A stretch of DNA of 64,000 nt from Nautilia sp. PV-1 (GTDB lineage: Bacteria; Campylobacterota; Campylobacteria; Campylobacterales; Nautiliaceae): positions 672,501 to 736,500 of the forward strand of contig NZ_CP026530.1 of the NCBI RefSeq assembly GCF_004006315.1. The letters run 5' to 3'. The notes below the pieces were generated by a model. That model was not told the origin of the DNA. It was given only the letters and a program-made list of their open reading frames with translations, and ran no database searches. Every line of letters begins with the position of its first letter. Position 1 is the first letter of the stretch. The translations under genes and the position numbers were made by a program. Below, one piece after another: positions 1-64,000 of the stretch.

Positions 1-100
1 TAGGGGAAACACCCAGTTCCATTCCGAACCTGGCAGTTAAGCCCTACAGCGCTGATGATACTGCACCTTTCAGGTGTGGGAAAGTAGGTCCCCGCTAGGA
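1..100 (+). rRNA. rrf: 5S ribosomal RNA, 5' end cut by window edge
   Basis: Bases 1-100 match the conserved 5S rRNA body: the GGGGAAACACCC segment, CCATTCCGAACC, the AAGCCCTACAGCGC arm, GATGATACTGC, and the closing GTGGGAAAGTAGGTC followed by the 3' side of helix I. About 15-20 bases of the 5' end lie outside the window. It marks the distal end of an rRNA operon. The 3' end is placed at the last helix I base and could be off by a few nucleotides. Confidence 0.95.
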
Positions 101-343
101 TTTATAGTATATACTGTAAGTCCCAAAGCTGCCTATTCATCATTTCAATCAACTCTTTTTAATATCCTACATATGGGTCTGGCACTTTTTGATTTGTTGT
201 GTCCTTTCTTGTTTTTGTAGTTGTTTAGGGTGTCTAAGGTGTCTGTCACTGTTAGTATCTTTCATTCTCATCCTTTCGAATAATTTGTAAATATTATCTT
301 TATTTTTTATGAGATAATAAATTTCTTTTTAATCAAGTTTAAA
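101..343. other. Gap between 5S rRNA and the protease gene
   Basis: No gene is seen here. A short palindrome (AGTATATACT, 106-115) follows the 5S RNA. No strong GC-rich hairpin with a T-run was found, so the rRNA terminator is not identified. The gap holds one copy of the dispersed word GTGTCTGTCACT (239-250), preceded by a partial echo GGTGTCTAA (229-237). The last 80 bases are AT-rich and lead into the promoter at 344. Confidence 0.5.
239..250 (+). repeat. Dispersed 11-12 nt word GTGTCTGTCAC, copy 1
   Basis: GTGTCTGTCACT occurs here, again at 12261-12272, and as its reverse complement at 18974-18984. All three copies lie in noncoding DNA downstream of a gene or RNA end. The function is unknown. 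It may be a remnant of a mobile-element end or a processing or binding signal. Confidence 0.5.
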
Positions 344-352
344 TGCTATAAT
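344..352 (+). promoter_or_regulatory. Extended -10 promoter for the M48 protease gene
   Basis: TGCTATAAT at 344-352 is a perfect extended -10 element (TGnTATAAT). The start codon of the protease lies 20 bases downstream, with AAAAAAGG between. The upstream region is T-rich and has no convincing -35, which is usual for sigma-70 promoters in Campylobacterota. The same TGnTATAAT form recurs at 21311 and 39744 on the plus strand and at 39625 on the minus strand. Confidence 0.65.
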
Positions 353-372
353 TCACATAAAAAAGGTTGAGT

Positions 373-1566
373 ATGGTAAATCTGCTGATAGGAATATTTG
401 GGGTGTATGTATTTATAAAAATTATTTTGGAAATTAAAGAAGTGATATACATTAAAAATGTATTTGGACTCGGTGCCGTATTAATGGATATAGAAACATA
501 TAAAGACGCAGCGATATATTCTATATATAAACACACCCTTAATATTTTCAATGCTTTAATTTCACTTTTTTTAGTTGTGTTTTGGTTAAGCGGAGGACTG
601 TTTATTATTAATTTCTTACTTTACAAAAGTAATTCTTTGCTTAGTGAACTTGAAATACTCTTGGCTTTTTTTGCAATTAACTATATTTTAACTTTGCCTA
701 TTAATATCTGGGAAAAGCATATAGATAAAAGATTCGGGTTTAATGTGGCACCTTGGAGTATGTTTTTTGTTGATGAAATTAAAAAGATCTTTTTATTTAT
801 AATATTCGGAGGTGTATTTTTCGCTGGACTTATATATTTTATTGAGAATTTTCAAAACTGGTGGTTATACGGATTTGTATTCACATTCGGTGTAGTAATA
901 ATGATTAATCTTTTATATCCGTTTTTTGCACAGATGTTTAACAAATTTACTCCTCTTGAAGATGAAGAACTTAAAGATGCCATTGAAGATATGATGGCTA
1001 AAGTCGGATTTAAAAGCAGCGGTATATATGTAATGGACGCAAGTAAAAGGGATACGAGGTTGAATGCTTATTTTGCAGGGTTTGGTAATACTAAAAGGGT
1101 AGTGCTTTTTGATACGCTTCTTAAAAAACTTTCTAAAGATGAAATTTTGGCAGTTTTAGGGCATGAGCTTGGGCATTTCAAACACAAAGATATATTCAAA
1201 AACATTGCTGTTGTGGGGGTGATGCTTTTTGTATTGTTTGCGATATTCGGTAATCTGCCGGATACTCTTTTTAAAGAACTTATGGTGCCTAAAATTGGAG
1301 CGAATATAATTATTTTAGCACTGCTTTTCAGTGAAGTGATTTTCTTTGTATTACAGCCGTTTGTAAATCTTATCAGCAGACACAACGAATTTGCTGCCGA
1401 TGAAATGGGAAGTGAGCTTGTAAGCAAAAAAGACCTTGCAAGCGCACTTAAAAAACTTGTAAGCGAAAACAAGCACTTTCCGAGAGTCAGCAAACTATAT
1501 TCGTTTATTTACTATTCACATCCTCCTATTTTGGAAAGACTCGAAAAGCTGGAGAATGAGAAATGA
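373..1566 (+). CDS. M48 family metalloprotease, Ste24/CAAX protease type
   Basis: Integral-membrane zinc protease of the Ste24/HtpX superfamily, 397 residues from ATG 373. That start sits 6 nt after AAAAGG; a TTG at 367 is possible but lies directly on the ribosome-binding site. Several hydrophobic segments occur before residue 200. HELGH at residues 264-268 supplies two zinc ligands and the catalytic Glu, and the downstream RHNEFAADE box supplies the third ligand. Length and layout match full-length Ste24-like proteins rather than the shorter HtpX. In bacteria such proteins are linked to membrane-protein quality control; the substrate is unknown. The following SDR gene overlaps by 4 nt, so the two are probably cotranscribed. 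Confidence 0.9.
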   Translation: MVNLLIGIFGVYVFIKIILEIKEVIYIKNVFGLGAVLMDIETYKDAAIYSIYKHTLNIFNALISLFLVVFWLSGGLFIINFLLYKSNSLLSELEILLAFFAINYILTLPINIWEKHIDKRFGFNVAPWSMFFVDEIKKIFLFIIFGGVFFAGLIYFIENFQNWWLYGFVFTFGVVIMINLLYPFFAQMFNKFTPLEDEELKDAIEDMMAKVGFKSSGIYVMDASKRDTRLNAYFAGFGNTKRVVLFDTLLKKLSKDEILAVLGHELGHFKHKDIFKNIAVVGVMLFVLFAIFGNLPDTLFKELMVPKIGANIIILALLFSEVIFFVLQPFVNLISRHNEFAADEMGSELVSKKDLASALKKLVSENKHFPRVSKLYSFIYYSHPPILERLEKLENEK

Positions 1567-2222
1567 AAGTATTAATAACTGGGATTAGTAGAGGTATAGG
1601 ATACGGACTTGCGAAATATTACATTGAAAACGGGGATGAAGTTTATGCAATAGGCAGAAAAAATCCCTTTGATGATGCTGTAAGGTTTTACAGGCTTGAT
1701 GTAAATGCATTTGAAAAAATACCTCACGCCGTAGAATCTCTTGAAATTGATGAGCTTGATGTGGCTATTTTAAATGCGGGAATATTGGGTGAGATTAAAG
1801 AGATGAAGTATTGGAGTGTTAAAGAACTTCAAAATATATTTGATATTAATGTGTGGGCTAATAAGGTTTTGATAGACGAACTTGCTCCTTTTACTGAAAA
1901 AATAGTGGTTATGAGCAGCGGGGCGGCCGTAAACGGAAACCCAGGCTGGGGAGGATATTCTTTAAGCAAATGTGTGGTAAATATGATGGTAAGTATATAT
2001 TCAAAAGAAATTGATTCTAAAATTTACGCTTTGGCTCCGGGAGTTATTGATACGGATATGGTAGAAAAAGTAATAAGCGGCGATCATTCTAAATTTCCAA
2101 GCCTTGACAGGGTAGAAGCCGGACGTGTAAGTCTGGAAGAAGGAGTTGAAAGAATTGTTAAAACGATTGAAAAACTTGACGAATTTGAAAACGGCAGTTT
2201 TGTGGATGTAAGGCTAGTTTAA
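1563..2222 (+). CDS. Short-chain dehydrogenase/reductase (SDR)
   Basis: Cytosolic NAD(P)-dependent oxidoreductase of the classical SDR family, 219 residues. The cofactor-binding TGISRGIG motif is at residues 6-13, NAG at 71-73, the catalytic Ser in VVMSSG near residue 118, and YSLSK gives Tyr132 and Lys136. It is a little short for the family (usually about 240-250), mainly in the C-terminal substrate loop. Its ATG overlaps the stop of the protease gene (ATGA). The substrate cannot be told from sequence. The position after the protease suggests shared expression rather than shared chemistry. Confidence 0.88.
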   Translation: MKVLITGISRGIGYGLAKYYIENGDEVYAIGRKNPFDDAVRFYRLDVNAFEKIPHAVESLEIDELDVAILNAGILGEIKEMKYWSVKELQNIFDINVWANKVLIDELAPFTEKIVVMSSGAAVNGNPGWGGYSLSKCVVNMMVSIYSKEIDSKIYALAPGVIDTDMVEKVISGDHSKFPSLDRVEAGRVSLEEGVERIVKTIEKLDEFENGSFVDVRLV

Positions 2223-2223
2223 A

Positions 2224-3030
2224 TTAATATACATTATATTTGGTAAAAATTCTTTTATAAGTACCGTCTTTTTTCAATTCATCAATTGCCTTGTTTATTT
2301 CTTTTAACAGTTTTTTTGCATTTGGATAGTCTTTTGAAATAAAAATATAAAACGCTGTAGGTTTTAAATTTGGTATTCTTTGACTTGCTATATCTTTTGG
2401 TATTTTATATTTTCCAATTTTTTCTGCACCGTATATATTTGCTTCAGAAGCAACTACAAGATCACATCTGCCTACTGAAATCTTTTTAAGTACACTTTCA
2501 AAGCTTCCAGCTTCCTGGTCTATTTTTTTGCTTTTTTTTAAACCTAATTTAGTATAATAGGAATTAATATTATAACCGTTTACATCACATATTTTATATT
2601 TATTGATATTCCATTTTCCGTTATGAATGATTCCATTTGGATATTTATTTTTTGAATAAAATACAGCCTGATATGTAAAATACACAGGTTTGCTGATATA
2701 ATATTTTTTTGCCCTGTCTTTATTGTATGTACCGTTAATAAACATTTCATATTTTTTAGAGGCTTTTTTGTATGAATAGACAAGATAAGTACATCTTTTC
2801 CAAGGCATTAAGGTTAACGTATATTTTGTACCTATTTTTTTAAAAATAACATTTAAAAATTCAGTCATAGCGCCAATTAAATGTTGTTTGTCTTTATGCC
2901 CGTCAATTCTTTTATAGTAAGTAAATGGCGGCCATTCATTTTCATCGTCACATATATGTATAGTCTGATTATAATTATTAGCGTTTAATTTTAATAAAAT
3001 TATAATAATTAATAACAGTAATTTTTTCAC
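2224..3030 (-). CDS. Periplasmic solute-binding protein, SBP_bac_3-like
   Basis: Secreted binding protein of the family-3 (amino-acid type) fold, 268 residues. A short basic start and a hydrophobic run form the signal peptide (about residues 1-17). The opening HICDDENEWPPFTY box and the paired-domain layout with a late PNAKKLLKEINKAIDELKKDGTYKRIF segment are typical. The start is GTG at 3030, chosen because a very strong purine tract (GGGGGAGGGG) lies just upstream on the minus strand. No transporter permease or ATPase gene is adjacent, so it may work as a stand-alone sensor or with a distant importer. The ligand is unknown. It converges on the SDR gene with a 1-nt gap. Confidence 0.8.
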   Translation of the reverse strand: MKKLLLLIIIILLKLNANNYNQTIHICDDENEWPPFTYYKRIDGHKDKQHLIGAMTEFLNVIFKKIGTKYTLTLMPWKRCTYLVYSYKKASKKYEMFINGTYNKDRAKKYYISKPVYFTYQAVFYSKNKYPNGIIHNGKWNINKYKICDVNGYNINSYYTKLGLKKSKKIDQEAGSFESVLKKISVGRCDLVVASEANIYGAEKIGKYKIPKDIASQRIPNLKPTAFYIFISKDYPNAKKLLKEINKAIDELKKDGTYKRIFTKYNVY

Positions 3031-3105
3031 TATTACCCCTCCCCCTCAATTATATTATACAATTCTAAAAAATTATGTATTTATTATATAAAATAAGGCT
3101 TAATA

Positions 3106-3879
3106 ATGCAAATAAAAGATTTTTTAAAAGAAACAAACGGCAGTTACATACTTGAAAAAGTACTAAACAAAGACAAAACATGGCTGTTTTTGCATGATGA
3201 TCTGGAAGTGCCGAAAGAAGCTGTTGAGATTTTGCAAAAAGTAAAATCAGGGTATCCGATTGAATATATATTTGAGGAAGTCTGGTTTTACGGTGATAGG
3301 TTTTATATAAAAGAGGGTGTGCTGATTCCAAGGGATGATACGGAGGCAGTGCTGGAAAGAGCGATAAAGTTAATAAATGAAAAGTGTAAAACGAAAAGTG
3401 AAAAGTGTAAGGTAGTGGATTGCTGTACGGGAAGCGGGGTGATTGCGATAGAAATTGCCAAGCATACAAATGCCAAAGTTATTGCGACAGACATCAGCGA
3501 TACTGCCATTGAAGTGGCTGAAAAAAACATAGCTTTGCATAATGTCGATGTTGAAATAAAAAAATGTGATTTATTGAATTGTGAAGGAAAGGAGATAAAA
3601 GCTGATATTCTTGTTTCCAATCCTCCGTATGTGGAAAACAGTTGGGAAAAACCTAATGAGTTTGAGCCTGATTTGGCTTTTTTCGGAGGGGATGACGGGC
3701 TTGATATAGTAAAGGAGCTTATCCTTAAAGCAAAAGATCTGAAATACAAAGCTGCGGTAATAGAAATAGGGTATAACCAAAAAGAACTTTTAAGCGGATT
3801 TTTAAAAGACAAGGTTGAAAGTTTCGAATTTTTTAACGATTTGGCGGGGAATGTGAGAGGGGTTGAGATTATTTTTTAA
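3106..3879 (+). CDS. prmC: Release factor N5-glutamine methyltransferase PrmC
   Basis: SAM-dependent enzyme that methylates the GGQ glutamine of peptide-chain release factors, 257 residues. The N-terminal helical domain is followed by a Rossmann methyltransferase domain with motif I VVDCCTGSG (about residue 104), and the diagnostic NPPY motif at residues 172-175. Between the conserved RDDTEAVLERAI helix and motif I lies an odd lysine-rich stretch, NEKCKTKSEKCK, encoded by a repetitive DNA tract (3379-3410). This looks like an in-frame insertion at a tolerant surface position. The 3' end overlaps the convergent transporter gene by 11 nt. Confidence 0.93.
   Translation: MQIKDFLKETNGSYILEKVLNKDKTWLFLHDDLEVPKEAVEILQKVKSGYPIEYIFEEVWFYGDRFYIKEGVLIPRDDTEAVLERAIKLINEKCKTKSEKCKVVDCCTGSGVIAIEIAKHTNAKVIATDISDTAIEVAEKNIALHNVDVEIKKCDLLNCEGKEIKADILVSNPPYVENSWEKPNEFEPDLAFFGGDDGLDIVKELILKAKDLKYKAAVIEIGYNQKELLSGFLKDKVESFEFFNDLAGNVRGVEIIF
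3379..3410 (+). repeat. In-frame mini-repeat inside prmC
   Basis: The tract is built from the unit GAAAAGTGTAA (3379-3389), a partial GAAAAGTG (3393-3400) and AAAAGTGTAA (3401-3410). It keeps the frame and adds about ten Lys/Glu/Cys residues just before methyltransferase motif I. The AT-rich, near-octameric unit is unlike the flanking coding sequence. A comparable in-frame tract with a different unit lies in the E2 gene at 54387-54419. Confidence 0.6.
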
Positions 3880-5008
3880 GTCTGTTTATAAAAAATATTG
3901 AAATTAATGTTAATACAACCGTAATTTCAAATGTTTTAAATAGACCAATTTTTTCCCCTACAAGTCCTACAAGATAGACTATAACAGAGCTTACTCCGAA
4001 ATTTATTCCCATGTAGATACTGTTGACAAATGTCGGTTTGTCTGTTTTTAAGTCATGGACGAAAGCCAGCAGAACCGGTGAGGATGTAAACAGGAAAAAT
4101 CCGAGAGGCGCAAGCAAAAACCATAAAAACTGTTTAAAAAACAGTAAAAAAAACATTAAAGAAACTGCGGATCCTAGCGCGGAAACCATCAGCATATTTA
4201 CGCGACCGATTTTATCCGAGAATCTTCCTGCAAAAAAGGCTCCTAAAATACCGAAACCCTGTAATATACCAAAAGCAATACTTGCGCTCTCGACACTGTA
4301 GCCGTGATGAGTTAAAAAAAGCGGTAAATAAAGTGACATGGCGTATTTTGACGTATAATTGAACATAATAAAAAGAGTCAGCATTTTAAAAAACGGTTTG
4401 ACTTTGTTTAAGACACCTTTGATTTCGCCTTTTTCAAACTTTTTGGCATTAAATGTAGTTTTGTAGTCTTTAAGTTTGTAATATAAAAAAAGACTTGAAA
4501 TGATTCCAATAGGTGTCAGCTTCCAGATACCGTCAAGCCCCCAAAGAGAAATTACCCCGGCTGCCAAAATTGGTCCTACGGTTCTGGCACTCTCACCACC
4601 GACCATAAAATAGCTCATCCCTTTGCCGCTCTCTTTGCCTGAAAACTCTTTAATCATCGTAGGGCTTGGAATATGAAAGAACGCTGCGCTGAGTCCCGCA
4701 ACAAACAATAAAAAAAGAGCTACTGCATAAGATGACGTCAGGCTTAAGAGCCCCATTGAAACCGCCGTAATTGACGGTGTCAGGATTACGAAATATTTTG
4801 CGTCGTTTCTTTCAGCTATCAGTCCCAGAAAGGGATTGAAAAGTGAAGGCACTTTTCTTGCTATATCCAAAAATGACGCTTCTGTAAGAGTGATACCAAG
4901 TCTACTTATAAGAAGAGGCAGTATGGGTGCCAGAAGTGCAGAGAATATATCATGTGTAAAATGAGCAAACGATATTAACAGTACTTTTGATTTTTGAAAT
5001 TTTTTCAT
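3869..5008 (-). CDS. MFS transporter, fosmidomycin-resistance (Fsr)-like
   Basis: Twelve-helix major facilitator protein of 379 residues in the inner membrane. The N-terminal ISFAHFTHDIFSALLAPILPLL segment and the FHIPSPTMIKEFSG segment in the first half resemble the Fsr branch of drug exporters, and GRFSDKIGR matches the MFS loop 2-3/8-9 motif. The substrate is unknown; efflux of a small hydrophilic compound is the family-based guess. It forms a minus-strand group with the small exported protein upstream (4-nt overlap at 5005-5008) and marC. Confidence 0.85.
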   Translation of the reverse strand: MKKFQKSKVLLISFAHFTHDIFSALLAPILPLLISRLGITLTEASFLDIARKVPSLFNPFLGLIAERNDAKYFVILTPSITAVSMGLLSLTSSYAVALFLLFVAGLSAAFFHIPSPTMIKEFSGKESGKGMSYFMVGGESARTVGPILAAGVISLWGLDGIWKLTPIGIISSLFLYYKLKDYKTTFNAKKFEKGEIKGVLNKVKPFFKMLTLFIMFNYTSKYAMSLYLPLFLTHHGYSVESASIAFGILQGFGILGAFFAGRFSDKIGRVNMLMVSALGSAVSLMFFLLFFKQFLWFLLAPLGFFLFTSSPVLLAFVHDLKTDKPTFVNSIYMGINFGVSSVIVYLVGLVGEKIGLFKTFEITVVLTLISIFFINRLKK

Positions 5009-5277
5009 TTCAGTTTTTCGTTCATTTTAATGTATTCCGGTTTTGTTTCAATACACTGCATGGCTGGAGCGGCTTTTGGGTCGTCTCTGAATACTACAAC
5101 GCAATGCATTCTAGGATATCCCTGTGTGTCAAATTCATATACTCTAGGATTGATTCCGCTTGTAGCAATGGTGTAACTTAAAGTATTAACCGTTTTTTTG
5201 AAAACTCCTACTAAACTGTTCCAGTTGAATGCGAGTGAAAAAGTGGCGATAAATGCAAGTGTGATTAATTTTTTCAT
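5005..5277 (-). CDS. Small exported protein of unknown function
   Basis: 90 residues. The first 16 form a clear Sec signal peptide (MKKLITLAFIATFSLA), leaving a mature protein of about 74 residues, probably periplasmic. It has two cysteines (in RMHCVV and AMQC) about 16 residues apart that could form a disulfide. I do not recognise a family. It overlaps the MFS gene by 4 nt and follows marC by 9 nt, so it is most likely cotranscribed with both. The ribosome-binding site AAGGAG precedes the ATG. Confidence 0.7.
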   Translation of the reverse strand: MKKLITLAFIATFSLAFNWNSLVGVFKKTVNTLSYTIATSGINPRVYEFDTQGYPRMHCVVVFRDDPKAAPAMQCIETKPEYIKMNEKLK

Positions 5278-5286
5278 GTTAACTCC

Positions 5287-5862
5287 TTAAAAATGTAAAT
5301 ATTTTGCGATTCCGTCCAATAACATCTGGACGGAGAGTGAGATTAAAAGCATACCCATCAGTTTTTCAACAGCGCTGAATACGCGGTTTGGGATAATTTT
5401 AGAAAATTTGAGTGAAATTATAATAATAAAAGCGCTTAATGTCCATGAAACAAAGGATGCTCCAAGGACTAAGCCTATACCATATTGTGAAGAAAACAGT
5501 ATAAGTGTTGCCAGCAGTGAAGGACCTGCAATCATAGGAATTGCAATAGGCACCAGATAAAGTTCGTTTTCTTTTCCGAACATCGGCTCACTGCTTGGAA
5601 AAATCATTTTAAGCGCAATTAAAAAGAGAATTATTCCTCCGGCGATTGATACTGACTCTTCCCTGAGTCCCAGGAAACTCATAATGCTTTTTCCAAAAAA
5701 GATAAAAATAAAAATAACAATAAAAGCAAATATCAGTTCTCTGATAATTATTTGAAATTTCTGTTTTTCGTCGTAATCTTTTAATAAAGATAAAACAACA
5801 GGAAAGTTGCCAAAAGGATCCATTATAAGAAAAAGTGTTACGGCAATATGCAAAATATCCAT
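5287..5862 (-). CDS. MarC family integral membrane protein
   Basis: 191 residues, six predicted membrane segments. The start MDILHIAVTLFLIMDPFGNFPVVL carries the DP(F/I)GN motif that typifies MarC/YchE/YhgN proteins, and IPIAIPMIAGPSLLAT in the middle is the matching second-half motif. Early reports linked MarC to multiple antibiotic resistance, but the true function of the family is unsettled. It is the first gene of a minus-strand group and is divergent from mutS. Both genes appear to be driven from the palindromic promoter at 5880-5899. Confidence 0.88.
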   Translation of the reverse strand: MDILHIAVTLFLIMDPFGNFPVVLSLLKDYDEKQKFQIIIRELIFAFIVIFIFIFFGKSIMSFLGLREESVSIAGGIILFLIALKMIFPSSEPMFGKENELYLVPIAIPMIAGPSLLATLILFSSQYGIGLVLGASFVSWTLSAFIIIISLKFSKIIPNRVFSAVEKLMGMLLISLSVQMLLDGIAKYLHF

Positions 5863-5879
5863 AATCCGCCTTTAGAAAA

Positions 5880-5899
5880 TTGTGTATAATTATACACAA
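5880..5899. promoter_or_regulatory. Palindromic bidirectional promoter, marC / mutS
   Basis: Bases 5880-5899 form a perfect 20-bp palindrome whose core is TGTGTATAATTATACACA. It contains a TATAAT on each strand: 5885-5890 on plus, and the complement of 5889-5894 on minus. The two -10 boxes overlap by two bases. The plus start site would fall near 5897, giving mutS a leader of only about 14 nt; the marC leader would be about 20 nt. The same palindrome could bind a dimeric repressor. Both genes have a good ribosome-binding site (AAAGG) at suitable spacing. Confidence 0.65.
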
Positions 5900-5910
5900 A
5901 AAAGGCTGTT

Positions 5911-8664
5911 ATGGACGTTAATAAACTACTCTCGTCTAAAAAACTTTTAACCGAGATATATTTTGACCTGCAAAAATATTATGACGATATATATCCCAAT
6001 GCCGTAGTATTAATGGAAGTCGGAACATTTTTTGAAACTTATGAGGCCGAGGGAGTCGGAAAAGCCAGGGAAATTGCAAATGTATTAAATATACAGCTTA
6101 CAAAAAAGAATAAATCCATTCCCGAAATTGACGTTAAAAACCCTCTGATGGCAGGATTTCCGAATCATGCGCTTGATCGCTATCTTGAAAAACTTATAGA
6201 AGAAAACAGATATACAATTATTCTGATAAAACAAAAAGGAACTCCGCCAAATGTTAAAAGATATCTTAGTGAAATAATATCTCCAGGTGTAAATCTTGAA
6301 TATTCAAAAACTCCTGAAAATTACGTAACTTCAATAATAGTAGAAAAGTATTCCGCTTTTCATGTAGGGTTTGCAAACGTTGATGTAACAACCGGAAAAA
6401 GTTACGTATATGAGAATTATTCGACAAAAGACGATCCGACTTTTGCTTTGGACGAACTGTTTAGACTGCTTCAGACATATAAAAGTCATGAAATTATACT
6501 TACGCTTAAAAACGTTGAATGTGATGAAATTGTAAATTATCTGGAACTGGACGGAAAAAACATTGTAATCAACAGAACAAGAATGGATATAAAATATCAA
6601 AATGAGATATTTAAAAGAGTTTATAACATTCAGAGTCTGCTGAGTCCCATTGAAGTAATGAATTTTGAAAAGTTTCCTTTAATTACTGAATCATTGGGTA
6701 TATTGCTTGAGTTTGTAATAGCCCATAATAAAGACCTTTTAAGTAAACTTAAAGAGCCTGTGCTTATCGAGGATGACAAGTTTGTGTATTTAGGAAACAA
6801 TCCTATAAAACAGCTTGAAATTTATAAAGTTTTAAAACTTATAGACAAAACTAAAACCGCCATGGGAAAAAGACTTATTAAAGAAAGACTTTTCAATCCC
6901 ATCAGAGATGAAGCGGAACTTGAAAAAAGATATAAATCCGTTGCTTTTATGTTGAACCGGTATCAGGAATTTGAATCTCTGCTGAGAGAAATATATGATC
7001 TTGAAAAAATAGACAGAAAAATAAAACTTAAAAAACTCCATCCGTTTGAAATTACTTTTTTACTTAATTCTCTTGAATCTGTAAGCGAAATTTATTTAAA
7101 GCTGAAAAAGAGAACAACAAAAATAGATTTTTTTGTAGAGTTTATAAAAAGAAATTTTGAACTGGATAAAATTAACGTAAAGTTTGAAGATATTAAAGAA
7201 AGTTTTTTTAAACGCGGAATAGATAAAAATCTTGATGAGCTTGTAGACGAAAAAGAGAAATATATATTACAGCTGAAAAAAATAAAAAACAAAATCGAAT
7301 CTTTGGGTGATGTAAAAGTGGAGATTAACCAGCTTGATAAAGAAGGGTTTTATTTCAGTCTTACCAAAAACAGATTTAATATGATTAAAGACAAATTTAG
7401 TGAGAGCTTTGTAGATATTGACGGAGAAAAACTTTTTTTAGATGATTTGAGAGTAAAACAGCTTACAAACAGTGTTAAAATAAGCGGAGATTTTATTGAT
7501 GAGATAAGTGATAAAATTATTGCCCTTCAAAATAAAATTATAAAAAAGACAAGTAAAATATTCATTAAGAAATTAGGGGAGATAGAAAAGGAATTTGATA
7601 TTTTACAAAACATAGCAAATGAAATAGCCAAAATCGACGTAGCTGTCAGCAGTGCAAAAATTGCTAAGGAATTGAATTATTCAAAACCTAAATTAAAAAA
7701 CAAAAAAGCATCTTTTAAAGCCCTGAGGCATCCTTTGATTGAAATAAATCAGGAAAACGGTGTTTATGTTCCGAATGATATAGATTTTAACGAATATGAC
7801 GGAATGCTTTTATACGGAATTAACAGCTCGGGTAAAAGCTCTCTGATGAAAAGCGTAGGAATAGCTGTGTTTTTGGCTCAGGGAGGTTTTTTCGTTCCGT
7901 GTGAGAAAATGGAATTTACTCCTTATCAGGGGATTTTTACCAGAATTGAAGCCAGTGATAATTTAACTAAAGGTCTTTCAACTTTTGCCGTTGAAATGTT
8001 GGAACTTAAAAATATATTCAACCGTGCAAACGAGCATTCCCTTGTATTGGGAGATGAAATAGCACACGGGACTGAAACAACTTCGGCTTTGGCTATTGTG
8101 GCAAGTGCCGTTGTGAAACTTGCAAAAAGGAAAATAAACTTCCTGTTTGCCACACACCTTCATCAGCTTATGGATATAGATGAGGTAAAAAATCTTTCAA
8201 ACGTAGTGGCAAAACATCTTGAAGTGTGGTTTGACGGAGAAAAACTCGTATATGACAGAAAACTTAAAGACGGAAGCGGCAGCAGTGTTTACGGACTTGA
8301 ATTCGCAAAATCTATTTACATGGACGGTGAATTTATAAAACTGGCAGAAAATATAAGAAAAAAACTGACCGATGAATACAGTGAAATCGAGCTTCTACTT
8401 AAGAAGAAAAAAAGCAGATATAACAAAAACCTGTTTGTTACAACCTGTGCAATTTGCGGCAAGCCGGTTGAAGATGTTCATCATATAAAAGAAAAAGAAA
8501 AAGCAAAAGAGGGATTTATCGACCATATGCCGGTTCATCACAAATACAATCTCATACCTTTATGTAAAAAACACCACAAAATGGTTCATGAAGGGAAAAT
8601 AAGAATAACCGGGTTTGTCACTACAAGCAAAGGGATTGAGCTTCATTTTGAAGAAGCGGATTAG
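5911..8664 (+). CDS. MutS7-type mismatch repair protein with C-terminal HNH domain
   Basis: 917-residue MutS homologue with a fused nuclease. The N-terminal mismatch-recognition domain keeps the F-x-E motif (Phe40, Glu42 in GTFFETYE). The core and clamp domains follow, with coiled coil near 430-560. The ABC ATPase domain has an unusual Walker A (GINSSGKSS, about 636-644), Walker B GDEIAHGTET (about 713) and the ATHLHQL switch. Residues 846-900 form an HNH/zinc domain: CxxC at 846 and 849, VHHIKE at 856-861, then N-L-I-P-L-C-K-K-H-H and a final H. This architecture is that of MutS7, known from Campylobacterota, giant viruses and octocoral mitochondria. The HNH part may replace the separate nicking nuclease MutL. 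No mutL lies nearby. Confidence 0.9.
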   Translation: MDVNKLLSSKKLLTEIYFDLQKYYDDIYPNAVVLMEVGTFFETYEAEGVGKAREIANVLNIQLTKKNKSIPEIDVKNPLMAGFPNHALDRYLEKLIEENRYTIILIKQKGTPPNVKRYLSEIISPGVNLEYSKTPENYVTSIIVEKYSAFHVGFANVDVTTGKSYVYENYSTKDDPTFALDELFRLLQTYKSHEIILTLKNVECDEIVNYLELDGKNIVINRTRMDIKYQNEIFKRVYNIQSLLSPIEVMNFEKFPLITESLGILLEFVIAHNKDLLSKLKEPVLIEDDKFVYLGNNPIKQLEIYKVLKLIDKTKTAMGKRLIKERLFNPIRDEAELEKRYKSVAFMLNRYQEFESLLREIYDLEKIDRKIKLKKLHPFEITFLLNSLESVSEIYLKLKKRTTKIDFFVEFIKRNFELDKINVKFEDIKESFFKRGIDKNLDELVDEKEKYILQLKKIKNKIESLGDVKVEINQLDKEGFYFSLTKNRFNMIKDKFSESFVDIDGEKLFLDDLRVKQLTNSVKISGDFIDEISDKIIALQNKIIKKTSKIFIKKLGEIEKEFDILQNIANEIAKIDVAVSSAKIAKELNYSKPKLKNKKASFKALRHPLIEINQENGVYVPNDIDFNEYDGMLLYGINSSGKSSLMKSVGIAVFLAQGGFFVPCEKMEFTPYQGIFTRIEASDNLTKGLSTFAVEMLELKNIFNRANEHSLVLGDEIAHGTETTSALAIVASAVVKLAKRKINFLFATHLHQLMDIDEVKNLSNVVAKHLEVWFDGEKLVYDRKLKDGSGSSVYGLEFAKSIYMDGEFIKLAENIRKKLTDEYSEIELLLKKKKSRYNKNLFVTTCAICGKPVEDVHHIKEKEKAKEGFIDHMPVHHKYNLIPLCKKHHKMVHEGKIRITGFVTTSKGIELHFEEAD

Positions 8665-9275
8665 ACGATGTCTTTTACCTCGATTTTGAATTTATTAAAC
8701 CTGAATTCCGCTTCTTTTAGATAATAAAAGAATTTATCTTTTTTTATCCCTTTGAATTTCGTAATGAAATTTTCAAAATATTCCCAAAACATAGGAATAT
8801 TGATATTTTGTTTTATTTTTATAATATGGCTCTGGCGCATAAGCTTTTTTATCTCTTCCGGGTCCATGTTTTCGTAAACTTTCATATCGTTAAGAAGAAT
8901 GTTGTATATTTTTCCTCCGTAATCAATTGTCAGGAAATTCTGAGCTTTATATATTGAATGAATGTTTTTTTTATTGGTTTTAGGAATATACAGATATTCG
9001 TCAAATTCAGTTATTTCATTTTTTTTAAGAAATTCATCTTCACATATTTTAGCCATAACTTCTCGAATATGCTGTATTTCTTTAACTACGCTTGCATATG
9101 CGAAATTATATTTTTCTGAAATTTTCGAAGGGGTCAGTTCCATTAAAAACGCATGCAGAATTTTTGCCTTTCTGTCTATTTTTTTGGGTGAAAACTTTCT
9201 TTTGCATTTTGCACATTTATAATAGCCGTCTTTTAATTTATACAGAATATAATGGTCGCAGTAAACACAGCTCAT
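8661..9275 (-). CDS. Zinc-ribbon/HTH protein derived from an IS1595/ISXO2-like transposase
   Basis: 204 residues. The N-terminus has two CxxC pairs (CVYC, CAKC) forming a zinc ribbon, then a helix-turn-helix-like stretch (TPSKISEKYNFAYASVVKEI). The middle has FDEYLYIP, which resembles the DE-(T/Y)-Y-I box of IS1595-family transposases. The C-terminus FWEYFENFITKFKGIKKDKFFYYLKEAEFRFN resembles the family's closing FW..lK....G........Y..Ef.fR.N block. The part between is much shorter than in active enzymes and the other catalytic acids are not obvious. No terminal inverted repeats are seen. It is best read as a shortened or domesticated transposase, perhaps a DNA-binding protein. It ends 4 nt inside mutS. 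Confidence 0.6.
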   Translation of the reverse strand: MSCVYCDHYILYKLKDGYYKCAKCKRKFSPKKIDRKAKILHAFLMELTPSKISEKYNFAYASVVKEIQHIREVMAKICEDEFLKKNEITEFDEYLYIPKTNKKNIHSIYKAQNFLTIDYGGKIYNILLNDMKVYENMDPEEIKKLMRQSHIIKIKQNINIPMFWEYFENFITKFKGIKKDKFFYYLKEAEFRFNKFKIEVKDIV

Positions 9276-9398
9276 GTTGTTCCTTTAAAGTTTTGTTCTA
9301 AAATTATATAAGAAAAATTAAAATTTAAGAAATATTTAAGTTTATATGATATGATTTTATTGACCTTTTTAGAAAATCCCCTCTCTTTGGAGTTATCA

Positions 9399-10409
9399 AT
9401 GAAAAAATTTTTTCTGTTAATTTTGGCAGTAATTGCGTTAAACGCAAAAATAATAGTAGATTCTTTAAACAGACATGTAAATGTGTCTGACAATATTCAG
9501 AGTATTGTTGCTGTTGGACCCGGAGCTTTAAGGCTTGTAGTATATTTACAGTCTCAAAATAAAGTAGTCGGAATAGAAAAAAAAGAAAAAAAATTTATTT
9601 ATGCCAGACCGTATATCCTTGCCCATAAAGAACTTTTAAAACTTCCTGTAATAGGAATGGGAGGTCCAAATCCCAGAATAAACCTGGAAGCCGTTCTAAA
9701 ACTAAAATCGGATGTGATAATCGCCGGATACATTTCTAAACAAAAAGCGGATATGATAACTAAAAAAACCGGAATACCTGTTATTGTAATCAGCTACGGC
9801 AATTTGGGTACGTTTGCTAATAAGAAGTTTTTTAATTCTATAAAAATTTTAGGAAATTTGCTGAATAAGCAAAAAAGAGCTGATAGAGTAATAGATTTTA
9901 TAAAGAAGCTGGACAGGGATATAAAAAGCAGAAAATTTAAATGTAATAAAAAAGTATATATCGGGGCCGTCGCTTTTAAAGGTCTTCATGGTATAACTTC
10001 TACAATGCCTAAGTTTCCTCCTTTTGAAATGCTTGGAGTTTCAAATGCGGTAAATGTAAATGCTAAATCACAGATCTTTATAGATAAAGAAAAACTTTTT
10101 ATTATTAATCCGGACGTTATATTTATAGACGAAAGCGGACTGAAGTTTGTAAAAAAAGACGGTCTGATTAAAAAATTAAAAGCATTCAGGCAAAAACAGA
10201 TCTACGGGATACTTCCATATAATAACTATATGACAAATATCGGCACGGCTTACGCGGATACATATTATATAGGTAAAGTTTTGGCTCCTGAAAAATTTAG
10301 AGATATTAACATAGTTGAAAAAAGCAACGAAATTTATAAATTTTTAGTAGGAAAACCTTGTTATAATTCCATGGCAAAATTTTTCGGAGGATTTAAAAAA
10401 CTATATTAA
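9399..10409 (+). CDS. Periplasmic binding protein of a FecCD/BtuCD-type importer
   Basis: 336-residue helical-backbone (BtuF/FhuD/TroA class) binding protein. ATG 9399 is chosen because TTGGAG lies at 9387-9392 and the protein then begins with a clean signal peptide (MKKFFLLILAVIALNA); an in-frame ATG at 9351 would put 16 non-signal residues in front. Two lobes are visible: VVGIEKKEKK and NLEAVLKLKSDVIIAG in the first, FKGLHGITSTMPKFPPFEMLG in the second. The last motif is typical of a subgroup tied to metal or oxyanion uptake. The ligand is unresolved: nickel, corrinoid, ferric chelate and molybdate/tungstate are all possible. It heads an operon with the permease and ATPase that follow. Confidence 0.85.
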   Translation: MKKFFLLILAVIALNAKIIVDSLNRHVNVSDNIQSIVAVGPGALRLVVYLQSQNKVVGIEKKEKKFIYARPYILAHKELLKLPVIGMGGPNPRINLEAVLKLKSDVIIAGYISKQKADMITKKTGIPVIVISYGNLGTFANKKFFNSIKILGNLLNKQKRADRVIDFIKKLDRDIKSRKFKCNKKVYIGAVAFKGLHGITSTMPKFPPFEMLGVSNAVNVNAKSQIFIDKEKLFIINPDVIFIDESGLKFVKKDGLIKKLKAFRQKQIYGILPYNNYMTNIGTAYADTYYIGKVLAPEKFRDINIVEKSNEIYKFLVGKPCYNSMAKFFGGFKKLY

Positions 10410-10418
10410 AGGTTTTCA

Positions 10419-11399
10419 TTGCAGGATTATTTAAAAATTCTTAATAAAAATATTTTTTTTATTTTTTTTGCTTTTATAGTTTTAACAGCTGTTTTTTTAA
10501 TATCAGTCAAAGTCGGAGATATTAATTACAGTATAAAATCTATATTTAACGCATATTTTACTAAAAACAGCGAATATTTTGTAATTTATGAAATCAGGCT
10601 TCCAAGAAGTCTCGCTGCTGTATTGGTAGGCGCTTCTTTAGGAGTCGCCGGACTTGTAATGCAGTATATTCTCAAAAACCCTCTGGCATCTCCTTTTACT
10701 CTCGGCATCTCGCACGGAGCGCTGTTCGGTGCCAGTTTGAGCATAGTCTTTTTTTCATCCTTATATCTGCCTTTGTTTGCATTTTTGGGAGCAAATGTCT
10801 TAACGGCTATGATACTACTGTTGAGCAGATTAAGAGGTTTTTCTCCTGAAGTTCTGGTATTAAGCGGTGTAGCTATAAGCGCACTTTTTGGGAGTGCAAG
10901 TATGTTTTTGCAGTATTTTGCAGATGATCTGCAGCTTAGCAATATAATAAACTGGAGTTTTGGAGATTTAAGTAAAGCTGAATATTTCAGTATAGGTATT
11001 GTAGCTTTGATTTTTGCCGGCAGTGCGATTTATTTTTATTTTAAAAAATGGGATTTTAACGCTTTGGACATATCGGAAAGTGAAAATGTCGGTGTAAATG
11101 TAAAAAAACTGACATTAGTTTCTCTGTTAATTGCTACTTTGTTAAGTTCTGTCAGTGTGGCTTATTTTGGAATTATAGGATTTATAGGTTTGATAGCTCC
11201 GCATTTTGCAAGACTTGTCAGCGGAGATTTCAGATTTTTACTGCCTATTAGCGCAATTATAGGGGCGACTTTGCTGCTTGTTTCCGATATTGGCTCCAGA
11301 ATGCTTCTTTCTCCTATAGAACTTCCGGTGGGGATACTTACGTCTTTTATCGGCGCACCTTTGTTTTTAATACTTCTTATAAAACTGTACAGGAAATAA
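10419..11399 (+). CDS. FecCD-family ABC transporter permease
   Basis: 326-residue inner-membrane permease, about ten helices, of the type-II importer class (BtuC/FecC/FhuB). Typical features are the early IRLPRSLAAVLVGASLGVAGLVMQ segment, NPLASPFTLGISHGA, and the late GLIAPHFARL coupling segment that contacts the ATPase. The likely start is TTG 10419, six bases after TAAAGG; no in-frame ATG lies near. It is nine bases from the binding-protein gene and one base from the ATPase gene. It imports the ligand captured by the upstream protein. Confidence 0.92.
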   Translation: MQDYLKILNKNIFFIFFAFIVLTAVFLISVKVGDINYSIKSIFNAYFTKNSEYFVIYEIRLPRSLAAVLVGASLGVAGLVMQYILKNPLASPFTLGISHGALFGASLSIVFFSSLYLPLFAFLGANVLTAMILLLSRLRGFSPEVLVLSGVAISALFGSASMFLQYFADDLQLSNIINWSFGDLSKAEYFSIGIVALIFAGSAIYFYFKKWDFNALDISESENVGVNVKKLTLVSLLIATLLSSVSVAYFGIIGFIGLIAPHFARLVSGDFRFLLPISAIIGATLLLVSDIGSRMLLSPIELPVGILTSFIGAPLFLILLIKLYRK

Positions 11400-11400
11400 A

Positions 11401-12153
11401 ATGATTTTCAGTGTTGACAATTTAAGATTCTGCTACAAAAGCAGTAAGATATTAAATGATATCAGTTTTGAACTTAAAAAAGGTGAGGTCGTTGCTATTT
11501 TAGGTGTGAACGGAGCCGGTAAATCCACTCTTTTAAAATCTATAGCAAGAATAATAAAACCTAAAAAAGGAACCGTTTATTTAGGAAAAGAGGATTTACA
11601 CAGACTTGATTATGCCGAACTGGGTAAAAAGGTAGGCTATGTTAATCAAAAAAGCGAAGGCGGATATTTAAACGTATTTGATACGCTGCTGCTAGGAAGA
11701 AAGGTTTATTTTAGACATTCTCCAAAAAAAGAGGATTTGGCAAAAGTTGAAGAGATGCTGAAAATTCTTGATTTAGAAAAAAAGGCTTTTGTTCCGACTA
11801 ATGAGTTAAGCGGCGGAGAACTGCAAAAAGTTGTAATTGCCAGAGCGCTTCTTCAGGAAAGCGAAGTGCTGCTTTTAGACGAACCGACAAATAATCTGGA
11901 TATAAAAAATCAGGTAAATATATTAAAATTAATTAGAAACTACAGCAAAAATAAAGAAATTTTGAGTATTTTAGTCATGCATGATATAAATCTTGCTTTA
12001 AAATTCTGTGATAAATTTATATTTATGAAAAACGGTAAAATAGAAGAAGAGGGTGATATAAGTATAATTAATGGAGATATTATAAAAAAAATCTATGACA
12101 TAGATGTAGAAATATGCGAATATAAGAATGATAAAATTATTATTATAAAGTAA
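11401..12153 (+). CDS. ABC transporter ATP-binding protein (FecE/BtuD type)
   Basis: 250 residues, cytosolic ATPase subunit of the importer. Walker A GVNGAGKST (about 36-44), Q-loop in GYVNQKSEGG, signature LSGGELQK (about 137), Walker B VLLLDEPTNNLD and switch His in MHDINLAL are all intact. Its ATG follows the permease stop by one base. With the two genes upstream it makes a complete importer. Proximity to the nickel ECF genes and hyp genes makes nickel a reasonable candidate substrate, since FecCD-type nickel uptake is known in Helicobacter, but that is inference. Confidence 0.92.
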   Translation: MIFSVDNLRFCYKSSKILNDISFELKKGEVVAILGVNGAGKSTLLKSIARIIKPKKGTVYLGKEDLHRLDYAELGKKVGYVNQKSEGGYLNVFDTLLLGRKVYFRHSPKKEDLAKVEEMLKILDLEKKAFVPTNELSGGELQKVVIARALLQESEVLLLDEPTNNLDIKNQVNILKLIRNYSKNKEILSILVMHDINLALKFCDKFIFMKNGKIEEEGDISIINGDIIKKIYDIDVEICEYKNDKIIIIK

Positions 12154-12225
12154 ATGAATGGTCGTTTAATCTAACTTTAAGTTTTGTTTTATAAAATTTC
12201 AGTAAGCCTTTTAAAAAGTTTCTTC

Positions 12226-12248
12226 AAGAAGGAAATGTTTTCCTTCTT
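12226..12248 (+). terminator. Hairpin after the FecCD-type importer operon
   Basis: AAGAAGGAAA (12226-12235), loop TGT, TTTCCTTCTT (12239-12248): a perfect 10-bp stem 73 nt after the ATPase stop codon. The tract behind it is T-rich but not a clean T-run, so it could be a weak intrinsic terminator or an mRNA 3'-end stabiliser. Confidence 0.55.
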
Positions 12249-12260
12249 ATCTTCTGTTAA

Positions 12261-12272
12261 GTGTCTGTCACT
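12261..12272 (+). repeat. Dispersed word GTGTCTGTCAC, copy 2
   Basis: GTGTCTGTCACT sits 12 bases after the hairpin. It shares AGTGTCTGTCAC with copy 3 (18974-18984, minus strand) and GTGTCTGTCACT with copy 1 (239-250). Confidence 0.5.
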
Positions 12273-12351
12273 AATCATTAAATAAAGATAATATTTAATT
12301 CTTTTTTAAATATTGACGGTTTTGTCTGTTTTCTATAACAACAAGTTATGC

Positions 12352-12389
12352 TATGGCCATAAGATTAAGTTAATTGTATTAAACAATTA
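12352..12389. promoter_or_regulatory. Candidate operator upstream of nikM
   Basis: Two symmetric sites lie next to each other: the palindrome TATGGCCATA (12352-12361) and the inverted repeat TAATTGT-ATTAA-ACAATTA (12371-12389), with perfect 7-bp arms and a 5-bp spacer. They are 140-180 bp upstream of the nikM start. A nickel-responsive regulator such as NikR would be the obvious candidate, but the arms do not clearly match a NikR consensus that I can verify. Confidence 0.35.
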
Positions 12390-12529
12390 GACTTGTATAA
12401 AATTGGGACCGTAAATTAATAAAAACAGTTAATTATTGGTTCTAAAAATATATAAGAATAATGTTTTTTTAAGTTTTTTTTAAAAAAATGAGTTACAATT
12501 CACTATAAAAATTAACAAAGGAGTTTACA

Positions 12530-13171
12530 ATGCATATTCCTGACGGATATTTATCACCTGAAACATGTGTTGCAGCTTATGCAGTTGCAGTACCTTTATG
12601 GGTGTACGGTTTTAAGAAACTAAAAGAAACTTTAAATGAAAAAACACTTCCATTGCTTGGAGCTGTGAGCGCTTTAAGCTTTGTTATTATGATGTTTAAT
12701 ATACCTGTTCCAGGCGGAACAACAGCACATCCTGTCGGAGCGGTGTTGATATCGATACTGTTTGGACCTTGGGTTGGATATGTTTCAGTTTCCTTGGTAT
12801 TGCTTATACAGGCTATTGTTTTTGGAGACGGCGGAATTACGACATGGGCTGTTAATTCTTTATCGATGGGATTTATAGGAAGTTTTGTAGGTTATTATGT
12901 GTTTCAAGCGCTTAAAAATTATAAATTCAGTCCGTTTATTGCTGGTTATGTAGGTATAGTGTGTTCAGCTTTATTTACCGGTACTGTATTAGGAATTCAG
13001 CCGATTTTTTGGACAGCACACGGGCATCCTCTGTATTTTCCGTTTGATTTGAAAGTTTCAATACCTGCTATGGTTATTGCACATCTGGTAATAGGTTTTG
13101 CTGAAGGTACATTAACACAGATTGTTTATTCATTATTATCTAAAAATGTTGCTGAAAGGATGATGGCATGA
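12530..13171 (+). CDS. ECF nickel/cobalt transporter substrate subunit NikM/CbiM
   Basis: 213-residue membrane protein that binds Ni2+ or Co2+ in an energy-coupling-factor importer. It starts with MHIPDGYLSP; in this family the free N-terminus and His2 form the metal site. PGGTTAHPVGAVL and FGDGGITTWAVN are further family signatures. It heads a compact operon with nikN-, nikQ- and nikO-like genes and is separated from hypBCDE only by a short gap. Nickel for hydrogenase is therefore more likely than cobalt, though sequence alone cannot settle it. Confidence 0.93.
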   Translation: MHIPDGYLSPETCVAAYAVAVPLWVYGFKKLKETLNEKTLPLLGAVSALSFVIMMFNIPVPGGTTAHPVGAVLISILFGPWVGYVSVSLVLLIQAIVFGDGGITTWAVNSLSMGFIGSFVGYYVFQALKNYKFSPFIAGYVGIVCSALFTGTVLGIQPIFWTAHGHPLYFPFDLKVSIPAMVIAHLVIGFAEGTLTQIVYSLLSKNVAERMMA

Positions 13172-13539
13172 GTGTAAAACATAATGATAGTCCAAAAACT
13201 TTTGGTGAAAAAATTGCTGAAATGAGTACTACTAAAAAGATAGTTTTGTCGGTTTTAGCGATTTTAATAGTATTTGTTCCATTAGGACTGTTAGACAGTG
13301 CAGATGCTTACGGAGAATGGGATCCAAGCTGGTATAAAGAGCATTTAGGATTTGTACCACAGGGTCTTGTAGAATGGGGTAATAAATTCCAGTTTCCGCA
13401 TTTATTGCCTGATTACGGAATTCCGGGAGCAAATGAAGTATTAGGTTATTATGTCAGTGCTATAGTAGGTGTTGTTTTGCTTTTTGCAGTTTATTTTATA
13501 CTTGCAAAAATAATTTCAAATAAAAATAGCAGCAAATGA
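13168..13539 (+). CDS. NikN/CbiN-like accessory subunit (PDGLE-type)
   Basis: 123 residues with two membrane segments (about 25-45 and 98-118) and a periplasmic loop between. The loop holds YGEWDPSWYKEHLGFVPQGL, the pattern of the small NikN/PDGLE-type partner of NikM. These proteins help metal loading of the S subunit. It overlaps nikM by 4 nt and nikQ by 4 nt, so translation is probably coupled through the operon. Confidence 0.8.
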   Translation: MSVKHNDSPKTFGEKIAEMSTTKKIVLSVLAILIVFVPLGLLDSADAYGEWDPSWYKEHLGFVPQGLVEWGNKFQFPHLLPDYGIPGANEVLGYYVSAIVGVVLLFAVYFILAKIISNKNSSK

Positions 13540-14084
13540 AACAAATACTTCTTTTTTTCTTTTTCTTTTTGATTTTGTCATTAAAGAATATCGAATATTT
13601 GGCGTTAGCTTTTGCGGTTGTTGAATTAATAGCTTTTAAAAATGCCTGGAAACTGAGTAAAAAAGTTATAAAATCTATATTTTTCTTTAATCTTAGCGTA
13701 AGTATAGGCTATCTGATTTTAAGCATTTTTAAAAGTATTAATCCATGGTATTATATAGCGTATATAAATCTTAAAGTTTTTACTTTGACCTTGTTTGTTT
13801 TTTGGTTTTTCTCAAAAGTCAGTATTATAGAATTTTTTTCATTTTCAAAAGAAATGAGTTATCTGCTTACTATAACGCTTTCTCAGATATATTCTTATAA
13901 AAAAACGTTTGAAGACTTCAGAATGGCTTTTAAAGCCAGAGTTGTAAATTTGAGAAATAAAGAAAAAGTGTTTGTAAAAAATGTATTTATGTTTTTCTTG
14001 AAAAAATCGATGCATGACGCACATGAAAGAGCTTTGGCAATGAGAGCCAGAGGGTTTTTTGATGATGGGAGTAAAAATGAATAA
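13536..14084 (+). CDS. ECF transporter T component NikQ/CbiQ-like
   Basis: 182-residue transmembrane coupling protein, shorter than typical CbiQ (about 220-260). Hydrophobic segments fill residues 1-115. The C-terminal cytoplasmic part carries ALAMRARGF, the Ala-Arg-Gly motif that links the T component to the ATPase. It overlaps nikN by 4 nt and nikO by 8 nt. The overall match is weak outside the ARG motif, but gene context makes the role nearly certain. Confidence 0.82.
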   Translation: MKQILLFFFFFLILSLKNIEYLALAFAVVELIAFKNAWKLSKKVIKSIFFFNLSVSIGYLILSIFKSINPWYYIAYINLKVFTLTLFVFWFFSKVSIIEFFSFSKEMSYLLTITLSQIYSYKKTFEDFRMAFKARVVNLRNKEKVFVKNVFMFFLKKSMHDAHERALAMRARGFFDDGSKNE

Positions 14085-14835
14085 AATAGAACTAAAAAAT
14101 ATAAGTTATTACTATGAAGATTCTTTAGCTTTGGATAATATCAGTTTTTCTATTAAAAACAGAGAAAAACTGATTTTGTTAGGGAATAACGGAAGCGGAA
14201 AATCTACTGTGCTCAGAATATTGGCAGGCTTGTATTTTCCTAATAAAGGTGATTATTATTTAGACAATGTTAAAATAACTAAAAAAAATGTAAAAAAAGA
14301 TTTTAGAAAAAAAATAGGTATTCTTTTTCAAAATCCGGAAGCTATGATATTTAATCCTACAGTATATGATGAAATTGCTTTTTCTCTTAAAGAGTTCGGT
14401 TTTGACAATATTGATGACAGGGTAATCAATATTGCAAAAAAATTTGGAATAGAAAAATTTCTTAAAAAATCTCCGCTTGAACTGAGCGGTGGTGAAAAAC
14501 AGAAAATTATGCTGGCTTCAATACTGGTTTATGAGCCTGAAGTTTTGCTTTTAGACGAGCCTACTGCGGCCATGGATCCGAAAACGACCGGATGGTTTAT
14601 AGATTTTATTTATGATCTCGATATTACGGCAATAATTGCAACGCATGATCTTGCTGTTGCGTATGAACTAAGCGACAGGGCTGTTGTTATGGATGAAAAT
14701 CATAAAGTGGTATATGACGGCGATATGGAAGAGCTTATGAAGAATCTTGATGTATTATTACAAGCTAATCTTATTCACAAACATAAGCACAGACATAAAA
14801 AATTTATACATTCTCACTATCATTTACACTTCTAA
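14077..14835 (+). CDS. ECF transporter ATPase NikO/CbiO with His-rich tail
   Basis: Cytosolic ATPase that powers the nickel ECF importer, 252 residues from ATG 14077. That start lies five bases after GGGAG; earlier in-frame starts at 14059-14065 lie on or before the ribosome-binding site. Walker A is GNNGSGKST, signature LSGGEKQK, Walker B VLLLDEPTAAMD, switch His in ATHDLAVA. After residue 232 comes an unusual tail, HKHKHRHKKFIHSHYHLHF, with eight His in 19 residues, likely to bind nickel as a sensor or buffer. Confidence 0.92.
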   Translation: MNKIELKNISYYYEDSLALDNISFSIKNREKLILLGNNGSGKSTVLRILAGLYFPNKGDYYLDNVKITKKNVKKDFRKKIGILFQNPEAMIFNPTVYDEIAFSLKEFGFDNIDDRVINIAKKFGIEKFLKKSPLELSGGEKQKIMLASILVYEPEVLLLDEPTAAMDPKTTGWFIDFIYDLDITAIIATHDLAVAYELSDRAVVMDENHKVVYDGDMEELMKNLDVLLQANLIHKHKHRHKKFIHSHYHLHF

Positions 14836-14892
14836 CAGTCCAAAACATATACAAGAAAAATCAGATTTTAAGTTTTTTTTAAATTTTCAGTG

Positions 14893-14898
14893 TATAAT
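14893..14898 (+). promoter_or_regulatory. Candidate -10 of the hypBCDE operon
   Basis: TATAAT at 14893-14898 lies 58 nt after the nikO stop and 116 nt before hypB. If used, the hyp mRNA would begin near 14905 and carry the stem-loop repeat 14909-14981 in its 5' leader. Run-on transcription from the nik operon is also possible, as no terminator is obvious between. Confidence 0.5.
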
Positions 14899-14908
14899 TC
14901 AAATTGTG

Positions 14909-14981
14909 AAGTTGTGAAGCAGTTAAGTTGGTTAAGCAATAAAGAATGAAGATTCATTAGATCTTATCTACTTCACTACTT
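14909..14981. repeat. Stem-loop repeat, copy A (hypB leader)
   Basis: Left arm AAGTTGTGAAGCAGTTAAG (14909-14927) pairs with CTTATCTACTTCACTACTT (14963-14981) at 16 of 19 positions. A smaller stem AATGA/TCATT lies inside (about 14946-14957). The first 22 bases (14909-14930) match 39638-39659 at 21 of 22 positions, and the right arm shares CTTATCTACTT with the copy near purL. It lies between the candidate hyp promoter and hypB and would be transcribed. Confidence 0.65.
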
Positions 14982-15013
14982 AAGTATATTTCTACTTTAA
15001 AAAAGGAGTCGAT

Positions 15014-15727
15014 ATGGCTGAAATTATTAATGAAGATATTAAAAATAATCCTCAATTATCTCACAAAGTTACGGTAATTGAGAAAATTCTTTCTAAAAAC
15101 AACGCAATGGCAGATGAAATCAGAAAAACTTTTGATGAACATAAAATTACATGTTTTAATATGATGAGTTCTCCCGGAAGCGGTAAAACAACCACACTTG
15201 AAAATCTGGCGGACAGACTGCCTTATAAATTCGGTGTAATCGAGGGAGATTTAGAAACAAGCAGAGATGCAGAGAGGATCAGAAACAAAGGTATCTGGTC
15301 TTTTCAGCTTCAAACAGGAAGAGCATGTCATCTTGACGCCGGAATGGTTAAACATGCTATGCCTGAATTTCCTTTTGATGATGTTGAAGTGGCTTTTATA
15401 GAAAACGTTGGAAACCTTGTGTGTCCTGCAAGCTATGATGTCGGAGCACATTACAATATGGTATTTGTAAGTGTGCCTGAAGGAGACGATAAAATTGAGA
15501 AATATCCTGTAATGTTTAGAAAAGCCGACATAGTTGTTATTACAAAAGCGGACATGGTTGATTATTTTGATTTTGATATCGAAAGAGCAATTGAAAATGC
15601 CAGAAAACTAAAACCAGGAGTGCCTGTAGTGCTGCTTAATAATAAAACAGGCGAAGGTTTGGATGAAATAATCGAATGGATTAAGCAAAAAAGAGAAGAA
15701 CATTTAAACTCGCTCAAAAATCAGTAA
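15014..15727 (+). CDS. hypB: Hydrogenase/urease nickel incorporation GTPase HypB
   Basis: 237-residue cytosolic GTPase and nickel metallochaperone that, with HypA, delivers Ni2+ to the [NiFe]-hydrogenase large subunit. The P-loop SSPGSGKTT is at about residues 52-60. GRACHLDAGMV holds the conserved Cys-His nickel/zinc ligands and ENVGNLVCP the second Cys. ITKADMVDYF carries the guanine-specificity motif (TKAD). There is no N-terminal His-rich stretch; that role may be taken by the His tail of the neighbouring NikO. AAAAAGGAG precedes the ATG. First gene of hypBCDE. Confidence 0.96.
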   Translation: MAEIINEDIKNNPQLSHKVTVIEKILSKNNAMADEIRKTFDEHKITCFNMMSSPGSGKTTTLENLADRLPYKFGVIEGDLETSRDAERIRNKGIWSFQLQTGRACHLDAGMVKHAMPEFPFDDVEVAFIENVGNLVCPASYDVGAHYNMVFVSVPEGDDKIEKYPVMFRKADIVVITKADMVDYFDFDIERAIENARKLKPGVPVVLLNNKTGEGLDEIIEWIKQKREEHLNSLKNQ

Positions 15728-15754
15728 TTTTGAGCGCAAAAAAAAGGAGAAAAT

Positions 15755-16066
15755 ATGTGTTTGGCAATTCCTAGCAAAGTTTTGAGTATAGATGAAAACA
15801 ACATAGCGGAAGTTGATACTTTAGGCGTAAAAAGACAGGTTAGCCTTGACTTGATTCAAGAAGAAGTTAAACCTGGCGATTATGTGCTTATCCATGTTGG
15901 ATACGCAATGGGTAAAATAGACGAAAAAGAAGCGCTCGAGAGTATAGAGGTGTATAAAATGCTTGCAGAAGCCGCCATGAACGAGGATTTTGAAATAGAT
16001 CCCGAACGGCTTGTAACAGAAGACGGTCCTTTATTATACAAACCGGAAGAAGAGGAAAACAAATAA
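15755..16066 (+). CDS. hypC: Hydrogenase maturation chaperone HypC
   Basis: 103 residues. It starts MCLAIPSKV; Cys2 is the essential residue that carries the Fe(CN)2CO unit with HypD and contacts the hydrogenase large-subunit precursor. The OB-like core is followed by a longer acidic tail (EEEENK end) than in E. coli HypC (90 residues). It lies 27 nt after hypB and 20 nt before hypD, each with a purine-rich ribosome-binding site. Confidence 0.96.
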   Translation: MCLAIPSKVLSIDENNIAEVDTLGVKRQVSLDLIQEEVKPGDYVLIHVGYAMGKIDEKEALESIEVYKMLAEAAMNEDFEIDPERLVTEDGPLLYKPEEEENK

Positions 16067-16086
16067 AAAAATAACGGAGCTGAAAA

Positions 16087-17205
16087 ATGAGCGATTTAAC
16101 ACTTAAAGATTTATATTTTAAATTCAGAGATCCTACGGCTATGAAAACGTTAGCCGAACTAATAAGAAAAGAAGCAAAAGATCTTAAAGAACCTATGAGG
16201 GTTATGGAAATTTGCGGAGGTCATACACATACGATTATGAAATACGGAATTAAGCAGCTGCTTCCGGATAATATCGAGTTTATTCACGGTCCCGGATGTC
16301 CTGTGTGCGTTATGCCAAAAGAAAGAATTGACCACGCGATTGAGCTTGCAAAACAGGAAGGTGTGATTTTAGCTACTCTGGGAGATATGATAAGAGTTCC
16401 CGGAAGCAAAAGCTCTCTTGCCAAAGTAAGGGCGGAAGGAGCTGATGTAAGACCTCTTCATTCAACTCTTGACGTGCTTAAAATCGCAAAAGAAAACCCT
16501 GATAAAAAAGTTGTGTTTTTTGCTATAGGTTTTGAAACAACAACTCCTATGACGGCTGCTTTAATGGAAAGAGCCTTTAAAGAAGGTGTTAAAAATATTT
16601 ATTATCATATTAACCACGTTCTTGTCCCGCCTCCTATGAGAGCAATTATGGACAGCGGAGAAGCAAAGATTAACGCATTTATAGGTCCTAGCCACGTGAG
16701 TGTTATAATCGGTGCAAAAAGTTATCAGTTTTTGGTTGACAGATATAATACGCCTGTCGTTGTAGCGGGCTTTGAACCGGTTGACGTTATGGAAAGTATT
16801 TTGATGCTTGTAAGGCAAAAATTAAAAGGCGAGCCTAAAGTTGAAATCCAGTATAAACGTGCTACTACATGGGACGGAAACGTTCTTGCGCAAAAAATGA
16901 TAGACAAGTATATGGACGTAAGAGATTCATTTAGATGGAGAGGGCTTGGGGATATTCCTAAAAGCGCTCTTAAATTAAGAGAGGAATATGCCGAGTTTGA
17001 TGCTGAAAAAGTATTTGCAGACATATTGCCAAACGAACCTATTGACGATCATAAACTGTGTATCTGCGGACAGATTTTAAGAGGGCTTGCAAAACCTACC
17101 GACTGTAAAGTGTTTGGTAGCGCCTGTACGCCTAGCAGCCCGCTTGGAAGCTGTATGGTTAGTGATGAGGGTGCATGTAACGCATATTACAGATATGCAA
17201 GATAA
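16087..17205 (+). CDS. hypD: Hydrogenase iron-sulfur maturation protein HypD
   Basis: 372 residues, the family's usual length. HypD assembles the Fe(CN)2CO ligand set on a scaffold with HypC. Conserved blocks seen are MEICGGHTHT (about 37-46), FIHGPGCPVCVMP (about 62-74), FFAIGFETTTP, and the C-terminal [4Fe-4S] region with CICGQILRG, CKVFGSACTPSSPLGSCMVSDEGAC. All key cysteines are present. It lies between hypC and hypE in the same transcript. Confidence 0.97.
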   Translation: MSDLTLKDLYFKFRDPTAMKTLAELIRKEAKDLKEPMRVMEICGGHTHTIMKYGIKQLLPDNIEFIHGPGCPVCVMPKERIDHAIELAKQEGVILATLGDMIRVPGSKSSLAKVRAEGADVRPLHSTLDVLKIAKENPDKKVVFFAIGFETTTPMTAALMERAFKEGVKNIYYHINHVLVPPPMRAIMDSGEAKINAFIGPSHVSVIIGAKSYQFLVDRYNTPVVVAGFEPVDVMESILMLVRQKLKGEPKVEIQYKRATTWDGNVLAQKMIDKYMDVRDSFRWRGLGDIPKSALKLREEYAEFDAEKVFADILPNEPIDDHKLCICGQILRGLAKPTDCKVFGSACTPSSPLGSCMVSDEGACNAYYRYAR

Positions 17206-17217
17206 TAAGGAGTTTAA

Positions 17218-18195
17218 ATGAAAATTACATTGGCATTCGGCGGTGGCGGAGAAGAAACAAATAAATTAATAAACGACCTGTTTTATAAAAATTTTTCAAA
17301 TCCTGTATTGGAATCGGCTGAAGATGCGGCTGTAGTGGAAATGGACGGAAAAACGGCATTTACAACTGACAGTTTTACAGTCAGTCCCGTTTTTTTTAAC
17401 GGAGGAAATATCGGAAAGCTAGCGGTAGCCGGAACATGCAACGATTTAGCGATGATGGGTGCCGAGCCGCAGTTTTTGACGTGCGGTTTTATGATTGAAG
17501 AGGGGCTTGAATTCAGCGAGCTTGAAAAGATTGTAAAAACAATGGCAAAAGAACTTGAAAAGGCGGGAGCTAAGATTGTCGCAGGTGATACGAAAGTCGT
17601 TCCTGCAGGAAGTGTCGATAAGATATTTATAAATACTTCCGGAATAGGGAAAATTATTAAACCTGGAATAAGCGCACATAATTTAAAAGAAGGCGATGTT
17701 ATTATTGTAAGCCGTGACATTGGAAGACACGGAACAGTTGTTATGGCACACAGATATGAGGTTGAAACGGATCTGGAAAGCGACTGTAAAGTTTTATGGG
17801 ACGAAGTAAAAGCCCTTATTGATGCGGATATTGATATTAAAGCGATGAGAGATGCCACAAGAGGAGGGCTTAGCGCCGTTTTAAATGAATGGGCACAGGC
17901 CAGTAATGTTGGTATTGAGGTATATGAAGATAAACTGCCGATTTCTGATGAGGTAATAGGTCTTTGTGAGATTTTCGGTTTTGAGCCTCTGGATTTGGCA
18001 AATGAAGGAACATTTATTGTCGCAGTTGACAAAAAAGATGCTCAAAAAGCCGAAGAAATATTAAGAAAATTTAATTCGTCTGCAAGTATTATAGGCAGTG
18101 TAAACAGCGATAAAAAGGTTGTGTTAAAATCTCCTTGGGGAAGTAAAAGATATATTGAACTGCCAAAAGGTGAATTATTGCCGAGAATTTGCTAA
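17218..18195 (+). CDS. hypE: Hydrogenase maturation protein HypE
   Basis: 325 residues, PurM/AIR-synthase fold. It dehydrates the carbamoyl group received from HypF on its C-terminal Cys to form the cyanide ligand. The C-terminus ends LPRIC, the hallmark. GGGGEETNKLI at the start, DSFTVSP and GGNIGKLAVAGTCNDLAMMGA, and the ATRGGLSAVLNEWA block are family motifs. hypA and hypF are not in the window. A GGAG site precedes the ATG by five bases. Confidence 0.97.
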   Translation: MKITLAFGGGGEETNKLINDLFYKNFSNPVLESAEDAAVVEMDGKTAFTTDSFTVSPVFFNGGNIGKLAVAGTCNDLAMMGAEPQFLTCGFMIEEGLEFSELEKIVKTMAKELEKAGAKIVAGDTKVVPAGSVDKIFINTSGIGKIIKPGISAHNLKEGDVIIVSRDIGRHGTVVMAHRYEVETDLESDCKVLWDEVKALIDADIDIKAMRDATRGGLSAVLNEWAQASNVGIEVYEDKLPISDEVIGLCEIFGFEPLDLANEGTFIVAVDKKDAQKAEEILRKFNSSASIIGSVNSDKKVVLKSPWGSKRYIELPKGELLPRIC

Positions 18196-18232
18196 AATTA
18201 CATAAATGAATAATTATTTATGAGGGGGCTTT

Positions 18233-18934
18233 GTGAGTAAACAAGAACAGATAGTCCGAATGTTTGACTCTATTGCAAACAGATATGATTTTGTAAATAG
18301 GGTTTTGACATTCGGAATAGATAAGAAATGGCGTCAGAACGCTATAAAAGACGCATTAAACGCAATTGATAAAAAAGAAGTGAAAATTTTGGATGTTGCA
18401 TGCGGTACAGGCGATATGATTGAAATATGGCAAAAAGAAGCGTCTAAAAAGAACATATCTACTCGTATCTGCGGACTGGACCCAAGTGTGGGAATGCTTG
18501 AAGTAGCAAAAAACAGGTTTCCGAGTTTAAAATTTTATAATGCCTATGCTACGGATATACCTTGTCAAAGCAATACGATAGACGGTATAAGCATTTCTTT
18601 TGGAATCAGAAACGTACTGGAAATTAAAAAAGCTATAAGCGAATTCCACAGAGTACTGAAAACTGGAGGAATTGTTTTGGTGCTTGAATTTGTCAAAGCG
18701 GAAAATCCTAATAAATTCAGAAAATGTGTGGATTTTTATTCAAATAAGTTTTTGCCTAAAATCGGAGGAATATTGAGTAAGAATAAAGAAGCTTATGAGT
18801 ATCTTCCTAACTCTATAGAAAATTTTTATACTCCAAGCGAGTTAATAGGGCTTTTTGAAGAATCCGGATTTAGCACTTTAAAACAAGACAGTTATAACTT
18901 TGGACAGGTAGGGGTCTTTATATTTAGAAAGTAA
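18233..18934 (+). CDS. ubiE: Demethylmenaquinone methyltransferase UbiE/MenG
   Basis: 233-residue SAM-dependent methyltransferase that completes menaquinone. It opens VRMFDSIANRYDFVNRVLTFGID, the UbiE signature 1; ILDVACGTGD is the SAM motif I (about 51-60), and GISISFGIRNV the second family signature. The start is GTG 18233, after the strong GAGGGGG site at 18222-18228. A near-extended -10 (TGCTAAAAT, 18190-18198) suggests its own promoter overlapping the hypE stop. Confidence 0.93.
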   Translation: MSKQEQIVRMFDSIANRYDFVNRVLTFGIDKKWRQNAIKDALNAIDKKEVKILDVACGTGDMIEIWQKEASKKNISTRICGLDPSVGMLEVAKNRFPSLKFYNAYATDIPCQSNTIDGISISFGIRNVLEIKKAISEFHRVLKTGGIVLVLEFVKAENPNKFRKCVDFYSNKFLPKIGGILSKNKEAYEYLPNSIENFYTPSELIGLFEESGFSTLKQDSYNFGQVGVFIFRK

Positions 18935-18973
18935 GGGATTTATAAAGACTCCTTTGCTTCTTTTATCTATTTG

Positions 18974-18984
18974 GTGACAGACAC
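18974..18984 (-). repeat. Dispersed word GTGTCTGTCAC, copy 3
   Basis: GTGACAGACAC on the plus strand at 18974-18984 is the reverse complement of the words at 239-250 and 12261-12272. It lies 40 nt downstream of ubiE in the convergent ubiE/thiS gap (18935-19090), where I see no gene. Confidence 0.5.
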
Positions 18985-19074
18985 TAGCTGTTAATAAATG
19001 AAAAATTTAAAATAAATATATATCAATAATAATTTATAAAAAAATTTAGGTCAAACACTGTCATTATAAATAAT

Positions 19075-19100
19075 AAAAAAAAAGAGGGAACTAACCTCCT
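19075..19100 (-). terminator. Intrinsic terminator of the glyS-thiS operon
   Basis: On the minus strand AGGAGG (complement of 19095-19100), a 7-nt loop, CCTCTT (complement of 19082-19087), then a run of nine T (complement of 19075-19083). The 5' half of the hairpin is made from the Gly-Gly-Gly codons that end ThiS. This is the clearest rho-independent terminator in the window. Confidence 0.7.
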
Positions 19101-19291
19101 CCTACAAAATTAAGAGCCTCTATTTTGTCATTTTCATGAAGAGTGTATTTGTCCCATTCGTCTTTTTTTACAATTTTCATATTAACGGCTACAGCCATTG
19201 TTTTATCAAGCACTTTTAAATCTTCTAAAAGCTTCTTGATTGTTGTGTTTTGTGCTATGTCTTTTTCGTGTCCGTTTATTATTATTTTCAT
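19091..19291 (-). CDS. thiS: Sulfur carrier protein ThiS
   Basis: 66-residue ubiquitin-like protein that carries thiocarboxylate sulfur for thiazole synthesis. It begins MKIIINGHE and ends VGGG; the C-terminal Gly-Gly is the site of adenylation and thiocarboxylation. The LNFVGGG end and the early TIKKLLEDL helix fit ThiS rather than MoaD. It follows glyS by 8 nt on the same strand. No thiG or thiF is adjacent. Confidence 0.88.
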   Translation of the reverse strand: MKIIINGHEKDIAQNTTIKKLLEDLKVLDKTMAVAVNMKIVKKDEWDKYTLHENDKIEALNFVGGG

Positions 19292-19299
19292 CGCTTTCC

Positions 19300-21273
19300 T
19301 TAAATAGTGATTTCTTTAATATCTGCAATATCAAGAAATTCTTTATAGATTGACGCGATAAGGCTTTTTCTGTTGTGTCTTACTTTTTCATCTTCAACAT
19401 TTACCATTACGTTATCAAAGAATTTGTCAATCAGAGGTTTTAACGAAATTAAAAAGTCCAGTTTTTCTTCAAGGTTGTCTATTGCGTTTACTTTTTTAAA
19501 TTCATTCCATAAATTTCTCTCTTCATCTTTTTCAAAAAGATTCTCATCAACACTGATAGTGTTAAGATCAAAATCTTTAACAATATTAGCAACCCTTTTG
19601 AAGGTTGTTGAAAGCTCTTTAAAATCTTTAGAATTTACCATATTGTTAATCAGTTTTATTTTTTTGTCTATTTCAAGAAGATTACTTTCACCCGTGGCAA
19701 GAACGCTTCTTATTACTGACGGATTGATATTATAGAATTTGTACAGTCTTTCAAAAATGAATTCAATCAGCTGATTTGTATCGAATTCTTTATAAGCCGG
19801 TTTTAATTCGTTAATGATTTCTTTAATATCTAAAGGTATGCCGTTTTCATTGGCAATTTTAATCATGTAGTTTGCCGCACGTCTGAGTCCGAAAGGGTCT
19901 TTGTTTCCTTTTGGAATTTTGCCTATACTAAACAGAGCCATTAAAGTGTCCAGATTTCTTGCAATGTTTAATAATGCTGAGATTTTATTAGAGGCTCTGT
20001 CCGTATACTGCTCTTTTATTGCAGTTGCTATTTCGTCATCGATACCCTGGGCTTTTGCATAATAATATCCCATAATTCCCTGAAGTTCTGTAAATTCATA
20101 AACCATTTCAGTTAGAAGGTCGGCTTTTGCAAGATTAACGGCTTTTAGCAGTTTTTCTTTATCGGCATTATATTTGTCCGCCAGAATTTCTGCAATATTT
20201 TCTTCTCTTTTTACTTTATCGTATACGCTTCCTAAATTATCCATGTATACGATATTTTTAAGTCCTTCAATGCTAAGGCCGTTTTTCAGGTCGTTTTCCC
20301 AGAAGAATAAGGCGTCGCTTAGTCTGGCTCTTAAAACTTTTTCGTTTCCTGCAATAATTTTTGCAAAATTGTCGGTGTATGCATTGCTTACTACAACAAA
20401 CGCGTTTGTAAGTTCTCCGTTTTTATATACCGGGAAATATCTTTGATGTTCTTTCATAGAAGTAATTATTACTTCAGGGGGAAGTACTAAAAACTCTTTG
20501 TCAAATTTTCCTAAAAGAGGCGTAGGATATTCAGTAATCGCAACTATTTCATCAAGAAGGTCTTCGTCAATTTCCACAGTGATATTATGCTCTTTTTGAA
20601 GTTTTTCTATTTCTCTTAATATCTTGGCTTTTCTTTCATCTTGGTATAAAATTACTCCGTTTTTGTCGAGTTTGCAGAAATAGTCTCCCACGTAGTTTAT
20701 TTGTATGTCTTCTTTAAAAATTCTATGAGGTTTTGTAATGTTTGAAGATTTTACACAGTAAGCGTTAAATTCAACGGTTTCATCTTCAAACATACATAAA
20801 ATCCATCTGACGGGTCTTATAAATTCTTCTTCGCATACTCCCCATTTCATTGTTTTTCCGAAATTTAAAGAATGCAACCATTCATTAATCATCTGAGGAA
20901 GCAGTTCTTTAGCCTCTTTTCCCTGTACTTCTTTTTGGAAATATGCAAATTCTTTGTTGCCTTTGGTTTTGAAAATCACATCTTCAGGAGCTATGCCGCA
21001 TTTTTTTGCAAAACCTTCAAGTGCTTTAGGGTTTTTTTCAATAATTTCTTTAGGCGCTCCCCATATTTCTTCTACTTTGTCTTCCTGTTTTACCGGGAAC
21101 TCTCTGTGCCATAATGTTAAACGTCTTGGCGTATAATAAAATGAAAAGTTTGCTTTTAAATCGTGTTTTTCTAAAATATCAAGCCATTTTTTTTCTATAT
21201 TTGGCAGTTCTTTAAGAAGGGGAATTGCAGGAAGCTCTTCAACTCCGATTTCTATTAATAAAGGTTTTAACAT
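19300..21273 (-). CDS. glyS: Glycine-tRNA ligase beta subunit
   Basis: 657 residues, cytosolic subunit of the bacterial alpha2-beta2 glycyl-tRNA synthetase. The start MLKPLLIEIGVEELPA is the family's hallmark; KTMKWG and FIRPVRWILCMF follow, and EYPTPLLGKFDKEFLVLPPEV and KEHQRYFPV in the centre. KGNKDPFGLRRAANYMIKI marks the HD-like region, with the tRNA-binding helical domain after it. It is the first gene of the glyS-thiS unit and is divergent from the barrel gene at 21355. The alpha-subunit gene (glyQ) is elsewhere. Confidence 0.96.
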   Translation of the reverse strand: MLKPLLIEIGVEELPAIPLLKELPNIEKKWLDILEKHDLKANFSFYYTPRRLTLWHREFPVKQEDKVEEIWGAPKEIIEKNPKALEGFAKKCGIAPEDVIFKTKGNKEFAYFQKEVQGKEAKELLPQMINEWLHSLNFGKTMKWGVCEEEFIRPVRWILCMFEDETVEFNAYCVKSSNITKPHRIFKEDIQINYVGDYFCKLDKNGVILYQDERKAKILREIEKLQKEHNITVEIDEDLLDEIVAITEYPTPLLGKFDKEFLVLPPEVIITSMKEHQRYFPVYKNGELTNAFVVVSNAYTDNFAKIIAGNEKVLRARLSDALFFWENDLKNGLSIEGLKNIVYMDNLGSVYDKVKREENIAEILADKYNADKEKLLKAVNLAKADLLTEMVYEFTELQGIMGYYYAKAQGIDDEIATAIKEQYTDRASNKISALLNIARNLDTLMALFSIGKIPKGNKDPFGLRRAANYMIKIANENGIPLDIKEIINELKPAYKEFDTNQLIEFIFERLYKFYNINPSVIRSVLATGESNLLEIDKKIKLINNMVNSKDFKELSTTFKRVANIVKDFDLNTISVDENLFEKDEERNLWNEFKKVNAIDNLEEKLDFLISLKPLIDKFFDNVMVNVEDEKVRHNRKSLIASIYKEFLDIADIKEITI

Positions 21274-21310
21274 TAAGTTTCCTTTTTGTTTGTAATTTTA
21301 ACAAAATTGT

Positions 21311-21319
21311 TGTTATAAT
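21311..21319 (+). promoter_or_regulatory. Extended -10 promoter of the signalling operon
   Basis: TGTTATAAT (21311-21319) is a perfect extended -10 element, 36 bases before the ATG at 21355. GGGGAGAAGG just upstream of the ATG is the ribosome-binding site. Confidence 0.65.
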
Positions 21320-21354
21320 TTGTAAATTAATTTATTTTTAACTTGGGGAGAAGG

Positions 21355-23250
21355 ATGAAAATGAGGCTGCTTGTTGCTTTGTTAATTGTTGCGACTTTTC
21401 TTTTTTCTTCAGAAAGTGTAAATTCTTTACTTAACGAAATTGAAAAAAAAGAAGATCTTTCACAGAAAACGAAACAGGAAAGTTTGGGTATTTCATATAT
21501 TATTACTAGATATCAGCTGGATATGATGCAGGCGAGATATTTGAGAGATATTTTAAAAAATACGGTTGTCGGATATGATATAAGCAGATATGGTGTATTA
21601 GATCCGTGGAGTGCGAATAATTTACCTTATGCCAGCAGCGGAATAAGGGTTTTTATAGATAATCAGGAAATAACTACAGGCAAATACGACAACGGTGTTT
21701 TTTTATTAGGTAATATTAATCTTTCATTTGTCGATCATATTGAAATATATTATTTAAGCCCCTCGTATAAAATATCTACAGAACCCGCGTATGTGATAAT
21801 TAAACTTTATTCGAAAAATCCTAAAAGAGATGAAGGTAAAAAATTTGCAGTCAGTTACAGTTCGTATAATTCTAATTCTGAATACTTTGATACAGCTGAC
21901 GGAAATAAAAATTATTACTTTCATTTTTCAAGAAGCAAAGTAGGACATAAAGATATATATATTGACGGCAAGAATGTTTCAAGAAACGATTTAAATTATC
22001 ACTGTTTTTGGACATACCAAAATGGAGACGCTAAATATCTTTTAAATGCTATTTATCATAAGCAAGATCCCTTTATGGGAATTAGTATGGATGGAAAACT
22101 TGACAGCGCTTATGAAAAGTACAAAGAGCTGCATTTTGGGACTGAACAGAAATTTGAGCAGGTGAATTTTAAATATACTTTAGATTATCTACAGGATTTT
22201 ACCTACTTTTATGAAAAAAGCGGACTATTTTTAGAGCCGGTAAATACTTACCCATATTATATACCTATACAGAAAGTTGAGACTAAAGGTTATGATTTAG
22301 TTAATACCTTTAAAATAAATAAAGAGTCTAACTTTGAAAAACATAGACTTGTTTATGGGATTAGTTTAAGAAATAAACTGATGGATTATTATACTTTAAG
22401 ACTCAATGATACCGATATAAATTATAACGGCATAAAACAGCAGAATATCGGAACAGTTTTTTTAGAAGACAACATTCAATTGAAGAGAAATTTTATAGTG
22501 ACAATGGGTTATGAATTTAGCAGATATTTGAATGATATTATTGATAATTATAATTTACACCAGTATAAAGTTGGTACTACATATCTTTTTAATAAAAAAA
22601 ATATATTAAAACTTTCATTCCAGCACATTGAATATACAGTACCTCCGTATTTATATAAAACTTTTTATGGCGACAATATATTAGATCCACAAAAAAATGA
22701 TGTGTTTATTGCAAAATATAAAAAAATGTTCAATAATACAAATGAAATCGAATTAGTAGGATTTTACGGGATTAACAAAAACTTCCCGGTAACGCAGCAA
22801 GACGGAACTTTGAGAAGCTATGATAAGAATATTTATGTAAAAATGCTGGACTTAAAATATCATAAAAACTATAATGTAATTAATGACTTTATATTAGATT
22901 ATATATATTTGAAACTGGAAAACGTTCCTTTAAACAGAACACATAAAGTTGTGCTTTTAAATACGCACAGATACAAACAGTTTGATTTTTTTGAAAATAT
23001 CGTTTATAAAAACAACGAATACAAATTTAACGGTGAAAAATCAAAAAAAGAAGGTATTGATGTAAGTCTGGGTGTAAAATATAACTATAGTAAAAATTTG
23101 ACGTTTTCTTTAAAAGGTGAAAATCTTCTTAATAGAGCATATGAAAATTCTTTTATTAGAGTTGTGAATTTTAATCTCAATGATCTGGAAAAAATAAACA
23201 CTCAGTTAATCGATAGAAAAATTACTGTTGGAATGGAGTATTGGTTTTGA
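21355..23250 (+). CDS. TonB-dependent receptor-like outer-membrane protein
   Basis: 631 residues. A signal peptide (MKMRLLVALLIVATFLFSSES) is followed by a short plug-like region (RDILKNTVVGYDISRYG ... RVFIDNQEITTG ... VDHIEIYYLS, about 60-150) and then alternating aromatic beta-strand sequence to a C-terminal Phe (GMEYWF), as required for barrel assembly. GENLLNRAYE near the end resembles the late motif of TonB-dependent receptors. No clear TonB box is seen and the protein is small for the family, so passive gating or a sensing role is possible. ATG 21355 is preferred over the in-frame TTG 21343, which precedes the ribosome-binding site. It heads a four-gene operon with a kinase and an EAL protein. 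Confidence 0.75.
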   Translation: MKMRLLVALLIVATFLFSSESVNSLLNEIEKKEDLSQKTKQESLGISYIITRYQLDMMQARYLRDILKNTVVGYDISRYGVLDPWSANNLPYASSGIRVFIDNQEITTGKYDNGVFLLGNINLSFVDHIEIYYLSPSYKISTEPAYVIIKLYSKNPKRDEGKKFAVSYSSYNSNSEYFDTADGNKNYYFHFSRSKVGHKDIYIDGKNVSRNDLNYHCFWTYQNGDAKYLLNAIYHKQDPFMGISMDGKLDSAYEKYKELHFGTEQKFEQVNFKYTLDYLQDFTYFYEKSGLFLEPVNTYPYYIPIQKVETKGYDLVNTFKINKESNFEKHRLVYGISLRNKLMDYYTLRLNDTDINYNGIKQQNIGTVFLEDNIQLKRNFIVTMGYEFSRYLNDIIDNYNLHQYKVGTTYLFNKKNILKLSFQHIEYTVPPYLYKTFYGDNILDPQKNDVFIAKYKKMFNNTNEIELVGFYGINKNFPVTQQDGTLRSYDKNIYVKMLDLKYHKNYNVINDFILDYIYLKLENVPLNRTHKVVLLNTHRYKQFDFFENIVYKNNEYKFNGEKSKKEGIDVSLGVKYNYSKNLTFSLKGENLLNRAYENSFIRVVNFNLNDLEKINTQLIDRKITVGMEYWF

Positions 23251-23636
23251 AAAAAATTATACTGCTGTTTTTTATTTTTTCAGGAATGTTGTTTTCTCAG
23301 GATATAGAAGTAAAACTGTTTTCAAAACTGTTTACAACACTGTTTAATAAAAAAACAGTGTTTGTTTATACTGAAAATAAAAAATATCAAAACCTGCAGT
23401 CAATTTTTCTTGTAAATGTTAAAGACTGTAAAAAAGCCGATATCGTTCTTGGAATTAGTAAAAAATGTAAAACGAAACCGCATTTTTTATTGGATTATTA
23501 TAATTATAAGAAAGATAAAAATGCCATTGGAGCGTTTTACTGGAGAAAGGGCCGTCCTCAGCTGAGACTAAGAAAAAAAATGATATTAAAATATCATCTT
23601 TACATTTCTCCTGAATTTGAGGATTATCTGGAATGA
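23247..23636 (+). CDS. Small periplasmic protein of the signalling operon
   Basis: 129 residues from TTG 23247, whose last bases overlap the barrel gene stop (TTGA) and which lies eight bases after GGAG. Residues 1-17 form a signal peptide (MKKIILLFFIFSGMLFS). The mature part has a Cys pair (DCKKADIVLG ... KKCKTK) and a late block, GAFYWRKGRPQLRLRKKMILKYHLYISPEFEDYL. The order of these elements recalls YfiR/DUF4154 periplasmic regulators, but it is shorter and the similarity is only by eye. It overlaps the kinase gene by 4 nt, so a role in passing a periplasmic signal to the kinase is plausible. Confidence 0.6.
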   Translation: MKKIILLFFIFSGMLFSQDIEVKLFSKLFTTLFNKKTVFVYTENKKYQNLQSIFLVNVKDCKKADIVLGISKKCKTKPHFLLDYYNYKKDKNAIGAFYWRKGRPQLRLRKKMILKYHLYISPEFEDYLE

Positions 23637-25093
23637 AAAAGACAACATATATCTTAGGTGTTTTAATACTGATAATGATTGCCTTTTTATTGTGGGCATC
23701 AAATATTTTTCAGTCTACGGAATATAAAATAAGCAGAGATTTATTTAAATATCAGATAAAAGAAATGAAGTGTTTTATGAAAAATATAAATAGATACATA
23801 TCTGTTGAATATGGGGATAACCTACTTGAATCTCTTAGAAGAAATCCAAAATTGAGAAAAGAGCTGAATTTTTATTTAAGCAGTTTTATGACCGGTAAAG
23901 TAAAAAATCTTTTTATTGTATACAAACCGGAAAATGAAAAATTTTTTAGAGTTTTAGCCGACGGAAGTAGAAACCCTGATGACAGATTTGCTTTTAATGA
24001 AAAATTTGAACCGTTGAAAAGTAAATACTGGTATAAGGTTTTAGCAACGAAAGAACCTATTGTATTTAAGCAGAAAATTAACGATATATGGACTACACTT
24101 TTATATCCGGTCGTAAAATTTAACAGGGTTGATTATATAATAGTAGTGGATTTTTCAGTACTGCCTCTTATTTTAATAAATAAAAACCTTGAAATACTTA
24201 AAGGAAATTTAAAAGTAATTATTTTTATAATGATTATGTCTGTAATAATACTGGTTATTTTTTTATTTTATGATTGGAAAAGACAGAGGGAAATGCAAAA
24301 ACTTATTAACGAACTTCAAATATTAAACGATACACTGGAAGATAAAGTGAAGGAAGAAATAGAAAAAAACAGGGAAAAAGAAAAACAGCTTATACTGCAG
24401 TCAAGAATGGCCTTGATGGGAGAACTTTTGAGTATGATTGCCCATCAATGGAGACAGCCTCTTAATGTAATGGGACTGGTTGTTTCAAAACTGAAATTAA
24501 GATCTCAGCTTGGAGCTTTGACTGATGTCGAGATAAAAGAGGCTATTTCTAAAATAGACGAAATGATTAAACATTTAAGTAATACCATTGATGATTTTAG
24601 GAAGTTTTACAGAAAAGAAGATGATTTAAAATCTGTCAAGTTATATGATATAATTAATCAGACTTTGAATATAGCCAAGGCTTCAATAGAAAATAAGAAT
24701 ATCCAGATAAAATTAAATATAAATTGTCCAAAAGAATTAAAAACATTTCCTAATGAATTAAAACAGGTGCTTTTAAATATTATAAAAAATGCGGAAGATA
24801 TTTTGGTGGAAAGAAAAATAAAAAATCCGTATATTGAAATCAGTGCGTATTTTGATAAAAAAGAAAAATTATGCGTTTTAGAAATAAAGGATAACGCCGG
24901 AGGTATCAGAGAAGATATTATAGATAAAATTTTTAATCCATATTTTACTACAAAGGATGAAAGAAATGGTACGGGGCTTGGTTTATATATGAGTAAACAG
25001 ATTGTAGAAGAAAGGTTAAAAGGTAGGTTAATAGCGTATAACGATGACAAAGGTGCTGTGTTTAGAATAGAATTAAAGGCTGGGTATGAATAA
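23633..25093 (+). CDS. Membrane sensor histidine kinase
   Basis: 486 residues. There is an N-terminal membrane helix (about 5-25), a periplasmic sensor domain of about 160 residues, a second helix (about 196-217), a coiled-coil linker and a kinase module. The phosphoacceptor is His271 in MIAHQWRQPLN, the HQWRQPL form common in Campylobacterota. The N box (NIIKNAEDIL), G1 (DNAGGI), F (NPYFTTK) and G2 (GTGLGLYMSK) boxes are intact, so it should be active. The likely partner is the REC-PAS-EAL protein encoded next (8-nt overlap). Confidence 0.93.
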   Translation: MKKTTYILGVLILIMIAFLLWASNIFQSTEYKISRDLFKYQIKEMKCFMKNINRYISVEYGDNLLESLRRNPKLRKELNFYLSSFMTGKVKNLFIVYKPENEKFFRVLADGSRNPDDRFAFNEKFEPLKSKYWYKVLATKEPIVFKQKINDIWTTLLYPVVKFNRVDYIIVVDFSVLPLILINKNLEILKGNLKVIIFIMIMSVIILVIFLFYDWKRQREMQKLINELQILNDTLEDKVKEEIEKNREKEKQLILQSRMALMGELLSMIAHQWRQPLNVMGLVVSKLKLRSQLGALTDVEIKEAISKIDEMIKHLSNTIDDFRKFYRKEDDLKSVKLYDIINQTLNIAKASIENKNIQIKLNINCPKELKTFPNELKQVLLNIIKNAEDILVERKIKNPYIEISAYFDKKEKLCVLEIKDNAGGIREDIIDKIFNPYFTTKDERNGTGLGLYMSKQIVEERLKGRLIAYNDDKGAVFRIELKAGYE

Positions 25094-27059
25094 TTTACAT
25101 GAAATAATAAACTTTACTAAGAATTTTACTGTTTTATATGTAGAAGACAATGAAGATGCTAGAATTGAAACAAAACAGATTCTTAAAGATTTTTTCAAAA
25201 ATGTTATTACAGCGGTTGACGGAGAAGACGGTTTAAATAAATTTAAAAACAATAAAGTGGATGTTGTTATAACTGACATTAATATGCCTAAAATGAACGG
25301 GCTGGAAATGATTAGGCGTATTAAAGAAATAAAACCGGATATAAGTACGCTTGTCGTGTCAGCTTATAATGAAACGGAATATTTTATTGAAGCAATCAAA
25401 CTTGGTGTTGACGGATTTGTATTAAAACCGTTTGAAATTGAACAGTTTGTTGATATGATACAAAAAATAGCTCAAAATCTGATTTTAAAAAAACAGGCTG
25501 AAGAGTTTGAAAATCTTTTAAAACAGTATCAGAATATTGTAGACAAAAGCGTGATGGTTGCCAAATTCGATATAGAAAAAAAGTTTACTTACGTAAACGA
25601 CGAATTTTGTAAAATACTTGGATATGATAAAGACGAAATAATAGGAAAAGAAATTGAATATATTTTGCATCATCCTGAAAAAATCAAAGAAGAAATCGAA
25701 TATTTTTGGAAAAAAATAATTGAAGACAAAAAACTTTGCACCACTTTAATAAAAGCAAATGATAAAAACGGAAAAATTATTTATATTAAAACTATTGTAA
25801 GCCCAGTACTTGATGAAAACGATAATATAATAGAGCTGATATCTCTTTGTTACGATATTAGTGAAATGATGAAACCTAAAAAACTGTTATATGATTATAT
25901 AGAAAACGCAAAAGAACCTTTTGTGGCTTTAATAGAGATCGAAAATTTCCAAAGTTTCAGTAATTTTTTCGGTGAAAAAATTGCTGAAACCATTGAAAAC
26001 AAATTTGAAGAATACCTCGAGGACCTTTTGCCAAGAGGTTTAGATAAAATATTTGATCTTGATGACGGTGTTTATGCAATTGTTACAGATTTGAGTCAAG
26101 ACGGGATATGTTACAGACAGTATATTGAAGAGCTGAAAAATTTACAAAAAAAGATTAATTATTCTCAACTGGATATAGGAGAATTTTTATATGACGTTAC
26201 AGTAATAATGAGCGTTTCCAAAGGTAAAGAGGCTTTTGAAAATGCCAGAATAGGTATGTTTAAAATTAAATCGAACAAGGATTCTTTTATAGTTGCCGAC
26301 GGACTTCTTGAAAAAGAAAAAAAAGTGGCTCAGGAAAACCTTCAGATACTTCATATATTAAAAGAAGCGATAGACAATAAAAACATAGTCTGTTTTTATC
26401 AGCCTATAATTGATAACGAAACAAAAAAAATAGTTAAATATGAAACTCTAGTGAGGATAGAATATAATAATGAAATTATACCGCCTGCAAAATTTATAGA
26501 CGTTGCAAAGCAGGGGATTTATTATTCCAAAATTACCGAGATAGTATTAAGTGAAGCTTTCGATATTGTTAAAAAAATGAAAGATTACGATATTAGTATA
26601 AATATCTCTGAAATAGATATCGAAAAAGAGATAGTAAGAGAACTTATTTATGAAATGTTGAGTAAAAATAAAGAATATGCAAAATATGTTACTTTTGAAC
26701 TGTTGGAAGATGCGGATGTGGAAAAATATGACGTTTTGCATGAATTTATTAATAAAATTAAAGATCTCGGTGTAACCATTGCGATAGATGATTTCGGAAG
26801 CGGTTATTCGAATTTTGTAAGACTGATAAATTATAAACCGGATTATCTAAAACTGGACGGAACACTGATAAAAGATATTCATAAAGATAAATTTTCTTAC
26901 AGCGTAGTAAAATCGATTGTAGAATTTGCCAAAGCAAATGAAATTAAAACTATAGCCGAGTTTGTTGAAAATGAAGAAATTTTTAAGACTGTGAAAGAGC
27001 TTGGAGTTAATTATTCTCAAGGATATTACTTTGGAAAACCTCAGAGACTAGCTTTATAA
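25086..27059 (+). CDS. Response regulator with PAS, degenerate GGDEF and EAL domains
   Basis: 657 residues. REC domain (1-125) with acidic pocket VEDNED and phosphoacceptor Asp64 in ITDINMP. PAS/PAC domain about 150-265. The GGDEF-like region (about 275-400) lacks the GGDEF signature. The EAL domain (about 415-650) keeps the catalytic set: YETLVRI, SINISE, FELLED, IDDFGSGYSN, YLKLDG, AEFVEN and SQGYYFGKP. It is therefore predicted to hydrolyse c-di-GMP when phosphorylated by the upstream kinase. It overlaps the kinase gene by 8 nt. The output would lower c-di-GMP in answer to an envelope signal. Confidence 0.92.
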   Translation: MNNLHEIINFTKNFTVLYVEDNEDARIETKQILKDFFKNVITAVDGEDGLNKFKNNKVDVVITDINMPKMNGLEMIRRIKEIKPDISTLVVSAYNETEYFIEAIKLGVDGFVLKPFEIEQFVDMIQKIAQNLILKKQAEEFENLLKQYQNIVDKSVMVAKFDIEKKFTYVNDEFCKILGYDKDEIIGKEIEYILHHPEKIKEEIEYFWKKIIEDKKLCTTLIKANDKNGKIIYIKTIVSPVLDENDNIIELISLCYDISEMMKPKKLLYDYIENAKEPFVALIEIENFQSFSNFFGEKIAETIENKFEEYLEDLLPRGLDKIFDLDDGVYAIVTDLSQDGICYRQYIEELKNLQKKINYSQLDIGEFLYDVTVIMSVSKGKEAFENARIGMFKIKSNKDSFIVADGLLEKEKKVAQENLQILHILKEAIDNKNIVCFYQPIIDNETKKIVKYETLVRIEYNNEIIPPAKFIDVAKQGIYYSKITEIVLSEAFDIVKKMKDYDISINISEIDIEKEIVRELIYEMLSKNKEYAKYVTFELLEDADVEKYDVLHEFINKIKDLGVTIAIDDFGSGYSNFVRLINYKPDYLKLDGTLIKDIHKDKFSYSVVKSIVEFAKANEIKTIAEFVENEEIFKTVKELGVNYSQGYYFGKPQRLAL

Positions 27060-27067
27060 GGAAGAAT

Positions 27068-27472
27068 ATGGAGCCTAAAATTTTTGAAAAACATATTGTC
27101 GTAAAAAAAGAAGATATTGATTTTAATGGACATGTAAACAATCTGAAATACCTTGAATGGATGATAAACATAGCTATGGAACATTCTACGCATGAAGGTT
27201 TCGGAGTCGATTATTATAAAAAGCACGGTGTGAGCTGGGTAGCCAGGAAACACTGCATAGAATACAGACTTCCGGCATTTGAGGGAGATGAACTTATATT
27301 AAAAACATGGATTGATGAGGTTAAAAAACTGCTTGTAATCAGAAAATACGAAATTTACAAAAACGATAAACTGATCACATCCGGATTTAGCGAATGGGTT
27401 TTTGTAGATTTTAAAACACAAAGACCGAAAAAAATTCCGGAAGATATTATAAAAAAATTTATTATAGAATAA
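27068..27472 (+). CDS. Acyl-CoA thioesterase, 4HBT/YbgC-like
   Basis: 134 residues, hot-dog fold. The KEDIDFNGHVNNLKYLEWM stretch is the family signature: Asp and Gly-His-Val-Asn line the active site of 4-hydroxybenzoyl-CoA-type thioesterases. The natural acyl group is unknown; relatives include acyl-ACP thioesterases such as FatA. It lies eight bases after the EAL gene and may be the last gene of that transcript. It converges on the complex-I-like cluster with a five-base gap. Confidence 0.85.
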   Translation: MEPKIFEKHIVVKKEDIDFNGHVNNLKYLEWMINIAMEHSTHEGFGVDYYKKHGVSWVARKHCIEYRLPAFEGDELILKTWIDEVKKLLVIRKYEIYKNDKLITSGFSEWVFVDFKTQRPKKIPEDIIKKFIIE

Positions 27473-27477
27473 ATATA

Positions 27478-27978
27478 TTATTCGAAATTTTTTAAAAATT
27501 CCAAAATTCCTTTTATGATGTCTTTCGGGCTTGGAGGACATCCCGGAATAAAATAATCTATTTTTAAATCATTTCCTTTAATCGCATACGTTTTTTCAAA
27601 AACTCCCAAATCTTTTACGCAGTCCCCCACTGCGATAACCCATTTAGGACTTGGCATCTGATTATAGCAGTCGATTGCGTGATGATACATGTTCATGGTC
27701 ATAACGCCGCTTAACAACATAACGTCAGCGTGTCTCGGGCTTGCCACGAAATGGATTCCAAGCCTTTCAAGGTCGTAATACGGATTGCTTAGCGCGTTGC
27801 ATTCGGCTTCGCATGCGTTACAGCTTCCGCTATCTACCATTCTTATGGCGAGACTTCCAGCAAAATGTTTTTTGATTTTGTCTTTTATCTGTTTTTTTAT
27901 CTGTTCAAGTTCTTTATCAAATTCGGGATTTTCCGTGAGGATTCCCGTTTTTATTCTTTTTTCCCAGAATCTAAGCAT
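27478..27978 (-). CDS. NuoB/HyfI-like small subunit of an Ehr-type complex
   Basis: 166 residues, homologous to the small subunit of group 4 hydrogenases and to NuoB of complex I. It keeps the ligands of the proximal [4Fe-4S] cluster: Cys53 and Cys56 in SGSCNACEAE, Cys120 in VGDC and Cys147 in PGCPPSP. It should therefore still carry an N2-like cluster facing the membrane arm. It is the last gene of the cluster, separated by a 193-bp structured gap from the large-subunit gene. Its partner has no metal-binding cysteines, so the electron path around this cluster is unclear. Confidence 0.88.
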   Translation of the reverse strand: MLRFWEKRIKTGILTENPEFDKELEQIKKQIKDKIKKHFAGSLAIRMVDSGSCNACEAECNALSNPYYDLERLGIHFVASPRHADVMLLSGVMTMNMYHHAIDCYNQMPSPKWVIAVGDCVKDLGVFEKTYAIKGNDLKIDYFIPGCPPSPKDIIKGILEFLKNFE

Positions 27979-28171
27979 TTTTCAGTCCTTTATATAGGAA
28001 ATATTTTAAACTTTCTAAAAGCACTCAGCAAGAGTGCGGATTTTAGATATTTCAAAAAAGCTAAAAAGTGCAAACGCAAGCGCCCTTTGAGTTTAGAGCA
28101 CTTTTTTATACGCTTTTTTTCCATTAAAATCAGCAATTGTTTCACTTTATTTAGTAAATTTTTATTTTAAT
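27979..28171 (-). other. Structured 193-bp gap inside the Ehr-type cluster
   Basis: No gene is found on either strand. Two hairpins are present: GCACTC-AGCAA-GAGTGC (28021-28037) and AAAAAGTGC...GCACTTTTT (28063-28071 with 28098-28106), the second with a T-run on both strands, so it could act as a terminator or attenuator in either direction. In hydrogenase-4 operons a ferredoxin-like gene (hyfH) sits at this place; nothing resembling CxxCxxCxxxCP is encoded here. The nuoB-like gene has its own AAAGGA ribosome-binding site. Confidence 0.6.
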
Positions 28172-29536
28172 TTACAAATCGTTCCCCGCATAACTCAAAT
28201 CGAAACTTTTGTTTATCAGCGGAAAATCGGCGATAATATCTTTGTAAATGGTCGTATGAAACGCCTGCCAGTTTATGTGCGAAGGGTCGCGCGCGTAAAA
28301 CCTCTCAACCGCGCCGTTTTTTATTTTCATATACATAAAAAGTTCTCCGATTGAGCTTTCCACAAAGCTCATGTATTCGCCGTCTTTAAAGCTATTAAGT
28401 ATATATTTTTCTTTTTTATCCGTTTTGAAATTTTTTATCATTTCTATGGAATTAAGCACTTCTTTTATTCTGACTTTAAACCTGTCCCCGACTTCACCCT
28501 TCACGCCAAACTGCATTTTATATCCGAAATTTTTATAAAAAACATTATCCCTCACGTCGATTTTAATTCCGCTGGCTCTTGCGCCGACTCCCACTACGCC
28601 GTATTTTATCGCTTTTTCCCGGCTGAGCGCCCCGGTGGTATTGAATCTGTCCCAAAGACTTGCGATGTCGTCCGTCCAGTCTTCGAAAAACTCCACTTCT
28701 TTTTTAAGATAATTTACAAAATCAACGAGCGTTTCGTAATCAACCGAGAGCTCTTCTTTTATAGCTCCAAAACCGAATCTGTGCCCGGTGATTTTTGCCA
28801 TAACCCTTCTTGCGTCTTCACTTAGTTTGCTCATAAAAGCAAGGGCAGGGGCAAATCCGGCGTCGTTTGGAATGAACCCGAGGTCCGTTAAGTGATGAAT
28901 TATTCTTTCAAGCTCAAGCAGGGTGTAATATTTTTGTTTTAGAGAATTTGGGATTTCGGTTTCACTTGCCTGGGCCAAAATATCCATAAACGCTATCTGA
29001 TAAGCGATGCTTTCATTCCCGCTTATTCTTTCAACAATTTTTTTTATTTCTAGGGGTTTTTTGCCTTCGACCATTTTTTCGATTCCGCGGTATTTGTAAT
29101 AATGCCTGACTTCAAGGTGAAGTATTTCTTCTCCCGCCTGTGAAAATTGAAAATGTCCTGGTTCTATTATTCCGGCGTGAATTGGACCAACCGGCACGAC
29201 AAAAACGTTGTCACCTTCTATTTCTTCATATTTATAAGGCTTGTATTCGTCAAATTCAACGTCTTTTTTGTCAAAATCTTTTCTCAAAGGGAAGATATTT
29301 TTTGGAAATCTTTCGTGTTTAACGAGGGGTCTTTTATCAAACGCCCCTTCAAATTCTATTCCGAATTCGTCTCTTATTTTTCTTTCCATCCAAATGGCTG
29401 AGGGATATTTTGGCATAATGGATTTTACGATAGGATTTTGTTTATCGACTTTTTGGCGGCGTATTTCCTTGTCAAAAACGTCTATAATTTCAAAATGCTC
29501 AGTATTATCCAGTGCAAATCTTGCTATCAGTCTCAT
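28172..29536 (-). CDS. NuoCD/HyfG-like subunit lacking all NiFe-ligand cysteines
   Basis: 454 residues, fusion of a NuoC-like part (about 1-95, with AIWMERKIRDEFGIEFEGAFDKRPLVKHERFP) and a NuoD/hydrogenase large-subunit part. Where active enzymes read R-x-C-G-x-C, this reads R170-I-S172-G-N-E175. Where they end D-P-C-x-x-C, it reads D417-P-S419-H-I-N422. The whole protein has no cysteine. It therefore cannot bind a NiFe centre. Such proteins are known as Ehr (energy-converting hydrogenase-related) complexes and are thought to link group 4 hydrogenases with complex I. It also lacks the C-terminal tail that HycI-type proteases remove. Overlaps the HyfF-like gene by 4 nt. Electron partner unknown. 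Confidence 0.92.
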   Translation of the reverse strand: MRLIARFALDNTEHFEIIDVFDKEIRRQKVDKQNPIVKSIMPKYPSAIWMERKIRDEFGIEFEGAFDKRPLVKHERFPKNIFPLRKDFDKKDVEFDEYKPYKYEEIEGDNVFVVPVGPIHAGIIEPGHFQFSQAGEEILHLEVRHYYKYRGIEKMVEGKKPLEIKKIVERISGNESIAYQIAFMDILAQASETEIPNSLKQKYYTLLELERIIHHLTDLGFIPNDAGFAPALAFMSKLSEDARRVMAKITGHRFGFGAIKEELSVDYETLVDFVNYLKKEVEFFEDWTDDIASLWDRFNTTGALSREKAIKYGVVGVGARASGIKIDVRDNVFYKNFGYKMQFGVKGEVGDRFKVRIKEVLNSIEMIKNFKTDKKEKYILNSFKDGEYMSFVESSIGELFMYMKIKNGAVERFYARDPSHINWQAFHTTIYKDIIADFPLINKSFDLSYAGNDL

Positions 29537-30912
29537 TTTACGATCCCTTCTATAAAATCAAAACTTTGCGGAAGTAACAATAGCGCGGTTGATATAAAAA
29601 GAATAAAAACGGCGATTATTTCACTAATGTAAACTTTTTTTTCTTTTTTATCGCCCGCATATAGCATATCCTGATAAATATGGACGAATCTGTAAAAAAT
29701 AATGCTTAAAAGTCCTAAAATCGCAAAAATAGCAAAAAGCATCAAAAATAAATAGTATGAATCTTTTGCGACGTCCACCATTGCCTTAAATCCGTATATT
29801 TCACTGAAAAACATAGGACTCGGAGGCAGTGAAATTACTCCCAAAAAAAGAGCCGCTATCATAAACGCCGCAAATTTATTGACGTTTTTTAACGCTCCTC
29901 TGAAAAGATATTTTTTGTTTTGTTCTAAAACCTGTGAACTTATAAAAAGCCCCGGTTTCATAAATGCGTGTGCCGCAAAATGAAGCAGTGCTGCAAAATA
30001 TCCCCCGCTAATCCAAAAGAGCGCGATCAGACTCATATGCTCAATTCCGGAAAGCGAAAAAAGACGAACGAAATCTTTTGCCCTGTAAAGCAGGAAACTT
30101 ATAAAAAATAAAGTTACAAGTATATATCCGTATCCGATACCGATTAAATGGAAATAATTTATATGTTTTTCTATTTCGCTGAATCTGAAAAACCCTAAAA
30201 TTATCGCACTCTCAAGAATTCCGCTAAACAGTGCCCCCACCTGATAAATGGATGCCCTTTCAATGTCCGCAAGCCATAGATTCATAGGGAAAAATCCCAT
30301 TTTTATGAACATTCCGACCATTACGAATAAAAATCCTAGCTCAAAAAGATAATTGTTTATTTTTCTGGTGTTATTCATAAGGGCGTAAAAATTCATGGCG
30401 TAATCACCTAAAACATCTTTGCTTGATGCGTAAATTAGAATAATTCCAAAAAGAATGAGAGATATTGCTATAGCCCCTACGATTAGATATCTCCAGGCTT
30501 CAATGTCGGCTTCTTTTGTGATTTTTACTTTTATCATATAAACGGTTGAAAGGGTCGCAAATTCAAGTCCTATCCAATAAAGCCCCATGTTGTTAGAAAC
30601 GATTGAGATAATAATTCCAAGCCAGAAAACCGCAAAAAACCTGTAAAACCGTTTAATTGATTTGTAGTTTAAGTTTATTCTCTCAGGCAGTGAAATCATC
30701 GAAACGAATACCGCTACGGCGACTATTGAAGATACAGTCAAAACAAAACCTCCAAGTTTATCGACAAAAAAATATTTATTGATAAACGGATGAAATAATA
30801 CATAAATCACCCCGATCGCAATAGTTGAAGAAATAATGGCCATAAGCGTTCTGTTTATTTTAAAATAACTTAGTATAAAAATTAAAACCGGCGGTACGAA
30901 AAGAAATTCCAT
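29533..30912 (-). CDS. HyfF/NuoN-like proton-pumping membrane subunit
   Basis: 459 residues, about 14 membrane helices, Mrp-antiporter-like fold. IGLEFATLSTVYM matches the conserved Glu of helix 5, and MGFFPMNLWLADIERASIYQVGALFSGILESA carries the Lys/Pro-containing helix 7-8 region. HFAAHAFMKPGLFISS holds the His/Lys of the later channel. These residues suggest a working proton or sodium channel. It is adjacent (one base) to the HyfE-like gene and overlaps the NuoCD-like gene by 4 nt. Confidence 0.88.
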   Translation of the reverse strand: MEFLFVPPVLIFILSYFKINRTLMAIISSTIAIGVIYVLFHPFINKYFFVDKLGGFVLTVSSIVAVAVFVSMISLPERINLNYKSIKRFYRFFAVFWLGIIISIVSNNMGLYWIGLEFATLSTVYMIKVKITKEADIEAWRYLIVGAIAISLILFGIILIYASSKDVLGDYAMNFYALMNNTRKINNYLFELGFLFVMVGMFIKMGFFPMNLWLADIERASIYQVGALFSGILESAIILGFFRFSEIEKHINYFHLIGIGYGYILVTLFFISFLLYRAKDFVRLFSLSGIEHMSLIALFWISGGYFAALLHFAAHAFMKPGLFISSQVLEQNKKYLFRGALKNVNKFAAFMIAALFLGVISLPPSPMFFSEIYGFKAMVDVAKDSYYLFLMLFAIFAILGLLSIIFYRFVHIYQDMLYAGDKKEKKVYISEIIAVFILFISTALLLLPQSFDFIEGIVK

Positions 30913-31500
30913 CTATTCTCCTTGATATTTAAAAAGTAGATTGATTATCAGAATAAACATCATTAAATCAAAAAACACGCCAAGCTCTATCAGCATAGGC
31001 ATACCGTTCGTTGCGACTACGCCTAGTAAAAATAGGGCGTTTTCGATGAATAAAAATCCGACTATTTTTGCAATCATTCTTTTGTGTTCCATTATCAGCA
31101 AAAGGGCTAAAAACAGAGAACTTATAGAAATTGCAACGAAATTCGGATGCGTTTGAAACGTTTTTAAGACAGGTGTTATGAGATAATAGGTAAATACCAG
31201 AATTACGGGTACGAGTATCGTTAAATACTGGATTTTTATAATCGGCGTAATGTCCCTTGAAATTTTGAATTTGAACGTTATTTTTTTCAGAATAAAAGGA
31301 ATGATTAAAAATTTTACCAGTATCGTAATTATTCCCATAACTATAAGCTCGTTAAGACCGTAAACGCTTCCAAGTGTAATTCCTATAAGTCCCAAAATAA
31401 GCGAATTAATCCCGTACCAGAAATAGAGCCTGAAAAGCCTGTTCGTAAAAAGAGCCGTTATCAGTACGGCGATAAAAAATCCTATTAAAACATTTATCAT
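30913..31500 (-). CDS. HyfE-like membrane subunit
   Basis: 195 residues with about six hydrophobic helices and little else. Length and helix pattern match HyfE, whose C-terminal half is NuoK-like; HKRMIAKIVGFLFIENALFLLGV contains the Glu expected in the K-channel helix. It sits between the HyfC-like and HyfF-like genes in the order B-C-E-F, as in hydrogenase-4 operons but without hyfD. Separated by one base from each neighbour. Confidence 0.85.
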   Translation of the reverse strand: MINVLIGFFIAVLITALFTNRLFRLYFWYGINSLILGLIGITLGSVYGLNELIVMGIITILVKFLIIPFILKKITFKFKISRDITPIIKIQYLTILVPVILVFTYYLITPVLKTFQTHPNFVAISISSLFLALLLIMEHKRMIAKIVGFLFIENALFLLGVVATNGMPMLIELGVFFDLMMFILIINLLFKYQGE

Positions 31501-31501
31501 T

Positions 31502-32422
31502 TTATTCTCCCACTACATAATAAATAAATAGAGATAAAAAACCAAAAATTATCGCAATGCCAAGAAGATTTGGAACTTTAAAAAGTCTGAGTTTTGCTGT
31601 ATTTACCTCTATAAAAGCTACCAAAACTGAAACTAAAATTAATTTTATTATAAAAACTAAAACAGCCAAACACCAGCAAAGATTTGTTCCAAAAGGTAAA
31701 AAGAGACTTACAAATAAATTTGCGAAAATTGCAAATTTAAGCGCATTTGCCGTCTCTATCAGAGCCAAATCGGCTCCCGTGCTTTCAAGAATCATGGCTT
31801 CGTGCACCATCGTCAGTTCAAGATGAGTTTCAGGGTTGTCCACAGGTATTCTTCCGTTTTCTGCTATTAAAATAATAAAAAAGCTGATTGCCGCCAATAT
31901 AAAACTTGCTGCGTGGTTTATATCGAAGTGATTATTAAGATTTAACACCGCTCCACTGATCCCAATGCTTTTTCCAATAAGCGAAATACTGAATATTGTT
32001 AAGATCATAGCTGGTTCTACGAGTGCCGAAATAAACGCTTCACGACTGCTGCCTATTCCTCCAAAGGCGCTTGCACTGTCAAGCCCTAGAAGCATCAAAA
32101 AGAAAGTGGAAAGCGACAAAAGCCCCGTAATTGTAAATGCGTCTATAAATGAAATATAAAAACTTTTACTAAAAACGGGCGGCATTAAAAACACCACCAC
32201 TACTATCGGAGCCAAAATCATAAATACCGCAATTCTGCTCATAATACTTGATTCTTTGGCGTAAACCAGCTCTTTGTTGATGAGTTTCATAAAATCGACA
32301 TACGGCTGAAAAGGTGAAAGCGGTTTTTTAAACAAAAGATACATTTTAACGGATTTCGTAAGTCCCAGTAAAAACGGTGCTATTAAAAAAATAATTAGAA
32401 TGGTTAGCAAATAATTTATCAT
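31502..32422 (-). CDS. HyfC/NuoH-like membrane anchor subunit
   Basis: 306 residues, about eight helices. It links the peripheral arm to the pumping arm in group 4 hydrogenases and complex I. LFKKPLSPFQPYVDFMKLINKE near residue 32 and ENGRIPVDNPETHLELTMVHEAMILE (about 205-230) are the NuoH/HycD hallmark loops with the conserved Glu residues next to the quinone-like cavity. It overlaps the HyfB-like gene by 4 nt. Confidence 0.92.
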   Translation of the reverse strand: MINYLLTILIIFLIAPFLLGLTKSVKMYLLFKKPLSPFQPYVDFMKLINKELVYAKESSIMSRIAVFMILAPIVVVVFLMPPVFSKSFYISFIDAFTITGLLSLSTFFLMLLGLDSASAFGGIGSSREAFISALVEPAMILTIFSISLIGKSIGISGAVLNLNNHFDINHAASFILAAISFFIILIAENGRIPVDNPETHLELTMVHEAMILESTGADLALIETANALKFAIFANLFVSLFLPFGTNLCWCLAVLVFIIKLILVSVLVAFIEVNTAKLRLFKVPNLLGIAIIFGFLSLFIYYVVGE

Positions 32423-34278
32423 TTTTTCTCTCCGAAAATGAATTTGTAAAATATCGCCATTACCACAATTTCAAGCAAAATATTCCCCCAGTTGTATTCT
32501 TTGTAAAACACTCTGAAACTGAAAAGCGTAAAAATTAAAAGCATAAAAATAAGGCTTGAATATTTGGTTCTTTCAAAATGTGAAAGTCTGTATACGAAAT
32601 AGCTTAAATAATTTAGTCCTTTTACTACACTGTCATACAGACTTTTTTCAAAAAGAGGTTTTATATGCACTTCGTAAAGTGATGACGAAAATTTGGTTTT
32701 GTGACCGGCGAGGGTCTGAGTGTGAGTATGCACTTCAGGGCGGTAAAGCCACTCAAAAAATCTTCTGATAGGTCCGGCAAAACCGGTGGCAGAATATTGG
32801 CTTTTTGCGGATGTGTTGTATCCGCATGCCCATGTATGATAAATTCTGATTTTCGGATTTAGGTATTTGTAAAATGCGTATATAGCAGATACGACGATTA
32901 TCAGTCCCGCCAAAATCAAAATAGGCGCAACCGCTCCGTTTGAATTAAGTGAATGCATAACCCAGATATTTTGGAAAAGTTTATGATAAATATCTGCAAT
33001 CGGCATGGAGTGGTTTATTATTTTTATAAAGAAAGGCATAAAAAGCATGAGCGAAATTACAACACCGGCCATTAAAATCTGACCTGTGAGCATTAATCTG
33101 TTTACCTCTTTTGCGTGTTTTGCGTTTTCGCTTCTGCTTAGTCCCAAAAAGGTAATACCAAAGGCTTTTACAAAACAGGCTATTGCAAGACCTCCGGTGA
33201 GGGCAAGGGCGAAAATCGCAAAAGGGAATGAAAGTTTAAGCACGAGATTATCAATACCGCTGGAGTTAAGCATACTTTGAAATATCATCCATTCGCTCAA
33301 AAATCCGTTTGTAGGAGGAAGTGCGGAGATTGAAATAGCCGCTGTTAAAAACATAAAAGCGGTTATCGGCATTAATTTGATAAGTCCTCCGTAACTTTCG
33401 ATGTTTTTTGTATGAGTTGCATACAAAACGCTTCCCGCGCTCATAAAAAGGAGGGATTTAAAGCTCATGTGGTTAAACGTGTGATACACGGCCGCAATAA
33501 ACGCAAATGCCGCCAAAACAGGAAGTTTTAAGTAGGTAAAAATCATACCCACCCCTATACCTATAAGGATAATTCCTATATTTTCTATGGAGTGGTTTGC
33601 AAGAAGAGCTTTGATATCGTGGCTCGCTATTGCGTATAATACCCCGACAAGAGACGAAATTGCGCCAAGTGCCAAAATTATTACTCCCCATTCAATCTGC
33701 CAATTCGGGATAATAAAAAGAAATCTCAAAAATGCGTAAATCGCGACTTTAAGCATAACACCGCTCATTAAAGCCGATACCGGAGAAGGGGCCGCCGGAT
33801 GGGCGTATGGCAGCCATACGTGAAGAGGCACGACCCCGGCTTTACTTAAAAATCCTATCGTTATCAAAAAAAAGAGAATTGAAGGGTATTTAAACTCAGC
33901 CGCAAGGTTTGAGAGGGTGTGAAAATTGGTAAACAAGGAATTTCCGCCAAGCATTAAGAAAAACATTAATATAAAAACAAACCCAAAATGCGTCATAAAG
34001 AAATAAAATCTTCCGGCTTTTACCGCTTCATCGGTCGGTTCTGTTAGGATTAACTGCCAGCTGCTGAGACTCATCAGCTCCCAGAAAAACAAAAACGGAA
34101 GTATCTCGTTTGATAAAACGACGCCTATCATGGAAATAATAAAAGTAAAGTAATGGATAAGAAAATGCGTTTTTCTTTTTATATGCGAAAGATATCCAGC
34201 CATATAAAAAAGATTCGGAATAACCCCAAGTAGAATTAAAAACAAAAACAACACTGAAAGTGGATTTAAATTAAACAT
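32419..34278 (-). CDS. HyfB/NuoL-like proton-pumping membrane subunit
   Basis: 619 residues, about 16 helices. FFWELMSLSSWQLI carries the conserved helix 5 Glu; GVVPLHVWLPYAHPAAPSPVSALMSGVMLKVAIY is the antiporter-like helix 7-8 block with Lys; YHTFNHMSFKSLLFMSAG and LPPTNGFLSEWMI follow. The late THTQTLAGHKTKFSSSLYEVHIKPLFEK stretch is the amphipathic connecting part. First gene of the six-gene cluster (order B, C, E, F, G, I; A, D and H absent). AAAGG precedes the ATG. Confidence 0.92.
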   Translation of the reverse strand: MFNLNPLSVLFLFLILLGVIPNLFYMAGYLSHIKRKTHFLIHYFTFIISMIGVVLSNEILPFLFFWELMSLSSWQLILTEPTDEAVKAGRFYFFMTHFGFVFILMFFLMLGGNSLFTNFHTLSNLAAEFKYPSILFFLITIGFLSKAGVVPLHVWLPYAHPAAPSPVSALMSGVMLKVAIYAFLRFLFIIPNWQIEWGVIILALGAISSLVGVLYAIASHDIKALLANHSIENIGIILIGIGVGMIFTYLKLPVLAAFAFIAAVYHTFNHMSFKSLLFMSAGSVLYATHTKNIESYGGLIKLMPITAFMFLTAAISISALPPTNGFLSEWMIFQSMLNSSGIDNLVLKLSFPFAIFALALTGGLAIACFVKAFGITFLGLSRSENAKHAKEVNRLMLTGQILMAGVVISLMLFMPFFIKIINHSMPIADIYHKLFQNIWVMHSLNSNGAVAPILILAGLIIVVSAIYAFYKYLNPKIRIYHTWACGYNTSAKSQYSATGFAGPIRRFFEWLYRPEVHTHTQTLAGHKTKFSSSLYEVHIKPLFEKSLYDSVVKGLNYLSYFVYRLSHFERTKYSSLIFMLLIFTLFSFRVFYKEYNWGNILLEIVVMAIFYKFIFGEKK

Positions 34279-34371
34279 TAACTTTGCCTTTAAGTAAATT
34301 TTAAGGAAAGAAAAACTGATGAAATTATACTATTTCTTACTTATAAAATTCTTAAAAAATTAAAAAAAATA

Positions 34372-35277
34372 TTAATATGTTACAAAATTACTCAGTAAGA
34401 ATTTATAATTTTGATAAATAGGTTCGTCCACATACAGGCCGTCAAAGGTAAACGGTCCTTCTTTTTCAAACCTTTCTACTATTATTTTTGCAAACTCCAA
34501 ATCTTCATCAAATATTTTATTCGCTATTTCGCACTGGGCAGGAGTTATACATCCCACTCCCTGAATGCCGAGGTTCTTTTGTATTAAGCACCATTTTTTA
34601 AACCCTTCAAGATCTTTGTAATGCTGATATACAAATCCAATCGGGGTTATGTTTAAATATCTGCTTGTGAGTGAAAAATCGCTTAAAATTTTATGGATCA
34701 GAGGATTTTCCGGCGTAATTACCGAATGTGAAATTTTAAGTTCGTTAAGAAGATCGTAAATACCTATGTAAAACGTAGTAAGTTTCGGATGCTTAAGCTC
34801 TTTTAAATTAAAAAACGCTTCTTTTGTTTCTATTGAGGCGTGTATTTCCTTGTCCGTTTTCATAAAAACGTCGTCAATTTCTTCGATACTGTTAACTTTT
34901 GGAATTCTAAACGCATTGAAACTGAATTTATCTAAAAATTTAATATCTTCAAGACCTCCTTCGTTTATAGGATTGACTCTTATTACAATTTCTTTCCCGC
35001 TGTTTTTTAAGTTGGATAAAAATACGGCTGTCATTATTCTTGCTATTTCTTTTTTTTCTTTCGGGACGCCGTCTTCAAGATTTAGCATTATTACATCTGC
35101 CGGAAGAGAGTCTATTTTGTTTAGATGTTTAACCTGATGGCCGCTTACCATAAGAACGCTTCTTTTTTTTGTACTGAATAACTGGGAAGAATATGAATGT
35201 TTAATATAGGAGAGGGCTTTTTTGATATCGTTGGTTTTGACAATGTTTTCAAATTCCGAGATGTCTTCGAAGATCAT
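34372..35277 (-). CDS. HpcH/HpaI-family, CitE-like C-C lyase
   Basis: 301 residues, TIM-barrel fold of the citrate lyase beta/malyl-CoA lyase family. ADVIMLNLEDGVPKEKKEIAR carries the metal-binding Glu-Asp, VIRVNP the conserved Arg, RIPKVNSIEEID the Pro-Lys strand and ASIETKEAFFN the Glu of the next strand. The C-terminal lid (CITPAQCEIANKIF) matches the family's I-x-P-x-Q block. There is no citD or citF beside it, so it is not part of a classical citrate lyase; a CoA-ester lyase or thioesterase role is possible. It is followed by a cytochrome gene upstream on the same strand (11-nt gap). Confidence 0.75.
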   Translation of the reverse strand: MIFEDISEFENIVKTNDIKKALSYIKHSYSSQLFSTKKRSVLMVSGHQVKHLNKIDSLPADVIMLNLEDGVPKEKKEIARIMTAVFLSNLKNSGKEIVIRVNPINEGGLEDIKFLDKFSFNAFRIPKVNSIEEIDDVFMKTDKEIHASIETKEAFFNLKELKHPKLTTFYIGIYDLLNELKISHSVITPENPLIHKILSDFSLTSRYLNITPIGFVYQHYKDLEGFKKWCLIQKNLGIQGVGCITPAQCEIANKIFDEDLEFAKIIVERFEKEGPFTFDGLYVDEPIYQNYKFLLSNFVTY

Positions 35278-35288
35278 GGTCAGTCCTT

Positions 35289-35672
35289 TTATTTGAGATA
35301 TAACAGCAGCGCTTTTATTTCATCGTTGGTGAGATAATCGTATTTCGGCATAATGTTCATAAATCTGAGAGGTGATTTAGGGTTTTTGCGAAGTACCGGT
35401 TTTATTTTTATCTGATGGAAAAGTGCTTTTTTTAGCTTATCAAATGTTATGTTTTTGATAGGAACCGTTTTAATGATTACTTTTTTATCTTTTGAATTAA
35501 TGTAAGAGGTAATAACTTTGCCTTTTCCTTTTATACCGTGACATTTTGCACAGCTTATTCCTCTTGGGTTGTTGTAGAGCATTTTGCCGTATTCCAGGTT
35601 TGTAATGAACCAGTTGTCTTCTTTAGCGTAAAGAAAAACAAACAAAGTGGCAAAAAATAATCGAATTAACAT
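35289..35672 (-). CDS. Small c-type cytochrome
   Basis: 127 residues. A signal peptide (MLIRLFFATLFVFLYA) precedes a single class I haem-binding motif, CAKCH (about residue 42), and a Met-containing MPKYDYLTNDEIKALLLYL end that supplies the sixth ligand and the closing helix. It would be a periplasmic mono-haem electron carrier. No oxidase or reductase gene is next to it; the downstream neighbour is the CitE-like gene. Confidence 0.88.
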   Translation of the reverse strand: MLIRLFFATLFVFLYAKEDNWFITNLEYGKMLYNNPRGISCAKCHGIKGKGKVITSYINSKDKKVIIKTVPIKNITFDKLKKALFHQIKIKPVLRKNPKSPLRFMNIMPKYDYLTNDEIKALLLYLK

Positions 35673-35733
35673 TAACTTTTACCTTTTATGTTAAAATTTC
35701 AAATATTTCTCATTTTATCAAAAAGGAAAGATA

Positions 35734-36588
35734 ATGACAATTCTTGATGGAAAAAAACTATCCGAAAAAATAAAAGATAATTTAAAAACAGAAGTTGAAG
35801 AGTTAAAAAACAAAGGGGTAACTCCCGGGCTTGCCGTAATACTTGTAGGTGACGATCCTGCAAGTCATACATATGTAAAAATGAAAAAAAATTCATGTCA
35901 AAAAGTAGGTATTTACAGTGTGGTACATGAATTTCCTGAAAGCATAACCGAAAAAGAGCTTTTATCAACTATAAAAATGATAAATGAAAATCCTAATATA
36001 CACGGGCTTTTAATTCAACTACCACTGCCAAAACATATAGATACCACAAAAATACTTGAAGCGGTGGATCCGAGCAAGGACGTAGACGGTTTCCATCCTT
36101 ATAATATGGGAAGACTTGTCGAAGGGCTTGATACTTTTGCTCCTTGTACGCCTTTAGGTGTAATGGAACTTTTTGAAGAATATGACATTGATCTTAAAGG
36201 AAAAGACGTTTGCGTAGTTGGTGCGAGCAATATTGTAGGTAAACCTATGTGGGCGCTTCTTGTAAACGCATGGGCTACTGTTGATATCTGCCACATAGAA
36301 ACAAAAGACTTATCCGCCCATACAAAAAGAGCTGACATAGTAATAGTAGGAGTCGGAAAGCCTAATCTGATTACAGCAGATATGGTAAAAGACGGAGTGA
36401 TTGTTATAGATATAGGTATTAACAGACTGGATGACGGTAGACTTGTAGGTGATGTTGATTTTGAAAACGTAAGTAAAAAGGCTTCATATATTACTCCCGT
36501 ACCTGGCGGTGTAGGGCCTATGACAATTGCTATGCTTCTTAAAAATACTGTAAAAGCCGCTAAAAATTTTGCGAAAGAGGTTAAATGA
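35734..36588 (+). CDS. folD: Methylenetetrahydrofolate dehydrogenase/cyclohydrolase FolD
   Basis: 284 residues, bifunctional enzyme interconverting 5,10-methylene- and 10-formyl-tetrahydrofolate. Hallmarks are YVKMKKNSCQKVGI with the catalytic Lys, GLLIQLPLPKHID, KDVDGFHP, the NADP-binding VVGASNIVGKPM and the closing TPVPGGVGPMTIAMLL. Overlaps lepB by 4 nt. A near-extended -10, TGTTAAAAT (35689-35697), lies 37 bases upstream of the ATG, and AAAAAGGAAAG is the ribosome-binding site. Confidence 0.97.
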   Translation: MTILDGKKLSEKIKDNLKTEVEELKNKGVTPGLAVILVGDDPASHTYVKMKKNSCQKVGIYSVVHEFPESITEKELLSTIKMINENPNIHGLLIQLPLPKHIDTTKILEAVDPSKDVDGFHPYNMGRLVEGLDTFAPCTPLGVMELFEEYDIDLKGKDVCVVGASNIVGKPMWALLVNAWATVDICHIETKDLSAHTKRADIVIVGVGKPNLITADMVKDGVIVIDIGINRLDDGRLVGDVDFENVSKKASYITPVPGGVGPMTIAMLLKNTVKAAKNFAKEVK

Positions 36589-37418
36589 AAGAGAAACTGA
36601 AAAAACTGTATAACTGGTCGAATACATGGACCGGCACTATTGTTATTGTTTTACTTATTATTTTCTTTTTGGCTCAGGCTTTTGTAATTCCGAGCGGCAG
36701 TATGAAAAGAACGCTAATGCCGGGAGACGCGCTTTTTGCCAAAAAATTTGCATACGGAGTTCCAATTCCTCATATTCCCTGGTTAGAGATACCGCTGCTA
36801 CCGGATTTCAGGGGTGACGGGCATCTAATCGACGGTCCGAGACCAAAAAGAGGAGATATAGTTATATTCAGATACCCTGTAAATCCTAAACTTCACTTTG
36901 TTAAAAGATGCGTGGCCGTAGGCGGCGACAAATTGATGGTTAGGAATAAAAATCTGTATTTAAGAGTTGAAAACAATGATGAAAAAACAGTTGCTTTTGC
37001 TAAAAAAATGAAAGCGAAAGTAGTTGAGATTAACGGTGAAAAATGGGCTCTTAATCCATATATGAAAATGCATCCCGGTATTCATCACGATCCTAAAGTG
37101 GATTTTCCTGAAGAAGTTATTAATTACGGACCTGTAATAGTGCCTAAAGACAATTATTTTATGATGGGTGACAATAGAGACCACAGTGACGACAGCAGAT
37201 TCTGGGGACCGGTGCCGTATAAACTGATAGTAGGGAAACCTTGGTTTATCTATATGAGCTGGGTAATGCAAAAACCTGGAGAGGACGAAGCTGAAAACTG
37301 TCCAAACTATACAATCAGATGGAACAGAATAGGTAAAACGATCAATGAAATTGAAAATGAACTAAGAGAAGGTAAAAAGCCGTATCTGACAGCCGGCTGT
37401 AATCCTAATGCAGATTAA
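36585..37418 (+). CDS. lepB: Signal peptidase I
   Basis: 277 residues, membrane-anchored serine protease that removes Sec and Tat signal peptides. One membrane helix (about 17-35) leads to the catalytic Ser39 in IPSGSMKRTL; Lys107 in HFVKRCVAVGGD is the general base. GDNRDHSDDSRFWGPV is the conserved late box. Its insert between boxes (LRVENNDEKTVAFAKKMKAKV) is moderate in size. Gene order folD-lepB-site-2 protease is tightly packed, with a 4-nt overlap and a 13-nt gap. Confidence 0.96.
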   Translation: MKEKLKKLYNWSNTWTGTIVIVLLIIFFLAQAFVIPSGSMKRTLMPGDALFAKKFAYGVPIPHIPWLEIPLLPDFRGDGHLIDGPRPKRGDIVIFRYPVNPKLHFVKRCVAVGGDKLMVRNKNLYLRVENNDEKTVAFAKKMKAKVVEINGEKWALNPYMKMHPGIHHDPKVDFPEEVINYGPVIVPKDNYFMMGDNRDHSDDSRFWGPVPYKLIVGKPWFIYMSWVMQKPGEDEAENCPNYTIRWNRIGKTINEIENELREGKKPYLTAGCNPNAD

Positions 37419-37431
37419 TTAAAGGATTTAT

Positions 37432-38091
37432 GTGGAATTTTATATTATTAAATACACGGCTTTGGCTTTTGCTTTTGTCATTGCGATAGTCGGCCATGAA
37501 ATAATGCACGGACTAGTAGCCAAACATTATGGGGATCTTACTGCCACACAAGAAGGCAGGCTTAGCATCAATCCCTTAAAACACATAGACCCTTTTGGAA
37601 GTATTGTTTTTCCATTGATTTTGTTTATTTCTCAAAAGCTTGCAGGTGTTGCCGATCCGATAGTTTTCGGATGGGCTAAACCTGTGCCTGTAAATATATT
37701 TACCGTTGTAAATAGGGGTGGTTATATCGGAGCGTTTAATGTTTCCGTTGCAGGAGTTGTTTATAATTTTGCTTTAGCCGTTATTGCTTCAAGTGTTATC
37801 GGTTTGGTAGGTGAGCCAAGCGGTTTGATTAGTCTGTTTTTATATATGTTTTTGATGTATACTGTACTTATAAACGTTATATTGGCTGTGTTTAACCTGT
37901 TTCCGATTCCTCCGCTTGACGGTGCTAATGCGCTTAAGTATCTGTCTTTAGAGTTTAAATGTCATAAGGTTGTGCAGTTTTATAATAAAATAGAACCGTA
38001 CGGTATGATTATATTAATGATTATACTGTTTACACCGTTGAGTAATTATTTTTTTTATCCGGCTGAGGTTTTGATTAAGATATTATTATGA
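37432..38091 (+). CDS. Site-2 protease-like M50 metallopeptidase
   Basis: 219 residues, nearly all membrane. GHEIMHG gives the zinc-binding HExxH (His22, Glu23, His26), and NLFPIPPLDGANALK the third ligand Asp with the NPxPPLDG-type motif. This is the compact, PDZ-free form common in Campylobacterota and archaea. The start is GTG 37432, five bases after AAAGGA; the ATG at 37430 is out of frame. The substrate is unknown, perhaps remnant signal peptides given lepB upstream. It overlaps the next gene by 4 nt. Confidence 0.9.
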   Translation: MEFYIIKYTALAFAFVIAIVGHEIMHGLVAKHYGDLTATQEGRLSINPLKHIDPFGSIVFPLILFISQKLAGVADPIVFGWAKPVPVNIFTVVNRGGYIGAFNVSVAGVVYNFALAVIASSVIGLVGEPSGLISLFLYMFLMYTVLINVILAVFNLFPIPPLDGANALKYLSLEFKCHKVVQFYNKIEPYGMIILMIILFTPLSNYFFYPAEVLIKILL

Positions 38092-38510
38092 ATAAACTTA
38101 CGGAATTACCTAAAGAAAAGCTCGTTGAAATTATTGAAAAACTGTATGTTAATTTAATTAAAGATCCTAAATACGATATTTATTCAAAAGCTTTTTTTAT
38201 TGAATATTTAAAACAGAGTCTCGAAATATACAAAAGATACAAAAATATAAAAATCAGCCTTCTTTTATTTGCATTTAAAGCAGATAAAATCGATGTACTT
38301 AAAAAAAACATAAGAAAAAGCGATTTGCTGGCAAAATATGACAATGCTTTTGTAATATTACTTTTTGAAACCGGGGAATTAGGTATGTATAAAGTAAGAC
38401 AGAAGCTGGAAAATATTTTAAATGAAAAGGGTGTTTCTGTCAATATAACGGTAACTGAAAATATTGAAGAGATAATAGAAGAGATAGAAAGTAAAATTAA
38501 GATTTATTAA
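38088..38510 (+). CDS. Degenerate GGDEF-like domain protein
   Basis: 140 residues, no signal peptide. The layout follows a diguanylate cyclase domain: [32 protein letters not shown] resembles D-x-LT-x-L-x-N-R-R...SLLLLDID, and [17 protein letters not shown] stands where RxxDxxaRyGGDEFxxLL is expected. The GGDEF signature is replaced by KYDNAF and the metal-binding Asp is lost, so no catalysis is predicted. It could bind a partner or be a remnant. It overlaps the protease gene by 4 nt and the convergent dnaJ by 14 nt. Confidence 0.65.
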
Positions 38511-39591
38511 ACCAGCTTTTTACTTTATCTATAGCTTCTTCCAGCAGGCTTTTATGTTCTTTAATTTCTCCTCCGAAACTTTTATGAAGTTTTTCAAGCA
38601 GTTCTTTTTGTTCATCGGTCAGTTTTTTAGGATAAACGATTTTTAATATTGCTATCAGATCGCCTTTATATCCCGTATTCGGATCAGCAATACCTTCTCC
38701 TCTGAAAACGATTTTTGTATTGTCTTTTGTGTGAGGTTTGATTTCTATCTCTTTTTCTCCGCTTAAAGTTGGTATTTTTACGCTGTCTCCGAGAATTGCG
38801 CTTGTAAAAAATATTGGAACTTCAACGATAAGATTATTGCCTTTTCTTTTGAAGATTTTTGATTCTTTAACATTGAAAATCAGATATAAATCGCCTCTGT
38901 ATCCGCTTATATCCTGGTTTCCGTGGCCTTTTATTCTCATTCTCATACCGGTATCGATTCCGGCGGGAATGTCAACTTTTACTTTTTCTTTTTCTACAAT
39001 ATAACCTTTTCCACGGCATTCGTTACATACCTTTTTGGCAATAAAACCTCTACCGTTACACTGAGGACATGTTTGGGAAATTCTCATAAATCCGTTGCCC
39101 ATGATTATACTTCCTCTTCCGTGGCAACTAGGGCATGTTTCTTTCTCTTCCGCTCCTGTTCCGTGACATTTCGGACATAATTTAAAATAACTAATTTCTA
39201 TTTCTTTGCTTATCCCGTAAACCGCTTCTTCAAATTCTAATGTTACTTCAACGGCTTTGTCTATGTCGTATGGCATCTGTACTTCAGCTCTTCCCCCGCC
39301 GAATCCTCCTCCGAATATATCGTTAAACATATCGAAGATGTCACCGAAATCAAAATCCGTTTTGAATCCCTGTCCTTCAAGACCTTCTTTTCCGTATTTG
39401 TCGTAAATGGCTCTTTTTTCATCATCGCTTAAAATCTGATAAGCCTCATTTATTTTTTTAAACATCTCTTCTGCTTCTTTGTCGCCCGGATTTTTGTCAG
39501 GATGGTATTTCATAGCCAGTTTTCGGTATGCTTTTTTTATTTCTACTTTTGTAGCAGTTCTTTCAACACCTAATATTTCATAATAATCCAA
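38497..39591 (-). CDS. dnaJ: Chaperone DnaJ
   Basis: 364 residues, complete type I Hsp40. J domain (1-70) with the HPD motif in KYHPDKNPG, a Gly/Phe region ([19 protein letters not shown]), a zinc domain with four CxxCxGxG repeats ([32 protein letters not shown]) and the substrate-binding C-terminal domains. Stimulates DnaK ATPase. An extended -10 (TGTTATAAT on the minus strand, complement of 39617-39625) and AGGAGGGG upstream indicate its own promoter. No grpE or dnaK is adjacent. Confidence 0.97.
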
Positions 39592-39616
39592 CTGCCCCTC
39601 CTAAATTTTTTGTGGA

Positions 39617-39625
39617 ATTATAACA
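39617..39625 (-). promoter_or_regulatory. Extended -10 promoter of dnaJ
   Basis: On the minus strand TGTTATAAT (complement of 39617-39625) is a perfect extended -10 element, 26 bases upstream of the dnaJ ATG. It overlaps the left copy of the 9-bp direct repeat TAACAACTT (39621-39629) that flanks the stem-loop element. Confidence 0.6.
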
Positions 39626-39630
39626 ACTTT

Positions 39631-39720
39631 AGTGGGTAAGTTGTGAAGCGGTTAAGTTGTGAAGCTGTAAAAAGTTTTATGATTGTCTAAATTCCTTAAC
39701 CACTTATCTACTTACCCACT
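39631..39720. repeat. Stem-loop repeat, copy B, flanked by 9-bp direct repeats
   Basis: Arms 39631-39656 and 39695-39720 pair at 22 of 26 positions; the outer ten (AGTGGGTAAG/CTTACCCACT) and inner six pairs are perfect. The 9-mer TAACAACTT flanks it on both sides (39621-39629 and 39721-39729) in direct orientation. The 22 bases 39638-39659 differ from 14909-14930 at one position. It lies between the divergent dnaJ and purL promoters. Size, terminal inverted repeats and flanking duplication recall a miniature transposable element, but no transposase source is in the window. Confidence 0.65.
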
Positions 39721-39743
39721 TAACAACTTCCCAACTTAATATA

Positions 39744-39752
39744 TGGTATAAT
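39744..39752 (+). promoter_or_regulatory. Extended -10 promoter of purL
   Basis: TGGTATAAT at 39744-39752 is a perfect extended -10 element. The ATG is 21 bases downstream, with AAAAAAAGG between, so the leader is very short. Confidence 0.65.
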
Positions 39753-39773
39753 TTCTTTAAAAAAAGGTATATT

Positions 39774-41969
39774 ATGGCATATGAAATTGATAAGAATCAA
39801 TTAAATGAAGTGCTTGAGAAACATAAATTATCTTGGGAAGATTATGAACATATTAAAAAAATTTTAGGAAGAGAACCTAATTTTGTTGAACTTGGTGTAT
39901 TTAGTGCGATGTGGAGCGAACACTGCTCATATAAATCAAGTAAAGTATATCTAAAAGGATTTCCTACTGAAGCGCCTTGGGTTATTCAGGGTCCCGGAGA
40001 AAATGCAGGGGTTATTGATATAGGCGGTAATATGGCGGCTGTATTTAAAATGGAATCTCACAACCATCCATCTTTTATTGAACCTTATCAGGGAGCGGCT
40101 ACGGGAGTAGGGGGAATACTTAGAGATATTTTTACAATGGGAGCAAGACCTGTTGCAAACCTTAACGCCATCAGATTCGCACACATTAAAGGCGACGATG
40201 AAACCGCTAAATTTCACAGACATCTGCTTCACGGGGTAGTTGCCGGAATTGCCGGGTACGGAAACTGTATAGGCGTTCCTACGATCGGAGGAGAGACTGC
40301 GTTTGAAGAGTGTTATAAAGGTAATATTTTAGTTAACGCATTTTCACTCGGAATTTGTCCTCAGGATGAAATATTTTACGCAAAAGCCGAAGGTATTGGA
40401 AACCCTGTAATTTACGTAGGGTCTAAAACAGGAAGAGACGGACTTGGCGGAGCCGTAATGAGCTCTGATAGCTTTAAAGAAGGTGACGAAGATCAAAGAC
40501 CTACAGTTCAGGTAGGAGATCCTTTTACTGAAAAACTTTTAATGGAAGCCTGTTTGGAACTTTTCAAAACCGATTATATAGTGGGTATTCAGGATATGGG
40601 TGCTGCGGGACTTACATCTTCAAGTTTTGAAATGGCCGGAAAGAGCGGCAGCGGACTTGTAATGCACCTTGACAAAGTTCCGATGAGAGAAGAGGGAATG
40701 AACCCTTATGAGCTTATGCTTAGCGAATCGCAAGAAAGAATGCTTATTTGTGCCAAAAAAGGGTATGAGGACAAAGTTATCGAAATATTTAAAAAATACG
40801 ATCTTGACGCTGAGGTGATCGGTGAAGTTACGGATACGGGAAGGGTTGAACTGTTCTGGCACGGTGAAAAAGTGGCGGATATCCCTGTGGATCCAATTAC
40901 TGAAGAAGCATCGGAACTTGTGAGACCTATAAAAGAACCTGAATACCTTAAAGAAATCAAAAACGTACAAATCCCTGAAGTAGATCCGCAAGAAGCGTTT
41001 GAAAAACTGATGGCTGAGAGCGAAGTGGTTGACAAAGCGTGGATTTATGAGCAGTACGATTCAATGGTACAGACAAATACCGTAGATACAAAAAGAGCCG
41101 ACGGAAGCGTCATTAGAGTCAAAGAAAACGGAAGATTCCTTGGAATGGCGTGTGATTGTAACGCAAGATTTAATTATATCGATCCTAAAAAGGGAGCAGC
41201 AGCTGCTGTAATGGAAGCCGGAAGAAACGTAGCCGTTAAAAAAATAAAGCCTTTAGCGATTACCGACTGTCTGAATTACGGAAACCCTCTAAATCCTGAA
41301 ATTATGTGGCAGTTTAAAATGGGATGCGAAGGTATCAAAGAAGCATGCCGTGAACTGAACACTCCTGTTGTCAGCGGTAACGTATCACTTTATAATGAAA
41401 ATGAAGGTGAGGGTGTATATCCGACTCCTGAAATTGCAATGGTCGGTGCGGGCGACGATTACAGAACGACTGATCTTAAAAATGAAGGAAACAGCGTTTA
41501 TATTTTAGGCGAAACGAAACCTGAGTTTGGCGGAAGTCTTTATCTTAAAGTTTTCGGAGATAAAGTTGCAGGAGTTCATCCTGAGGTTGATTTTGAAAAA
41601 GAACTTAAACTTTGGGACGTACTGCAAAGTGATCTGATTGAAAGCGCAAAAGATATTTCTACCGGTGGAACGGCAATTGCTGCATATAAATGGGCGTGTG
41701 TAAGCGATAAAGGGCTTGATTTGAATATCAGCGTGAATTCTCCTAAAGATATATTTGCCGAATCTTTAAGCAGGGCTTTTGTGGAAGTTAAACCCGAAAA
41801 CGAAGCCGAGTTTGAAAAACTCTGCAGTGATAAGGGCATTTATTTTGAAAAAGCAGGAAAAGTCGGCGGAGATAAAATTAAAATTAATGATGTCGAAGTT
41901 TCTCTTGAAAAAGCTAAAGATATATACTTCAATACTTTCCCTAAAATCCTTAAAAACGAAATAATTTAA
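39774..41969 (+). CDS. purL: Phosphoribosylformylglycinamidine synthase subunit PurL
   Basis: 731 residues, the small PurL form that works with separate PurS and PurQ. It converts FGAR to FGAM in purine synthesis. [47 protein letters not shown] and the mid-protein [11 protein letters not shown] are the family blocks; [11 protein letters not shown] and [10 protein letters not shown] belong to the second PurM-like half. Single-gene unit with its own extended -10 promoter. purS and purQ are not in the window. Confidence 0.97.
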
Positions 41970-42026
41970 TAAATTCCGGCTTTTTGCTTCTTTTTTGATT
42001 TTCGATTATTGAATTTATAGAAGGGA

Positions 42027-43427
42027 TTAAAGATAAATCTTTTCTCCCTGTTCTACTATATGTGCTTTTTTATCGAAGTATGAGTGGATTACGGATTTAA
42101 ATATAACCTGTTTGTCGTATTCACCGTGTATTAAGAAAATTCTGTCAAGTTTTTCAAATTCATTCATCCATTCAAGAAGCTCTTTTTGATCGGCGTGTGC
42201 GGAGAATCCGTTAATTGTGTAAATTTTTGATTTGACTATTATTTCTTCATGATAAATTCTTATGAATTTTGCACCGTCAATAATATCTCTTCCGAGTGTT
42301 CCTTTTGCCTGATATCCTACAAACAGCAGTGCGTTTCTCGGATTCCATATTCTGTGTTTCATATGATGAAGAATCCTTCCGCCGTTACACATTCCGCTTC
42401 CGGCTATAATTACGGCTCCTCTTTCTATTTTGTTTATGGCTTTACTTTCTTCTACGTCTCTTACTAGTCTTAACTGATCGAATTCAAATGGATGTTTTTT
42501 ATATTTTTGACATTTTTTGCTTAAAAGCTGGTCCCATTTTTTATATACAGTTGTAACTTTCGTAGCCATAGGCGAATCGAGAAATACTTTTGCGTTTTTA
42601 GGAAGTGATTTTTCTTCACTCATTTCTTTGAGTATACACAGTATCTGCTGTGCTCTTTCTATTGCAAAAGTTGGAATTAATACGTTTCCTCCGTTTAAAA
42701 GAGTGTTTATAATTACGCTTTTAAATTCTCTGATACTGTCGTCAATGTTTTTATGGTTTCTGTCTCCGTATGTAGATTCAATAAACAAAGCGTCGGCATA
42801 TGTCGGAGTATGTGGTTTTGGCAGTATTCCGTTGTTTTTATTTCCCAAATCTCCGCTGAAAACTATTCTTTTTTTTATATCAAATTCTTTAAAGTCGATT
42901 TCTACGAAACTGCTGCCTAAGATATGTCCGGCGTCTTTAAATGTGGCTTTGATATCTTTTGTGATTTTTATTTTTTTGTCATATTCTATTTTTTGTCTGT
43001 TCATTTTTTTGAATATTTCTTTTACTTCATCCTGAGTGAAAAGAGGTTTTCTGACATCTTTTTCTTTTCCGCGTCTTTGAGCTTTTTTATATTTGGTTTT
43101 ATATTCTTCTTCTTGAAGTTTTCCTGCGTCCATTAAAACTATTTTTGCTATGTCAAACGTGGCCGGGTGGGCAAAAACTTTTCCTTTAAATCCTCCTTTG
43201 TAAAGAAGAGGTATTCTTCCCACATGGTCTAAATGTCCGTGGGTAATTATTAACGCGTCTATTTCTTTGGGATCAAAACCAAAAGGCTCATAGTTTTTAT
43301 GCTCTTCCAGCCCCTGAAACATACCGCAGTCGATTAAAATTTTGCTTTTGCCTGTATCTAATAAATGTGCTGAGCCTGTTACGACTTTAGCGGCACCGAA
43401 ACTTTGCTCATATGTTTGATTTTCCAT
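42027..43427 (-). CDS. MBL-fold/beta-CASP RNA-processing nuclease
   Basis: 466 residues. The metallo-beta-lactamase motif HGHLDH (about residues 60-65) and the later SGDLGNKN bind two zinc ions. The inserted beta-CASP domain has FIESTYGDR, PTFAIERAQQIL, GSGMCNGGRI and the closing GFSAHADQKELLEW. It resembles the archaeal-CPSF/KH-less bacterial group (YSH1-type) rather than RNase J. Predicted RNA endo- or exonuclease; substrates unknown. It follows pps with a 17-nt gap in the minus-strand series. Confidence 0.9.
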   Translation of the reverse strand: MENQTYEQSFGAAKVVTGSAHLLDTGKSKILIDCGMFQGLEEHKNYEPFGFDPKEIDALIITHGHLDHVGRIPLLYKGGFKGKVFAHPATFDIAKIVLMDAGKLQEEEYKTKYKKAQRRGKEKDVRKPLFTQDEVKEIFKKMNRQKIEYDKKIKITKDIKATFKDAGHILGSSFVEIDFKEFDIKKRIVFSGDLGNKNNGILPKPHTPTYADALFIESTYGDRNHKNIDDSIREFKSVIINTLLNGGNVLIPTFAIERAQQILCILKEMSEEKSLPKNAKVFLDSPMATKVTTVYKKWDQLLSKKCQKYKKHPFEFDQLRLVRDVEESKAINKIERGAVIIAGSGMCNGGRILHHMKHRIWNPRNALLFVGYQAKGTLGRDIIDGAKFIRIYHEEIIVKSKIYTINGFSAHADQKELLEWMNEFEKLDRIFLIHGEYDKQVIFKSVIHSYFDKKAHIVEQGEKIYL

Positions 43428-43444
43428 TACCAGTCCTTTATAAA

Positions 43445-45844
43445 TTATTTTTTATTTTCCATTTCTGCTATATCTTTTATAATTTTAAGTACGCTGTCAG
43501 GGTTTAGACTCATACTTTCAATTCCTATATTTACTAAAAATTCTGCAAATTCAGGATAATCGCTTGGAGCCTGTCCGCATAGTCCTGAATATTTTTTATT
43601 TCTTTTAGCGCCTTCTACGGCCATTTTAACCATTTTTTTGACGCCTTCGTCTCTTTCTTCATAATCGAACGCCACTATTTGAGAGTCTCTGTCAACTCCC
43701 AATGTAAGCTGTGTCAAATCATTTGTACCAATACTTATTCCGTCAAAAACATCTAAAAATTCATCTATCAGTATTACGTTGTTCGGAATTTCGCACATCA
43801 TGTATGTTTCAACATCTCCAAGGCCGTTTTGAGTTAAAATTTCTTTTACTCTTTTTGCTTCTTCGACTCTTCTGCAAAACGGTATCATTAAAACTATATT
43901 TTCAAATCCCATATCAAATATAGCCCGTTTCATTGCTTTACATTCAAGCTCAAATCCGTCTTTGTAATTAGGGTGAGTATATCTGGCGGCTCCTCTGAAA
44001 CCTATCATAGGATTTTCCTCCACAGGTTCAAAATGTCTACCGCCAAGAAGGTTGGCATATTCGTTTGATTTAAAATCACTCATTCTGACAATGCATTTTT
44101 TAGGATAAACTCCGGCTGCAAGGGTTGCAACACCTTCACTCAATGTTTTGATAAAGAAATCTTCGGGTTCACCATTGTAAGGAAATGCAAGTTCGTCTAT
44201 TAAAGCTCTTTCCGTATCGCTTAAAATTTCAGGATGTTTTATAGCCATCGGGTGAGCTTTGATGTATGTGTTTATAATAAATTCCATTCTAGCCAGTCCT
44301 ATACCGTCTACCGGAAGTTTGGCAAGAGAAAAAGAAAGTTCAGGGTTTCCTAGGTTCATCATGATTTTTGTTTTAGGACGAGGAAGTTTTGAAATGTCCA
44401 CTTTTTCTATTTCAAAATCAAGTATTCCTTCATAAACTTTTCCGACTTCCCCTTCTGCACAGCTGACAGTTACTTCCTGATTTTCTTTTAATATCTTAGT
44501 GGCGTTTTTTGCACCCACTATTGCCGGTTTGCCAAGCTCACGGCTGACAATCGCCGCATGGCATGTTCTGCCTCCGGTTTCCGTAATGATAGCGCTTGCT
44601 ATTTTCATTACAGGTTCCCAGTCCGGAGAAGTGGTTGTCGCGACAAGCACGTCACCTTTTTCAAATTTATCGGCTTCAGCCATGCTTTTTAGGATTTTTA
44701 CTTTGCCGGCTCCTATTTTTTCTCCTACGGCATTACCGGTTAAAATAACGTTTGATCTTTCTTTTAGTTTATATATTTCAAATTCGTTAATACTTTCCTG
44801 AGAATGAACCGTTTCAGGTCTTGCCTGAACCATATATAATTTTCCGTCTACTCCGTCTTTTGCCCATTCCATATCCATAGGCGTATAATGACCGTTTACT
44901 TCTGTATAGTGTTCTTCTATTTTGATAGCCCAGTCAGCCAGCTGCAGAACTTCTTCATCTGTAATTGCAAACTGCATTTTTTTATCTATAGGGGTTTTAA
45001 TGTTTTTAGTGAACTGTTCCGCTAGATTAGCGGTTTCTAATTTGTCAGAAAAAACCATTGTTTTTTCTTTATTTCCTCTTTTTCTTTTCAATACAGCTTT
45101 ATGGCCTTTTTTGAATGTAGGTTTATGTATAAAAAAGCTGTCAGGATCGATAGTTCCCTGAACTACGTTTTCACCAAGTCCCCATGCCGCGTTTATAAAT
45201 ACAACGTCTTTAAATCCGGTTTCGGTATCAATACTGAACATAACACCGCTGCTTCCTAAATCGCTCCTGACCATTTTCATTATTACGGCTGATAAATATA
45301 CTTTTAAAGGATCGAAATTATGAGTGTATTTGTAACTTATACTTCTGTCGGTAAAGTTGCTAGCTATACACATTTTATATGCCCACAGCAGGTTGTCGTC
45401 ACCTTTGATATTTAAGTACGTTTCATTCTGTCCCGCAAAAGAAGCTGTGGGAGAATCTTCAGCCGTTGCAGAACTTCTGACAGCCAAACTTACGTCATCT
45501 CCGTATTCTTCTTTAAGTTTTGCATAACTGCTTAGAATTTCTTTTTTTAAATCTTCAGGCACTTCGCCTTTCATTATAAGGCCTCTTGCTGCTTTTCCTA
45601 CAGCTTTTAATTCGTCTATGTCGTCAGGATTGAAATTTTCAAACAGTTTGGCAATAGGCTCCCATAAATTATTCACATCAAGATAATGCCTATATGCGGT
45701 TGCAGTTACTGCAAAGCCGTTTGGGACGTTTACGCCTAAAGGTGTCAAATGATTATACATTTCTCCCAGACTTGCGTTTTTGCCTCCGACTTCATCAGTG
45801 TCTTTTATACCTATTTCTTTAAACCATTTGATAAACGCGCTCAT
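43445..45844 (-). CDS. ppsA: Phosphoenolpyruvate synthase
   Basis: 799 residues. Makes PEP from pyruvate and ATP, releasing AMP and phosphate, for gluconeogenesis. The N-terminal ATP-grasp domain has VGGKNASLGEMY and SLAVRSSATAEDSPTASFAGQ; the swivelling domain has the phospho-His in GGRTCHAAIVSRELG (His near 429); the C-terminal PEP-binding barrel has FRGAARY and the Cys in KYSGLCGQAPSD. All catalytic residues are present. It ends a long minus-strand series of carbon-metabolism genes. Confidence 0.97.
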   Translation of the reverse strand: MSAFIKWFKEIGIKDTDEVGGKNASLGEMYNHLTPLGVNVPNGFAVTATAYRHYLDVNNLWEPIAKLFENFNPDDIDELKAVGKAARGLIMKGEVPEDLKKEILSSYAKLKEEYGDDVSLAVRSSATAEDSPTASFAGQNETYLNIKGDDNLLWAYKMCIASNFTDRSISYKYTHNFDPLKVYLSAVIMKMVRSDLGSSGVMFSIDTETGFKDVVFINAAWGLGENVVQGTIDPDSFFIHKPTFKKGHKAVLKRKRGNKEKTMVFSDKLETANLAEQFTKNIKTPIDKKMQFAITDEEVLQLADWAIKIEEHYTEVNGHYTPMDMEWAKDGVDGKLYMVQARPETVHSQESINEFEIYKLKERSNVILTGNAVGEKIGAGKVKILKSMAEADKFEKGDVLVATTTSPDWEPVMKIASAIITETGGRTCHAAIVSRELGKPAIVGAKNATKILKENQEVTVSCAEGEVGKVYEGILDFEIEKVDISKLPRPKTKIMMNLGNPELSFSLAKLPVDGIGLARMEFIINTYIKAHPMAIKHPEILSDTERALIDELAFPYNGEPEDFFIKTLSEGVATLAAGVYPKKCIVRMSDFKSNEYANLLGGRHFEPVEENPMIGFRGAARYTHPNYKDGFELECKAMKRAIFDMGFENIVLMIPFCRRVEEAKRVKEILTQNGLGDVETYMMCEIPNNVILIDEFLDVFDGISIGTNDLTQLTLGVDRDSQIVAFDYEERDEGVKKMVKMAVEGAKRNKKYSGLCGQAPSDYPEFAEFLVNIGIESMSLNPDSVLKIIKDIAEMENKK

Positions 45845-45862
45845 AATTTCTCCTTTTTGTTT

Positions 45863-47248
45863 TTAATTTGGATTGTTTTTGAATCTTTTAATCATTTCTT
45901 TAAAAAATATCTGCTGTGCAAGTTTGCCGAACCCTTCCGTTAAAGTAGGATGGGGATGAATTGTGTTTAACAGGTCTGTTGGCGACATTTTCTTAGATAC
46001 TATTAATGACGCTTCTCCTATCAGAGTTTCGGCGTCTTCGCTTAAAATCTGAATACCTATAATCTGGTTATTATGTATTACGAATTTGATAAACCCGAAA
46101 GGTTTTTTGTCTATTTGAGCTTTGGCGTCTATTTTATAATCGTATTTTTCTACGGTGATGTCTATGTTTCTTTTTTCCGCTTCTTTTTCGTCAATTCCGA
46201 CTGATGCGATTTGAGGGCTTGTAAACAGAACCCAGGAATTGTTGTCGTAATTCACCTCTCTTTTATTCGGGGCGAACATATTATGAACGGCCACTCCTGC
46301 TTCATATGTCGCCGTATGGGCGAATTTAGGAGTATTTATACAGTCTCCGCAGGCGTAGATGTTTTCATTGCTAGATTTAAGGGTAGAATCTACTCTTACT
46401 CCGTGTCTGTCATATTCAACGGAAGCTTTTTCAAGGTTAAGACCTTCAAGATTTGCAATTCTTCCTGTGGCAAGAAGAACTTTTTTGGATTCTAAAACTG
46501 AAGTGTTGTAATATATTTTGAATTTGCCGTTTTCATAATCTATCTTTTCCAGATTTACGTTCAGTTTTATATCAACACCGTTTTTTATCATTTTATTTTG
46601 AACGAACAAGGCCGCTTCTTTATCGAGTCTTTTAAGTATTCTTTCTCCTCTTTCAAGGATAGTGCATTTTACACCGAGTTTATTAAACATTCCTGCAAGT
46701 TCGCAGCTTATGGCTCCGGCTCCTATAAAAACGATTTCTTTAGGAAGCTCTTTTTCAAAAAAAACATCCCTGTTTGTCCAGGCTTTTTCAATACCGTTGC
46801 CTTTAAAAGGCGGCAGATTTACTTTTGCGCCGGTAGCGATCAGAGCTTTTTTAAAAGTAAAAATCTGACTGTTTACTTTAATACTGTTTTTACTTTCAAA
46901 ACTTGCAGCACCTTGAATATAATCGATATTCGGGTTTTGCTGGATCTGTTCGTATGCTGCTTCAGCTCTTTTTTTTATAATTGCTTCTTTGTCTTTTAAT
47001 ACTTCTTCCCAGTGGATTTGAGGTGATTTAGACAGATCTATATGGAAATTCGGAGCTTCTTTCAGTAAAGCGAATTTATTAGCGGCGTTTTCCAAAACTT
47101 TTGAGGGTATACATCCTTCAAAAAGACATTCACCGCCGGGTTTTTCTCTTTTGTCTATTAGTAAAACTTTTTTACCGAATGCGGCTGCCGCCATTGCTGC
47201 GGGCGTTCCGCCCGGTCCGGCTCCTATTACGATTAAATCATACTCCAT
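45863..47248 (-). CDS. Dihydrolipoamide dehydrogenase-like flavoprotein (second copy)
   Basis: 461 residues, pyridine-nucleotide disulfide oxidoreductase. FAD site GAGPGGTPAAMAAA, redox disulfide in GGECLFEGCIPSK, NAD site FIGAGAISCELAGMF, a second FAD motif YACGDCINTPKFAHTA and the C-terminal HPHPTLTE His-Glu pair are intact. It differs from the E3 inside the pyruvate dehydrogenase operon in having Glu-Cys instead of Thr-Cys before the first Cys. It may serve another lipoyl or disulfide substrate. It is 46 nt from the aldolase gene on the same strand. Confidence 0.88.
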   Translation of the reverse strand: MEYDLIVIGAGPGGTPAAMAAAAFGKKVLLIDKREKPGGECLFEGCIPSKVLENAANKFALLKEAPNFHIDLSKSPQIHWEEVLKDKEAIIKKRAEAAYEQIQQNPNIDYIQGAASFESKNSIKVNSQIFTFKKALIATGAKVNLPPFKGNGIEKAWTNRDVFFEKELPKEIVFIGAGAISCELAGMFNKLGVKCTILERGERILKRLDKEAALFVQNKMIKNGVDIKLNVNLEKIDYENGKFKIYYNTSVLESKKVLLATGRIANLEGLNLEKASVEYDRHGVRVDSTLKSSNENIYACGDCINTPKFAHTATYEAGVAVHNMFAPNKREVNYDNNSWVLFTSPQIASVGIDEKEAEKRNIDITVEKYDYKIDAKAQIDKKPFGFIKFVIHNNQIIGIQILSEDAETLIGEASLIVSKKMSPTDLLNTIHPHPTLTEGFGKLAQQIFFKEMIKRFKNNPN

Positions 47249-47294
47249 TTTCTATCCTTTGGTTTATTATATCTTTTTAAAACTTTAAGAAAGC

Positions 47295-48200
47295 TTAAGA
47301 ATTCAAAATTTTTAATGCTTCTTGCGTGTTTTTGTTTTCGCAAGTTATTGCATATATAGCATTTGCCATTTTTATTGCTTCTTTAAGAGGTCTTTGGTGT
47401 ATGTTTCTGCCCGTACCGTTTCCTCTCGTGCCTCCGATGTGAATCTGTTCGTATAATTCTTTTAAAAACTCTTCTTCATTTATTTTTTTACCGCCTTCAC
47501 ATAATACACCGCATTTTCCGGCAGCCTGAACTACTTCATGAAGGAGTTCGGGTTTAAACTGACTGTTTTCATAAGGAACTTTCACTTTTGCAAAGTCCGC
47601 TCCGAGACATACCGCTACACCTGCGGCTCCCGCTATCAGGTGTTTATCATGTTCGTCTTGAATGAATTTTCCTTTCGGATACATCCATAATACTGCCAAA
47701 AGCCCGTTTTTGTGTGCCTGATGAACTATATTTGCGGCTTCTTTGAGCATTGAATGTTCGTGTTCGCTTCCGAGATACACGGTATATCCTACGCCTTTAA
47801 TGTTAACTCCGCTGTATTTTTTAAATTCAACAACGTCATTAACACTCAGCCACTGTTCGGAATACGGATCTTTGGCTTCATACGGGATTATGTTGGTTTT
47901 AGAATTCAGTTTAACAAGATAAGGTATATCCGGATAATCCACTCCGTATCTGCTGATAAGTCCGAACTGTGTTGCAAAAACTCCTATTTTTGCATTTGAT
48001 GCGATTTGAAAAAGATGTTCGGGATTATGGTCGTCTGCCGGGATTCCCTCACCGTAGAAATCATTGTTTAGATGTTCTACTTTCTGATCTCCCGCAAACA
48101 GCATAAGTCTTCCTGTAGAGTTTGTAACCTCTTCAAGGATATTTAAAAATTCTTTTCTTTTTTCTGCCGGAACATCGGCAGGTAAATATTTTTCTAACAT
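47295..48200 (-). CDS. Class I fructose-bisphosphate aldolase, archaeal/DhnA type
   Basis: 301 residues, TIM barrel of the DhnA/FbaB family, Schiff-base (metal-free) aldolase. LFAGDQKVEHLN near the start, VLWMYPKGK, ADFAKVKVPY (with the likely catalytic Lys) and the phosphate-binding GGTRGNGTGRNIHQR end are the family features. It cleaves fructose-1,6-bisphosphate or condenses triose phosphates. With PfkA and PpsA it gives both directions of the upper pathway. It is longer at the N-terminus than most DhnA proteins (about 260-270). Confidence 0.88.
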   Translation of the reverse strand: MLEKYLPADVPAEKRKEFLNILEEVTNSTGRLMLFAGDQKVEHLNNDFYGEGIPADDHNPEHLFQIASNAKIGVFATQFGLISRYGVDYPDIPYLVKLNSKTNIIPYEAKDPYSEQWLSVNDVVEFKKYSGVNIKGVGYTVYLGSEHEHSMLKEAANIVHQAHKNGLLAVLWMYPKGKFIQDEHDKHLIAGAAGVAVCLGADFAKVKVPYENSQFKPELLHEVVQAAGKCGVLCEGGKKINEEEFLKELYEQIHIGGTRGNGTGRNIHQRPLKEAIKMANAIYAITCENKNTQEALKILNS

Positions 48201-48212
48201 TTTATACTCCTT

Positions 48213-49466
48213 TTAGTATACGAATAATCCGTAAGCTATTGTTAAAATACCAAGTACAAAAAGCCATATTGCCGCTGTTTTTGCTATTTTTTTACTGAAA
48301 ATCAGCGCATATATGGCTTTTAATATATTGTTGCTTCCGGCTGCTATTACTATTGCCGCCGATATTGCATTCAATGTAATGTGAAATTTGCCTGTCATTA
48401 GAGACAGGACAAACGGGTCTATATCCGTAAAACCTATAATGAAAGAGAGGATTTTAAGTCCTACGTTTCCAAAATGAGCCGTTACATAATGGGTAATAGC
48501 CATCATTGCTACAAACAAAAATGCAAAAACGAAAGCCGTTCCAAGTTCTAAAGGGTTTCTGTCGTCAATAGGCACATTGCTTGCGGTCTGTTTTTTGTAA
48601 AGGGCAAAAGATATTACTATTCCGGCTGCCGCAAATAAGATTAAAGGCAGAGAAATGGCTTTTGCCACCTGAAAATTGAAAATCACAGCAATTACAAGAA
48701 GTCTTAAGTACATCATCGAAGTAGCCACGATAATAGATGAATTGATAATACTTAATATGTCTCCTTTTGCCTTAATGCTTAACGCTTTTTTGCTTAATAC
48801 AACGGTTGTGGCCGTAGAGCTGTAAAGACCTCCGAAAATTCCTGTAAGCAGGTATCCTTTGTTTTTGAATATGAATTTTTGAGCCAGATAGCTGCCGTAT
48901 GATATTGCAGAAATGATAACGACTACAAGCCATATTTTAAAAGGAGAGATATTTATGTATTTGATTTCCGTATCAGGCAGTATAGGCAGGATTACCGCAC
49001 TTAAAAGCAGAAATTTTCCTAGTGTTTCAATCTCTTTTTCGTTTATTTCGTTTAAGAAATTCTGGGTGTGGGATTTATAATTGAGTATAAATACAACAAG
49101 TACGAATAAAAACGCCACAAGCCATACGTTGTTGTAGGCCTCTATCAGAGCGCCGAAACTGTAAACTATACTCATTACAAGATATGAAACGATGGAAGTT
49201 CTGTCGTGTATTGTTTTGTAATAGTAATGAATCGCATATAAAAGCGTAAGGGATAAAAATCCCGCAATATAAAAATAAAGATTTATTTTAAAGAACACAA
49301 ATCCCGCAATACCTATGAAAGTATAGGTTCTTGCGGAGCCGATATGAGTTTTTTGTACATTTTTGCTTTCTCTGTAGCTTTTTAATTCAAGGCCTATCAG
49401 AAAAGAAAGGGACGTGACTATAATAAGATAAATTAAATCCTGAGGAATAAAACTTAACATTTTCAT
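48213..49466 (-). CDS. MgtC/DUF4010 family membrane protein
   Basis: 417 residues, about 12 membrane helices. The N-terminal part (ITSLSFLIGLELKSYRES, SARTYTFIGIAGFVF) resembles MgtC/SapB proteins, and the rest is the DUF4010 domain with GGLYSSTATTVVLSKKA and FTDIDPFVLSLMTGK. Function is unknown; MgtC proteins are tied to magnesium and ATP homeostasis. It overlaps the H+-ATPase gene by 4 nt, so joint action in ion or pH balance is plausible. Confidence 0.82.
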   Translation of the reverse strand: MKMLSFIPQDLIYLIIVTSLSFLIGLELKSYRESKNVQKTHIGSARTYTFIGIAGFVFFKINLYFYIAGFLSLTLLYAIHYYYKTIHDRTSIVSYLVMSIVYSFGALIEAYNNVWLVAFLFVLVVFILNYKSHTQNFLNEINEKEIETLGKFLLLSAVILPILPDTEIKYINISPFKIWLVVVIISAISYGSYLAQKFIFKNKGYLLTGIFGGLYSSTATTVVLSKKALSIKAKGDILSIINSSIIVATSMMYLRLLVIAVIFNFQVAKAISLPLILFAAAGIVISFALYKKQTASNVPIDDRNPLELGTAFVFAFLFVAMMAITHYVTAHFGNVGLKILSFIIGFTDIDPFVLSLMTGKFHITLNAISAAIVIAAGSNNILKAIYALIFSKKIAKTAAIWLFVLGILTIAYGLFVY

Positions 49467-52123
49467 AGTACGTCAATTCCTTTTGCTTTTCTGTAATATT
49501 TTACAACCGCTCTTTTAACGAAATCGTTAAATACAAACCACACAACGGTATAGAAAAATAGGAATATTCCCCATTTCCAGCCGATAGGCGTAATTAATCC
49601 GAATCCGTAAACACCTATAATGAGGCCTAAAAACGCAGTTGAAAAAGAGGCTACAAGCAAAATCCAGCTTGGATAAGGTTTTTTAAAGAACCAGTCGCTT
49701 GTTCTGGTGTTATAGATAGTCCAGTGTCCGGCCATTACAAGTTTGGTAAAAAATGCGCTTTGCACGAACAACAGCCAGCTTTTCGGATCGTGAACGTTTA
49801 TCCAGCTTGGGATATCAGGGAAGAATGCACTGTCTGGATGCGCCTGGATATATACCATCGTAATATAAAAAATTGTAAAACTGCTGAGCACCCCTGCGAT
49901 ACCAAGCCACGTTGAGAGTACAAGCATTTCATGCATATCCCATCGGACCGGTTTTTTTTCTATTTTTGTGTTGTCATATGCGATTGAAAGAATAGGGATA
50001 TCGTTTAAAAGTGCCAAAAGGATAATCATCAGTGCCGTAATAGGATAGAAATTAAAAATAACGATAGCAAGAGTCATAAATAAAATCACCCTGATTGTTT
50101 CGGCTATTCTGTAAATGGTATAGCTTTTCATCCTTTCAAACGTTATTCTGGCTTCCTTAATCGCGTCTACTATAACCCTGAGTCCCGGTGCCAGCAGCAC
50201 AATATCCGCAGCAGCTCTTGCCGCGTCCGTTGCTCCGCTTACCGCAATTCCGGTGTCCGCTTTACGCAAAGCCGGTGCGTCGTTTACGCCGTCACCCGTC
50301 ATACCTACGATATGATCGGCTTTTTGAAGTTCGTCGACTATAAAATATTTGTCTTCCGGATAAACTTCCGCAAATCCGTTCGCCTCTTCTATTATTTTTA
50401 CTATTTCGCTTTCGTGTCTTTTTACGCTGCCTTTTGTAAGTTTACCCACTTCTTTTTTTACGAGAGATGTGATCTGATCAACTTTTTCTTTTATTTCCTC
50501 ATCGCTTAAATTCATACTTTTGAGTAAAGCTTTGGAAATAATCTGAGCGAGTGTGATATATTCGTCGTGCGTTTCGTTTTTAAGCTCTCTTATTGAATAT
50601 ATGTTTTCTCCGATTCCGAGTATTTTTGCTATATATTTTGCAACGGCTACATTGTCTCCCGTTACCATTTTAACTTCCACGCCTTTTTCTTTGGCTTCTT
50701 CTATAGCTTCTTTGGAGTCCGGTCTTGGCGGGTCATACAGAGGAATCAGACCCAGGAAATGAAAACTGTTTTCATCTTCGAGTTTGTAAGCAACTCCGAG
50801 TGTCCTAAAGCCGTCCTGGGCGAACTCTTCTACTTTTGCATAAGCTTTTTGTTTATGTTCTTTATCCAGGTTGCACATTTCAATAATAACCTGAGGAGCG
50901 CCTTTTGTCGCTACTATTTTTTTACCGTCCAGTTCTATATAGGCTTCCGTTCTTTTACGTACAGGGTCAAACGGTATAAATTTAATCAGTTTAAATTCAG
51001 GCAGTTTCAGATTGTTTTTTTCCGCCCATTCAAAAATCGGTTTTTCGATAGGGTCGTTATTTTCTTTTTTACTGGCAAACAGAGCGTATTTAAAAAGCTC
51101 TTCGGGAGTGTGGTTTTCCTCTATGTAAGGAGTGCCTACCGTCATTTTATTTTGGGTGAGCGTTCCTGTTTTATCCGAACAGAGTATATCCATACCCGCC
51201 ATTTCCTCTACTGCGGCAAGACGGGATACTATTGCCTGTTTTCTTGCAAGGTTAACCGCTCCTACCGCCATTACTACGGTAAGCACGGTTGGAAGTGCGA
51301 CAGGTATTGCCGCGACCGTTAATACAAGCGAAAATTCCAAAAGCTCCCAAATATTTTCGTGTCTTTTTACTCCGGCAAAAATGATAATAGCTACCATAAT
51401 AACGGTAATTAATATAAGATAATTACCAACGTTAATAACCATTTTTTGGAAATGGCTTCTTTGATTGTGTTCGGCTTTGGCTACAAGCCCCACCGTTTTG
51501 CCGAAATATGTATTAAGGCCGGTGCCTACAACCAAAGCAGTCATTTCTCCTTGTTTTATTACCGAATTTGAAAAGGCGACGTCTCCCGGTTTTTTGGTTA
51601 CCGGCAGACTTTCACCCGTCAGTGCCGACTGGTCGACTGATAAAAACTCGCCGCCGCCTATAAGTTTTACGTCTGCTGGAACAATGTCTCCGATTTTTAT
51701 TTTAATAATATCTCCGGGTACCAGTTCTTTAGCCGGTATTTCCATCCATTGTCCGTTTCTTAAAACCGTGGATTTGCGCGCCAGTTTTTTCTTTAATACT
51801 TCAATTGCGTTTAATGCTTTGTGCTCCTGGTAAAAGTCCAAAATAGCATTTGTAAAAAGCATTATCATAATAATGGTGAAATCTTCCCATCTGTGGACCA
51901 GTGCGCTTAAAACGGCCGCAATTTCGATCATCCATGGAATCGGTCCCCAGAATCTTCTGAAAATCCTGTGCCACAAAGGCTCTTTATATTCAGGGATTTC
52001 ATTCGGTCCGTATTTTTTAAGTCTTTTTTTGGCTTCTTCCGAGCTTAGACCTTTTTCAAGATCCGTCTGAAATTCTCCTGCAACTTTTTCAACGGGTATA
52101 TTTTTATAATCTTCCGTTTTCAT
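49463..52123 (-). CDS. Plasma-membrane-type P-type H+-ATPase (P3A)
   Basis: 886 residues. Exports protons with ATP. The actuator domain has SALTGES, the phosphorylated Asp317 lies in CSDKTGTLTQNK, and GDGVNDAPALRKADTGIAV is the hinge motif. AIPVALPTV in helix 4 and FYPITALMIILLALLNDIPILSIAYD in helices 5-6 match plant/fungal and archaeal proton pumps, not Ca2+ or heavy-metal ATPases. There is no long C-terminal autoinhibitory domain. It sits between the E3 gene and the DUF4010 gene with 4-nt overlaps, which puts a proton pump inside a pyruvate dehydrogenase operon. Confidence 0.93.
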   Translation of the reverse strand: MKTEDYKNIPVEKVAGEFQTDLEKGLSSEEAKKRLKKYGPNEIPEYKEPLWHRIFRRFWGPIPWMIEIAAVLSALVHRWEDFTIIMIMLFTNAILDFYQEHKALNAIEVLKKKLARKSTVLRNGQWMEIPAKELVPGDIIKIKIGDIVPADVKLIGGGEFLSVDQSALTGESLPVTKKPGDVAFSNSVIKQGEMTALVVGTGLNTYFGKTVGLVAKAEHNQRSHFQKMVINVGNYLILITVIMVAIIIFAGVKRHENIWELLEFSLVLTVAAIPVALPTVLTVVMAVGAVNLARKQAIVSRLAAVEEMAGMDILCSDKTGTLTQNKMTVGTPYIEENHTPEELFKYALFASKKENNDPIEKPIFEWAEKNNLKLPEFKLIKFIPFDPVRKRTEAYIELDGKKIVATKGAPQVIIEMCNLDKEHKQKAYAKVEEFAQDGFRTLGVAYKLEDENSFHFLGLIPLYDPPRPDSKEAIEEAKEKGVEVKMVTGDNVAVAKYIAKILGIGENIYSIRELKNETHDEYITLAQIISKALLKSMNLSDEEIKEKVDQITSLVKKEVGKLTKGSVKRHESEIVKIIEEANGFAEVYPEDKYFIVDELQKADHIVGMTGDGVNDAPALRKADTGIAVSGATDAARAAADIVLLAPGLRVIVDAIKEARITFERMKSYTIYRIAETIRVILFMTLAIVIFNFYPITALMIILLALLNDIPILSIAYDNTKIEKKPVRWDMHEMLVLSTWLGIAGVLSSFTIFYITMVYIQAHPDSAFFPDIPSWINVHDPKSWLLFVQSAFFTKLVMAGHWTIYNTRTSDWFFKKPYPSWILLVASFSTAFLGLIIGVYGFGLITPIGWKWGIFLFFYTVVWFVFNDFVKRAVVKYYRKAKGIDVL

Positions 52124-53415
52124 CTAAACCTCCTTAAAGTTCTGTCGATTGCCTCACTGTATGTAGGGTGCGGAAATATTGTTTTTTTGAACGTATTAAT
52201 ATCAAGTTCTCCGGTCAGTGCAGCAGCTATAATTCCTATAAGCTCTTCCGCATTGGGTGCGAGTATGTCGGCTCCCGTTATGAAATTTTCATCATCCGAA
52301 TAAAGTATCACCATTCCGTTTTTATCTCCAAAGCCGCTTCCTGAAATACCCAAATAAGAAAGCGGAAAAGAAGCGGAGTTTTCAGTGGCTTTACCGATGT
52401 TTGCGTAAGAAAGAGGAAGAGTGTATATGAATTTTGGAATATTTTTAAGATTGAGTTTTTCTTTGTTTCCAAGTATCTGATCTGCTACGTTGAGGGCTTC
52501 CGCCCTTGCCGCGTGGGCTAAAAGTAGTTTGCCGTTACAGTCGCCTATAGCAAATACCCCGGGCATTGTGGTTCGGAAATATTCGTCTGTTTTAACGGCG
52601 CCTTTTTCTATTGCGATTTTATCTGTTTTAACGGCGTCTGTATCAGGCACTCTTCCGGTTGCCACAAGCAGATATTCCGTTTCAAAGGTTTTGTCTTGCG
52701 TATGTATTACCGCTTTATTGTTTTTAACATAAGCTTTTTGTATAGAAGTATTAGGAATAAGATTTACTCCTATGTTTTTTAGCTGTTTTTCAAGATTTTG
52801 AGTAATAGCCTGAGGAAATTTTCTTGATATGTTTTCATGTCTGTATATCAGGTTGACTTTGCTTCCGAATGCGGCAAAAACGGTTGCCATTTCCAGACCT
52901 ATGGCCCCAGTGCCGTAAATGGAAATTTCTTTTGGAATATGTTCCATTTTTAGCGCTTCGTCTGATGTGATTATTTTTTTGTAATCTATTTCTATTTCTG
53001 AAGGAATTCTCGGTTTTGAGCCGGTTGCTATTATTGTATACGCCGGGTTAAATATTTTGTTTCCGACTTTTACCCCTTCATCAGTTATTTCGGCTTTTCC
53101 TTCTATAAGATCTACTCCTGCGGCTTTACACTGGTTTATAACGGCCGAAGTGCTTTTTTGCAAAATCGCTTCGATTTTTTCTTTTATATTTTTAAGATTT
53201 ACGGAAGCCTTTTTTGTAAAAACGTCTTCTTTGGATTCTATTACTGTTTTAGCCCTGTGAAGCAGGTTTTTAGAAGGAATACATCCGTTATGCAGGCATG
53301 TTCCTCCAATATGTGAGAGGTCTTTTTCTATTAAAGCCACTTTTTTGCCGGCTTTGCCTAGGACTATGGCTGCTGTGTATCCCAAGCCTCCTCCTATAAT
53401 TATTACGTCATACAT
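52120..53415 (-). CDS. lpdA: Dihydrolipoamide dehydrogenase (E3) of the pyruvate dehydrogenase operon
   Basis: 431 residues, somewhat short for E3 (about 460-475). FAD site IIGGGLGYTAAIVLGKAGKKVALIE, redox disulfide GGTCLHNGCIPSK, NAD site IYGTGAIGLEMATVFAAFG, GDCNGKLLLAHAARAE and a C-terminal HPTYSE His-Glu pair are all present. Reoxidises dihydrolipoyl groups of E2 with NAD+. The first glycine motif reads GGGLGYTAA where GxGxxG(A/G)xxA is usual. Overlaps E2 by 8 nt and the H+-ATPase by 4 nt. Confidence 0.93.
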   Translation of the reverse strand: MYDVIIIGGGLGYTAAIVLGKAGKKVALIEKDLSHIGGTCLHNGCIPSKNLLHRAKTVIESKEDVFTKKASVNLKNIKEKIEAILQKSTSAVINQCKAAGVDLIEGKAEITDEGVKVGNKIFNPAYTIIATGSKPRIPSEIEIDYKKIITSDEALKMEHIPKEISIYGTGAIGLEMATVFAAFGSKVNLIYRHENISRKFPQAITQNLEKQLKNIGVNLIPNTSIQKAYVKNNKAVIHTQDKTFETEYLLVATGRVPDTDAVKTDKIAIEKGAVKTDEYFRTTMPGVFAIGDCNGKLLLAHAARAEALNVADQILGNKEKLNLKNIPKFIYTLPLSYANIGKATENSASFPLSYLGISGSGFGDKNGMVILYSDDENFITGADILAPNAEELIGIIAAALTGELDINTFKKTIFPHPTYSEAIDRTLRRFR

Positions 53416-54643
53416 TTTTTATCTCCTCTTTGAAATCATTAACAAACATCGCAGCCTCCACACCGTTTAATATTCGGTGGTCTATCGTAAAAGCTGTTTT
53501 TATTTTATTTTCCGTCAGTTTTCCGAATGCCGCTATTCCCGCGTCTTTATCATTGATTACCGCTGTGAAGCTTTCAATATTAAACATTCCTAAATTGCTT
53601 ATTCCGAATGTGGAACCCGTCAAATCTTCGATGCTGAGTTTTTTTGTTTTAATTTCTTTCAGCCATTCGTTTATTTCCTGTAAAGTTTTTTCTTCCGCAT
53701 TTTTAATTACACACATAAAAAGTCCGTCTTCTCTGCTGACGGCTACCGAAATATTAGAAGCGGGATAGGTTAGTAAATTACCGTCTTTTAGAATTGATCG
53801 GCTTAAAGGGTTTTTCTGCATTGCGTTTGCGAGGGCTTTTATAATCTGAGCCGTTATTTTGATGCCTTCTTTTTTGGTGATTTCTATTTCTTCAAAAATA
53901 AAAAACACCGGCTTGGTAAGTGAATTTTCAAGAGTTTTTATAACCGCTTTTTGATTTGGCGTAAGTGTTGAAATTTTCGGTATATTGTTCTGTTTTATGT
54001 AGTTTATAACCTCTGTGCTGTCAATTTTATGATCAAGCTTGAATGTGTCGTAATTAATATTGTACTCTTTAAGCAGTTTAGCGGCTTTCGGTGTGAAATA
54101 TCTGCTGATTATATGCTCTTCTATGTCTTTTATATGTGCGGGTTTTGGAATTTCGTTTTTTTCCTGAAGTTTTTCTATGTCTATTCCGAATTCAGCCGCC
54201 TTTTTCTTTGCTGCGGGACTGGCGCTGCCGGAAACGGTTCTGTTTTCTTCAGACGTATTTAAAACCGAACTTATAATTGTGTCAATATCAATATCTTCCG
54301 GCTCTTTTGAGGATTCGGTCTGTTTTTTATTTTCAGATGAGGTGTTTTTTTCACTCTTTGACTCTTCTGCTGTATTTACATTTTTTCCATTCTCAATTTT
54401 CAATTCTCCATTCTCAATTATAGCTATTACGCTTTTTACAGGAACCTCATCGCCTTCTTTTACAACTATTTTTTTTACTTTTCCGTCAACAAAACTTTCA
54501 ATATCCATAGTGGCTTTGTCGCTTTCGACTTCGCACAGTTTATCACCTTTTTTTACGATGTCGCCAACTTTGACGTACCATTTTGTAATTTTGCCTTTGT
54601 CCATCGTATCGCTGAGAATAGGCATGGTTACTTTATATTCCAT
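53408..54643 (-). CDS. pdhC: Dihydrolipoamide acetyltransferase (E2)
   Basis: 411 residues. A single lipoyl domain (1-76) has the lipoylated Lys43 in ESDKATMD. A charged linker follows, starting with a repeat-coded ENGELKIENGK (77-87). Two stretches resemble the E3/E1-binding domain: 141-178 (ASPAAKKKAAEFGIDIEKL...) and 183-218 (FTPKAAKLLKEYNINYDTF...). The acyltransferase domain (about 225-411) ends with DHRILNGVEAAMF: His389 is kept, but Asp of H-x-x-x-D-G is Asn393. Overlaps E1 beta by 11 nt and E3 by 8 nt. Function as E2 is likely, with slight doubt from the Asn. Confidence 0.9.
   Translation of the reverse strand: MEYKVTMPILSDTMDKGKITKWYVKVGDIVKKGDKLCEVESDKATMDIESFVDGKVKKIVVKEGDEVPVKSVIAIIENGELKIENGKNVNTAEESKSEKNTSSENKKQTESSKEPEDIDIDTIISSVLNTSEENRTVSGSASPAAKKKAAEFGIDIEKLQEKNEIPKPAHIKDIEEHIISRYFTPKAAKLLKEYNINYDTFKLDHKIDSTEVINYIKQNNIPKISTLTPNQKAVIKTLENSLTKPVFFIFEEIEITKKEGIKITAQIIKALANAMQKNPLSRSILKDGNLLTYPASNISVAVSREDGLFMCVIKNAEEKTLQEINEWLKEIKTKKLSIEDLTGSTFGISNLGMFNIESFTAVINDKDAGIAAFGKLTENKIKTAFTIDHRILNGVEAAMFVNDFKEEIKNV
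54387..54419 (-). repeat. In-frame 21-nt direct repeat in the E2 linker
   Basis: CCATTCTCAATT occurs at 54387-54398 and again at 54408-54419 on the plus strand (period 21 nt, seven codons), with CAATTCT between. On the coding strand it gives I-E-N-G-E-L-K-I-E-N-G-K at the junction of lipoyl domain and linker. It keeps the frame and lies in a segment where extra residues should be harmless. Confidence 0.55.
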
Positions 54644-55607
54644 TTTCAGCCTTCCACTCTAAAATTTTTTTGACTATTTTTTCAGGGGTAGGGATTGAAG
54701 CGAGTTCAAGTTTTCTGTTATACGGAATCGGTACGTCTTCTCCGGCTATTCTTAAAACCGGCGCGTCTAAATCGTAAAAACATTTTTCTGTTATCTGTGC
54801 AAGTATTTCAGCGCCCATTCCTCCCGTTTTATGATCTTCTTCCACAATTACGGCTTTTTTTGTTTTTTTAACGGAATTAGCAATTGTTTCGATATCAAGA
54901 GGCCTTAGAGAATTTAAATCTATTATTTCAGCGTTTATTCCGGCTTTTTCAAGTTCTTTTGCGGCTTCAATTACGTCATATCTCATTTTCAGGTATGTGA
55001 TGATCGTAACATCTTTGCCTTCTTTTACTATTTCTGCTTTAAACGGATCAAAATTTTTTATTTCTCTGAATTCCATATCCATGGGATACAAAAGCTCGTG
55101 TTCTAAAAACACAACAGGGTCGTTGCTGAAAATAGCCCATTTTAAGCCGTAATAAGCATATGAGGCATTGCTTGCGGCAAGAACAATAAGTCCGGGTATT
55201 GAACTGAAAAGCGTTTCGTAATTTTCACTGTGCTGCGCAGCGAGCTGTCTGCTGACTCCTCCAGGCATTCTGACAGTCAGAGGAATAGTCATTTTGCCTC
55301 CGCTCATATATCTGAATTTTGCAGCATGGTTTATAATCTGATCCATTGCAAGCAGGGAAAAGTTTGCGGTCATTATTTCCGCTATCGGTCTGAGCCCGGC
55401 AATTGCCATACCTATTGCGTTTCCCACTATGCTGAGTTCCGCAATAGGTGTGTCAATTACCCTTTTTTCTCCGTATTTTGAAAAAAGCCCCTCGCTGACG
55501 CGGTAGCTGCCTCCGTATCTCCCTACGTCTTCACCTAAAATAACTACACTTGAATCCGCTTCCATGGATTCGTCTATCGCTTTATTTAATGCGCTACGGT
55601 ATAACAT
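54633..55607 (-). CDS. pdhB: Pyruvate dehydrogenase E1 component, beta subunit
   Basis: 324 residues from ATG 55607, which has AAGGAGTG just upstream and begins MLYRSALNKAIDESM as in the family; upstream in-frame ATGs would add residues inside pdhA. VVILGEDVGRYGGSYRVSEGLFSKYG, DTPIAELSIVGNAIGMAIAGLRPIAEIM and TVRMPGGVSRQLAAQHSE line the thiamine diphosphate site and E1 alpha interface. Forms alpha2-beta2 E1. Overlaps the alpha gene by 14 nt and E2 by 11 nt. Confidence 0.94.
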   Translation of the reverse strand: MLYRSALNKAIDESMEADSSVVILGEDVGRYGGSYRVSEGLFSKYGEKRVIDTPIAELSIVGNAIGMAIAGLRPIAEIMTANFSLLAMDQIINHAAKFRYMSGGKMTIPLTVRMPGGVSRQLAAQHSENYETLFSSIPGLIVLAASNASYAYYGLKWAIFSNDPVVFLEHELLYPMDMEFREIKNFDPFKAEIVKEGKDVTIITYLKMRYDVIEAAKELEKAGINAEIIDLNSLRPLDIETIANSVKKTKKAVIVEEDHKTGGMGAEILAQITEKCFYDLDAPVLRIAGEDVPIPYNRKLELASIPTPEKIVKKILEWKAENGI

Positions 55608-56565
55608 TTTCACACTCCTTACAAAATACCCCGTCATACAGTTCTTCCACATCGGGTTCAGGCGAATTTTTCGCAAATTCAACGGCTTCGTTTATTATAT
55701 GTTCTATTTTTGCGTCGGTTTCCCGGAAATATCTTTCGTCAGCCAGACCTTTTTTTAACGCTTCTTTTTTAAGATTTTCAATAGGGTCTTTGCTTTTGTA
55801 TATTTCAAGCTCTTCCTCGCTTCTGTATTTCCCGGCGTCACTCATGCTGTGCCCTTCGTACCTGTAAGTTTTCGCTTCAATAAAATATGGACCAAGTCCG
55901 TTTTCTATATATTCTTTTGCTTCGGTTACGGCATCATACACTTCACATACGTTCATACCGTCTATTACTTTTGCCGGCATATAGTTTTTGACTTTATGGA
56001 ACTGTTCAATAAACGGGCTTACCCATGAAATATGCGTACCGATTGCGTAAAAGTTGTTTTCTAAGAAAAATATTACGGGCAGTTTCCATGCGCTTGCGAT
56101 ATTGATACTTTCAAAAAAAGCGCCCGCATTGCTTGCACCGTCTCCGAATATAGCGAATACACCGGCATTTTCGCCCTGGATTTTTCTGGCATATGCACAT
56201 CCGACGGCTATAGGCAGATGTCCTGCCACTATCGCGTCTCCCCCGTAAAAATCAAGTTTTGGCTCAAACAGGTGCATTGACCCGCCTTTGCCTCTGCTTA
56301 TACCCGTTTTTTTGCCGAACAGCTCGGCCATTACGAGTTTGGGATCCATTCCTCTGGCAATCGCTAGTACGTGTTCTCTGTAGTGTGTAAACACGTCTCC
56401 TTTGTCAAAAGCCTGCATAGTTCCGACACTTACGGCTTCCTGACCTATATCAAGATGTAAAAATCCGGCAATGTTCCCGTTCATATATTCGCGTTTTGCC
56501 GCAAGCTCAAACTCGCGGCCGAGTCTCATTAAATAATAAAACTTTTTAACTCTTGCGCTATTCAT
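55594..56565 (-). CDS. pdhA: Pyruvate dehydrogenase E1 component, alpha subunit
   Basis: 323 residues. Decarboxylates pyruvate on thiamine diphosphate. FLHLDIGQEAVSVG is the early family block, GKGGSMHLF the substrate-pocket loop and FGDGASNAGAFFESINIASAWKLPVIFFLENN the GDG-to-NN thiamine-diphosphate motif. The phosphorylation loop reads YRYEGHSMSDAGKYRSEEE. This E1 type is closer to PDH than to branched-chain enzymes. Overlaps the upstream carboxymuconolactone-decarboxylase-like gene by 8 nt. Confidence 0.93.
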   Translation of the reverse strand: MNSARVKKFYYLMRLGREFELAAKREYMNGNIAGFLHLDIGQEAVSVGTMQAFDKGDVFTHYREHVLAIARGMDPKLVMAELFGKKTGISRGKGGSMHLFEPKLDFYGGDAIVAGHLPIAVGCAYARKIQGENAGVFAIFGDGASNAGAFFESINIASAWKLPVIFFLENNFYAIGTHISWVSPFIEQFHKVKNYMPAKVIDGMNVCEVYDAVTEAKEYIENGLGPYFIEAKTYRYEGHSMSDAGKYRSEEELEIYKSKDPIENLKKEALKKGLADERYFRETDAKIEHIINEAVEFAKNSPEPDVEELYDGVFCKECENVIP

Positions 56566-56893
56566 TGCTAAACTCTTCTATTGCTTTAAAAAGGGGAGTC
56601 ATATACATGAGTGCCGGACCTCCGTGCATAAGTACCGCCTGCATTGCGGCTTCAACTATTTCTTCTTTGCTGGCTCCGAGTTTAAGAGCGTTTTTGGTAT
56701 GAAACGCAATACACCATTCGCACTGTGCGGCTACCGCCAACGCAACATTAATAAGCTCTTTGTTTTTTGCGCTTACAGCTCCGTCTTTTTCTACACTTTG
56801 CATAAATGAAAAAAATGTTTTGGTTTCTTCAGGTGCGTTTTCCTGCAGATTTTTAATGAGAGTTTGAATTTCCTGTAGTTTTTCTTTCATCAT
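56558..56893 (-). CDS. AhpD/carboxymuconolactone decarboxylase-family protein
   Basis: 111 residues, helical. CEWCIAFHTKNALKLGASKEEIVEA carries the CxxC...H motif of AhpD-like thiol proteins. AhpD in mycobacteria takes electrons from lipoylated E2 and E3 to reduce a peroxiredoxin, so its place as first gene of the pyruvate dehydrogenase operon suggests a similar lipoyl-linked redox role. That is inference from family and position. The start MMKEKL follows GGAGGG by five bases. Confidence 0.85.
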   Translation of the reverse strand: MMKEKLQEIQTLIKNLQENAPEETKTFFSFMQSVEKDGAVSAKNKELINVALAVAAQCEWCIAFHTKNALKLGASKEEIVEAAMQAVLMHGGPALMYMTPLFKAIEEFSNE

Positions 56894-56916
56894 TTGAACC
56901 CTCCTTCAGTGAAGTA

Positions 56917-56949
56917 GACTAAATCTTTTTTAGTCCTTTATTTATTATA
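56917..56949 (-). promoter_or_regulatory. Promoter and candidate operator of the pyruvate dehydrogenase operon
   Basis: On the minus strand TATAAT (complement of 56944-56949) is a good -10. Right at the expected start site lies an inverted repeat with perfect 7-bp arms and a 5-bp spacer: GACTAAA (56917-56923), TTTAGTC (56929-56935). A protein bound there would block the polymerase. The gap to the next gene (56894-57026) holds nothing else of note. Confidence 0.5.
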
Positions 56950-57026
56950 ACTCCGTAAACTTTAAACAATCCTTAAAAAAAGGAAAAAATAACATGAAAA
57001 TGACAAAAAAATAAAAAAGAGAAAAA

Positions 57027-58934
57027 TCAGAGGATTTTAGAAGCTTCTTCCAAAGAGGTAAAATAAAGCGTATGGGATTTTTCAAAAATTTCATTTGCTT
57101 TTTCAAAGGAGGTTTTTCCAAGCATAACGGGTATTACATTTTGATATTTAACCAGTATCCGGGCTATTTTTTCAGCATCCGTCATAAACTGGGGTGTTAC
57201 GATAACAAAAATAAGTTCGCTTAGTGGCGCTAAAATTTTTAAAGCGCTGTCGTATCTTTGGGCGGTTGCGTCTCCTATAACATCGACGGGATTGTTGTGA
57301 GACCATGTTGGGGGCAGTACGCCGTTTAGTTTTTCTATTATGCTTTTATCCAGTGTTTTAATTTTTTTATATCTGCTGACAAGATCGGTTAAAACAGTGC
57401 CCGGACCCCCTGCGTTTGTAACGATAACAATTTCTTCAATATGATTGAATTTAGGTGAAAAAATAAGACTTTCTATCGATTCTTTTATCTCAGCTCCTGC
57501 CGAACGGGCAAGGTTTATTATCATTTCATAGTTTCCGGCTATATTTCCGGTATGGGAAAATGCCGCTTTTTTAGCCGCATCGCTTTTCCCGGCTTTAAAG
57601 AGAAGTACGGGTTTTGTGGATTTTCTAAGAGATTCTAAAAATGCTTTTCCGTATTGCAGGCCTTCTGCATAAATAGAGATTATTTCGCACGATTTTTGGG
57701 CGTTTAATTCGTCAATGGCGTTTGCAAAATTAAAATCGGCCATATTTCCCATCGAAATTATATGTGAAAAACCTATTTTATAATGTTCGGCTTTGTCCAT
57801 TATTGCCGTTAAAACCGCTCCGCTTTGGGAAATGAGACCGATATTGCCTTTATGGATTTTGCTTTTTGCAAATGTAAGATTTAGAGTTTTTTCGGCATTG
57901 TAAATTCCCAGGCAGTTTGGACCGACAATGTTTATATTATATTTTTCGGCAAGAGATTTTAATTCGTTTTCGGCTTTTGTATTTCCGATTTCTTTAAATC
58001 CCGCTGAGATTATAATGAAGTTTTTACATCCTTTTTTAATAAGCTGTTTAACTGAGTCTAAAACAAACTGTGTCGGAATGGCTATTACAGCCGTGTCTAT
58101 TTCCGGAAGAGAGTCTATTTGGTTATATACAGGTTTATTAAAGAGTGTTTTAAGTCTCGGATTTACAAAATATACCTCAGCGTTTGATTTGAGGGAGTTT
58201 TTTGCAATTGCATATCCTACTTTGTTTTCTTTGTCCGTTGCGCCTAAAAGGGCTATTTTTTCATTATTAAATAAAGACACCGTTTTGTTTAAATGATGTT
58301 TTTTTTCCGGTTTTCCTTTTTTTATTCTTGCATCTACCGCAATGAGACCTTTGTCGGTGTATAAAAAAGGATTGATATCAAACTCTTTAATATTTTCGTT
58401 TTCAAAAAGTTTTTGAAATTTTTTGATTTCGTTTACTACGATGTCTATATCATACCGTCTGCCTCTGAATGAAGGGAAAATTTTTGATATTTTAGTATCA
58501 AAAACGGCTTTTTTTATTTCTTCGTAGTTTGCATTCGTATCGATATAACATACGTCTTTTTCTATTTCTATAAGAGTGCCTCCTTTTCCGAAAAGAAGAA
58601 TCTCTTCAAAAATAGTATCAAATATTCCTCCTATAAAAAGTTCGAGCCCTTTTATCTGTTCTTCTATAATAAAACCGTCTTCATTATCAAGGGTTATACC
58701 GTTTTTTTTAAGATTGTTAATGATGGTTTCTTTTGCTTTTTTTAACGCTTTTTTATCAGTAATATCCGTAATAACTCCGCCCACATCGCTTTTATGAACG
58801 ACTTTTGAACTGTGTATTTTTAAAACGCACGGAAATATGTTGAAATCCAGATCTTCGTTTAATTTAAATACCTTATATTCGGGATGTTTTATGTTATATT
58901 TATCCAGCAGTGTATAAACTTCGGCTTCTTTCAT
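57027..58934 (-). CDS. ADP-forming acyl-CoA (acetyl-CoA) synthetase, beta-alpha fusion
   Basis: 635 residues. Makes ATP from acetyl-CoA (or another acyl-CoA), ADP and phosphate. The N-terminal 220 residues are the ATP-grasp (beta) part: VLKIHSSKVVHKSDVGGV and LFGKGGTLIE. Then comes the CoA-binding alpha part with IALLGATDKENKVG, IIVGPNCLGIYN, LISQSGAVLTA, the phospho-His segment FSHTGNIAGNY, and VTNAGGPGTV. In the more usual single-chain form the alpha part comes first; here the order is reversed. Lies upstream of the pyruvate dehydrogenase operon, so it can complete pyruvate to acetate with ATP. Confidence 0.85.
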   Translation of the reverse strand: MKEAEVYTLLDKYNIKHPEYKVFKLNEDLDFNIFPCVLKIHSSKVVHKSDVGGVITDITDKKALKKAKETIINNLKKNGITLDNEDGFIIEEQIKGLELFIGGIFDTIFEEILLFGKGGTLIEIEKDVCYIDTNANYEEIKKAVFDTKISKIFPSFRGRRYDIDIVVNEIKKFQKLFENENIKEFDINPFLYTDKGLIAVDARIKKGKPEKKHHLNKTVSLFNNEKIALLGATDKENKVGYAIAKNSLKSNAEVYFVNPRLKTLFNKPVYNQIDSLPEIDTAVIAIPTQFVLDSVKQLIKKGCKNFIIISAGFKEIGNTKAENELKSLAEKYNINIVGPNCLGIYNAEKTLNLTFAKSKIHKGNIGLISQSGAVLTAIMDKAEHYKIGFSHIISMGNMADFNFANAIDELNAQKSCEIISIYAEGLQYGKAFLESLRKSTKPVLLFKAGKSDAAKKAAFSHTGNIAGNYEMIINLARSAGAEIKESIESLIFSPKFNHIEEIVIVTNAGGPGTVLTDLVSRYKKIKTLDKSIIEKLNGVLPPTWSHNNPVDVIGDATAQRYDSALKILAPLSELIFVIVTPQFMTDAEKIARILVKYQNVIPVMLGKTSFEKANEIFEKSHTLYFTSLEEASKIL

Positions 58935-58943
58935 TTTTTTCCT

Positions 58944-59903
58944 TTACAGACCCATCAAAGGTTTGGCTATTTTAACCATTTCTTTATCCAGGGTATATTT
59001 TGTGTTTATTATTTCTTCTAAATCTCTCAAAATAAAGCTGTCATTGTAAAAAGTTACTATTTTGTTGGGATTTGAATGCAGGCTGTCAATTGCGTTTACA
59101 ATAAATTCCGCTGCTCTCAGTCTTTCTATAACGGTAGGGCTTCCTCCTCTTTGCACATGGCCGAGTATCGTAATTCTGCTTTCAAAACCTATTTCTTCTT
59201 CAAACCATTTTTTTATTCTGTCCGTTATTTTTAGCCCTTCGGATACTATGGAGATAAAATAATTTCGGCCTTCTTTAATTTCGTTTAGATATCTTTTTTT
59301 AAGATTTTCAAGATTGTATTCAATTTCGGGAATCAGACACATTTCCGCTCCGTTGGCTACTGCGCTTGTGAGTGCCAGATATCCGCATTCCCTTCCCATC
59401 GTTTCTATAACGAAAGCACGGCTGAAGCTGCTGGCTGTGTCTCTTATTTCGTCAATTGCGTGCCTGATTACATTTAGGGCCGTATCTACGCCGATAGAAT
59501 ACTCGTTTAAAGCTATATCGTTGTCAATGGTGGCCGGTATTCCCATAAAAGGTATTTTGAATTCGTTGTAAAAAATATTAAGAGCATGAAAACTTCCGTC
59601 TCCGCCTAAAATTATAAGAGCGTCTATTTGGTGTTTTTTGAGGTTTTCATAAGCCTGTTTTCTATATCTCTTTTCATACCATCTTTTACTTCTGCTCGAA
59701 CGTATGACGGTGCCTCCTTTGTATATGATTCCTGCTACGTCTTTATACGAAGCGGATTTGATTTTCCCGTCTATAAGACCTTCAAGACCGTCATATACGA
59801 AGTAGGGAGATATGTTTTTTTGTTTTGTATATTCTACGAATTTTTTTATTGCGGCGTTCATACCGCTGCTGTCGCCTCCGCTTGTAAGAATTGCTACATT
59901 CAT
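58944..59903 (-). CDS. pfkA: 6-phosphofructokinase
   Basis: 319 residues, the length of the short ATP-type bacterial enzyme. TSGGDSSGMNAAIKKFVEY at the N-terminus, GGDGSFHALN (nucleotide loop) and PATIDNDIALNEYSIGVDTALN hold the catalytic Asp pair; METMGRECGYLAL and GHVQRGGSP bind fructose-6-phosphate. The loop reads PATIDND where PGTIDND is usual. Ten bases from the acyl-CoA synthetase gene and nine from lipA. Confidence 0.94.
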   Translation of the reverse strand: MNVAILTSGGDSSGMNAAIKKFVEYTKQKNISPYFVYDGLEGLIDGKIKSASYKDVAGIIYKGGTVIRSSRSKRWYEKRYRKQAYENLKKHQIDALIILGGDGSFHALNIFYNEFKIPFMGIPATIDNDIALNEYSIGVDTALNVIRHAIDEIRDTASSFSRAFVIETMGRECGYLALTSAVANGAEMCLIPEIEYNLENLKKRYLNEIKEGRNYFISIVSEGLKITDRIKKWFEEEIGFESRITILGHVQRGGSPTVIERLRAAEFIVNAIDSLHSNPNKIVTFYNDSFILRDLEEIINTKYTLDKEMVKIAKPLMGL

Positions 59904-59912
59904 GAGTATCCT

Positions 59913-60728
59913 TTATAATTTGTCTGCGTAATAACTGCTTCTGATCAGCGGTCCGCTTACTACCGATTTGAACCCGGCTGAAACGGCCATCTGTTTAAGC
60001 AGTTCGAATTCTTTATGCGTATAATGTTTTTTTACGGAAACATGCTTGGCTGAAGGCTGAAGATACTGGCCTATTGTTAGCTGGGAAACTCCAGCGTTTA
60101 TAAGATCTTTCATAGTGGCTTCGATTTCTTCAAACATTTCTCCTAACCCTACAATTATTGATGATTTGGTAATTTTGAATTTCGAATAGTACTCCAGCAC
60201 TTTAAGACTCAGAGAATAAGAGCTTTTGGGCTTTAAGCGCTTATGAAGTCTTTTTACTGTTTCTATATTATGTGCGAGTTTGTAAGAATCGGAAGAGACC
60301 ATCAGATTTAACGCATTAATATCTCCGTTAAAATCCGGAGTAAGACTTTCTATTTTGGTATCCGGGTTTTGTCTGTGTGTTTCTTCTACAACACTGTAAA
60401 AATGTCCGCTTCCGTAATCCGGCAGATCGTCTCTGTCTACCGAAGTGATAACTACATATGAAAGCCCTAAATCTTTTACGGCGGAAGCGATCTTTTCGGG
60501 TTCATTATAATCAAGGGGATCAGGTTTTGCGCTTGTAACGTTGCAAAATCTGCAGTTTCTTGTGCATTTTGACCCCATTATCATAAAAGTTGCCGTGCCT
60601 CTTTCGAAACATTCGGCAAGGTTGGGACATTTTGAAGAATAGCATACGGTGTTTATACCGTATTTGTCAATTATATTAAGCGTTTTTTTTATTGTTTCAA
60701 ATGCCGGAGCTTTGACTTTGGGTTTCAT
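59913..60728 (-). CDS. lipA: Lipoyl synthase LipA
   Basis: 271 residues, radical-SAM enzyme that inserts two sulfurs into octanoyl groups. The auxiliary cluster motif CYSSKCPNLAEC (C-x4-C-x5-C) and the radical-SAM motif CTRNCRFC are both present, and the C-terminal RSSYYADKL holds the RSSY motif whose Ser binds the auxiliary cluster. With LipB it lipoylates E2 of the pyruvate dehydrogenase complex encoded downstream. The first 32 bases overlap lipB. Confidence 0.96.
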   Translation of the reverse strand: MKPKVKAPAFETIKKTLNIIDKYGINTVCYSSKCPNLAECFERGTATFMIMGSKCTRNCRFCNVTSAKPDPLDYNEPEKIASAVKDLGLSYVVITSVDRDDLPDYGSGHFYSVVEETHRQNPDTKIESLTPDFNGDINALNLMVSSDSYKLAHNIETVKRLHKRLKPKSSYSLSLKVLEYYSKFKITKSSIIVGLGEMFEEIEATMKDLINAGVSQLTIGQYLQPSAKHVSVKKHYTHKEFELLKQMAVSAGFKSVVSGPLIRSSYYADKL

Positions 60729-61287
60729 TAAATACCTCTGTTATTATTTCTTTTAAAATATTTTTTGATTCTTCGATTGATATATCCACTCCTTCATTAT
60801 ACAACGATGTAGCTTTAATATTGCTTAAATTGCAGGGTCTTATAGTGTTAAACGTTTTTAAGTCGGGATTGATATGAATGGATATACCGTGATTGGATCG
60901 GCCGTCTGTATAGCTGAAACCGAGTGAAGCGATTTTTCTGTTTTGTATGTAATATCCGGGCTTGGTTTTGTCGTATTTGATGGGAAGCGCAAACTCCTTA
61001 AAAAACATATCCAAAACTTTTCTTATTTTTTTAAAAAAATTAGGAGGGCTTTTTACGCTGAAAATAAAATAGACCATCAGAGTCCCTTCGTCGAAATAGG
61101 TTATGCTGCCTCCTCTTTTAACCGGAACCGCATTAGGAAATTTTTCTTTTTCGTTTATTCCGACCGTAAAAACAGGGTAATGTGTGGCAAAAAGAACTAT
61201 ATTTTGTTTTAATGGAGTGAGTTTTTCCTGTATTTCTAAAAAGCGTTCATATTTTATCAGTCCTAAATCTCTGAAAATAATATTCAT
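60697..61287 (-). CDS. lipB: Octanoyl-ACP:protein octanoyltransferase LipB
   Basis: 196 residues. RGGSITYFDEGTLMVYFI is the RGGxxT(Y) block, KIASLGFS holds the catalytic Lys and IRPCNLSNIKATSL the catalytic Cys (usually PCG, here PCN). Transfers octanoate from ACP to lipoyl domains, the first step of endogenous lipoylation. First gene of the lipB-lipA-pfkA-synthetase stretch and divergent from purH, with 51 bases between. Confidence 0.9.
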   Translation of the reverse strand: MNIIFRDLGLIKYERFLEIQEKLTPLKQNIVLFATHYPVFTVGINEKEKFPNAVPVKRGGSITYFDEGTLMVYFIFSVKSPPNFFKKIRKVLDMFFKEFALPIKYDKTKPGYYIQNRKIASLGFSYTDGRSNHGISIHINPDLKTFNTIRPCNLSNIKATSLYNEGVDISIEESKNILKEIITEVFNETQSQSSGI

Positions 61288-61338
61288 TTTTTTCCTTTTA
61301 TAAATTATAGTAAAATTTCATAAAAAAAGGATTATTTA

Positions 61339-62853
61339 ATGAGAGCACTTTTAAGCGTGTCTGACAAAACGGGTATTGTTGATTTTGCAAAACAGCTTGT
61401 AGATTTGGGATTTGAGATAATCTCAACCGGCGGAACTAAAAGAATACTCCAGGAAAACGGAATCAATGCGATCGATATCAGCGAAATTACGAAATTTCCA
61501 GAATGTTTCGGCGGAAGGGTGAAAACACTTAATCCGTACGTTCACGGAGGAATTTTATACAGAAGCGGGATTGACGACGAAGAGGCAAAGAAACTTGGAA
61601 TTACAAGAATAGATTTGGTAGCTGTAAACCTTTATCCGTTTAAAGAAACGATCGAAAGAACGGACGATTTTGATGAAATTATCGAAAATATCGATATTGG
61701 CGGGCCTACAATGGTAAGAAGCGCGGCTAAAAACTTCAAAGACGTGCTAATTGTAACGGATCCGGAAGATTACGATACTGTGGTAAACGCACTTAAAGAG
61801 AAAAAAGACACATATGAATTCAGAAGAGATCTGATGATAAAAGCATATGAGCACACAGCCGCATACGACAGTATGATTGCGAACTATATGAACGAAAGAT
61901 TCAACGGCGGGTTCGGGAATAAAAGATTTATCGTAGGAGAGAGGGTGTTTAACACAAGATACGGTGAAAACCCTCATCAAAGAGGCGCTCTTTATGAATT
62001 TGAAGATTTTTACAAAGGCCTTAACATTATAAAAGGAGAGCCGAGCTTCAATAACCTCACAGACATTAACGGTGCCGTAAAAATTGCGGTGAGTCTGGGA
62101 GAAGGCGCTATAAGTATCATCAAACACGCAAACCCGTGCGGAGCAGCGAAAAAAGACGACCTTGTTACAACATGGCAAAAAGCTCTTGAATGTGACCCTA
62201 TCAGTGCTTACGGAGGGGTTGTTGCGGTTAACGGCGTAGTTACGAAAGAACTTGCGGAGGAGATTAACAAAATTTTCGTAGAAGTGCTTATTGCGGGTAC
62301 TATTACGGATGAAGCCGTTAAAGTGTTTGAAAAGAAAAAAAGAATCAAACTATTCGATTTAAGAAAATCTAAACTCGAAATTCCGGGAGATGTATGGGAT
62401 TTCAAACACATTGAAGGCGGATTTGTATTCCAGGATGCGGATGTAGTAACTGAAGATGAGGTTGCTCAGGCTAAATGCGTTACTAAAGTATGCGTGGAAG
62501 ATAAAAAAGATCTTGAAATGGCGTGGAAAATTGCAGCTCTTACGAAATCAAACTGCGTTGTATTCGTAAAAGACTCTCAAATGGTGGCAATCGGCATGGG
62601 AATGACCAGCAGGGTTGACGCAACAAGATGTGCCGTTGAAAAAGCAAAATCACTTGGACTTGACATTACGGGAAGCTCACTTGCGAGTGAAGCGTTCTTC
62701 CCGTTCCGTGACAGCGTAGATTACGCGGCTGAAGTAGGGGTAAAAGCTATTATTCAGCCGGGCGGCAGTATCAGAGACGATGAAGTTATAGAGGCGGCTG
62801 ACGAAGCAGGAATCGCTATGTATTTCACAGGAAAAAGACACTTCCTTCATTAG
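61339..62853 (+). CDS. purH: Bifunctional AICAR formyltransferase/IMP cyclohydrolase
   Basis: 504 residues, last two steps of IMP synthesis. [33 protein letters not shown] is the N-terminal cyclohydrolase domain, [17 protein letters not shown] its active site. The transformylase domain has [23 protein letters not shown] and the closing [30 protein letters not shown]. Monocistronic; AAAAAAAGG precedes the ATG. It converges on the transporter gene with a 4-nt overlap. Confidence 0.97.
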
Positions 62854-64000
62854 TCTTTTTCTTTGAATTTTTTACACTCTTCCATGTTTTTAGGAAGTCC
62901 GCTCTCTTCTGAAAGACAAGGGGCGTTAAACAGATATCCGCTCCATATACCCGGCAGAGTTTTAAAAAATACGATAAACCAGAATGTCAGAAGCTGGACG
63001 GTAAAAATGTATCCTAATATTTTGAATATTTCATATCCGGTAAGGTTGTATATCGCATAAGTAGATGCGGTAAATACTCCCACAGGGAATGTAAACGCCC
63101 ACCATCCCATACTAAACGGCAGTCCTTCTTTAAAATATTTTAAAGTAATAAGCCATGACATAATCCACCACCAAAGAGCGTATCCCCATATTAAAATACC
63201 GGTAATTATTCCAAAATGGTTTAAAAATTCTCCAAAATTTTCATGCAGTTTTATATCTGACGCGTGACCTAAAAGCAGCAGCGAAAGAGCGCCCGTCCCA
63301 AGAGGTCCCAAAGTCAGCCAGCTTGTCGTCGCCATTGCAATGTCGGGCAGTTTGTGCGTGACAAGCCTCAAAAAAAGTATTACAAGCACCGAAAAAGCCA
63401 AAGGAACGGAAAAACTCCACAACACATAGCTTGAAAAAATAAGAACTTTAGCAGTATGAATATTAAAATAAGGTGCCAAAAAACCTCCGGCGGACGCCGT
63501 TACCTCGCAGGCAACTATCGGTAAAAGCCATACCGCGGTCATGTTTTTGAGTGAATGTTCTTTTTGAATCGTAAACATTAAAAATACGACGCCAAGTCCT
63601 ATTGTAACCGCGAGAAACGCATCAAACCACCATAAAAAAAGAGATACATTTAAATAATGAATGCCCGGCAGATTAACTTTAAAAACGGTAAAACCTTCCA
63701 GTATAGGCACCAGTCCCATAGGAATAGCACCTAAAAACATAGACTGGACGGGATGTTTAAGCATAAGTTTGACTGTTTCGGGGAAAAATATAATTCTGCT
63801 TAAAAACAGTATGGAAAATAACAGAAAAAAGAATATGTCCATAACCCAGAAACTTTTAAGAATAATATTTTCATACGGAAAATTTATTCTAGTGTTATGC
63901 ATAATTAAAAACGAAATTCCGGTACCCATATTCAGGGTAAACCAGTTGGGTGTAAAATTTTTGACTATTTCTTTGAGATTCTTGTGCTTAAACGGTTTCA
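62850..64000 (-). CDS. TDT/SLAC1-type transporter, 5' end cut by window edge
   Basis: Membrane protein of the tellurite-resistance/dicarboxylate transporter (TDT, TehA/Mae1/SLAC1) family, about ten helices. The frame stays open to the window edge and reads [19 protein letters not shown] at 63855-63960 region, a typical TDT start, so the true start lies outside; the in-frame ATG at 63929 falls inside helix 1 and is not the start. Visible part about 383 residues. [22 protein letters not shown] and [16 protein letters not shown] are family segments, the last with the Phe-gated pore. Relatives export sulfite, nitrate, chloride or malate; substrate not determined. Confidence 0.85.

Follow-up and report, generated by a model that had tools for sequence, protein, structure and literature searches.

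Ehr complexes are reportedly the subject of papers by Coppi (2005) and Marreiros (2013), and the Geobacter genes GSU0739-0745 and those of Methylacidiphilum are said to be known examples. These systems comprise six genes, which encode among others a large subunit devoid of CxxC motifs, a NuoB-like small subunit and two antiporter-like subunits. The gene set has been published under the name ehrABCDLS, with a suggested role in pH homeostasis in Methylacidiphilum (PMC6688271), and Ehr complexes without CxxC have already been described for Nitrospira, ammonia-oxidising archaea and Riflemargulisbacteria (the last in PMC6349859). Several other systems share subunits with Ehr. Escherichia coli formate hydrogenlyase-1 (Hyc; 7z0s) is the closest solved structure for EhrL, EhrA and EhrB, but has a NiFe site, C-terminal processing and the ferredoxin-like subunits HycB and HycF. 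Respiratory complex I has in common with Ehr the NuoB, C, D, H and L/M/N-like subunits, whereas the Ehr operon lacks NuoE, F, G and I, EhrS contains no tandem CC, and the quinone-ligating His and Tyr are missing. The Mrp antiporter, which runs without redox, shares two MrpA/D-like subunits; the operon in the window contains no ORFs for MrpB, E, F or G, and Ehr adds a hydrogenase-like cytoplasmic arm and a NuoH-like subunit. Nearest of all outside the Ehr clade is a group of relatives from Bacillota, Acidobacteriota, Myxococcota and Planctomycetota, which share the six genes and the C-terminal motif DFPLxNKSFEL, but retain all four cysteines of the large subunit and mostly carry a ferredoxin domain fused to EhrS. 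These four-cysteine relatives probably correspond to HydDB group 4f (Ehf; PMC10284858).

The window analysed here, 64,000 nucleotides from Nautilia sp. PV-1, contains at positions 27478-34278 an ehrABCDLS operon of this known but unexplained class, which derives from a group-4 [NiFe]-hydrogenase. The first-pass annotation had reached the same assignment, on which the ligand columns, the six-gene set and the tree placement all agree. The six ORFs are contiguous and lie on the minus strand, as do all features of the operon described below. Their products resemble HyfB, HyfC, HyfE, HyfF, HyfG (NuoCD) and HyfI (NuoB), respectively. EhrA (32419..34278; 619 aa) is a HyfB/HycC/NuoL-like antiporter subunit (PF00361, 7e-52) whose closest solved relative is HycC (7z0s_C, 1e-64), and EhrB (31502..32422; 306 aa) is HyfC/HycD/NuoH-like (PF00146, 2e-29; HycD 7z0s_D, 4e-28). 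EhrC (30913..31500; 195 aa) is assigned as a HyfE-like membrane subunit by its conserved place in the operon and a match to the NCBIfam hydrogenase 4 membrane subunit (1e-12) that falls under the cut-off of that model. The second antiporter subunit, the HyfF-like EhrD (29533..30912; 459 aa), matches PF00361 (1.7e-24) and, again under the cut-off of the model, hydrogenase 4 subunit F (2e-44). The cytoplasmic arm is formed by the NuoCD/HyfG-like large subunit EhrL (28172..29536; 454 aa; PF00346, 5.6e-26; PF00329, 5.5e-15), which has no NiFe ligands, and by the NuoB/HyfI-like small subunit EhrS (27478..27978; 166 aa; PF01058, 5e-24), which carries the [4Fe-4S] ligands C53, C56, C120 and C147. The operon had been described as unusually reduced, with no A, D or H; it is in fact the standard Ehr set, found in the order ABCDLS in nearly all complete loci, with S placed first in Actinomycetota and some loci of candidate phyla. 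Compared with known Ehr, nothing essential differs; Nautilia has a 193-bp insert before ehrS and, like other Campylobacterota, the residues S/E/S/G in the ligand columns. All six genes show dN/dS values of 0.03-0.09 against two relatives, indicating purifying selection, so the operon is neither decaying nor a product of sequencing error.

The 454-aa NuoCD/HyfG-like protein does lack cysteine altogether, as had been emphasised. This proved to be an incidental detail of the lineage and a weak signal, since relatives of EhrL contain incidental cysteines and 10 of the 50 window ORFs of at least 150 aa are cysteine-free; the chance of finding none in 454 residues is about 2% at the composition of EhrL. 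The deciding feature is the four ligand columns. Alignment with the group-4 large subunits of the same genome and other Hyf/Ech/Coo-like proteins places S172, E175, S448 and G451 in these columns. The motif RISGNES (residues 170-176; 29009..29029) stands in place of the first CxxC, as proposed, with S172 and E175 replacing the cysteines. The second CxxC had been sought in DPSHIN (417-422), which aligns instead with the hydrogenase motif RxPTxxN/RAATYNNW; its true remnant is SFDLSYAGNDL (residues 444-454; 28175..28207), where S448 and G451 take the place of the cysteines. EhrL ends three residues past the fourth ligand column, as do all 102 measured sequences without four cysteines, and thus has no counterpart of the C-terminal extension that a maturation protease removes in Hyc and Hyf. 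This absence is not diagnostic, because several four-cysteine relatives also lack the extension. The predicted fold (AlphaFold pLDDT 87.8, pTM 0.90) has HycE as its best PDB match (7z0s_E, TM 0.90), and its low-confidence stretches, 118-126 and 450-454, lie near the old site.

With all four nickel-iron ligands replaced, the EhrL complex would be unable to act as a hydrogenase, and on the strength of these columns we hold it nearly certain that it is not one. Two papers on Nautilia list such an operon as 'hyc', an H2-evolving hydrogenase: GAmH_0718-0723 of N. profundicola (PMC2628731) and C3L23_RS03855-RS03880 of PV-1 (PMC10092268). These are very probably the operon described here, and the annotation agrees with its gene order and overall similarity to Hyc/Hyf. 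An active H2-evolving [NiFe] hydrogenase is nevertheless extremely improbable, as it is contradicted by a sequence in which none of the four ligands is present, either here or in any close relative, and large subunits with all four cysteines are encoded elsewhere in the same genome, at 592 kb and 1003 kb. The published label is thus probably a misannotation.

To retrieve relatives, plasmids were searched by tblastn and 85,000 species genomes were scanned; the operon recurs in Pseudomonadota, Nitrospirota, Actinomycetota, Deinococcota, Chloroflexota, Acidobacteriota, archaea and candidate phyla. Its distribution within Campylobacterota is patchy (20 of 249 genomes, 12 of 56 genera), and the S/E/S/G combination is common to Nautilia and other members of this phylum. 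About 100 of the 113 retrieved loci have lost the NiFe ligands, and these form one well supported clade that takes in the window. In a tree of EhrL built with the ligand columns masked, a single branch (SH-aLRT 98) holds 79 of the 80 cysteine-less rows and stands beside ten four-cysteine relatives, mostly from Bacillota, while true Hyf, Ech and Coo proteins fall outside both. One Desulfosporosinus large subunit, with S-C-S-C, represents an intermediate case. Placement among canonical NiFe enzymes, combined with sequencing errors, had been named as the outcome that would overturn the Ehr assignment; the window EhrL sits in the cysteine-less clade, and purifying selection speaks against such errors.

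The residues of the ion path are conserved throughout. Key positions of EhrA (E67, K146, K223, H270 and K274) are retained in 79-81 of 81 relatives, and those of EhrB (E136, E188, R191, D195, E202, E208, E272 and R279) in 77-78 of 78. E67 and K146 of EhrA correspond to the TM5 Glu and TM7 Lys of Mrp-type subunits. The earlier observation that the membrane subunits keep their channel Glu/Lys residues thus extends to His and to near invariance across relatives.

The small subunit shows a different kind of reduction. Its Cys53, 56, 120 and 147 fall in the alignment columns that hold the MbhJ and HycG ligands, in line with their annotation as [4Fe-4S] ligands, and 101-103 of 107 relatives retain them; the conservation of all four in the window and most relatives indicates that the cluster is under selection in the Nautilia lineage. 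In four-cysteine relatives, EhrS consists of a leader, a 2x[4Fe-4S] domain and the NuoB-like core. In the window the leader, MLRFWEKRIKTGILTE, is joined directly to the core, and the N-terminal ferredoxin domain is gone. No ferredoxin-like electron-input subunit or domain was found among the operon ORFs or in the window EhrS. Across loci, 7 of the 11 that have the cysteine ligands carry the ferredoxin module, as against 1 of the 96 that lack them (Fisher p 1e-7, uncorrected for kinship). ORFs with a single ferredoxin motif in four loci (L047, L067, L093 and L112) were judged to be random. An archaeal set (L180-L185) has a separate ferredoxin gene and an intact cluster; together with L074, these basal Ehr keep both cluster and ferredoxin and look redox-active. 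The first-pass description of a proton-pumping machine with an iron-sulfur input therefore stands in part: one [4Fe-4S] site and the ion-path residues are present, but the ferredoxin module is missing, and other Ehr lineages have lost even the last ligands.

These features bear on a possible redox pump, in which a ferredoxin or flavodoxin would reduce the EhrS cluster and electrons would pass to an acceptor located either at the interface with EhrB or in the cavity vacated by the NiFe site, driving ions by analogy with MBS or with a complex I without NuoEFG. The retained cluster ligands, the archaeal ferredoxin genes and the invariant EhrL residues surrounding the old NiFe site are consistent with this model, as is the greater abundance of Geobacter Ehr proteins on formate (PMC7894505). 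EhrL and EhrS moreover evolve no faster than the membrane subunits, which implies that the cytoplasmic arm does something. Against the model stand the missing ferredoxin module and the persistence of the whole complex in lineages without cluster ligands, as well as the genomic context, since no conserved neighbour, including any redox partner gene, was found beside the operon across Campylobacterota families. The quinone-ligating positions of complex I are His38 and Tyr87 of NuoD (Thermus numbering); the aligned EhrL residues are I124 and G173, which makes a plain ferredoxin:quinone reductase like complex I less likely. Overall, we consider a redox pump with a soluble donor the main rival reading, with a probability nearer to one third than to one half.

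The Nautilia operon is by itself a modest finding, and relatives that lack cofactor ligands altogether carry more weight. The EhrS [4Fe-4S] ligands are gone in 6 of 107 loci, which belong to several phyla: an Allomeiothermus plasmid (L036; ligand columns TDES), Dehalococcoidales (L055; DTDN), Methanosarcina (L061; DTDN), Magasanikbacteria (L069; DCDD), L092 (SEGD) and L098 (TCDD). The single cysteine kept in DCDD and TCDD does not suffice for an ordinary [4Fe-4S] site. Since a stretch resembling ferredoxin is found at the N-terminus of the Allomeiothermus EhrS, that complex may not be cofactor-free. Among Methanosarcinia, D-T-D-N occurs in all 20 best matches, which are otherwise 74-100% identical, and the six of these that were examined belong to complete ABCDLS operons. 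In the Patescibacteria-type phylum of L069, the ligands are absent from 12 of 12 Ehr-type EhrS, one of them read in part; a thirteenth match is a different small subunit with four cysteines. Because both the NiFe and the EhrS ligands are lost in Methanosarcinia and Patescibacteria, their operons encode no recognisable redox cofactor. Parsimony requires three changes for the loss of the EhrS ligands, the AU test does not strictly reject a single origin (p 0.057), and these lineages may represent a derived offshoot. Whole lineages without EhrS [4Fe-4S] ligands, in which the membrane Glu/Lys/His residues are near invariant, are what is new beyond the window, and searches of the open-access literature turned up no description of an Ehr complex devoid of Fe-S ligands.

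Lineages that have shed the NiFe, ferredoxin and Fe-S ligands and kept the ion path amount to a natural experiment on Ehr function, and these losses suggest that ion movement, not redox chemistry, is what was retained. At least some Ehr complexes would then work without electron transfer. Our best reading, to which we assign a probability of roughly one half, is that Ehr translocates ions and does not depend on redox turnover to do so, and that the Nautilia cluster may serve as a gate. Its parts differ in strength: an ion-translocating role is likely, to judge from the conserved membrane residues, whereas the dispensability of redox turnover falls a little short of even odds. The work of such a complex would be to move ions across the membrane, either as protons or by proton/cation exchange, and the [4Fe-4S] site of Nautilia EhrS would act, where EhrS meets EhrB, as a gate that is either structural or redox-sensing. 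Alternatively, this site might receive occasional electrons from a soluble carrier, and since Nautilia keeps the cluster ligands, its complex may be redox-driven or redox-gated. The stronger statement, that all Ehr are complex-I relatives moving ions without redox turnover and that the Nautilia Fe-S site is merely structural or a gate, is a tentative one, which we think likelier to fail than to hold. If true across the family, complex-I-type machinery would have found a second use in transporting ions without redox, with a bearing on the coupling of hydrogenase and antiporter modules in complex I. The D-T-D-N Methanosarcinia very probably include Methanosarcina acetivorans, for which genetics is available; relatives without cofactor ligands make the long-standing question of the Ehr reaction testable.

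Gene neighbourhoods were examined for functional partners; in GC-rich loci, neighbours were taken from codon-trained gene calls, as clustering of all ORFs yielded mostly shadow ORFs. In three loci with ligand-free EhrS (L069, L092 and L098), the operon comes immediately after the gamma-beta(-epsilon) genes of ATP synthase, with both on one strand, and atpC is also found near a ligand-free operon in L199 and, divergently oriented, in L194. Proximity of Ehr to ATP synthase genes is thereby seen in several Patescibacteria. A SulP transporter adjoins Ehr in 8 of 117 loci; in Methylococcales, L088 and one Campylobacterota locus its gene lies in line ahead of ehrA. By analogy with DabAB, this could point to inorganic carbon, with Ehr coupled to bicarbonate transport or to pmf-driven CO2 hydration. 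In a planctomycete four-cysteine relative (L085), DabA and a DabB-like subunit lie upstream of the operon and SulP downstream. Such neighbours are missing from the window and most loci, several SulP loci are close kin, and the DabA case still has its NiFe ligands, which leaves this explanation improbable. As DabA is adjacent in that locus only, it was rejected as a general Ehr partner. Slightly less probable still is a complex of formate dehydrogenase with Ehr, as proposed for Riflemargulisbacteria (PMC6349859) and in keeping with the Geobacter formate response (PMC7894505): the electron-input subunit that would join the two enzymes is missing, and nothing near the operon is conserved across Campylobacterota families.

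Finally, the operon had been called tight, which applies to all of it except the ehrL/ehrS junction, where the structured 193-bp insert intervenes (27979..28171); in the closest relatives this gap measures only 9-11 bp. A search of the insert against Rfam returned no credible match, and a partial second copy, 76% identical, is located at G000:C1:275324-275444.

The four cysteines that ligate the [4Fe-4S] cluster in the small subunit EhrS are not conserved in all Ehr complexes. The cluster-ligand set is lost from the Patescibacteria-type proteins (loci L069, L092, L098, and L186-L201), and in Methanosarcinia all four cysteines are replaced by D-T-D-N in 20/20 genomes (best matches; L154-L179 and L061), where the ABCDLS operon is complete in those loci examined. 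In three Patescibacteria-type loci (L069, L092, and L098), atp genes lie directly upstream of the Ehr operon, and atpC is found nearby in two more (L199 and, divergently oriented, L194). The genes downstream of the L069 operon encode a protein with a CBS domain and a transporter resembling NhaD/ArsB.

The fused NuoCD of the partial complex I in the Nautilia genome (L004; G000:C1:1389168-1390577) keeps the first cysteine of each former CxxC pair (RICFMDN ... HICQGDL). The Desulfosporosinus large subunit (L073) has S-C-S-C at the NiFe-ligand positions and is an intermediate between Ehr and hydrogenase.

Within the window, ehrL and ehrS are separated by a strongly structured insert of 193 bp (27979-28171), which has a partial copy, 76% identical, elsewhere in the same genome and a further such copy in another family (L129:127-233). 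In L133, ehrL and ehrS lie about 5.5 kb apart, with other genes in between. Other operon variants include an apparent EhrD-EhrL fusion in one long ORF (L024, 955 aa), an extra ehrA copy, second or partial, directly upstream (L045, L132, L182, and L183), and a Methanomassiliicoccus contig (L074:9140-14172) whose Ehr operon contains a ferredoxin gene and lies side by side with universal stress protein genes and a second group-4-like cluster.

Finally, SulP-type anion transporters adjoin Ehr operons in several phyla, in line with the operon in L045, L072, L086, L088, and L108, and also in L087, L109, and L085. In the last, a planctomycete locus, SulP lies downstream of an Ehr relative with all four NiFe-ligand cysteines, and DabA (PF10070, 7e-190) and a DabB-like gene are directly upstream (L085:137-4420).
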